Assembly: GCA_902805665.1 (NCBI GenBank)
Contig: CADCTB010000019.1
Span: 1 to 33,670 of the forward strand
From: an uncultured Acidimicrobiales bacterium
GTDB lineage: Bacteria; Actinomycetota; Acidimicrobiia; Acidimicrobiales; AC-14
Reading direction: 5' to 3'
Length of the DNA stretch: 33,670 nucleotides
Positions 1 to 33,670 of the stretch are shown piece after piece; position 1 is the stretch's first letter; each line of letters starts with the position of its first letter. The notes below the pieces were generated by a model. That model was not told the origin of the DNA. It saw only the letters and a list, made by a program, of their open reading frames with translations, and did not search any database. Position numbers and translations under genes: made by a program.

Positions 1-281
1 AACATGAGCTTGGCCCGCCGGAACATCTCGAAGGTGCCGCTTGCGTCGACCGTGCCCCAGCTCAGGTAGACGAACCGTTCACCGCGCCGGCCCTGCACGT
101 AGGGGCCCCGCAGATCGCCGTCGGCCGGGGTTCTCTTGACCTCGAAGTCCCACACCGCTTCTCCGGCGTCGCCCGGGAACAGGTCGACGACGTCCGTCCG
201 GCGCTGCACGCCGACGTGGATGTTCTCGTACGGTCCGCACCTCAGGCCCGGCAGGTTCACGCCGACGATCCGCACATCCAC
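1..281 (-). CDS. DUF5990 family protein (3' end cut by window edge)
   Basis: Reverse-strand translation VDVRIVGVNLPGLRCGPYENIHVGVQRRTDVVDLFPGDAGEAVWDFEVKRTPADGDLRGPYVQGRRGERFVYLSWGTVDASGTFEMFRRAKLM matches my recollection of the DUF5990 pattern (NIHVGVQRR...GPYVQGRRGERFVYLSWG). GTG start at 281. The supplied ORF track does not list this frame. Confidence 0.75.
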   Translation of the reverse strand, partial: MDVRIVGVNLPGLRCGPYENIHVGVQRRTDVVDLFPGDAGEAVWDFEVKRTPADGDLRGPYVQGRRGERFVYLSWGTVDASGTFEMFRRAKLM

Positions 282-295
282 CGCACCGACGGTAG

Positions 296-610
296 TTTCC
301 GCAGCTCGCCGAGACCGTTTTCCTCACCGATTCCGGTCTGGAGACCGACCTGATCTTCCGTCACGGGTACGACCTGCCCGACGTCGCCGCCTTCGTGCTG
401 CTCGACGACGAAGCCGGCACGGAGACATTGCGCCGGTACTACCGGGAGCACGCCATTATCGCCCGGGACGCCGGCGTGGGCATCGTCCCGGAGTCGCCGA
501 CGTGGCGGGCCAACCCGGAACTGGGGCGGGCGGCTGGGTTATCCGCCGGAGCGGCTGGCCGACGTCAACCGGCGGGCGATCGCCCTCCTCGTCGACCTCC
601 GCGTGCGGTC
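296..610 (+). pseudogene. Homocysteine S-methyltransferase, N-terminal remnant (no start codon, internal frameshift)
   Basis: Frame reads PQLAETVFLTDSGLETDLIFRHGYDLPDVAAFVLLDDEAGTETLRRYYREHAIIARDAGVGIVPESPTWRANPELG, then shifts frame near 527 to RLGYPPERLADVNRRAIALLVDLR. In-frame TAG at 293-295 and no start codon upstream. Confidence 0.75.
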
Positions 611-649
611 GACCAGGCCACCGACCGATACCCGGCAGGGATGATGTGG

Positions 650-855
650 GGGAAGGACCGAGCACCATCCACCGTCTTGGAGGCGGTGCTCACTACGGTC
701 AGGAGTTCTGGTTCTTCGGTCTGACCTGAAAGCTGGGTTGACGCAGAAGTTGTCTTCGTAAGGAACCGTCGACCGAGGTCCAGAGAACCCAACCGGCCCG
801 CACCGGTCGGGCGGCGTGAAGCGGGCGGCTGTTGGAGCAGTCGACCGCCTCAGTG
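650..855 (+). ncRNA. Candidate IS110 bridge RNA in the left end (boundaries approximate)
   Basis: Stem 660-666/685-691 (GAGCACC/GGTGCTC), loop-closing stem 734-739/786-791 (TGGGTT/AACCCA), hairpins 796-800/808-812 and 824-831/838-849, all in the non-coding region upstream of the transposase. Confidence 0.35.
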
Positions 856-912
856 ACCGCCGTCCCGGCTTGCTGCGTGCCACCCCTTGACCAATGAGAA
901 GGAAGGGATGGC

Positions 913-1955
913 ATGACCATCGTAGAAGCCCGGCGCGCCGTGACCGGCGGCGTGGACACCCACTTGGACCTCAACGTCGCCGCGGCGCTCGACGACATCG
1001 GCGGACTGCTCGGTGTGGAGGAGTTCGCCACCGACGCCGGCGGTGACCGGCGCCTGCTGGACTGGCTGCAGTCTTTCGGCACAGTGACGCGCGTCGGTGT
1101 CGAAGGCACCGGCTCCTATGGCGTCGGCGTGGCCAGAGCGCTGCGAGCGGCCGACATCGCCGTGGTCGAGGTCGACCGGCCCAACCGCCTGGTGCGGCGC
1201 CGTCAGGGCAAGTCGGATCCTCTCGATGCGGTCGAAGCGGCCCGAGCCGCCCTGTCAGGGCGAGCGTCTGGGAAAGCCAAGACCCGGGACGGCAACGTGG
1301 AGGCGATCCGGGCGCTGACGGTGGCCCGGCGCAGCGGCCGGGCCACCAGGACCAAGACCCTCAACCAGCTCCGCCACCTCGGATACTGCGCTCCCGAGCC
1401 GCTGCGGCAACGATTTCAGGGCCTCTCGGCGGCGGCATTGGCGCTCGAAGCGGCCGGCCTGCGGCCCCGGGCCGATGCTTGCCCGGTCATTTTCGCCACC
1501 AAGACGGCGATGCGCACCCTGGGCCGGCGGGTGGCCGTGCTGGACCAGGAGAAGGTCGACCTCGACGAGCTCCTGGGCAAGCTGGTGACCGAGACCGCTC
1601 CCGAGCTGCTCGCCCTCCACGGCGTCGGCATCGTCACCGCCGCAGCCCTGCTGGTGGCGGCGGGAGACAACCCCGAACGGCTCCGCAGCGAGGCGGCCTG
1701 GGCCCACCTGTGCGGGGTGGCGCCGCTGGAGAGGCCTCCTCGGGCAAGGTCGTGCGCCGCCGGCTGAACCGAGGCGGTGACCGCCAGGCCAACGCCGCCC
1801 TGTGGCGGATCGCCTTGGTCCGTATGCGCTCGGACCCGCGCACGCGCACCTACGTGGAGCGCCGGGTCGTGGAGGGCCGCTCCAAGCCCGAGATCATCCG
1901 CATGCTCAAGCGCTACATCGCCCGCGAGGTGTACCGCCACCTGCCTCGCGGCTGA
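913..1955 (+). pseudogene. IS110-family transposase (DEDD N-terminal domain + Transposase_20 C-terminal domain), frameshifted near 1730
   Basis: Frame 1 (913..1767): GVDTHLD, VEGTGSYG, GKSDPLDA, LHGVGIVTAAALL, CGVAPLE. Frame 3 continues ASSGKVVRRRLNRGGDRQANAALWRIALVRM...KRYIAREVYRHLPRG to TGA at 1955. Confidence 0.85.
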
Positions 1956-1964
1956 AATTGCTCT

Positions 1965-2039
1965 GAGCGGCGGGTCTGGCCCCATAACCGGCTGACGCCC
2001 GACGGGTTGTCCTCAGTTCGATCTGCCGACCCGCCGCTC
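1965..2039 (+). repeat. 12-bp perfect inverted repeat just downstream of the transposase
   Basis: GAGCGGCGGGTC (1965-1976) / GACCCGCCGCTC (2028-2039), 51-nt intervening sequence, starting 10 nt after the transposase stop. Confidence 0.75.
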
Positions 2040-2159
2040 GAGCACCACCGACATTCGTTCGACGAGCAACGCCTTGGCCTAATAAGAGCCTGCCCTCGCC
2101 TCTCGGAGTGGCCCATCCCTGTCCTGCCCGGCACCTCGTCGAACACCGGAACTGGCCCC

Positions 2160-2165
2160 TTGACA
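2160..2165 (+). promoter_or_regulatory. Consensus -35 hexamer TTGACA pointing outward at the inferred IS110 right end
   Basis: TTGACA read at 2160-2165; inferred right boundary near 2177. Confidence 0.4.
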
Positions 2166-2177
2166 ACGATAAGAGCA

Positions 2178-2395
2178 TCGTACTACAGGGTGAGCTGCGC
2201 CCACCCCAGCCACTTCGCCTACGTGCTGGAGGATGGTGGCGACTGGACGAGCCGCTTGCGTGGCGTGCGCGCCCATGCCTCGAGGCGTAGCCACGCCGAG
2301 CTCGACGAGGCCGAGGACCTCGACGACGGCGATCCGCGGCAACTGGCCCGTGAGCACCGGCAAGTCCGCAAGGCCTCGCCACCGCCTGCATCGTC
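2178..2395 (+). pseudogene. Homocysteine S-methyltransferase, C-terminal remnant
   Basis: SYYRVSCAHPSHFAYVLEDGGDWTSRLRGVRAHASRRSHAELDEAEDLDDGDPRQLAREHRQVRK resembles the C-terminal NCAHPTHF...IRGVRANASRxSHAELDEAEELDxGDP region; the following GGCCGT zinc motif region is missing. Confidence 0.7.
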
Positions 2396-2413
2396 TGAGT
2401 GGGCCGCGACCAG

Positions 2414-2456
2414 GTGGGCACACTTTTCCAGTCCAGGACCGTAAAAGTGTGCCCAC
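2414..2456. repeat. 14-bp perfect inverted repeat (possible IS end or MITE relic)
   Basis: GTGGGCACACTTTT (2414-2427) - 15 nt - AAAAGTGTGCCCAC (2443-2456). Confidence 0.85.
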
Positions 2457-2551
2457 TTCTCCGGCGGGCCGAGCTACTTCAACCAACCGGTGCCGGCCTC
2501 GGCGTGATGGGGACCGTTTCTCGGATCTGGGGCGCGGGTAGCGACGGGAAC

Positions 2552-3211
2552 ATGCGAAGAACGCTGCGAAACAACGGTCTATCGACGGTGATGTTCGGGC
2601 TGTTCGCCTTGTTCCTTCTCGGCATGAGCCTCGCCGGTCAGCGCGAGTACAACGAGGAGCAGACCGAGCACGGCGAAGAGACCGTGAGCTACGTCGGGTA
2701 CCTGCAGACCGGGCACTTCGTGGAGGCGGTGTTCGAGAACTGGGAGAGCGAGTTCCTGCAGATGGGGGGCTTCGTGCTCCTCACCGTGTTCCTTTTCCAG
2801 AAGGGGTCGCCCGAGTCGAAGAAGCTGGAGGGTGAGGCGGTCGACGAGGACCCTCGCGACAGTGATGGCGAGGACGCACCGTGGCTGGTGCGGACCGGCG
2901 GCGTGAAGCTGTGGCTGTACGAGCGCTCGCTGACGATCGCGTTGTTCACGCTCTTCTTCGTCTCGTTCGCGCTGCATGCGGCCGCCGGGGCGCGCGAATA
3001 CAGCGCCGAGCAGGTCGCCCACGGCGGGAGCGAGATAGGGATGCTCGCCTACATCGCCACGTCACGGTTCTGGTTCGAGTCGCTCCAGAACTGGCAGAGC
3101 GAGTTCCTGGCCGTGGGCGCGCTGGTGGTGCTGTCGGTGTACCTACGCCAGCGAGGGTCGCCGGAGTCCAAGCCGGTGGCTGCGGCCCACGCCGAGACGG
3201 GGACCGAGTAG
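2552..3211 (+). CDS. DUF6766-like membrane protein with internal duplication
   Basis: MRRTLRNNGLSTVMFGLFALFLLGMSLAGQREYNEEQ...; two similar halves each with REY..EQ..HG, W.SEFL, RGSPESK-type motifs. Confidence 0.7.
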   Translation: MRRTLRNNGLSTVMFGLFALFLLGMSLAGQREYNEEQTEHGEETVSYVGYLQTGHFVEAVFENWESEFLQMGGFVLLTVFLFQKGSPESKKLEGEAVDEDPRDSDGEDAPWLVRTGGVKLWLYERSLTIALFTLFFVSFALHAAAGAREYSAEQVAHGGSEIGMLAYIATSRFWFESLQNWQSEFLAVGALVVLSVYLRQRGSPESKPVAAAHAETGTE

Positions 3212-3219
3212 AACCGGAC

Positions 3220-3546
3220 TTACAGGAACTCGGCGAGGTCCTCGAGCAGCTGTCCCTTGCCCTTGGCGCCGACGATGCGCTTCTTGGCCACACCGTCCTG
3301 GAACACCATCAGGGTGGGGATGCTCATGATGTTGAACCGCTGGGCGACGGCGGGGGCGTCGTCGACGTTGAGCTTGGCCAGGCGGACCTTGCCCTCGTTC
3401 TCGTTGGCGATCTGCTCGAGCACCGGGGCGACCATGCGGCACGGGCCACACCACTCGGCCCAGAAATCGACGATCAGGGGGAGCTCGGACGCACCGATCT
3501 CCTCGTCGAAGGTCTCGTTGGTCAGCTCCAGAAGATTGCCTGCCAT
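3220..3546 (-). CDS. trxA: Thioredoxin
   Basis: VDFWAEWCGPCRMVAPVLEQIA active site and IMSIPTLMVFQDG. Confidence 0.97.
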   Translation of the reverse strand: MAGNLLELTNETFDEEIGASELPLIVDFWAEWCGPCRMVAPVLEQIANENEGKVRLAKLNVDDAPAVAQRFNIMSIPTLMVFQDGVAKKRIVGAKGKGQLLEDLAEFL

Positions 3547-3616
3547 CAGCCTCTTGCCTCCTCAGGGTCGAACGCGTGAACGCCGGACGGGCCGGCAGAA
3601 TTCCCGACGGTGTAGG

Positions 3617-4609
3617 TCACCAATCGGTGGGGGTGGGTGATATGTCGGAGTCGTGGGGCTGGCTCTCCAGCCAGCGCTCGGCGTCGATGGCCGCCATGCA
3701 CCCGGAGCCGGCCGCGGTGACGGCCTGACGGTAGGTGCGGTCCTGGACGTCGCCGGCGGCGAAGACACCCTCGACGTTGAGGTGGGTGCCCCGGTGGGTG
3801 AGGAGGTAGGACGCGTCATCCATGGCCAGCTGGCCCACGAAGAGGTTGGTGTTGGGGTGGTGGCCGATGGCCACGAACATCCCCGTGATCGGCAGCTCCG
3901 ACCGCTCGCCGGTCTTGACGTTCTTGAGGGTGACGCCGGTCAGGGAGTCGTCACCGTGCAGCTCGACGGGCACCGAGTCCCACACGAACTCGATCTTCTC
4001 GTTCTTGAACGAGCGCTCCTGCATGATCTTCGACGCCCGCAACGAGTCCCGCCGGTGGATGACGTAGACCTTCTCGGCGAACTTGGTGAGGAAGTTGGCC
4101 TCCTCCAGGGCGGAGTCGCCGCCGCCGACGACGGCGATGGTCTGGCCCCGGAAGAAGAACCCGTCGCAGGTGGCGCAGGTCGACACCCCGTGGCCGATCA
4201 GCCGGCGCTCGTTGTCGAGGCCGAGCATCTTGGCCCGGGCGCCGGTGGCCACGATCACGGCCCGGCCCTGGTACTCGGCGTCGCCCACCCACACCCGGCC
4301 CAGGCGCTGGGTGAAGTCCACCTTGTCGATCTTGTCGGTCACGAACTCGGCGCCGAAGCGGGCGGCCTGCGCCCGCATGGCCCCCATCAGCTCCGGGCCC
4401 TGGATCCCATCGACGAAACCGGGGTAGTTCTCCACGTCGGTGGTCAGCATCAGCTGGCCGCCGGGCTGGTCACCGGTGGAGGAGAGGGCCCCCTCGAACA
4501 CCAGCGGCCGCAGATTCGCCCGGGCGGTGTATATCGCCGCGGTGAGCCCCGCCGGGCCCGACCCGATGATGATCACATCCCGGATCTCGCTCACGGAAGT
4601 CTCTGTCAC
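3617..4609 (-). CDS. trxB: Thioredoxin-disulfide reductase
   Basis: IIIGSGPAGLTAAIYTARA, STCATCDGFFFRGQ, GGGDSALEEA, FAAGDVQD. GTG start at 4609 overlaps the upstream TGA. Confidence 0.95.
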   Translation of the reverse strand: MTETSVSEIRDVIIIGSGPAGLTAAIYTARANLRPLVFEGALSSTGDQPGGQLMLTTDVENYPGFVDGIQGPELMGAMRAQAARFGAEFVTDKIDKVDFTQRLGRVWVGDAEYQGRAVIVATGARAKMLGLDNERRLIGHGVSTCATCDGFFFRGQTIAVVGGGDSALEEANFLTKFAEKVYVIHRRDSLRASKIMQERSFKNEKIEFVWDSVPVELHGDDSLTGVTLKNVKTGERSELPITGMFVAIGHHPNTNLFVGQLAMDDASYLLTHRGTHLNVEGVFAAGDVQDRTYRQAVTAAGSGCMAAIDAERWLESQPHDSDISPTPTDW

Positions 4610-4923
4610 ACGTCTCCTGTCGTGGGCCCCACAGCCGGAGCCGTCTTCTTGGACCAGAGGAACAGTCCCAGCCCCAGGAATATTGCCCCGAGGAGGACGT
4701 AGGGCAGCCACACCTCACGCGGCAGCACCACGTCGAGGATGCGGATCACCGCAATGAGGGCCACGACACCGGCCATGGTGCCGACGATGACCGCGATCAA
4801 CCCGTAGACGAGGAGGCGGGCGACCTTGACCAGGCGGTCGGTGGTGTTGCTGCGGACGACCTCGATGTAGTGATCGAGCCGATCGAGCAGATCGGTGGTC
4901 CAGTCTGAGCCCTCCTGCGCCAT
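4606..4923 (-). CDS. Small two-TM membrane protein (holin-like)
   Basis: LDHYIEVVRSNTTDRLVKVARLLVYGLIAVIVGTMAGVVALIAVIRILDVVLPREVWLPYVLLGAIFLGLGLFLWSKK; overlaps trxB start by 4 nt. Confidence 0.7.
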   Translation of the reverse strand: MAQEGSDWTTDLLDRLDHYIEVVRSNTTDRLVKVARLLVYGLIAVIVGTMAGVVALIAVIRILDVVLPREVWLPYVLLGAIFLGLGLFLWSKKTAPAVGPTTGDV

Positions 4924-4944
4924 CTCGGGAGCCTACCCTCGGGC

Positions 4945-5310
4945 ATGCTTCGTGAGTCTCTGGCCGTCCTGGCCGGTGCCGCGGTGGCGGTCGTGGCAGC
5001 TGCGGTCCTCGGCGAATACGGGTTCGACGGGTGGGCGGTGGTCGGCTCCGGCCTGCTGACCGGGCTGTTCGTGGCCGAGGCCATCGTGGCCGTGGCCCGC
5101 TCCGGGAGCCGGCGCCTCGCTGTCGCCGCCGCCCTGCTCGGAGCCGGGTCCCTCCTTGCGACCGGCTGGATCTCCACCGGCCATCAGCTCGGCACCGTGG
5201 CCTGGAAGGGGTGGGCGGCCGTGGCGCTGGCGGCGGCGGCCGGTGCGATCAGGGCCCGGCCGCCCGCAGCAGCTCGCGGCAGCCGTCCTGCGCCAGCAGC
5301 AACAGAGTGA
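4945..5310 (+). CDS. Small hydrophobic membrane protein, unknown
   Basis: MLRESLAVLAGAAVAVVAAAVLGEYGFDGWAVVGSGLLTGLFVAEAIVAVARSG...; 3' end overlaps the opposite-strand gene. Confidence 0.55.
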   Translation: MLRESLAVLAGAAVAVVAAAVLGEYGFDGWAVVGSGLLTGLFVAEAIVAVARSGSRRLAVAAALLGAGSLLATGWISTGHQLGTVAWKGWAAVALAAAAGAIRARPPAAARGSRPAPAATE

Positions 5311-6142
5311 CCGGGGTGGTCGACGGGCTGCCGACGGCACCGAAGCCGAGAACGTAACCGGCCACCTGCCCCTGACGGGCGGTGGCGAAGTACACGACCG
5401 GCCCCAGGGTCGGCTCCCGGGTACGGGCCTGCTCTTCGCAGGGGCGGGTGCCCACCACGCTCGGCGCCGCTCGCTGGGTGAGGGTGGTGGTGGGCGTCAA
5501 GGCCCCGGAGGCGGTGGCGTCGGCCCCTGTGGCGCTGGACCCCGCTCCGGAGTTCGCCCCCGACCTCCCGGTGGACGCCGCCGGCGGGGGGCCGGCTGCC
5601 TGGGCCCGGGCCCGGAGGGCGGCGGCATCGGGGAGGTCACCGAGGTCGCCGGGCGGTGCGGACGGGGCCGCGGCCCCCACCCCGCCCGAGCCGGACTCCG
5701 CCAGGGCGGCGGACTTCGGATTGGTGTCCGCCGTGGGCCCGGCGAAGGTGGTCGTCTCGTCAGGAGTGCGATAGCTGGAGACCACGAAGCCCGAGACACC
5801 GAGGATGCCCACCACCACCGCTGCGACCGCAGGCATGACCCATGGTCGGGACGGGCGCCGGCGGGCGAAGCGGGCCCGTTCGGCCTCGTGGCGGTCCGAT
5901 ATGGCGGGGTCGGGCACCGTCGTCTGGCCCCCCGGCGTGGCGTCGAGCGCGGCGGCGATGGCCCGGTCGCGGTCCGCGGCGGAAGGAGCATCGACCGGCG
6001 CGCCGACTGCGGCGGCCACCGCCCGGACGGCGGCAGCCGAGGCGCGGCACGCGACGCAGGCGGCGACGTGGTCGGCCCACTCGGGGGCCTCCCCGTCGAC
6101 GTAGGCGCTGATCGCCTCGAAATCGGCGTGCTCGTCGGTCAT
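5249..6142 (-). CDS. Anti-sigma factor, zinc-finger family, with TM segment
   Basis: MTDEHADFEAISAYVDGEAPEWADHVAACVACRASAAAV (H..C..C motif), TM VMPAVAAVVVGILGVSGFVV; ATGA overlap with the sigma factor. Confidence 0.85.
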   Translation of the reverse strand: MTDEHADFEAISAYVDGEAPEWADHVAACVACRASAAAVRAVAAAVGAPVDAPSAADRDRAIAAALDATPGGQTTVPDPAISDRHEAERARFARRRPSRPWVMPAVAAVVVGILGVSGFVVSSYRTPDETTTFAGPTADTNPKSAALAESGSGGVGAAAPSAPPGDLGDLPDAAALRARAQAAGPPPAASTGRSGANSGAGSSATGADATASGALTPTTTLTQRAAPSVVGTRPCEEQARTREPTLGPVVYFATARQGQVAGYVLGFGAVGSPSTTPVTLLLLAQDGCRELLRAAGP

Positions 6143-6816
6143 GTGCTGGTTGGACGCTCGGAGGAGGGGTCCGGGTTCCGGCCCGGCGCGAGAGAGGGGA
6201 TCATGGCGCTGCGGCCCCGGCTGATGCGTGAACGGACGGTGCCGGCGGGAATGTTCAGGGCCTGGGCGATCTCGTCGTAGGAGAGGCCGCACACGTCACG
6301 AAGCACGACGGCGGCCCGGTAATCGGCGGGAAGCGACTGCAGGGCCCGGTCGATGTCCACCCGGGCGGTCGATGCCTCGGCGTGGTCGAGCGGCGACGCC
6401 ACCTCCGCCGACCCCTCGGGGAGCCCGGGCTCGGGCCGCCGTCGCCGGCGCCTGAGCTCGTCGAGGCAGGCATTGGTGGTGACCCGGTACGCCCACGTGC
6501 CGAAGGCCGAGCGACCGTCGAAGCCGGGCAGGCCCCGGACGATGGCCATCAGGGCCTCCTGGCAGGCGTCGGCGGCATCGGCGTCGTCACCGGTCATCCG
6601 CCGGCACAGTGCGTACAGGCGGTCGTAGTGGCGGCGCAGCAGGGTGTCGAGGGCGGCCCTGTCGCCGCGCTGCGCGGCCTCCACCAGCTCCGAGTCGTCG
6701 CGTTCGATGCCCGGAGGGTAGGCCGGGCCAGCCGGCTGCAGCCGACTTCGCGCTAGGCGACGCTGAGCTCCCCGATGCTCACCGCTGAGTTTCCGTCGCC
6801 GAGATCGGTGATCCAA
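6139..6816 (-). CDS. sigM: ECF sigma factor, SigM-like (start uncertain, probably nearer 6720)
   Basis: DSELVEAAQRGDRAALDTLLRRHYDRLYALCRRMTGDDADAADACQEALMAIVRGLPGF...LQSLPADYRAAVVLRDVCGLSYDEIAQALNIPAGTVRSRISRGR; position in the trxAB cluster. Confidence 0.85.
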   Translation of the reverse strand: MDHRSRRRKLSGEHRGAQRRLARSRLQPAGPAYPPGIERDDSELVEAAQRGDRAALDTLLRRHYDRLYALCRRMTGDDADAADACQEALMAIVRGLPGFDGRSAFGTWAYRVTTNACLDELRRRRRRPEPGLPEGSAEVASPLDHAEASTARVDIDRALQSLPADYRAAVVLRDVCGLSYDEIAQALNIPAGTVRSRISRGRSAMIPSLAPGRNPDPSSERPTST

Positions 6817-8366
6817 AGCAGGACCGCCCCGCCGGTGCGGTCACCAAGGTCGAAGGTGGTCGACCCCTCGCCGATCCCCCGCTTGGTGGCCACCGGCGTG
6901 CCCCAGGCGTCCCGCGTGGTCCTCGGGGCGTCGGCGACCAGCACCTCCGCCGACCAACCCTTGGTCGGCGACGTCATCTTCAGCTCCTTGAGCTGGTGGG
7001 GGCCGTCGAGCCTCAGAATGACCCCGACGCCGGGTTTCAGCCCCCCGAAGCGGCTGCTGGCGTAGTTCTCGGTGCGCCACACCGACGAGGCGTCGCCGTC
7101 GACGAGGAAGGGCAGCTCGTCGTCGTGCTCGATCCCGCTGCCGGGCGGCGGGTCGAAGGCCAGGGGCGTGGGCTTCGGAATCGCCTTGGCCGTGGCCGAT
7201 GGGTCGTCAGCGGCGGTGATGTCGTCGAGCAGGCGGCCGCCGGTGTCGGACCGGGCGAAGAGGACGCCGACGATGCCGAGTGTCAGTGCGACAGCCACGA
7301 TGGCCACCGTCGGCACCATCCACTTCCGCTCGCTCTGGACGAAGGAAGGGGGGACGCCTCGGGGAGGCGTGTGGTCCTGGCGGGGCTGCGGGCGCGGCAT
7401 CGGCGGGGCGGCCACCACGCCGGTGGGGGCACCGACGTCGACCGGGCGGGCGACAGCCTGGCGACCGCTCAGGTCGACGGAGAGCAGGGCGTTCTGCAGC
7501 TCGGCGGCGGACTGGTAGCGGGCCTCGGGCGCCTTGGCCAGAGCCCGGAGCACGACGTCCTCGAGCGCCGGCGGGATGCCGGCCCGGACCTGGCGGGGCG
7601 ACAAGGGGTCGGTGGTGATGTGCTTGAGGGCGACGGCCATGTCGGTCTCGCCGGTGAACGGCGGGCGGCCGCACAGCATCTCGTAGAGGACCACGCCCAA
7701 GGCGTAGACGTCGGCCCGGCCGTCGAGGGCGCGGCCGTCGACCTGCTCAGGCGACAGGTACTGAGCGGTGCCCACGATCGTCCCCGTGCCGGTGAGGGCC
7801 TCGGAGGGGCTCGGCTGGCTGACCTCGGAGTCCTCCACCGCCTTGGCGATGCCGAAGTCGGCCACCTTCACCCGCCCGTCCGGGCAGATGAGGATGTTGG
7901 CCGGCTTGATGTCCCGGTGCACCACGCCCGCCTTGTGGGCGTAATGGAGGGCGTCGGCCACCTGGGCCCCGATGTGGACCACCCTCCCCGGCGCCATCGG
8001 GCCGCCGTCGTTCAGCGCCTGGCGGAGGGTCGGGGAGTCGACGAGCTCCATGACGATGAAGGTGATTCCCGCGTCGGTGCCGGTGTCGAAGGTGGCGACC
8101 ACGTTGGGATGGGCCAGGCGGGCGGCGGAGATGGCCTCCCGCCGGAACCGCTCGCGGAACGACTCGTCGGCGGACAGATGGGGATGCAGGATCTTGACCG
8201 CCACCGGCCGCCCGAGGATCTCGTCGACCGCCTCCCACACCTCCGCCATCCCGCCCTTGGCGATCAGCCGCTTCAGCCGGTAGCGGCCGGCAAGGAGGCG
8301 CTCGCTGTGGACACTGGCCGCCGCGCCGGCAGGCCCGGCACCTCCCAGCGGCACAGCGTCGGACAC
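6753..8366 (-). CDS. Ser/Thr protein kinase with C-terminal TM and extracellular discoidin-like domain
   Basis: Catalytic motifs present: VAVKILHPHL, HRDIKPANIL, VADFGIAKAVED, VDGRALDGRADVYALGVVLYEMLCGRPPF; TM AIVAVALTLGIVGVLFA; extracellular VWRTENYASSRFGGLKPGVGVILRLD. Confidence 0.92.
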   Translation of the reverse strand: MSDAVPLGGAGPAGAAASVHSERLLAGRYRLKRLIAKGGMAEVWEAVDEILGRPVAVKILHPHLSADESFRERFRREAISAARLAHPNVVATFDTGTDAGITFIVMELVDSPTLRQALNDGGPMAPGRVVHIGAQVADALHYAHKAGVVHRDIKPANILICPDGRVKVADFGIAKAVEDSEVSQPSPSEALTGTGTIVGTAQYLSPEQVDGRALDGRADVYALGVVLYEMLCGRPPFTGETDMAVALKHITTDPLSPRQVRAGIPPALEDVVLRALAKAPEARYQSAAELQNALLSVDLSGRQAVARPVDVGAPTGVVAAPPMPRPQPRQDHTPPRGVPPSFVQSERKWMVPTVAIVAVALTLGIVGVLFARSDTGGRLLDDITAADDPSATAKAIPKPTPLAFDPPPGSGIEHDDELPFLVDGDASSVWRTENYASSRFGGLKPGVGVILRLDGPHQLKELKMTSPTKGWSAEVLVADAPRTTRDAWGTPVATKRGIGEGSTTFDLGDRTGGAVLLWITDLGDGNSAVSIGELSVA

Positions 8367-9224
8367 CTAGGACACGGTACCGGCCCCGGCAGCGGTCTGG
8401 AACGCCACCCCGATGGTTCGCGGGCCGGTGTGGGTGCCGACGACCGCCCCCAGTTGCCCGATGACGATCTGGTCCCGGGGGAAATGAGGATCGAGCAGGC
8501 CGAGAAGGGTGTCGACGTCGGGAGCGTCGCCGTGCAGGACGGCCAGGTTCTCCACGTTCTTCTGCGCGCCCACCTGGTCGGCCAGCCACTGCAGCGAGCG
8601 CGAGCGGGTCCGCTGCTTCGGGCCGGGCTCGACCTTCCCGTCCACCACCTCGATGCACGGCTTGATGGACAGGATCGACCCGAGCAGAGCCTGCGCGGCT
8701 CCGATGCGACCGCCCCGCTTGAGGTACTCGAGGGTGTCGAGGGTGGCGAAGATCTTCGTGCGGCGGGCCATGTCCTCGGCCATGGCGACGATCTCGTCGA
8801 GGGGGGCGCCGGCCGCAGCCCGACGGGCGCCCTGCACGGCCATCATGCCGTGGCCGAGGCTCACGGAAAGCGAGTCGACCACCGTCACCGGCACCACGTC
8901 GGCCACGGCCCGGGCCGCAGCCTGCGCCGACTCCCCGGTGGCCGAGAGCTTCGACGACAGGACGACGCACATGACGCCCTCGGCTCCGGCCGCGGCCGCG
9001 GCCCGGAAGACCTCCTCGAAGGCGCCGGGCGCCGGCGCCGCGGTCGAGGGAAGCTCAGCGGTCGTGGCGCATCGGGCCCAGAACTCCGAGGGGCTGAGAT
9101 CGCGCCGGTCGACGAGCTCCTCGGCGCCGAAGCGGATGGTGAGCGGCACCACGTCGATCCCCAGCTCGGACACGAGCCCGTCGGGCAGGTCGCAACTGCT
9201 GTCGGTGACGATCTTGACGGTCAT
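8367..9224 (-). CDS. DegV family (fatty-acid binding) protein
   Basis: MTVKIVTDSSCDLPDGLVSELGIDVVPLTIRFG...TLEYLKRGGRIGAAQALLGSILSIKPCIEVVDGKVEP. Confidence 0.95.
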   Translation of the reverse strand: MTVKIVTDSSCDLPDGLVSELGIDVVPLTIRFGAEELVDRRDLSPSEFWARCATTAELPSTAAPAPGAFEEVFRAAAAAGAEGVMCVVLSSKLSATGESAQAAARAVADVVPVTVVDSLSVSLGHGMMAVQGARRAAAGAPLDEIVAMAEDMARRTKIFATLDTLEYLKRGGRIGAAQALLGSILSIKPCIEVVDGKVEPGPKQRTRSRSLQWLADQVGAQKNVENLAVLHGDAPDVDTLLGLLDPHFPRDQIVIGQLGAVVGTHTGPRTIGVAFQTAAGAGTVS

Positions 9225-9237
9225 GCTGTCACTCGGG

Positions 9238-11229
9238 TCATTGTTCGGGAACCAGACCTCTCGCTCGGCGGCCCTTCATGGCATTTCGACCCCACCAGAC
9301 GGCCAGGAAGGTGGCCGCCCCCATGGCCACGATCAGGCTGGCGCCGGATGCAGCGGTTGACCGTACCGTGATGCGGGCCCGGCCGACCACCAGGCGGCCG
9401 TCGGGCGACTCGAGGGTGATGCGGATCGGGAACGCCCCCGAGGCTCGGGCGACGACCGGAAAGCGCTGGGTGGTGTTGAGGCGGGTCAGCTCCAGTTCCT
9501 GCACCTCGCCACCCGGGAACTCGAGCTTGTCGCTGTCGATCCTGACCACCACCCGCACCGGCTTGCCGGTGTTGTTCTTGAACGTGACCGGGATCTCACC
9601 GGTGCGGGCGGTCAACGTGAAGGAGCGGCCCTCCGGCATCTCGATGGCATCGAGCTGGGCCTGGACCTGGCGATCGGCGCTGGCCACGTACGCTTCCCGC
9701 TGACGGCGGGTCCTGAGATCGGAGGACTCGGCCACGAGCAGCTGCTGCTCGATCACGGCCGACGTGTCACTGCCCGGCCCGAGCACCGAGCGGAGCGAGT
9801 CGAGGTTCCGGCGGGCGTCACTCAGGTCGGCGGCCACTTCGGCCAGGCTGCCGGGAGTCGGGATGGCGGGCTTGCGGACCATGTTCGCCCCGAAGTCGTC
9901 CTGAGCGGTAGGGACGGTGCCGAAAAGCGTCTCCAACGACATGGGCTCGATGATGGGCGACAGGGCGAGGCCGCCTGCGACCACCTCGAGGAACTGACGG
10001 GTCGGCCGCCAGTTCCTGGGGGCGACGGCCGCCACGCCGCGGCGCTCGTCGTCGCCCGGGCGGTCGAGGTAGATCACCGCCAGGTCGGCCAGCAGGTGGT
10101 GGGCGGACAGGGACTGGTTGGCGGCGCCGTCGAAGTGGGCCGCCAGTCCGGCGTCGACGGCGACCGCCTGCACCCGCGCCTGGCGCCCGGTCAGCACGAA
10201 CGGCCGGGTGAGGGTGATCCGCTGATCGGCGACCGGGGCCAGCAGCGGCTCGGCGGTGAGCATCCGGTCGAAGCCCCGGCCGGTGAGCTCGTCGATCACC
10301 TGCGGATCGAGGGCCTCCTCGGCCAGCCAGATTCGGGGGTCCAGGCGGCCGCCCAGGGTCTCCGTGAGCGTGGCCGCGCCCCGGCTGAGCTGGCTGGCCA
10401 CCTCGCCGTCGAGCCCCGCTCCCGACAGGGCGGCCAGGTTGGCGGGCACGAAGGAGCCGGACAGGACGGGCCGTTCGGCTGCGGCCGCCTTGAGCGACGC
10501 CAGCAGCCCCTTGGCTCTGGCGTCATTGCTGGCGGCCAGGGCGGCGACGGTCTCCGGCGTCGGCGCCAGGCTGAACAAGGTGGACCGCACCGCCTCCACG
10601 CCCTGGGTCATGGCGGTCAGGGTGTCGGCATCGGGGAGGTTCCGGCTGCCGTCGGGTTGGAGCGCCGGTGGGGCGTGGACAGGGAAGACCAGGGAGACGC
10701 CGAGCCTGGGGGTGGCGTGGACCTCGGGGGTGTACAGGAGGTGGGTGACGAACTTGTCGACCACCGAACCGGCGAACCGGTCGCGGAGCTCGACCCGGAG
10801 GGGGTACACGCCGTCGCGTGACGGCAACAGCACGCGGGCCGGGTCACGGGGCAGAGCCGGGTCGCGGATCGGGACGGTGAGGGTGACGTCACCGTTGGCG
10901 TCGGGACGCAGGCCGGCCAGGGGCACCGGTGTCAAAGCGACGTACGCGGAGTCGGGCATCCGGTCGGCCAGGGTCTCCCCGAACTCGGACCGGGTGGCGA
11001 CTGCGGGGAACAGGGTGAGGGCGAACTCCAGGTTGGAGGCGCCAGTGGGCCGGTCGACGCGGACCCGGAGCATCATGTCGCCGCCGGGGCCGACCCAGTG
11101 CGACTGGGCGACGAAGGTCATGCGGCCTCGCGCGGCAGGGGGTGCGGGCTGGGCGGCCGCCGACGCGCCGATCGTGGCGCCCAGCGCCAGGACGACGAGC
11201 AGGAGCGCGCAGGCGACGCGCGGTCTCAC
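9238..11229 (-). CDS. DUF6049-like secreted/membrane glycoprotein
   Basis: N-terminal signal MRPRVACALLLVVLALGATIGASAAAQ, C-terminal TM SLIVAMGAATFLAVWWGRNAMKGRR, position between the kinase/sigM cluster and pcnA (as Rv3909 in M. tuberculosis). Confidence 0.75.
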   Translation of the reverse strand: MRPRVACALLLVVLALGATIGASAAAQPAPPAARGRMTFVAQSHWVGPGGDMMLRVRVDRPTGASNLEFALTLFPAVATRSEFGETLADRMPDSAYVALTPVPLAGLRPDANGDVTLTVPIRDPALPRDPARVLLPSRDGVYPLRVELRDRFAGSVVDKFVTHLLYTPEVHATPRLGVSLVFPVHAPPALQPDGSRNLPDADTLTAMTQGVEAVRSTLFSLAPTPETVAALAASNDARAKGLLASLKAAAAERPVLSGSFVPANLAALSGAGLDGEVASQLSRGAATLTETLGGRLDPRIWLAEEALDPQVIDELTGRGFDRMLTAEPLLAPVADQRITLTRPFVLTGRQARVQAVAVDAGLAAHFDGAANQSLSAHHLLADLAVIYLDRPGDDERRGVAAVAPRNWRPTRQFLEVVAGGLALSPIIEPMSLETLFGTVPTAQDDFGANMVRKPAIPTPGSLAEVAADLSDARRNLDSLRSVLGPGSDTSAVIEQQLLVAESSDLRTRRQREAYVASADRQVQAQLDAIEMPEGRSFTLTARTGEIPVTFKNNTGKPVRVVVRIDSDKLEFPGGEVQELELTRLNTTQRFPVVARASGAFPIRITLESPDGRLVVGRARITVRSTAASGASLIVAMGAATFLAVWWGRNAMKGRRARGLVPEQ

Positions 11230-11984
11230 CCGAGCCGCCGGTGGAGCACGGACAGCTGGATGGGCTCGTGGCGGAACCCCAGCGAGAGATAGAGGGCAAG
11301 GGCGGGCTCGTTGCCGAGCTGGGTGTTCACGACCGCCTCGGACACTCCCTTGCGCCGCAGCCAGCGCAGCCCGTCGAGCCCGAGGGCCCGGCCCAGTCCG
11401 GTGCGGCGGTGCGCGGGGTGGACCGCCAGCCGCTGGAGGTAGCCCTGGTTGGCACTGAGCCCGGTGACCGCGTACGCCAGGACGTCGTGGGCCCGAGCGG
11501 CCCCCTGAGAGGGGAGCAGAGCGCCCCGCCTCGGAGACGCGATGCGAAACCGGGTGACGGGGGTGGCGTCGATGGCCTCGCTCAGGCCGCTGGCGTCGAG
11601 CCGCCAGAAGGGGGCGAAGGCCGACGCGTCGACGGCCAGCACGGCCGGCCAGTCCGCGTTGCGGCCGCGTCTGAGCAGTTGAGCCGCTTCCTTGTCCGGA
11701 CGGGGAACGTCACGGAGGTCGTGGCTGAGGAGATGGAGGCGCTCGTACTCCTCGAACCCGACGCTCAGGAAGCCGCGCTGCTCGGCGGGAGCCAGGGCGC
11801 TGGTCACGACCCGGGTGAAGCCGCGGGCCGTCAGCGTCTCCAGGCAGCGCTGCAGGAAGTCCACCGACGGTGCACCGGCCGGGGCGAGGGGCGCGAGATA
11901 GGCGATGTCGCCGTCGCCCCGCCAGGGACCGGTTCGAGCCCGTTCCCAGCCCCACTGCAGGACCTCGGCGGCGACTGTGGTCAT
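11226..11984 (-). CDS. GNAT family N-acetyltransferase
   Basis: GLSANQGYLQRLAVHPAHRRTGLGRALGLDGLRWLRRKGVSEAVVNTQLGNEPALALYLSLGFRHE; ATGA overlap with the next gene. Confidence 0.85.
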   Translation of the reverse strand: MTTVAAEVLQWGWERARTGPWRGDGDIAYLAPLAPAGAPSVDFLQRCLETLTARGFTRVVTSALAPAEQRGFLSVGFEEYERLHLLSHDLRDVPRPDKEAAQLLRRGRNADWPAVLAVDASAFAPFWRLDASGLSEAIDATPVTRFRIASPRRGALLPSQGAARAHDVLAYAVTGLSANQGYLQRLAVHPAHRRTGLGRALGLDGLRWLRRKGVSEAVVNTQLGNEPALALYLSLGFRHEPIQLSVLHRRLG

Positions 11985-12042
11985 TCCTCGATCAAGCGTA
12001 CCGGCGGAGGGGGCCCGGAGAAGGCCCACTACCCTTGCCGCG

Positions 12043-13419
12043 GTGATCCCCGAGCGCCTGCGACCCCTCCTGGAGGAGACCGCGCCCCTCGCCGAGCGGT
12101 TCACGGCCGCGGGCTGGCGCCTCTTCCTGGTTGGCGGCCGCGTGCGCGACGCCATCCTCGGCCTTCCCCTCGACCGCGACCTGGACTTCACCACCAACGC
12201 CCGCCCGGACGACATCGAGGCGGTCGTGAAGGGCTGGGCCGACGCGACCTGGGACCAGGGGCGCCGCTTCGGCACCATCGGGGTCAAGAAGGGTGACGTG
12301 ACCTACGAGATCACCACCCACCGGGCCGAGGCGTACACGCCCGACTCCCGCAAGCCTGCGGTGGAGTTCGCCGACGCCATCGAGGCCGACCTGTCCCGGC
12401 GCGACTTCACCGTCAACGCGATGGCCCTGTCGCTTCCCGACGCCGAACTGATCGACCCGTTCGGCGGCCTCGACGACCTCGCCGCCTACCGCCTGCGCAC
12501 GCCGCTCTCGCCCACCGAGTCCTTCACCGACGACCCGCTGCGGATGCTGCGGGCCGCCCGCTTCATAAGCGGCTACCACTTCCTGGCCGACGACGACCTG
12601 GTGGCTGCGGTCAAGTCGCTGCGGGGCCGGCTCGAGATCGTGTCGGCCGAGCGCATCCGCGACGAGCTGGACAAGCTGCTGGTCGTGGAGTCGCCCGAGG
12701 CGGGGCTGTGGTTCCTCGTCAACACCGGGCTGGCCGAGGAGTTCCTGCCCGAGCTTCCCGCCCTCGCCCTGCAACAGGACCCCGTCCATCGCCACAAGGA
12801 CGTGCTGGCCCACACCATCGCCGTCGTGGAGAAGACCAGCCCCGACAAGATCCTGCGCCTGGCCGCCCTCCTGCACGACATCGGCAAGCCCAAGACCCGC
12901 TCGTTCGGCAAGGGCGGCGTCTCGTTCCACCATCACGAGGTGGTGGGCGCCCGCATGGCCGAGGAGCGCATGCGGGCCCTGCGCTACCCCGAGGACGAGA
13001 TCGCCGACGTCCGCAAGCTGGTCGAGCTGCACCTGCGCTTCCACGGCTACGGCGACGACGTCTGGACCGACAGCGCCGTCCGCCGCTACGCCACCGACGC
13101 CGGGCCCCTGCTCGACAAGCTCAACGAGCTCACCCGCTGCGACTGCACCACCCGCAACCAGCGCAAGGCCGCCGAGCTGTCCCGCCGGATGGACCTGCTC
13201 GAGCAGCGCATCGCCGCTCTCAAGGAGCGGGAGGAGCTCGACCGCATCCGCCCCGACCTGGACGGCAACCAGATCATGGAGCACCTCGGCATTCCTCCGG
13301 GGCCCGACGTCGGCCAGGCCTGGAAGTTCCTCTACGAGCTGCGCATGGAGGAGGGCCCCCTGGGCGAGGAGGAGGCCCGCCGCCGCCTCGACCAGTGGTG
13401 GGCGTCGCGCCAGACCTGA
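12043..13419 (+). CDS. pcnA: CCA tRNA nucleotidyltransferase with HD domain
   Basis: LFLVGGRVRDAILGLPLDRDLDFTTNARPDDIE, RRDFTVNAMAL, LLHDIGKPKTRSF; GTG start at 12043. Confidence 0.93.
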   Translation: MIPERLRPLLEETAPLAERFTAAGWRLFLVGGRVRDAILGLPLDRDLDFTTNARPDDIEAVVKGWADATWDQGRRFGTIGVKKGDVTYEITTHRAEAYTPDSRKPAVEFADAIEADLSRRDFTVNAMALSLPDAELIDPFGGLDDLAAYRLRTPLSPTESFTDDPLRMLRAARFISGYHFLADDDLVAAVKSLRGRLEIVSAERIRDELDKLLVVESPEAGLWFLVNTGLAEEFLPELPALALQQDPVHRHKDVLAHTIAVVEKTSPDKILRLAALLHDIGKPKTRSFGKGGVSFHHHEVVGARMAEERMRALRYPEDEIADVRKLVELHLRFHGYGDDVWTDSAVRRYATDAGPLLDKLNELTRCDCTTRNQRKAAELSRRMDLLEQRIAALKEREELDRIRPDLDGNQIMEHLGIPPGPDVGQAWKFLYELRMEEGPLGEEEARRRLDQWWASRQT

Positions 13420-13431
13420 ACGACCTGGCGG

Positions 13432-13447
13432 TACGCCTGACGGCGTA
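13432..13447 (+). terminator. Short hairpin after pcnA, possible terminator without a clear U tract
   Basis: TACGCC-TGAC-GGCGTA. Confidence 0.25.
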
Positions 13448-13505
13448 GTCGGGATGCCTCCCTGGGACCGATGACCGGCGGCCGGTGCTGCCGTACCGTG
13501 GGGCT

Positions 13506-14642
13506 GTGACGCGTCGATCCGGGATGGGCGACGCCGCCCTGGCTGCGGCCGTCGGCTTGGTCCAGGTGGGCGGCACCTACCTGGCCGGGCGGCACCAGGC
13601 CGACCGGGAGTCCTTCGACGTGCTGGCCGGTCTCCTGCTGGCCACGGGGCCGGCCGCCCTGGTCGTCCGCCGCCGCCACCCGGTGGCCGTCTACCTCACC
13701 GCCTTCTCGGCCACCCTCGCCTACGTCGCCCTCGGCTACCCCCAGGGGCCGATCTTCCTGAGCCTCATCGCCGCATTCCTCACCGTGGCCGTGGCCGGCC
13801 ACCGGATCGTCGCCTGGACAGGCCTCGTCGTGGGCTACCTGTCTTTTCTCACGGTCGGCGCCGTCTTCGGCGACGAGCCCGGCCCCGGGTGGGTCCCCGC
13901 CCTGGGCCTCGCCGCCTGGCTGATGGTGCTGGCCGCGGTCGGCGAGGGCATTCGGGTCAGGCGGGCCCGGGCGGAGGATGCGGCTCGCACCCGGGAGGAG
14001 GAGGCCCGGCGGCGGGCAAGTGAGGAACGGCTGCGCATCGCCCGGGAGCTGCACGACGTGCTGGCCCACAACATCTCCCTCATCAACGTCCAGGCGGGCG
14101 TGGCCCTGCACCTGATGGAGGAGCAGCCCCAGCAGGCCCGCACCGCCCTCACCGCCATCAAGGCGGCCAGCAAGGACGCACTGGGCGAGCTGCGATCGGT
14201 GCTCGACGTGCTCCGCCAGGTCGACGAGGGGCCGCCCCGATCGCCGACCGCCGGCCTCGATGACCTCGACCGCCTCGTGTCGGGAGCGGCCGCGGCGGGG
14301 ATCGACGTGCGGGTCGTCACCGAGGGCACGCCGCGGGCCCTGCCGCCGAGCGTGGATCTCGCCGCCTTCCGGATCGTGCAGGAGGCGCTGACCAACGTGA
14401 CCCGCCACGCAGGGCAGGCCCGGGCCACCATCTTTCTCACCTACGGCGACACCGATCTCACCGTTCAGGTCGACGACGACGGCCGCGGCCCGGCACCGTC
14501 GACGAACGGATCGACCGGTGGAAACGGCATCCCCGGCATGAAGGAGCGGGCATCGGCCCTCGGCGGCCTGCTCTCCGCGGGACCCAGGCCCGGTGGGGGG
14601 TTCCGGGTCCGCGCCTCACTTCCGGTGGATGCCCGCCCGTGA
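13506..14642 (+). CDS. Sensor histidine kinase, NarL/DesK type
   Basis: LRIARELHDVLAHNISLINVQAGVALHLM, FRIVQEALTNVTRHAGQARATI, VQVDDDGRGP. Alternative start at 13485. Confidence 0.9.
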   Translation: MTRRSGMGDAALAAAVGLVQVGGTYLAGRHQADRESFDVLAGLLLATGPAALVVRRRHPVAVYLTAFSATLAYVALGYPQGPIFLSLIAAFLTVAVAGHRIVAWTGLVVGYLSFLTVGAVFGDEPGPGWVPALGLAAWLMVLAAVGEGIRVRRARAEDAARTREEEARRRASEERLRIARELHDVLAHNISLINVQAGVALHLMEEQPQQARTALTAIKAASKDALGELRSVLDVLRQVDEGPPRSPTAGLDDLDRLVSGAAAAGIDVRVVTEGTPRALPPSVDLAAFRIVQEALTNVTRHAGQARATIFLTYGDTDLTVQVDDDGRGPAPSTNGSTGGNGIPGMKERASALGGLLSAGPRPGGGFRVRASLPVDARP

Positions 14643-15307
14643 TCCGGGTCCTCCTGGCCGATGACCAGGCGCTGGTGCGGGCCGGCTTCAGAGCGCTGCT
14701 CGACGCCCAGCCCGACATCGAAGTGGTGGGCGAGGCCGGTGACGGCGACGCCGCGCTCCGGCTGACCGTCGAGCTGCGGCCCGATGTCGTCCTCATGGAC
14801 ATCCGCATGCCCGGGCGCGACGGACTGGAGGCCACCCGGCTGATCGCCGCCGACGAGCGGCTGGCCGCCGTCCGCATCGTCATCCTCACCACGTTCGAGC
14901 TCGACGAGTACGTGTTCGAGGCCATCCGCTCCGGCGCCAGCGGGTTCCTGGTCAAGGACACCGAGCCGGTGGAGCTGCTGCGGGCGGTACGGGCCGTGGC
15001 GGCCGGCGACGCCCTGCTGTCGCCCAGCGTCACCCGCCGGCTCATCGGGGAGTTCGCCAGCCGGGCCAAGGAGCCGGCCCTCGGGGCCGAGCTCGACCGG
15101 CTCACGGACCGGGAGCGGGAGATCATGGCGCTGGTGGCCGCGGGCCTCACCAACGAGGAGATCGCCGAGAAGCTGTTCCTCAGCCCGGCGACGTCGAAGA
15201 CCCACGTGAGCCGGGCGATGATCAAGCTGGGCGCCCGCGACCGGGCCCAGCTGGTGGTCTTCGCCTACGAGTCAGGGCTCGTCCGCCCCGGCTGGAGCGG
15301 GTCCTGA
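14639..15307 (+). CDS. LuxR-type response regulator
   Basis: IRVLLADDQALVRAGFRALLDAQPDIEVVGEAGDG...VVLMDIRMPGRDG; LTDREREIMALVAAGLTNEEIAEKLFLSPATSKTHVSRAMIKLG. Confidence 0.95.
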   Translation: MIRVLLADDQALVRAGFRALLDAQPDIEVVGEAGDGDAALRLTVELRPDVVLMDIRMPGRDGLEATRLIAADERLAAVRIVILTTFELDEYVFEAIRSGASGFLVKDTEPVELLRAVRAVAAGDALLSPSVTRRLIGEFASRAKEPALGAELDRLTDREREIMALVAAGLTNEEIAEKLFLSPATSKTHVSRAMIKLGARDRAQLVVFAYESGLVRPGWSGS

Positions 15308-16344
15308 ACCGCACCCGTCGCCCGGGCGACGAGCACCCGCCGATTGGGCGCACCGGTCTTGGCGAACACCGACTTCAGATGGTCCTGCACGGTGTGCTCG
15401 GACAGGAACAGTCGCCGGGCCAGCTCGTGGGTGTCACTGCCTCCCACGAGAAGGCGGAGCAGCTCCGTCTCCCGCTCGCTGAGCCCGGTGACACGGGCGA
15501 AGAGCGCTGTCCGCTCGGCAGGAGGAGTCGGCTCGATGGTCACGGCGATCGACGCCCGGCCCGCGGCTGAGCCGGCCACCATCCGCGCCGCCCGCAGCGT
15601 GACCCACACCCCGCCGCTCAGATGCACCCTTGCCCAGGCGGGATGGGAGTCGACCTCCTGCTCCTGGGCCAGCAGCTGGGCCGCCACGTGCAAGGCGCCC
15701 GCCGGCACGGGCGCGCGTTCGGCCTCCGTCGGCAGCAACGCCCGGAGATAGGCATCGGTCTGCGGTGTCTGGGTCAGGGGCACCAGGTCGTCGGAGAGCA
15801 GGAGCAGCACCGGCTCGCTCCGCCGGACGGGATGGTCGCCGCCGAGGGCGAATGTCTGAGCGAGGCTCCGTCGGAGCGGGGTCGCGGCGATCGTGCCGAC
15901 CCGGCCGAGGAAGTCCCGCTCCCCGTCGGTGAAAGGCCCGTCGCGGCGCCAGAGGTCGAGGAAGGCCCAGCACCCGTAGGCGTCGCCGAACACCGTCGAG
16001 GCGACGTCCTGGACGCCGTAGCCCGAGAGGAGCTCCTTCCACAGGCGGCTCTGCGACCGGTCGCCCGCGGTCGCTCCCAGCAGAGTCACAGACGTGCCGG
16101 GGGACAGGCCGGTCCAGCGGTTGACCGTGGTGAGGTACTTCAAGCCGATGAGCGCGGGCAGGTCGGCCAGCGACGGCGTCTCGGCCAGCGGTGCGGAGCC
16201 CACCAAGGTCTCCGGGTCGGTCAGAACCCAGGCGTACGCGTCGCACGGCACCTCGGCCCGGATCACCTCGAGGAGGGCGACCCGCAGGGCCCGCTCGTCG
16301 AGGCCCTGTCCGCAGATGCGCTCGATGCGGTCGAGCGTCGACAC
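15265..16344 (-). CDS. LuxR-family HTH transcriptional regulator
   Basis: [45 protein letters not shown]...[58 protein letters not shown] start at 16344. Confidence 0.85.
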
Positions 16345-16422
16345 CAGCGGCAGAGTACGCGCCGGAGGATTCCCAGGTATCTGGGATGGGCGCAGAGCGG
16401 CGATCCTCCTACCTTCGCCCCT

Positions 16423-16716
16423 ATGACAACCCTCCACATCGAGCACCGGATCACCGACTACGACACCTGGCGGGTCGCGTTCGACCGGCTGGCCGATGCC
16501 CGCCGCCGCGCGGGTGTGGTCGCCGGCCGCGTCGCCCGTCCCGTCGACGACCCGCGCTACATCGTCGTGACCCTGGACTTCGACACGGCCGAGCACGCCA
16601 CCGGATTCCTTCGTTTCCTCGAGACCCAGGTGTGGGCGTCGCCCGCGGCTGCCCCTGCTCTCGACGGTCGACCGAGGACGGCGATCCTGGAACCGGAGCC
16701 CGCAGCCGTCGTCTGA
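16423..16716 (+). CDS. Small protein, possibly dimeric alpha-beta barrel family
   Basis: [73 protein letters not shown]. Confidence 0.7.
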
Positions 16717-16800
16717 GGCGAGGGGCTACCACCGTCGGCGTAGCGGCGAAGCCTCCGCCCGTGGGACGACCGTCGACCGCCACAAGCGGACGATGAGCTC

Positions 16801-17565
16801 ATGACTTCCACGACCACATCGACAGGCGAGACGACGGCCATCCGCGTGGCGGCCCGGGCCGTCCACGCCACCAAGATCTACGGGTCCGAGAGCACCGAGG
16901 TGCGGGCCCTCGACGACGTGAGCGTCGAGCTCCCCGGCGGGCGGTTCACCGCCGTCATGGGCCCGTCCGGCTCGGGCAAGTCGACGCTGATGCACTGCGT
17001 CGCCGGGCTCGACACGCTGACCTCCGGCCAGGTGTTCCTCGGCACCCTCGAGCTCGGCGCGCTCTCCGACAAGGAGCTGACGCTGGTCCGGCGGGAGCAG
17101 GTGGGGTTCGTGTTCCAGGCCTTCAACCTGCTGCCCACCCTGACCGCCCTCGAGAACATCACGCTCCCGCTGGACCTGGCCGGCGCCAAACCGGACCCTG
17201 ACTGGCTCGACACGGTGGTCGACACCGTCGGCCTGCGCGACCGGCTGTCGCACAGGCCCTCGGAGCTGTCGGGCGGCCAGCAGCAGCGGGTCGCAGTCGC
17301 CCGGGCGCTGGCCAGCCGTCCCCAGATCGTCTTCGCCGACGAGCCGACCGGCAACCTCGACTCCCGGGCGGGCGCCGAGATCCTGGCCTTCATGGCCGCG
17401 GCGGTCCGGGACATGGGGCAGACGGTGGCGATGGTCACCCACGACCCCGTAGCTGCGTCGTACGCGGACGCGGTGGTCTTCCTGGCCGACGGCCGGGTGG
17501 CGGGCCACCTCGCCGACCCGACGCCGCAGACCGTCCTCGACTCGCTCAAGTCGCTGAAGGGGTGA
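16801..17565 (+). CDS. ABC transporter ATP-binding protein (MacB/LolD type)
   Basis: AVMGPSGSGKSTLMHCVAGLDTLTSG, LSGGQQQRVAVARALASRPQIVFADEPTGNLD. Confidence 0.95.
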   Translation: MTSTTTSTGETTAIRVAARAVHATKIYGSESTEVRALDDVSVELPGGRFTAVMGPSGSGKSTLMHCVAGLDTLTSGQVFLGTLELGALSDKELTLVRREQVGFVFQAFNLLPTLTALENITLPLDLAGAKPDPDWLDTVVDTVGLRDRLSHRPSELSGGQQQRVAVARALASRPQIVFADEPTGNLDSRAGAEILAFMAAAVRDMGQTVAMVTHDPVAASYADAVVFLADGRVAGHLADPTPQTVLDSLKSLKG

Positions 17566-20126
17566 ACGGCATGCTCAACGTCACCCTCAAAGGCCTGGCC
17601 GCCCACAAGCGCCGGCTGTTCGGCACCTGCCTGGCCGTGTTCCTCGGCATCGCCTTCCTCTCGGGCACGCTCGTCCTGGGCGACACGCTCAGAGCCAACT
17701 TCGACACCCTCTTCGCCGATGCCAATGCCGGCACCGACGCCATCGTCCGCAGCGCGTCGACCATCGAGGCCGACGGCGGCCGCGGCCCCGACCTCGACGG
17801 CCGGACCCTCGTCCCCTCGGCCCTGGCCGATCGGGTGCGGAGCGTGGCGGGCGTGGCCGCGGCGGAGCCCTCGATCGAGGGCTACGGCCAGCTCATCGGC
17901 AACGACGGCAAGGCCATCGGCGGCAATGGACCGCCCCGGCTCGCCGGCAACTGGATCACCGACCCCGAGCTCAACCCCTACAAGCTGGTGGAGGGACGGG
18001 CCCCGCAGACCACCGGCGAGGTCGTCGTCAACCGCGGTGCGGCCGAGGCGGGCAAGCTCCGTGTCGGCGACACCACCATCGTGCAGACGCCGGAGCCGGT
18101 CCCGGTGACGGTCGTGGGTATCGCCTCCTTCGGCACGGGCGACGGGTTCGGCGAAGTCACCTTCACCGCTTTCAACCTCCAGGGCGCCGAGGCCCATGTG
18201 ACCAAGAAGCCGGGTGTGGCCTCGAGCATCGTCGTCCGCGCCGAACCCGGTGTGAACGAAGAGGTTCTGGCCGAACGGGTTCGCCCGCTGGCGGGCGACG
18301 GAAATGAGGTCCTGACCGGGACGCAGTTCACCGCCGAGAGCACGGACCAGATCGGTCGCGACTTCCTCGACATCTTCACCACGTTCCTCACGGTGTTCGC
18401 CGGCGTGGCCCTCCTGGTGGCCAGCTTCAGCATCTACAACACCTTCTCGATCCTCGTCGCCCAGCGCAGCCGGGAGTCGGCCCTCCTGCGGGCCCTGGGC
18501 GCGGCCCGGGCCCAGATCGTCACGTCGGTCGTGGTCGAGGCGCTGCTCATCGGGCTCGTGGCATCGGTCGCCGGGCTCCTGGGCGGGGTGGCCATCGCCG
18601 GGCTGCTGAAGGGACTGTTCGACAGCTTCGGGTTCTCGCTGCCGGCCGGCGGGCTGGCCTTCCAGGCCAGCACCGCGGTCATCTGCATGGTCGTCGGGAT
18701 GGTCGTGACCCTGGCTGCGGGTGTGTTCCCGGCGGTCAAGGCGTCCCGGGTGGCGCCGGTGGCCGCCCTGCGCGAGCACGCCGTCGAGGCGGTGCGGGCC
18801 TCACGCCTCCGGGCCGTCGCCGGTGCCGTCCTCACCGCCCTCGGCGTGGCCGTCGTCCTCTCCGCTGTCCTCGGCGGTGGCGACAGCGTCCTCGCCGTGG
18901 CCGGCCTGGGCGCGGTGCTGACGATGGTCGGCGTGGTTGTGTTCGGCCCGGTCGTGGCCCGTCCCGCCGCCGGCGTGGTCGGCTGGCCGCTGCTGCGGCT
19001 CCGGGGCGTCACCGGCGCGCTGGCCCGCCAGAACGCCATGCGCAATCCGCGGCGAACCTCGGGCACCGCCGCCGCCCTCATGGTCGGTGTCGGGGTCGTC
19101 ACTCTCTTCACCGTGTTCGCAGCGTCGATCCGCTCGTCGATCGACGACACCGTGTCCCGGTCCTTCGGTGGCGATCTGGTGGTCAACACCGGCAGCTTCG
19201 GCGGTGGCGGGCTGAGCCCGGCGCTGGCTCCCGAGCTGGCCGCCCTCCCCGAGGTTCGCACCGCGGTCGGTCTCGGGCAGGGCGTCGTGCAGGTCGACGG
19301 CGACGGCAAGCGGATCACCGTCGCCGACGTCGCCAACCTGGGCAAGGTGCTCGACCTGGAGGTGCAGGAAGGCGCGCTCGAGCGGCTCGGCCCTACGGAG
19401 ATGGCCGTCTCGTCCGACGAGGCCGAGGCCCAGGGCTGGTCGATCGGCTCGACCGCCGGCATCCGCTTCGTCGACGGCGCCACGGCCAGCTTCACCGTCG
19501 CCGCGATCTACGACGTGGGCGACGTGGCCGGCGACTACGTGGTGAGCCGGGCGGCCTGGGCCCCCCACGCCGGGCAGGACGTCGACAGCCAGGTGCTGAT
19601 CGGCCTGGAGCAGGGCGTTGGGCTGACGGCCGGCAAGGCGGCGGTGACCGCGGTCACCGCGGCCGCCGGGGGCGCCTCGGTCCTCGACCGCAAGGAGTAC
19701 GTCGCCTCCGTGGCCCAGGGCGTCGACATGATGCTGGGCATCGTCTACGTGCTGCTGTTCCTGGCCATCGTCATCGCCCTCATGGGCATCGCCAACACCC
19801 TGTCGCTGGCCATCCACGAGCGCACCCGGGAGCTGGGCCTCCTTCGGGCGGTGGGGCAGACCCGCCGCCAGCTCCGGGCCATGGTCCGGTGGGAGTCGGT
19901 GATCATCGCCCTGTTCGGGACGGTGGGGGGGCTCGGCCTGGGGGTGTTCCTGGGCTGGGCGCTCGTGCAGGCGGCCTCCGCCGAGGGGTTCGCGACGTTC
20001 GCCGCTCCCACCGGGCAGCTGGCCGTGGTGCTGGTGGCCGGCGCGGTGGCCGGTGTCCTCGCCGGGCTCGGCCCCGCCAGGCGGGCGGCCAGGCTCGATG
20101 TACTTCAGGCCATCGGGACGTCGTAG
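17562..20126 (+). CDS. FtsX-like ABC transporter permease, two FtsX modules
   Basis: FSIYNTFSILVAQRSRESALLRALGAARAQI and GIANTLSLAIHERTRELGLLRAVGQTRRQLRAMVRWESVIIALFG; 4-nt overlap with the ATPase gene. Confidence 0.93.
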   Translation: MNGMLNVTLKGLAAHKRRLFGTCLAVFLGIAFLSGTLVLGDTLRANFDTLFADANAGTDAIVRSASTIEADGGRGPDLDGRTLVPSALADRVRSVAGVAAAEPSIEGYGQLIGNDGKAIGGNGPPRLAGNWITDPELNPYKLVEGRAPQTTGEVVVNRGAAEAGKLRVGDTTIVQTPEPVPVTVVGIASFGTGDGFGEVTFTAFNLQGAEAHVTKKPGVASSIVVRAEPGVNEEVLAERVRPLAGDGNEVLTGTQFTAESTDQIGRDFLDIFTTFLTVFAGVALLVASFSIYNTFSILVAQRSRESALLRALGAARAQIVTSVVVEALLIGLVASVAGLLGGVAIAGLLKGLFDSFGFSLPAGGLAFQASTAVICMVVGMVVTLAAGVFPAVKASRVAPVAALREHAVEAVRASRLRAVAGAVLTALGVAVVLSAVLGGGDSVLAVAGLGAVLTMVGVVVFGPVVARPAAGVVGWPLLRLRGVTGALARQNAMRNPRRTSGTAAALMVGVGVVTLFTVFAASIRSSIDDTVSRSFGGDLVVNTGSFGGGGLSPALAPELAALPEVRTAVGLGQGVVQVDGDGKRITVADVANLGKVLDLEVQEGALERLGPTEMAVSSDEAEAQGWSIGSTAGIRFVDGATASFTVAAIYDVGDVAGDYVVSRAAWAPHAGQDVDSQVLIGLEQGVGLTAGKAAVTAVTAAAGGASVLDRKEYVASVAQGVDMMLGIVYVLLFLAIVIALMGIANTLSLAIHERTRELGLLRAVGQTRRQLRAMVRWESVIIALFGTVGGLGLGVFLGWALVQAASAEGFATFAAPTGQLAVVLVAGAVAGVLAGLGPARRAARLDVLQAIGTS

Positions 20127-20155
20127 CCGGTGAGGCCTCGGTAGAGTCGCCGCTC

Positions 20156-21259
20156 ATGCCGCCGCCCACCGACGCCCAGATCGCCGCCCGCCACGCCTGG
20201 GTGGTCGACTCGCTCGAGCGGCGGATGTCCATCATCGAGGGGCTCGCCGGAAACGCCGGCGAGCCCCTCGAGTGGTTGGGGGTGCAGCGCCTGGCCCGCA
20301 GCTTCCAGGGCTACGCCGCCCCAGGCCCCTGGCCCCGGCCGGACTCACTGGTGGAGACCTTCGCCGCCCACGTCGCCGCCCTGCAGGCGATCGAGGCCCT
20401 GGCCGCCAAGGAGCTGTCGGCGGTCGATGCCGCCGCCTTGGCCGAGGCGCGCGGCCGGCTCGGTCTCCGGCTCGCGCTGATCGGCAAGGGCGGGGCGGGC
20501 AAGACGGTGCTCTCGTCCACGCTGGCCCGGACGCTGGCCCGGAGGGGCCGCAGGGTGTTCGCCGCCGACCTCGACACCTCTCCCGGCCTGGCCTTCAGCC
20601 TGGGCATCCCGGTGACCGACGCCGGCCTTCCCGACGATGCCCTGGAGGAGCAACCGGCCGCACCGTACGGCTGGCAGCTGGCTGCCGGGCTGACCCCCGA
20701 CGACGCGGTCGCGCGTTTCGGCGCCGACGGCCCCGAGGGCATCCGGTTCCTCGGTCTGGGGAAGATCGGCTCGGCGGACACGGCGGCCGGACGGCCGGCC
20801 AGTGACAAGGACCAGGCCCGCAAGTCGGTGGCCGCCGTCCGCCAGATCCTCCAGGGCTTCGCCGCCCCGGACACCGACCTCATCGCCGACCTGGAGGCCG
20901 GGCCGACCACGCCGTTCGAGAACTATCACGACTTCGCCGAGGACGTGGTGGTGGTCGTCGGCCCGGCGTGGCGCTCGGGCATGACCGCCCGCCGCCTGCT
21001 CCCCATGGTGGGCGAGCGCCGCCTGACGATCGTGGCCAACCGCTTCCGCGACGAGCCCGACCACCCCGGCCTGGCGCCGGCCATCCGCATCCCCGACGAT
21101 CCCGGGCTCACCCAGGCCGAGCGGGAGGGCCGGTCGCCCTTCGAGGCCTGCCCCGATTCGCCTGCCGTCCAGGCCATCGCCCGCCTGGCCGACCTGCTTC
21201 TCGCCCAGTCCGCCGCCGGAATGCCAGGGGCACCCATTGACGCGAGCCGCCGCACCTGA
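20156..21259 (+). CDS. CooC/ParA-like P-loop ATPase with N-terminal extension
   Basis: LALIGKGGAGKTVLSSTLARTLARRGRRVFAADLDTSPGLAFSLGI; LIADLEAGPTTPF. Confidence 0.8.
   Translation: MPPPTDAQIAARHAWVVDSLERRMSIIEGLAGNAGEPLEWLGVQRLARSFQGYAAPGPWPRPDSLVETFAAHVAALQAIEALAAKELSAVDAAALAEARGRLGLRLALIGKGGAGKTVLSSTLARTLARRGRRVFAADLDTSPGLAFSLGIPVTDAGLPDDALEEQPAAPYGWQLAAGLTPDDAVARFGADGPEGIRFLGLGKIGSADTAAGRPASDKDQARKSVAAVRQILQGFAAPDTDLIADLEAGPTTPFENYHDFAEDVVVVVGPAWRSGMTARRLLPMVGERRLTIVANRFRDEPDHPGLAPAIRIPDDPGLTQAEREGRSPFEACPDSPAVQAIARLADLLLAQSAAGMPGAPIDASRRT
20235..20271 (+). repeat. Perfect 16-bp hairpin inside the ATPase CDS
   Basis: TCGAGGGGCTCGCCGG-AAACG-CCGGCGAGCCCCTCGA. Confidence 0.9.
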
Positions 21260-21311
21260 TCGAATCGGGCTACCGGTCCTGGAGGCCGCTCGGCGGAAGG
21301 GAGGGATGCAC

Positions 21312-21371
21312 ATGGACGACGTCACGTCCGTTTCGATTGCTCCGGTGCATCCCGGTCACCGCCGAGGCTGA
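21312..21371 (+). CDS. Putative 19-aa leader peptide upstream of serine hydrolase
   Basis: ATG...TGA encoding MDDVTSVSIAPVHPGHRRG, preceded by AGGGAGGG 6 nt upstream. Confidence 0.35.
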   Translation: MDDVTSVSIAPVHPGHRRG

Positions 21372-21414
21372 ACCTCGGCGCCAGGGCTGCACCTCCGGTC
21401 ACTCCCACTGGAGG
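21360..21414 (+). promoter_or_regulatory. Two leader hairpins; the second pairs with the SD of the serine hydrolase gene
   Basis: CGCCGAGG-CTGAA-CCTCGGCG (21360-21380); CCTCCGGT (21392-21399) / ACTGGAGG (21407-21414), one G-U pair, covering GGAGG 8 nt before TTG 21423. Confidence 0.45.
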
Positions 21415-21422
21415 AACACTTC

Positions 21423-22361
21423 TTGAACATCGACGGCCTTCTGGCCGCTGACGCCACTGTCCGCTCACATCCGGACCTGGCCCACACCACCAACCTGCTC
21501 GTCGCCCGGCACGGCGAGATCGTCTTCGAGCGCTGCTACCGCGATTCCGCGCCGAACAGCCTGCATTCCGCCCATTCCGTCACCAAGAGCGTCACCTCGA
21601 CCCTCGTCGGCATCCTGGCCGGCGACGGGCGGCTCTCACTCGACGCCCCGGTCGCCTCCCTGGTCGACGCCCCGGCCTTCCGCGACGACCAGGTGAAGGC
21701 CGGGATCACCGTGCACCACCTGTTGACCATGAGCTCCGGGCTTTACGGGCACGGGTGGTGGGACATCGACGAGCTCGAGGCCCGCAACGAGCCCGTGCTG
21801 GAGGGGGCGCTGGAAGCGCCGCTGGTCGCCGCGCCCGGGTGGGGGTTCTTGTACAACAACGGTGCCTCGCACGTGCTGTCGGCGGTGGTGGAGGCGGTCA
21901 CCGGCAAACCCATGGTGGATCTCGCCGCCGAGCGGCTGTTCGGTCCGTTGGGCATCGACCGCTGGTCGTGGCCCACCGATCCGGAGGGCCACCACTGGGG
22001 CTGCGGCGACCTGGAGCTGGGGGCGCGGGACATGCTCAAGCTCGGGCTGCTCTACCTCCACGGGGGCATGTGGAACGGCACCCGGGTGGTCGACCAGAGC
22101 TACGTCCACATGGCCACCTCGCCGTTGCTCGAGGGCGGTCCCCCGGAGTTCTGCGGCTACGGGCTGCTGTGGTGGGTGGCGGACCGGGCATCCCCGCCGC
22201 ATTTCTTGGCCTGTGGTCATGGCGGCCAGTACATCGTCGTGGTCCCCGAGCTCGACCTGGTCGTCGTCACCATGGCCGACGCCTACGCCGTGGAACGACC
22301 GAAGGGCTTCCTGCTGCGACAGCTCGTCTACCAACAGGTGGTGCCCGCGATGATTTCCTGA
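21423..22361 (+). CDS. Serine hydrolase / beta-lactamase family protein
   Basis: HSVTKSVTSTLVGIL (SxxK), YNNGASHVLSAVVEAVTG, GHGGQYIVVVPELDLVVV; TTG start with GGAGG. Confidence 0.9.
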   Translation: MNIDGLLAADATVRSHPDLAHTTNLLVARHGEIVFERCYRDSAPNSLHSAHSVTKSVTSTLVGILAGDGRLSLDAPVASLVDAPAFRDDQVKAGITVHHLLTMSSGLYGHGWWDIDELEARNEPVLEGALEAPLVAAPGWGFLYNNGASHVLSAVVEAVTGKPMVDLAAERLFGPLGIDRWSWPTDPEGHHWGCGDLELGARDMLKLGLLYLHGGMWNGTRVVDQSYVHMATSPLLEGGPPEFCGYGLLWWVADRASPPHFLACGHGGQYIVVVPELDLVVVTMADAYAVERPKGFLLRQLVYQQVVPAMIS

Positions 22362-22382
22362 CGCCCCGCACGTCCTTCCTAC

Positions 22383-22682
22383 GTGGTCCCCGCCAACGCC
22401 CGTGCTGAGGTGGTCCTGCTGTGCGAGAACGCCGAGCTCGCCAGTTGGCCGCTCCTGTGCCCCGACGGCATCCGGCTCACGGTCGTCGACGAGCTGGCGC
22501 GCCTGCAGCTCCAGGCCCGCCGTCAGGGGTGCTCGATCTGGTTGCGCCAGGCGTGCCCGGACCTGGTCGCGCTGCTGCAGCTCGTCGGCCTGGGCGACGT
22601 CCTACAGGTGGGCGGGAAGGCCGAACGCCTCGAACAGCGTGGTGTCGAGGAAGTTGTGATGCCCGACGATCCGGTCGCCTGA
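22383..22682 (+). CDS. STAS-domain-like protein
   Basis: VDELARLQLQARRQGCSIWLRQACPDLVALLQLVGLGDVLQ resembles the C-terminal half of STAS domains; 3' end antisense to the sigma factor. Confidence 0.55.
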   Translation: MVPANARAEVVLLCENAELASWPLLCPDGIRLTVVDELARLQLQARRQGCSIWLRQACPDLVALLQLVGLGDVLQVGGKAERLEQRGVEEVVMPDDPVA

Positions 22683-23594
22683 GACCTCGAGGACCTGGAT
22701 GGACCAGGGGGCGTGCCCGCCGTTCGGGTCGGGCTTGTAGGAGGCGAAGGCGGCCATGCCGTTGGCCTGGACGGGCAGGAGCCGGGACCCCTTGCAGCCG
22801 ATGCCCTCGCCCACGAACCACTTGGCCATCTCCTCGGGGCCGCTCAGCCAGAAGTCGTAGGGCGGCATCGACATGACGACGTCGTCGCGCAGGAGCGAGA
22901 CGAGCGAGGTGATGTCGTAGCGCTCGAACGCGTCGACGTAGCGGTCGAGCATGGCCCGCTGGTCGTCGGTGACCGGCAGGGACTGCGACGCGCCGGTGTC
23001 GAGCGTCGAGAGGGTGGCCCGGGCCCGCTGCAGAGCACTGTTCACCGAAGCCACCGTGGTGTCGAGCAGCTCGGCCACCTCGGTGGCCTGCCAGCGCAGG
23101 ACCTCGCGGAGGATGAGCACGGCCCGCTGCCGGGCCGGCAGGTGCTGGAGCGCGGTCACGAAGGCCAGGCGGATGCTCTCCTTGGCCTCGGCCACCGCGG
23201 CCGGGTCTCCGTCGTCGGGAAGCACCCGGCTGTCGGGAATGGGCGTGACCCAGGCGTTCTCCTCGCGGGTGGCGCCGTGGAACGCATCGGCCTCGCCCGC
23301 GGGGCCGAGGTCCATGGCCAGGGCCCGGCGCTGGCGGCCCCGCAGCATGTCGAGGCAGACGTTGGTGGCGATCCGGTAGACCCATGACCGCACCGCGGAG
23401 CGGCCCTCGAAGCCCTCCATGCCCTTCCACGCCCGGACCATGGTCTCCTGGACGGCGTCGTCGGCCTCGAAAGCCGACCCCAGCATCCGGTAGCAGTAGC
23501 CGGTGAGCTCCCGGCGGTACTGCTCGAGGTCGTCCACCCGAAAGTCGGTGGCGTCGGAACGCACGGCCATGGGTGAGGAGTCTACGAGAGTCAT
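22602..23594 (-). CDS. Sigma-70 family (ECF) factor with C-terminal SnoaL-like domain (SigX5/SigG-type)
   Basis: YCYRMLGSAFEADDAVQETMVRAWKGMEGFEGRSAVRSWVYRIATNVCLDMLRGRQRRA...LPARQRAVLILREVLRWQATEVAELLDTTVASVNSALQRARATL; C-terminal YVDAFERYDITSLVSLLRDDVVMSMPPY. Confidence 0.92.
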   Translation of the reverse strand: MTLVDSSPMAVRSDATDFRVDDLEQYRRELTGYCYRMLGSAFEADDAVQETMVRAWKGMEGFEGRSAVRSWVYRIATNVCLDMLRGRQRRALAMDLGPAGEADAFHGATREENAWVTPIPDSRVLPDDGDPAAVAEAKESIRLAFVTALQHLPARQRAVLILREVLRWQATEVAELLDTTVASVNSALQRARATLSTLDTGASQSLPVTDDQRAMLDRYVDAFERYDITSLVSLLRDDVVMSMPPYDFWLSGPEEMAKWFVGEGIGCKGSRLLPVQANGMAAFASYKPDPNGGHAPWSIQVLEVSGDRIVGHHNFLDTTLFEAFGLPAHL

Positions 23595-23659
23595 GACTTC
23601 TTGGACGTCGGCGGCCACCCGAACTCATCGGAGCGCCGCACCCGCGGCAGGATGGGCGG

Positions 23660-24310
23660 GTGGACCCCGACATCGCCGACGCCGTCGACCTTCTCCGCGC
23701 TGAACGCAAGATCGCCTTCGAGGTGGAGGACCGCTCCATCCGGCTCATGGAGCCGGTCGCCGGTGATCCGGGCTCGGCCGTCCTGCGCGTCCTCGGGACC
23801 ACCCAGGCCGCCTCGCCCGTCGGCGTCGCCTCCCACGGCCCCGGCAAGCTGGCGGTCGGCGTGTGGCGGGCTCCCGACCTGTTCCTCGCCCGCTGGACGA
23901 ACGGGAAGCGCTGGGTGGTCGGCTACCGCCTGCCGGGCGGGGCCAAGCCGAACGACTACGTCCGCATGGAGGGCCGTATCCCCACCCGTCTCGAGACCGA
24001 CAACTGGTACGGGCCGGTGCCCGACACGGTGGAAGAGGCGTTCCTCGAAACCGGGCTCCTCCTCGACGACCCCCCGTTCCCGGTGCCTCCTCCGCCGCCT
24101 CGGGCGCCGGAGCCCACCCCCCGGCCCACCCCCCGTTCCGGTGCTCCGGTGGCGAGGGCCCGGGCGGCCCCGAGGGTCCCCAGGCCCCGGGCTGCGCCTG
24201 CTCCGAAGCCGGAGGCGGCGCCCACGGCGCGGGTGTGCCCGTCGTGCCGGATGGTGAAGTCGCTCGGCCAGTTCGTGCCCGGCTCCGAGCTCTGCGTGGA
24301 CTGCCGCTGA
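23660..24310 (+). CDS. Uncharacterised protein with Pro/Ala linker and C-terminal zinc ribbon
   Basis: Globular N-terminus, P-rich linker, C-terminal CPSCRMVKSLGQFVPGSELCVDCR (CxxC...CxxC). Confidence 0.7.
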   Translation: MDPDIADAVDLLRAERKIAFEVEDRSIRLMEPVAGDPGSAVLRVLGTTQAASPVGVASHGPGKLAVGVWRAPDLFLARWTNGKRWVVGYRLPGGAKPNDYVRMEGRIPTRLETDNWYGPVPDTVEEAFLETGLLLDDPPFPVPPPPPRAPEPTPRPTPRSGAPVARARAAPRVPRPRAAPAPKPEAAPTARVCPSCRMVKSLGQFVPGSELCVDCR

Positions 24311-24392
24311 TGCTCTGAGAAGGACGGAACAAGTTCGTCACGGGTGCGGTTGAAGAATTGTTCGGATCGCACCGAGTGATGGAGCACTGACC

Positions 24393-25355
24393 ATGCCGAT
24401 CAAGGGAGAGTCGATGTCGACCGGTCGTGAAGGCGGGGCCGACGCCGACCTGTTGCGCATGTACCTGCAGGAGATCGGTCAGCACGATCTGCTGACCCGT
24501 GAGGACGAGCAACGCATCGGTGCGGTGATCGAGGCCGGACGCCGGGCCGGCGCCACGTTGGCCGGCGGCGACGCCGAGCTGCTGCCCGAGTTCGCCAAGG
24601 CCGACCTACGGGCCCAGGTGGATGCCGGTCGGCAGGCGGAGAAGGCGTTCGTCGAGGCCAACCTGCGCCTCGTCGTCTCCATCGCCAAGCGCTACCAGTC
24701 CTCCGGCCTCCCCCTCCTCGACCTCGTGCAGGAGGGGAACATGGGCCTGATGCACGCCCTCGAGAAGTTCGACTTCGGCCGCGGGTTCAAGTTCTCCACC
24801 TACGCCACCTGGTGGATCCGCCAGGCCATCACCCGGGCCGTCGCCAACACCGCCCGCACCATCCGGCTCCCGGTGCACGCCGGTGAGATGGTCAGCCGGG
24901 TCCAGCGGGCCAAGGTCCAGCTCGAGTCCGAGCTCGGGCGCTCGCCCCGGGTCGAGGAGCTGGCCAAGGAGTGCGACCTCGGGTGCGACCGGGTGACCGA
25001 GGCCCTCCGCCTGGCCCCGCACCCTGTCTCCATCTTCGAGCCGTTGGGCGCTGACGGCGACATCAACCTGTCCGACGTGGTGCAGGACCCCGAGGCCGTA
25101 CCGGCCATCGACCAGATCATCGCCGCTTCGCTCCCCGGCCACGTGGCCCGGCTCCTGGGCACCCTGAGCGACGACGAGCGCAAGGTGGTGAGCCTCCGTT
25201 ACGGCTTCGACCGGGGCCAGCCCCGCACCCTTGCCGAGGTCGGCCGGGTCTGCAACCTGAGCGCCGAGGGGGTCCGGCAGGTGGAACGGCGGGCCCTGGC
25301 CAAGCTGCGGCTCCGCACCTCGTCGAAGGCCTTCGCCGACATGGCGGCGGTCTGA
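24393..25355 (+). CDS. RpoD-like (group 2) sigma-70 factor
   Basis: DLLRMYLQEIGQHDLLTREDEQRI, FVEANLRLVVSIAKRYQSSGLPLLDLVQEGNMGLMHALEKFDFGRGFKFSTYATWWIRQAITRA, LSDDERKVVSLRYGFD, GVRQVERRALAKLR. Confidence 0.93.
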   Translation: MPIKGESMSTGREGGADADLLRMYLQEIGQHDLLTREDEQRIGAVIEAGRRAGATLAGGDAELLPEFAKADLRAQVDAGRQAEKAFVEANLRLVVSIAKRYQSSGLPLLDLVQEGNMGLMHALEKFDFGRGFKFSTYATWWIRQAITRAVANTARTIRLPVHAGEMVSRVQRAKVQLESELGRSPRVEELAKECDLGCDRVTEALRLAPHPVSIFEPLGADGDINLSDVVQDPEAVPAIDQIIAASLPGHVARLLGTLSDDERKVVSLRYGFDRGQPRTLAEVGRVCNLSAEGVRQVERRALAKLRLRTSSKAFADMAAV

Positions 25356-25365
25356 CCGCTTTCTC
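25347..25365 (+). terminator. Possible terminator between convergent genes
   Basis: GCGGT-CTG-ACCGC followed by TTTCTC; overlaps the sigma factor stop codon. Confidence 0.3.
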
Positions 25366-25368
25366 CCT

Positions 25369-26349
25369 CTAGTTCTCCAGCTCCGCGTTGGAGTTCGGCG
25401 CGGGCGAGGGCGACATCGGCGAGCCGTTCTCGCCCTGCAGCGAGATGGCGCAGGCCACGCCGGCCGCCGCCCCCTTGCCCACCGCGACCGGGACCAGCTG
25501 AAAACCTGGGGTGATGTCGCCGGCGGCGAAGCATCCCCCGACCGTGGTCCGGCCGTCACGGTCCACGCACAGACAGCCGGACTCGTCGGTGTCACAGCCG
25601 AGCTGGCGGGCCAGGTCGATGCGCGGCTTGTGGGCGATGCTGAAGAACGCCAGGTCGACGTCGAGCACCGCTCCTCCGGCCAGGCGGACGCCCTGCAGCT
25701 CGCCCCGCTGTCCGATGAACTCGACGGCGTCGTCCTCGACGAGGTCGATGCCGTGGCGGGCCAGGACCTCGCGGTGGCGCTCGTCGCCCTCCAACGGCCG
25801 GCCTTCGGTGACGATCGTGAGGTCGTGGGCCCATTCGAGGAGACCAACCGCGAAGGCGACAACCTGCTCGCCCCACCCCAGGATGACCACCGAGCGGTCC
25901 TGGGCCTCGTACCCGTCGCAGGTCGCGCAGTGGAACACGCTCGTGCCGTAGTGCTCGAAGAAGCCGTCGACCTCGGGGAACTCGTCGGCTACGCCCATGG
26001 CCAGTATCAGGCGCAGCCCGACATGCTCGTCGCCGTTCACCGTCACCACGAAGCCGCCGTCGGGCTCCCGGCGCGCCGCGGTGGCCCGGCCCTCGCAGAA
26101 CTCGACCTCGGGATACCGGGCCAGGTCGGCGTGCGCCTGGCCGAGCAGGGTCATCGGGTTGCCCGGGTCGCTGCCGAGGTAGCCGTGCGACTTCGCCGCC
26201 CAGCGGTTGCGGTACTCGCCGCTGTCGACGATCCGGACCGACCGGCGGTAGCGGGCCGCCCACGTGGCGGCACTGAGCCCGGCCGGTCCCCCGCCGATCA
26301 CGAGGACGTCGACCGGCGCCGGTGCGCCGCCGGTCGGGGTGACGGTCAG
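25369..26349 (-). CDS. NAD(P)/FAD-dependent oxidoreductase, thioredoxin-reductase-like; start unclear (CTG at 26349 proposed)
   Basis: VDVLVIGGGPAGLSAATWAARYRRSV, FHCATCDGYEAQDRSVVILGWG, GGCFAAGDITPGFQLVPVAVGKGAAAG. Confidence 0.88.
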   Translation of the reverse strand: MTVTPTGGAPAPVDVLVIGGGPAGLSAATWAARYRRSVRIVDSGEYRNRWAAKSHGYLGSDPGNPMTLLGQAHADLARYPEVEFCEGRATAARREPDGGFVVTVNGDEHVGLRLILAMGVADEFPEVDGFFEHYGTSVFHCATCDGYEAQDRSVVILGWGEQVVAFAVGLLEWAHDLTIVTEGRPLEGDERHREVLARHGIDLVEDDAVEFIGQRGELQGVRLAGGAVLDVDLAFFSIAHKPRIDLARQLGCDTDESGCLCVDRDGRTTVGGCFAAGDITPGFQLVPVAVGKGAAAGVACAISLQGENGSPMSPSPAPNSNAELEN

Positions 26350-26675
26350 TCCTCGTCGGTGGTGGCCAGGATGTCGGCGGCCACCGCCAGGGCAGTGGCA
26401 AGTCCGGCGGCCCGCTGGGCGACGCTTGCCAGATAGCGGTCGGCGCCGGGGTGCTCCAGCGGCGGCCGTCCCAGAGATCGCACCAGGGCGGTGGGATCGG
26501 TGGCGGGGGTGATGCGGGCCGGGACCGCCGCCTTGGGGGCGATCCGCCAGAACTCGGCAGGCGTGGGGTCCGCCGAGGGCCGGGGCTGAGCGTTCCGCCG
26601 GGCCGACGGCTTGCTGTTCCCCCCGGAGTGGTTGTTCCGGCGGGGGTTGCCCTGATTGCCCTGACCTGAGCTCAC
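26346..26675 (-). CDS. Small basic protein, uncharacterised
   Basis: VSSGQGNQGNPRRNNHSGGNSKPSARRNAQPRPSADPTPAEFWRIAPKAAVPARITPATDPTALVRSLGRPPLEHPGADRYLASVAQRAAGLATALAVAADILATTDED; GTGA overlap with the helicase stop. Confidence 0.65.
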   Translation of the reverse strand: MSSGQGNQGNPRRNNHSGGNSKPSARRNAQPRPSADPTPAEFWRIAPKAAVPARITPATDPTALVRSLGRPPLEHPGADRYLASVAQRAAGLATALAVAADILATTDED

Positions 26676-29600
26676 GCCGCCTCCTCCCTGCCGCTGGTCG
26701 GTGTCTCTTCCGCCTCGGCGGTGAGGAGCTGGTCCGGCCGCAGGCCGAGGGCCACCCGCAGCTGGTCCGGGTCGAGGTCGGCGAGGGAGCTGGACTTGGG
26801 CAGCACGAGGTCGGCGATGTGGCGCTTGCCGTTGACCACGTCTTCCACCCGCTCGTCGACCGTCCCGGGGCAGACGAGGCGGTGGGACACGACGGTGCGC
26901 TCCTGGCCGATCCGCCACGCCCGGTCACGGGCCTGGTCCTCGACCGCCGGGTTCCACCAGCGGTCGTAGAGGACGACATGGCTGGCGGCGGTGAGGTTCA
27001 GCCCGGTCCCGCCCGCCTTGAGCGAGAGGACGAGGGCGGCCGGGCCCTTGCGGGCCTGGAAGTCGGCGATCATCTTGTCCCGCACGCCCCGGGAGAGGCC
27101 CCCGTGGTAGCAGTCGGCCGGGATGCCGGTGCGGGCCGTGAGGTGGTCGGCCAGCTTCTTGCCCCACTCGGCGAAGTGGGTGAAGACCAGCACCTTCTCG
27201 CCGGCGGCGAAGACCGAGTCGACGATCTCCTCGAGCCGGGCCAGCTTCCCGGACCGGCCGGCAAGGGGCTGGCCGTCGTCCTGGTAGGCGGACGGATGGT
27301 TGCAGATCTGCTTGAGGGCGGTGATGGCGGCCAGGATGTCGCCCTGGCGGCGCTCGGCCTCGCTGGCCTGGACCAGACGGTCGATGACCGCCTGGTAGAG
27401 GCCCACCTGCTCCGGGGTCATGGTGCAGTGGTCGAGCTCGTCGATCTTGTCGGGCAGCTCGGCGGCGACCTCGGGCTCCGACTTCGTGCGGCGGAAGACG
27501 AGAATGCCGTTGAGGGCCCGGAGGGCGTGCTCGCCGCTGGGGCGGCCGTCCTTGCTCTGGGCCGAGAGCTGGGCGACGAAGGCCGAGCGGGCCCCGAGCA
27601 GGCCCGGGTTGGTGAAGTCGAGGATGGACCACAGGTCGCCCAAGCCGTTCTCGACCGGCGTGCCGGTGAGGGCCAGGCGGCTGCGGGCCGGGATGCGACG
27701 GAGCTCCTGGGCCACGTCGCTCGCCGGGTTCTTGATGGCCTGGGCCTCGTCGAGCACGACCCGCGCCCACTCGAAGCCGCTGAGGGCGTCGATGTCGCGG
27801 ACGGCCGTGCCGTAGGTGGTGATGACCACGTCGGCCGCCTCGGCCTTGGCCCGCAGCTCCTCGGCGGTGGCCCGGCTGGCGCCGTGATGCACGACGACCC
27901 GTAGCCCGGGCGCGAACCGGGCCGCCTCGGCCGCCCAGTTGCCGACTACGGCCGGTGGCGCGATGACCAGCGTCGGCCCACCGCCCCCGGTGGCCGAGAC
28001 CCGGGCCAGGTGGGCGAGAACGGTGGGGGTCTTGCCCAGTCCCATGTCGAGGGCCAGGCAGCCGCCGAGACCGGCGGAGTCCAGGAAGCCCAGCCACGCG
28101 AGTGCCTCGGCCTGGTAGCTCCGGAGGGTGCCCTTGAAGCCCTCGGGATCGACGACGGCCTCGGTGGAGACCGTGCTGGTGCGGGCGAGAAGGTCCGCGG
28201 CCCAACCGGAGCCTCCGACACTGGTGCCACCCGACAACGGCGAGCTCTCGAGCCCAACGGCGTGGCGGAGGACCTCGGCGCCGGTGAGGCGGGTGCGGTG
28301 GGCCCGCTCGGCGAGGGCGGCGGCGGCCTCGGTGAGGTCCACCCGGTCGATCTCGACCCAGCGGCCGCGCGAGTGGATGAGGGGCCGGGCCTCGGCGGCC
28401 AGGCGGCGGATGTCCTCGGCGGTCAGCTCGACGTCGTCGAACACCGCCGACCAGCGGACGTCGGCCAGCTGGTGGGCGCCCACGACGGAGGCGTCGACCG
28501 GCTCGGCGGTGAGACGCAGCGCGGGCCGGGGCTTGCGGCGGGACAGGGCGGGCACCCGGATGTCGAACCCGGCGGCGGCCAGGGACGGCCCGGTGACGCC
28601 CATGAGCTCGAAGGCCTCGTCCTGGCTCAGGACGACCTCACCCCGGCGCTGGCCGCCCGGGCGGTTGAGCACCGGCAGGAGGCGCTCCAGCCGTACCGTC
28701 TCGTCGGCCAGGTGCCGCTTCGACCGGCCGTCGACCAGGGCCACCTCGAGGGGCACCAGCCGCCCGTCCTGCCCGGGGCCCAGCACGGAGAGGAACCAGG
28801 CGCCGCCTTTGTCGGGCGGGTCGAGCTGGACGACCAGGCGGGCGTCGACCGGGCCCCGCACCGGCTCGGCCCAGCGCTCCAGCCGCTCGGCGAGCGGCGC
28901 CGCGAGGCGGGCCGGGGCGTCGAACGGCGTGCCGTCGAGGCTGGTCACCACCGCTTCGGCCACGTCGGCCGGGGTACGGACGACGGGCGGCGGCGCCGGC
29001 AGCTCGAGGCGAGCGGCTGCGTTGCGCACGATCGCGTCGACCGTGGCCCCCAGGACGTCGAGGGTCAGGGTCCGGGCGTCGGACCGGTCCAGGGCGGCGA
29101 CGGGGCCGGGCATCGCCCGGGAGAGGGCGTCGAGCTTGGCCCGGTCGACCAGGGCCGGAGCCCACTGGACGGCGAAGGAGGAGCCGGTGCTGGCGAGGGT
29201 GGGGATGATGGCGCCGCGGGCCACGAAGTCGACGGCCCAGACCGCCACCCGACCGAGCCAGACCACGCTGTTGCCGACGCCCTCGGGGCGGTCCTTGGCG
29301 CCCACCGTCACCAGCCAGCCCAGGGCCTGCGGGACCCCGATGGCGCGCGCCGGCGCCTGCGGCTTGGCCAGGGACGCACCGGCCGCCAGCGGCACCGCGT
29401 CGTGCGGCCACCAGCCGTCGCCGGGGGCCTCGACCTCGGTGAGGCGATCGCCCAGCTCTTCGTCGGACGCCGGCTCGGTGCCCGGGCCGGCCGCCCACAG
29501 CACGATGCGGCCGTCGGACCACGAGGCCTGCAGCCGCACCTCGCCCGGGCCGTCGATCGTGCGGTCGTCGGCAACCGACTCCGGCTTGACCCCGTTGAGG

Positions 29601-29989
29601 CGCCCGAGGGCCGAGGCCAGGAGCGACCGCTCCCCCTCGAAGTCGGCGACCACCTGGTCGCGCTCGGGGCCGGCGAGGGTGCGGACCTTGGCCAGGTTCG
29701 CCTCGGTCTCCCGCAGGAGCCGGGCCAGGCCGGCCCGCCACTCGATGCGATGCGCCTCCAACATGGCGCGTTGGGCTTCGGTGGCCTCACCGTAGGCCTC
29801 GGCCTCGATCGCCCAGGTCAACTCGTGATCGGACACGCGGACCGGGCGCGGCCGCTCGCCGTCGCTCGGGCCCTGCTGTCCGCTCGTGGGGCCGCTCGGG
29901 CCCTGCTGTCCGCTCGTGGGGCCGCTCGGGCCCTGGTCCTCGCCGAGGGTCCCGCCGGTCCCCTGGCTGCCTGCTGCTACGTCGTGCAT
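26672..29989 (-). CDS. SNF2/Rad54-family DEAD/DEAH helicase (alternative start 30025)
   Basis: LRSYQAEALAWLGFLDSAGLGGCLALDMGLGKTPTVLAHLA, VVLDEAQAIKNPAS, LALTGTPVENGLGDLWSILDFTNPGLLG, GGTGLNLTAASHVVLYDRWWNPAVEDQARDRAWRIGQ. GGAGG precedes the 29989 ATG. Confidence 0.93.
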   Translation of the reverse strand: MHDVAAGSQGTGGTLGEDQGPSGPTSGQQGPSGPTSGQQGPSDGERPRPVRVSDHELTWAIEAEAYGEATEAQRAMLEAHRIEWRAGLARLLRETEANLAKVRTLAGPERDQVVADFEGERSLLASALGRLNGVKPESVADDRTIDGPGEVRLQASWSDGRIVLWAAGPGTEPASDEELGDRLTEVEAPGDGWWPHDAVPLAAGASLAKPQAPARAIGVPQALGWLVTVGAKDRPEGVGNSVVWLGRVAVWAVDFVARGAIIPTLASTGSSFAVQWAPALVDRAKLDALSRAMPGPVAALDRSDARTLTLDVLGATVDAIVRNAAARLELPAPPPVVRTPADVAEAVVTSLDGTPFDAPARLAAPLAERLERWAEPVRGPVDARLVVQLDPPDKGGAWFLSVLGPGQDGRLVPLEVALVDGRSKRHLADETVRLERLLPVLNRPGGQRRGEVVLSQDEAFELMGVTGPSLAAAGFDIRVPALSRRKPRPALRLTAEPVDASVVGAHQLADVRWSAVFDDVELTAEDIRRLAAEARPLIHSRGRWVEIDRVDLTEAAAALAERAHRTRLTGAEVLRHAVGLESSPLSGGTSVGGSGWAADLLARTSTVSTEAVVDPEGFKGTLRSYQAEALAWLGFLDSAGLGGCLALDMGLGKTPTVLAHLARVSATGGGGPTLVIAPPAVVGNWAAEAARFAPGLRVVVHHGASRATAEELRAKAEAADVVITTYGTAVRDIDALSGFEWARVVLDEAQAIKNPASDVAQELRRIPARSRLALTGTPVENGLGDLWSILDFTNPGLLGARSAFVAQLSAQSKDGRPSGEHALRALNGILVFRRTKSEPEVAAELPDKIDELDHCTMTPEQVGLYQAVIDRLVQASEAERRQGDILAAITALKQICNHPSAYQDDGQPLAGRSGKLARLEEIVDSVFAAGEKVLVFTHFAEWGKKLADHLTARTGIPADCYHGGLSRGVRDKMIADFQARKGPAALVLSLKAGGTGLNLTAASHVVLYDRWWNPAVEDQARDRAWRIGQERTVVSHRLVCPGTVDERVEDVVNGKRHIADLVLPKSSSLADLDPDQLRVALGLRPDQLLTAEAEETPTSGREEAA
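29864..29935. repeat. 30-bp tandem repeat, about 2.4 copies, in the helicase 5' coding region
   Basis: gctcgggccctgctgtccgctcgtggggcc at 29864-29893 and 29894-29923, partial gctcgggccctg at 29924-29935; encodes GPSGPTSGQQ repeats. Confidence 0.9.
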
Positions 29990-30168
29990 GTGCCTCCGGC
30001 ACTCATTGCGGAGGTTGGACGGCATCGCCGCTTCATCCGCGCCTGCCCTACGTCGTGCCGGGCGGCGCCCCACTTCCGGAGCTTCGCCCGCATCGTGCGT
30101 CGCCGCCGCCCAGACGGCCGTGCGTCGCAGGATTTCTCCAATCGTACCCCGCGGCTAAACCATACACA

Positions 30169-30191
30169 CGCATGCCATTGCAGAGCATGCG
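30169..30191. repeat. Inverted repeat upstream of helicase / downstream of methyltransferase
   Basis: CGCATGC-CATTGCAGA-GCATGCG. Confidence 0.7.
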
Positions 30192-30225
30192 ATGACATGG
30201 CCTTGCACGAGGCTTCGTGTGTCGC

Positions 30226-30969
30226 TCAGACGCCTTCCTTGCGGGCCCGGAGGACCAGGGTCCGCGGCACCCACCGGTAGGCGTCACGCCAGTGCGGGCT
30301 GCGGTGGCCGTCGGCGAGGGGTTCCGGCTCGAGGACGGTGTCGACCCGGAAGTTGGCCCGGCCCAGGCCGGTGAAGACGTCGGAGAACGTGTGGTGGTGG
30401 GCCGACAGAGGCAGGCCCTCCCAGTCGTAGTTCACGCTGGTCCGGTCGAAGTAGGAACGGCGGATGAGCAGCGGCTGCACCGGGTCGTCGTCGTCGATCA
30501 GGTGAGCGGCGGGATGTTGCAGGGAGAAGACGATGGCGGCGCCCTGCTTCAGCACCCGGTGGGCCTGGCGGAACACCCGGTTCAGGTCGGTCACCAGGCC
30601 GAGGGCATAGGCGGAGAAGACCACGTCGATGCTCTCGGCCCGGAGGAACACCAGCTCGGCCAGGTCGCCCTTGTGCAGCTCGACCTTCACATTCTCCCGC
30701 TCGGCCAGCCGGCGGGCCCCGGCCAGCTGTTCGGCCGAGAAGTCCAGTCCGATGGCGTGGGCCCCCTGCTTGGCCATGGCCACCAGGTTCTGCCCGGCGC
30801 CACAGCCCAGCTCCAGCACCCGTTTGCCGGTGAGATTGCCCCCGAGCAGCCGGAAGTCGTCCTCGGTGCCGATGTCGGGGCCGTAGGCCACCGCATCCAC
30901 GCCGGGCAGGACACCGCCCCGACCACCTTCCAGCAGTCGGTTCCAGGTCGCGGCCGTGTCACTGGGCAT
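30226..30969 (-). CDS. Class I SAM-dependent methyltransferase
   Basis: LTGKRVLELGCGAGQNLVAMAKQGAHAIGLDFSAEQLAGARRL; IDVVFSAYALGLVTDLNRVFRQAHRVLKQGAAIVFSLQHP. Confidence 0.93.
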   Translation of the reverse strand: MPSDTAATWNRLLEGGRGGVLPGVDAVAYGPDIGTEDDFRLLGGNLTGKRVLELGCGAGQNLVAMAKQGAHAIGLDFSAEQLAGARRLAERENVKVELHKGDLAELVFLRAESIDVVFSAYALGLVTDLNRVFRQAHRVLKQGAAIVFSLQHPAAHLIDDDDPVQPLLIRRSYFDRTSVNYDWEGLPLSAHHHTFSDVFTGLGRANFRVDTVLEPEPLADGHRSPHWRDAYRWVPRTLVLRARKEGV

Positions 30970-31036
30970 GGCGAATACTGCCGCGTTTGGTCGTTCGAGC
31001 GCGCCGGAGCGGCCCCGATCTACCAAACGGGGTGCG

Positions 31037-32107
31037 TCACCCGGCGGCGATGAACTCCTCGACCTTCCGCTGGCAGACGTCGTCGTGGTACTGCTCCGGC
31101 GGCGACTTCATGAACCAGGCCGACGGGCCGAGGAGCGGGCCGCCGATGCCGCGGTCCAGGGCCAGGCGGGCGCAGCGCACGGCGTCGATGATCACGCCCG
31201 CCGAGTTCGGCGAGTCCCAGACCTCGAGCTTCAGCTCGACGTTCAGGGGCACGTCGCCGAAGTTGCGCCCCTCCAGGCGGATGTAGGCCCACTTGCGGTC
31301 CTCCAGCCACGGCACGTGGTCGCTGGGGCCGATGTGGACGTCGTCGGCGGCGATGCCGTTCTCCACCTGGCTGGTGACCGACTGGGTCTTGGAGACCTTC
31401 TTGGACTCCAGGCGCTCACGTTCGAGCATGTTCTTGAAGTCCATGTTCCCGCCCACGTTGAGCTGGTACGTGCGGTCGAGGACCAGGCCGCGGTCCTCGA
31501 ACAGGCGGGCCAGCATGCGGTGGACGATGGTGGCGCCCACCTGGCTCTTGATGTCGTCGCCGATGATCGGGATGTTGGCCTCGGTGAACTTCGCCGCCCA
31601 CTCCGGGTCGGAGGCGATGAACACGGGGATGGCGTTGACGAAGGCCACGCCGGCCTCCAGGCAGGCGGTGGCGTAGTGCTTCTGGGCCAGCTCTGATCCC
31701 ACCGGCAGGTAGGAGACGAGCACCTGGGCGCCCGACTCCCGAAGGGCCTGGGCCACGTCGACCGGGTCGTCGAGGCTCTCCTCGACCGTCTGGCGGTAGT
31801 ACTTGCCCAGCCCGTCGAGCGTGGGCCCCCGCTGCACGGTGACGCCCAGCTCGCCGACCGCGGCGAAGCGCACGGTGTTGTTCTGGCCGGAGAAGATGGC
31901 CTTGCCGATGTCGAGGCCGACCTTGGCCGCGTCGACGTCGAAGGCGGCGACCACCTCGACGTCACGCACGTGGTAGCCGCCCAGCACGACGTGCATCAGC
32001 CCCGGGACCGCGTCGGCCGGGTCGGCGTCGCGGTAGTAGGTGAGGCCCTGGACCAGCGAGCTGGCGCAGTTTCCGACGCCGGCGATGGCGAGGCGAATGG
32101 GGGTCAT
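31037..32107 (-). CDS. ino1: Inositol-3-phosphate synthase
   Basis: [116 protein letters not shown]. Confidence 0.95.
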
Positions 32108-32730
32108 GAGGGTTGTCCTCCCTTGCGTTCGAGGGCGATCAGGCGGTCGAGCCACGAGATGTCGGCCTCGGTGGTCTCGGTCCCGTGGTCGACCAGCGAC
32201 TGGGTGTACAGGTCCATGCGTTCCTTGCGGCTGCGGTGGTTGGTTCGGGCTCTGGCCAGGCGCTCCACCAGAAGGGCCCGGCGCTGCTCGAAGAGCCCGA
32301 GCCGCCGCTCGGGCGGCAGGTAGCGGCAGAAGGCCAGCTTGAGATTGAAGGCGCGGTCGTCGTCGACGCTCGTGGAGTCGGCCTCGAGCAGCTCCTCGAA
32401 GAGCTGGCTGCCCCGCTCGGTGAGGGCGTAGACCTTGCGGGTCCGCGACGGGCGGGCCGGGCGGGCGGTCGAGCGCCGGGCCCGGAAGGCGGCGGCCTCC
32501 CCGGCGATCGAACCGGTCATCGGCACGACCGGCGCGGGCAGGACCGGCTCGGCGGGCTCGACGGTGACGGCCCGCACCGCCCCGGCCGCCTCCAGGCGGG
32601 CGAGTGCCGGGTACAGCGAGCCGAACGAGACGCTGGAGAACGCGCCGAGGGCGTCGGTGAGCCGCTTCTTCAGCTCGTAGCCGTGGAGCTCCTGCTCCTT
32701 CAGCAATCCCAGGATGGCGAGTTCCAGCAC
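32104..32730 (-). CDS. PadR family transcriptional regulator
   Basis: [55 protein letters not shown] start; ATGA overlap with ino1. Confidence 0.93.
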
Positions 32731-32761
32731 GTGCGGCCTTCGGTCGAAGCTGACGAACCGA

Positions 32762-32791
32762 CATATCGGTTCGATATATCGAAACCAGTAT
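32762..32791. promoter_or_regulatory. Palindromic operator candidate for PadR regulator
   Basis: Perfect 14-bp palindrome TTCGATATATCGAA (32770-32783) in an AT-rich pocket between divergent genes. Confidence 0.55.
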
Positions 32792-32859
32792 GCGGGACGG
32801 GACGGCCGTTCGCAAGCCACCGGTCGCCGGGCGCGGAAAACCAGCGCTACCCTCAAGGC

Positions 32860-33279
32860 GTGAGCTTCGGGCCGCAGTCGTTGCAGGCACGGGGGGTCGG
32901 CCAGACGGCCCGCCCGGGAGAGGTCGACTACCGCCTCGTCCGCCGCCATGCGATCGACGAGTTCCGGCGGGGCCGGCTCAGCCGGCTCGACGTCTGCGAC
33001 GCCCACCCCGAGCTCCTCCGCGCCGCCCGCAACGTCGGAGAGGCCCGCAGCGAGGACTGCCCCATCTGCGACGAGCCGTGCCTGACCCTGGTCTCCTTCG
33101 CCTTCGGCGCCCGCCTGCCGGCCCATGGCCGCTGCATCACCACCCGCAAGGAGCTGACCCAGCTCAAGCGCAGCGACCAGGAGTCGACCTGCTACGTCGT
33201 CGAGGTGTGCACGGCCTGTGCCTGGAACCAGCTGGTCCGCAGCTTCCGGCTGGGCCGCAGCCAGGCGCCCTCCACCTGA
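32860..33279 (+). CDS. DUF5318 family protein
   Basis: [72 protein letters not shown]...[18 protein letters not shown]; position next to the PBP gene. Confidence 0.85.
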
Positions 33280-33332
33280 ACGCAGGACCGAACCCTGGCC
33301 GGGAGGCCACCACCCTGTAGGCTGCACCCGTC

Positions 33333-33670
33333 GTGCGCCGCAGCAGTCAGGGGCTCCTCGAACCCCTCCCGCCCGTAGCCGTCGTCCGCCAGCCCGTCCG
33401 TGGGCCTGTTGGGCGGCGTAGCTGGTTCTGGCGGTACCGCCGCGTGTGGTTCCTCGCCGGGATCCTGCTCTTCACCGCCCTCGCGGGTGCCGCGTGGGTG
33501 CTGACCCAGATCCCGCTGCCTCCCGAGGCGCCCCAGGCCCAGACCACCGTCCTCTACGACGCCACCGGCCACCAACTGGCCACCCTCCAGGGCGTGGAGA
33601 ACCGGTTCCCGGTCGCCATCAAAGACGTCCCTCCCGTGGTGACGGCCGCGGTCGTCGCCGCCGAGGACCG
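33333..33670 (+). CDS. Penicillin-binding protein / transglycosylase, N-terminal part (cut by window edge)
   Basis: TM WFLAGILLFTALAGAAWVLTQIPLP then TTVLYDATGHQLATLQGVENRFPVAIKDVPPVVTAAVVAAEDR, the start of a GT51 domain. Confidence 0.85.
   Translation, partial: MRRSSQGLLEPLPPVAVVRQPVRGPVGRRSWFWRYRRVWFLAGILLFTALAGAAWVLTQIPLPPEAPQAQTTVLYDATGHQLATLQGVENRFPVAIKDVPPVVTAAVVAAED

What the first reader, a model, noticed from the sequence alone, without database searches (positions are those of the whole stretch)
650..855. Left end of the IS110 element has bridge-RNA-like architecture
The ~300 nt non-coding region before the transposase contains, in order, a 7-bp stem (660-666/685-691, GAGCACC/GGTGCTC), a 6-bp stem closing a 46-nt loop (734-739/786-791, TGGGTT/AACCCA), and paired segments 796-800/808-812 and 824-831/838-849 (GGCGG-CTG / CAG...CCGCC). 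A 5' stem-loop followed by two larger loops in the left end matches the published IS110/IS621 bridge RNA layout (5' stem-loop, target-binding loop, donor-binding loop). The stems are seen directly; the RNA function is inference. If right, this is an uncharacterised programmable recombinase guide from a high-GC actinobacterium.
Basis: partly seen in the sequence, partly recalled or inferred. Interest (0 to 1): 0.72.

Follow-up and report, generated by a model that had tools for sequence, protein, structure and literature searches.

The report
IS110 guide RNA moved right

Summary
The window holds an IS110-family element, core to core at 636/637-2179/2180 (about 1.54 kb). The ends are fixed by an empty site in the same genome. 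Its transposase has a frameshift.

Over 25 homologues they pair in 47.7% of cells; control slides give 37-45%.

The guide RNA lies in the RIGHT end (1958-2135). It folds into the two-loop bridge RNA: 94% of cells paired, 25 of 34 pairs with compensatory changes. Across loci its loops pair, position by position, with each element's own target and donor, and with the published handshake positions. The left-end RNA of the same elements shows no consistent match.

The left-end RNA (hit 703-888) is still a diverged homologue: 27 bits, against 141 for the right end. More distant relatives keep one bridge RNA, in the left end. On the transposase tree one branch (92/84) splits the two-RNA elements off. 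Simplest history: the bridge RNA was copied into the right end, then the left copy lost its guides but kept part of its fold. Its present role, perhaps a transposase leader, is inferred.

The parts
626..635 (+). left target half (LT) CGATACCCGG in an mmuM-like (homocysteine S-methyltransferase-like) reading frame; pairs with the LTG of the right-end RNA
   Evidence: empty-site paralogue on contig C210 of the same genome, 97.3% identical over 636 + 148 bp; mmuM naming is from memory of the family, Pfam gave no hit
636..637 (+). left core dinucleotide CA
   Evidence: empty site ..CCCGG-CG-TACTAC..
638..646 (+). right donor half (RD) GGGATGATG; holds the -10-like hexamer GATGAT (640-645) of the junction promoter
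703..888 (+). left-end RNA: diverged homologue of the bridge RNA whose loops do not match target or donor
   Evidence: cmsearch with the right-end model, 27.2 bits, E 1.7e-5; guide test at chance over most positions
716..776 (+). conserved target-loop-like stem of the left-end RNA: 716-725 with 768-776
   Evidence: 95.1% of cells paired, 5 of 9 pairs with compensatory changes
795..881 (+). long-range helix 795-799 with GTGCC 877-881 (consensus GGCAC:GTGCC)
   Evidence: 96.8% of cells paired; shares 879-881 with the ribosome-site hairpin, so the two cannot both form in full
879..912 (+). hairpin GCCACCCCT / AGGGATGGC covering the ribosome-binding site of the transposase
   Evidence: 93% of cells paired over 25 loci; -19.4 kcal/mol in the window, about -10 in the left-end-only elements L002 and L003
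913..1955 (+). IS110 transposase gene (DEDD domain in the 913-1767 frame, Transposase_20 end in the 1479-1955 frame), broken by a frameshift near 1730
   Evidence: PF01548 and PF02371, NF033542 below cut-off for the N-terminal piece; CTGGAG-AG-GCCTCC against CTGGAGGCCTCC in L030
1958..2135 (+). bridge RNA in the right end
   Evidence: model R1 140.9 bits, E 1.7e-34 (the window is one of the 25 sequences the model was built from); 34 pairs, 94.0% of cells paired, 25 pairs with compensatory changes
1964..2040 (+). target-binding loop: stem 1964-1980/2025-2040, LTG ATAACCGGC 1984-1992, capping hairpin 1994-2000/2004-2011, RTG AGTTCG 2015-2020, handshake guide AT 2021-2022
2072..2131 (+). donor-binding loop: stem 2072-2078/2126-2131, LDG ATAAGAGC 2082-2089, capping hairpin 2092-2096/2107-2112, RDG CATCCCTG 2114-2121, handshake guide TC 2122-2123
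2160..2165 (+). TTGACA, -35 box that meets the -10-like box of the left end in the circular form (17-nt spacer)
   Evidence: TTGACA present in all 24 junctions tested; function inferred
2169..2178 (+). left donor half (LD) ATAAGAGC plus AT, which pairs with the handshake guide
2179..2186 (+). right core CG and right target half (RT) TACTAC
   Evidence: empty site

Best explanation
An IS110-group insertion sequence whose working bridge RNA lies in the right end, behind the transposase gene. By analogy with IS621 the recombinase would bind this RNA; its first internal loop pairs with the two strands of the genomic target around a C(A/G) core, the second with the joined right-end/left-end donor, and top strands are exchanged with the help of handshake pairs. 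The left end carries an older copy of the same RNA that has lost its guides and its donor loop but keeps the target-loop stem and leads into a hairpin over the transposase ribosome-binding site. Shown by sequence: position and fold of the right-end RNA, its pairing with target, donor and handshake positions, the homology of the left-end RNA, and the split on the transposase tree. Inferred: RNA expression, protein binding, catalysis, that the left copy now acts as a leader in cis, and the direction of the copying (left end first). This copy's transposase is frameshifted, so it is probably immobile unless the shift is an assembly error.
For: Ends and core: an empty-site paralogue in the same genome. 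Structure: (94.0% of cells paired; covariation score 0.523, shuffles 0.177, slid 0.04-0.13). Guides, per-position tests against flanks swapped between loci: LT -8..-1 each p <= 0.0042; RT2-RT5 p 0.0002-0.017; second core base p 0.0006; target-loop handshake guide with donor -2 p < 0.0002, and A:T with donor -1 in 25/25; RDG p < 0.0002 at RD2 and RD3; donor-loop handshake guide with target -1 p < 0.0002. Left end: no such signal in the two-RNA elements (8-9-mer tests), whereas the two own-genome elements with almost no right end (L002, L003) match core, RT2-RT5 and handshake from their left-end RNA. Homology: the right-end model finds L002/L003 left ends at 75-79 bits and two-RNA left ends at 27-48 bits where found. 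The more distant relatives have the hit upstream of the transposase. Tree: one change, support 92/84. Junction promoter TTGACA-N17-GAKGAT in most loci.
Against: No expression, binding or recombination data. The window's own guides are imperfect: LTG 8 of 10 against its target, one mismatch in RT2-RT5. The window belongs to the 25 sequences from which model R1 was built, so its own score is partly by construction; L018, L034, L017 and L075, not in the model, are independent. Permutation tests treat loci as exchangeable although the elements are related; this affects donor tests more than target tests. In L020, L022, L029, L041 and L048 the left-end target loop still resembles the right-end one and the target. 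7-mer tests gave the left-end RNA a weak score for LT (46 of 10,000 permutations) and 9-mer tests for RD (65 of 10,000); the LT score was not repeated at 8 or 9 bases. The empty site comes from a fragmented draft genome and may be a strain variant. The split on the tree is supported 92/84, below the starred level.
Confidence: 0.86

Rival explanations
1. One reading: the left-end RNA at 650-855 is the element's bridge RNA.
For: Left end is structured and related to bridge RNAs; in the relatives L002/L003 the left-end RNA is the bridge RNA.
Against: Stems not conserved; loops do not follow target or donor; donor-guide motifs are in the right end.
Confidence: 0.03
2. Natural split guide: left-end RNA supplies target binding, right-end RNA supplies donor binding.
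For: Left-end RNA keeps a target-loop-like stem and lost the donor loop.
Against: The right-end RNA has both loops and its target loop is the one that follows the target; left-end target loops do not.
Confidence: 0.04
3. The left-end RNA is a plain relic: a decaying former bridge RNA kept only because it carries the -10 box, leader and ribosome site.
For: Guides and donor loop lost; its target-loop sequence varies fast, 8/16 identical between L007 and L019 against 190/240 for the rest; low model scores.
Against: The target-loop stem is kept with compensatory changes, and a left end of 242-287 nt was present in every element whose left end could be delimited.
Confidence: 0.35
4. The left-end RNA is a bridge-RNA mimic or leader that the recombinase binds to control its own translation through the mutually exclusive helices 795-799/877-881 and 879-887/904-912.
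For: Both helices conserved and sharing GCC 879-881; ribosome-site hairpin stronger in two-RNA elements than in L002/L003 (a few sequences); kept target-loop stem.
Against: No binding or expression data; many unrelated genes have such hairpins; the pairs involved vary little, so covariation is weak there.
Confidence: 0.4
5. The left-end RNA guides a different reaction, for example excision, with partners not tested here.
For: Excision is unexplained even for IS621 (PMC11208158); left-end loops vary fast.
Against: No partner found at any offset tried around either end or the start codon; no clear antisense match to the right-end RNA (p 0.49 and 0.02).
Confidence: 0.1

Closest known systems
IS621 bridge RNA (IS110 group; Durrant et al. 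2024 PMC11208160, Hiraizumi et al. 2024 PMC11208158)
   Same: Two internal loops with LTG/RTG and LDG/RDG, core dinucleotide, handshake guides, junction promoter from -35 in the right end and -10 in the left end
   Different: IS621 RNA is in the left end and starts with a 5' stem-loop; here the guide RNA is behind the transposase gene, core is C(A/G) rather than CT, and a second, guide-less copy sits in the left end
IS1111-group bridge RNA / seekRNA (Siddiquee et al. 2024 PMC11187229)
   Same: Guide RNA encoded downstream of the transposase gene
   Different: Nearest relatives in the tree are left-end-only IS110 elements, not elements with downstream RNA; subterminal inverted repeats were not tested
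IS110-family elements with two long non-coding ends (26 in ISfinder, e.g. ISHvo10, ISAcp5; PMC11187229)
   Same: Long non-coding regions on both sides of the transposase gene
   Different: The section read does not say whether both ends code for related RNAs; here both do, and only the right one carries matching guides
L002 and L003, elements of the same genome
   Same: Related transposase (61-64% identical), similar LD motif (CTAGGAGC), homologous RNA
   Different: Right end only about 20 nt; bridge RNA with matching right-target guides and handshake in the left end

Membership tests
IS110 family insertion sequence | DEDD RuvC-like domain (PF01548) and Transposase_20 domain (PF02371) with the conserved serine | tested here: met
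   DEDD motifs VDTH, EGTGSY and SDPLD in the 913 frame, ASSGK serine motif at window nt 1734 in the shifted frame
IS110 family insertion sequence | scarless insertion at a core dinucleotide, no longer target duplication | tested here: met
   empty site CCCGG-CG-TACTAC against CCCGG-CA...AT-CG-TACTAC
IS110 group (as opposed to IS1111) | bridge RNA in the left end | tested here: not met
   guide-bearing RNA is in the right end; the left-end copy lacks matching guides
IS1111 group | bridge RNA in the right end | tested here: met
IS1111 group | subterminal inverted repeats of 7-17 bp | not tested
   not searched for systematically
IS1111 group | transposase belonging to the IS1111 branch | not tested
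   no IS1111 reference sequences were put on the tree; nearest relatives found are left-end-RNA IS110 elements
bridge RNA | two stem-loops with internal loops supported by covariation | tested here: met
bridge RNA | LTG/RTG pair with target, LDG/RDG with donor, across loci | tested here: met
bridge RNA | handshake guides pair with the opposite DNA | tested here: met
   donor -2 p < 0.0002, target -1 p < 0.0002
bridge RNA | 5' stem-loop before the target-binding loop | tested here: not met
   none in the right-end consensus; the target stem starts a few nt into the conserved RNA, 9 nt after the stop codon in the window
bridge RNA | expressed, and bound by the recombinase | not testable with these tools
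   needs RNA sequencing and binding assays

The most novel reading that the evidence does not exclude
A two-RNA IS110 lineage in which a duplicated bridge RNA does the guiding from the right end while the old left-end copy has become a guide-less mimic that lets the recombinase sense and limit its own synthesis.
Probability: 0.3. Interest if true: 0.75.

Novelty: new variant of a known kind. Interest (0 to 1): 0.6.

Why it matters
Durrant et al. proposed that the IS110 and IS1111 groups arose when the bridge RNA moved between the ends of an element. Here such a move can be followed inside one shallow group of transposases: left-end-only relatives, and elements with both copies of which only the right one guides. 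It also offers a new set of bridge recombinases with readable guides and handshake positions, including one in a cultured actinobacterium (Trebonia kvetii, L029, reading frame open), and a warning that locating the guide by its left-end position alone can pick the wrong RNA.

Tried and rejected
Rfam at gathering thresholds: no hit in the window. First definition of the ends (split after GAGC) put AT of GAGCAT on the target side; the empty site corrected it, and the tests were repeated. Unanchored right-target tests lost the signal because the pairing is short; the anchored test recovered it. Left-end loops were scanned against all offsets around both ends and the start codon: best z 3.3 among over a thousand tests. 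Left-end loops as antisense to the right-end RNA: p 0.49 and 0.02. Joined flanks of other loci gave no other clear interrupted gene; Pfam did not recognise the interrupted gene. The first right-end alignment had one sequence on the wrong strand, corrected. Transposase against PDB sequences: no hit.

Full report
What was claimed.

The element. The gene at 913-1955 is an IS110 transposase: PF01548 in the first frame, PF02371 split over two frames, with an extra AG near 1730 that breaks the frame (CTGGAG-AG-GCCTCC against CTGGAGGCCTCC in the closest relative L030). Homology to L030 runs from about 625 to 2180. The exact ends come from an empty site: contig C210 of the same genome carries the flanks uninterrupted, 97.3% identical over 636 and 148 bp, reading ..CGATACCCGG-CG-TACTACATGG.. 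where the window reads ..CGATACCCGG-CA-GGGATGATG.. on the left (core 636-637) and ..GATAAGAGCAT-CG-TACTACAGGG.. on the right (core 2179-2180). C210 ends inside this region and the window starts at its contig end, so the pair may be a duplication or two strain variants; as an empty site it serves either way. The interrupted frame looks like an mmuM-type methyltransferase; that naming is from memory, Pfam gave no hit.

The stems of the finding. All four exist as complementary strings, but on 25 homologous left ends they pair in 47.7% of cells, near shuffles (44.9%) and slid controls (36.6-44.9%). The first is broken in L030, the second would cross a conserved helix. The left end has other conserved helices: 716-725/768-776 and 795-799/877-881 (95.7%) and a hairpin over the ribosome-binding site (879-887/904-912, 93%). 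The last two share GCC 879-881 and cannot both form in full.

Where the guide is. In the relatives the right end holds an inner copy of the donor: a stretch like ATAAGAGC (the element's own last bases), a hairpin, and the reverse complement of the element's first bases. Aligned, the right ends fold into the two-loop bridge RNA: a target loop and a donor loop, each with a capping hairpin; 34 pairs, 94.0% of cells paired, 25 pairs with compensatory changes, covariation score 0.523 against 0.177 in shuffles.

Guide test. For every locus the target (LT, core, RT) and donor (LD, core, RD) were read off and each guide position was compared with its own partner and with partners swapped between loci. 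LTG pairs with LT at -8 to -1 (p 0.0042 or less at each). RTG pairs with RT2-RT5 (p 0.0002-0.017) and follows the second core base, C/T in the guide with G/A in the target (p 0.0006). RDG pairs with RD2-RD4 and RD6; LDG with LD, where most positions hardly vary. The two bases after the core in each loop pair with the opposite DNA: target-loop handshake with donor -2 (p < 0.0002) and -1 (A:T in 25/25), donor-loop handshake with target -1 (p < 0.0002) and -2 (p 0.03). This is the handshake described for IS621 (PMC11208158). At donor position -2 the LDG matches its own donor in only 1 of 25 loci, fewer than the swapped expectation; in IS621, cognate pairing of handshake bases blocks strand exchange, so avoidance may be of the same kind (inference).

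The left-end RNA. The same test on the left-end RNA of two-RNA elements gives chance values at nearly all positions. In the whole-RNA tests the 8-mers are not significant for LT, RT and LD; RD reaches z 2.0-2.5 at 8-9 bases and LT z 2.8 at 7 bases only. In L020, L022, L029, L041 and L048 its target loop still resembles target and right-end guide; in L004 and L028, for instance, it does not while the right-end guide does. By contrast L002 and L003, two elements of the same genome with almost no right end, match core, RT2-RT5 and both handshake positions from their left-end RNA.

History. A covariance model of the right-end RNA (R1) scores the window's right end at 140.9 bits, L002/L003 left ends at 75-79, and left ends of two-RNA elements at 27-48 where they are found. 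The window was among the sequences used to build it; L018, L034, L017 and L075 were not. In the genome R1 hits only the four IS copies. It occurs in 51 of 397 genomes of the phylum. Where both ends could be compared, the more distant relatives have it upstream of the transposase; only L075 has both. A tree of 57 transposases separates two-RNA from left-end-only elements by one branch (92/84, in 91% of bootstrap trees). The root was not tested with IS1111 sequences, so left end first is the simplest reading, not a proof.

Expression. TTGACA stands at the right end of all 24 junctions tested, 17 bases before a GAKGAT-like hexamer of the left end in most of them, as in the IS621 circle promoter. 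It would transcribe the left-end RNA first; the right-end RNA would have to come from read-through of the gene or a promoter of its own. Not tested.

What the left copy does is open. A plain relic (about 0.35) and a leader or mimic controlling translation (about 0.4) are the main readings. Siddiquee et al. (PMC11187229) list 26 ISfinder elements with two long non-coding regions, so two-sided elements as such are known; the papers read here do not describe two related RNAs of which one has lost its guides, but only open-access papers were searched.

Noticed in passing
window 1-636 and 2179-2326; contig C210 end (L057, L065): The region flanking the element is present a second time, 97% identical, on contig C210 without the element; the window's copy of the reading frame is degraded (extra base near 525), and both copies look short in the middle compared with what is remembered of the methyltransferase family.
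   Followed up: partly
window 879-912 and the same place in 25 relatives: Conserved hairpin sequestering the ribosome-binding site of the transposase, exclusive with a conserved long-range helix 795-799/877-881.
   Followed up: partly
right-end RNA, LDG position opposite donor -2: The LDG base at this position matches its own donor in only 1 of 25 loci, below the swapped expectation, as if cognate pairing were avoided.
   Followed up: no
window 1725-1740: Two-base AG insertion frameshifts the transposase of this copy; real or assembly error unknown.
   Followed up: partly
window 3220-4711, - strand: Thioredoxin and thioredoxin-reductase-like genes side by side (PF00085, PF07992).
   Followed up: no
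window 2399-3211, + strand: DUF6766 protein directly right of the element.
   Followed up: no
L010 right end: In this relative the donor loop of the right-end RNA is replaced by unrelated sequence after GATAAGAG; model score 86.6 bits.
   Followed up: no
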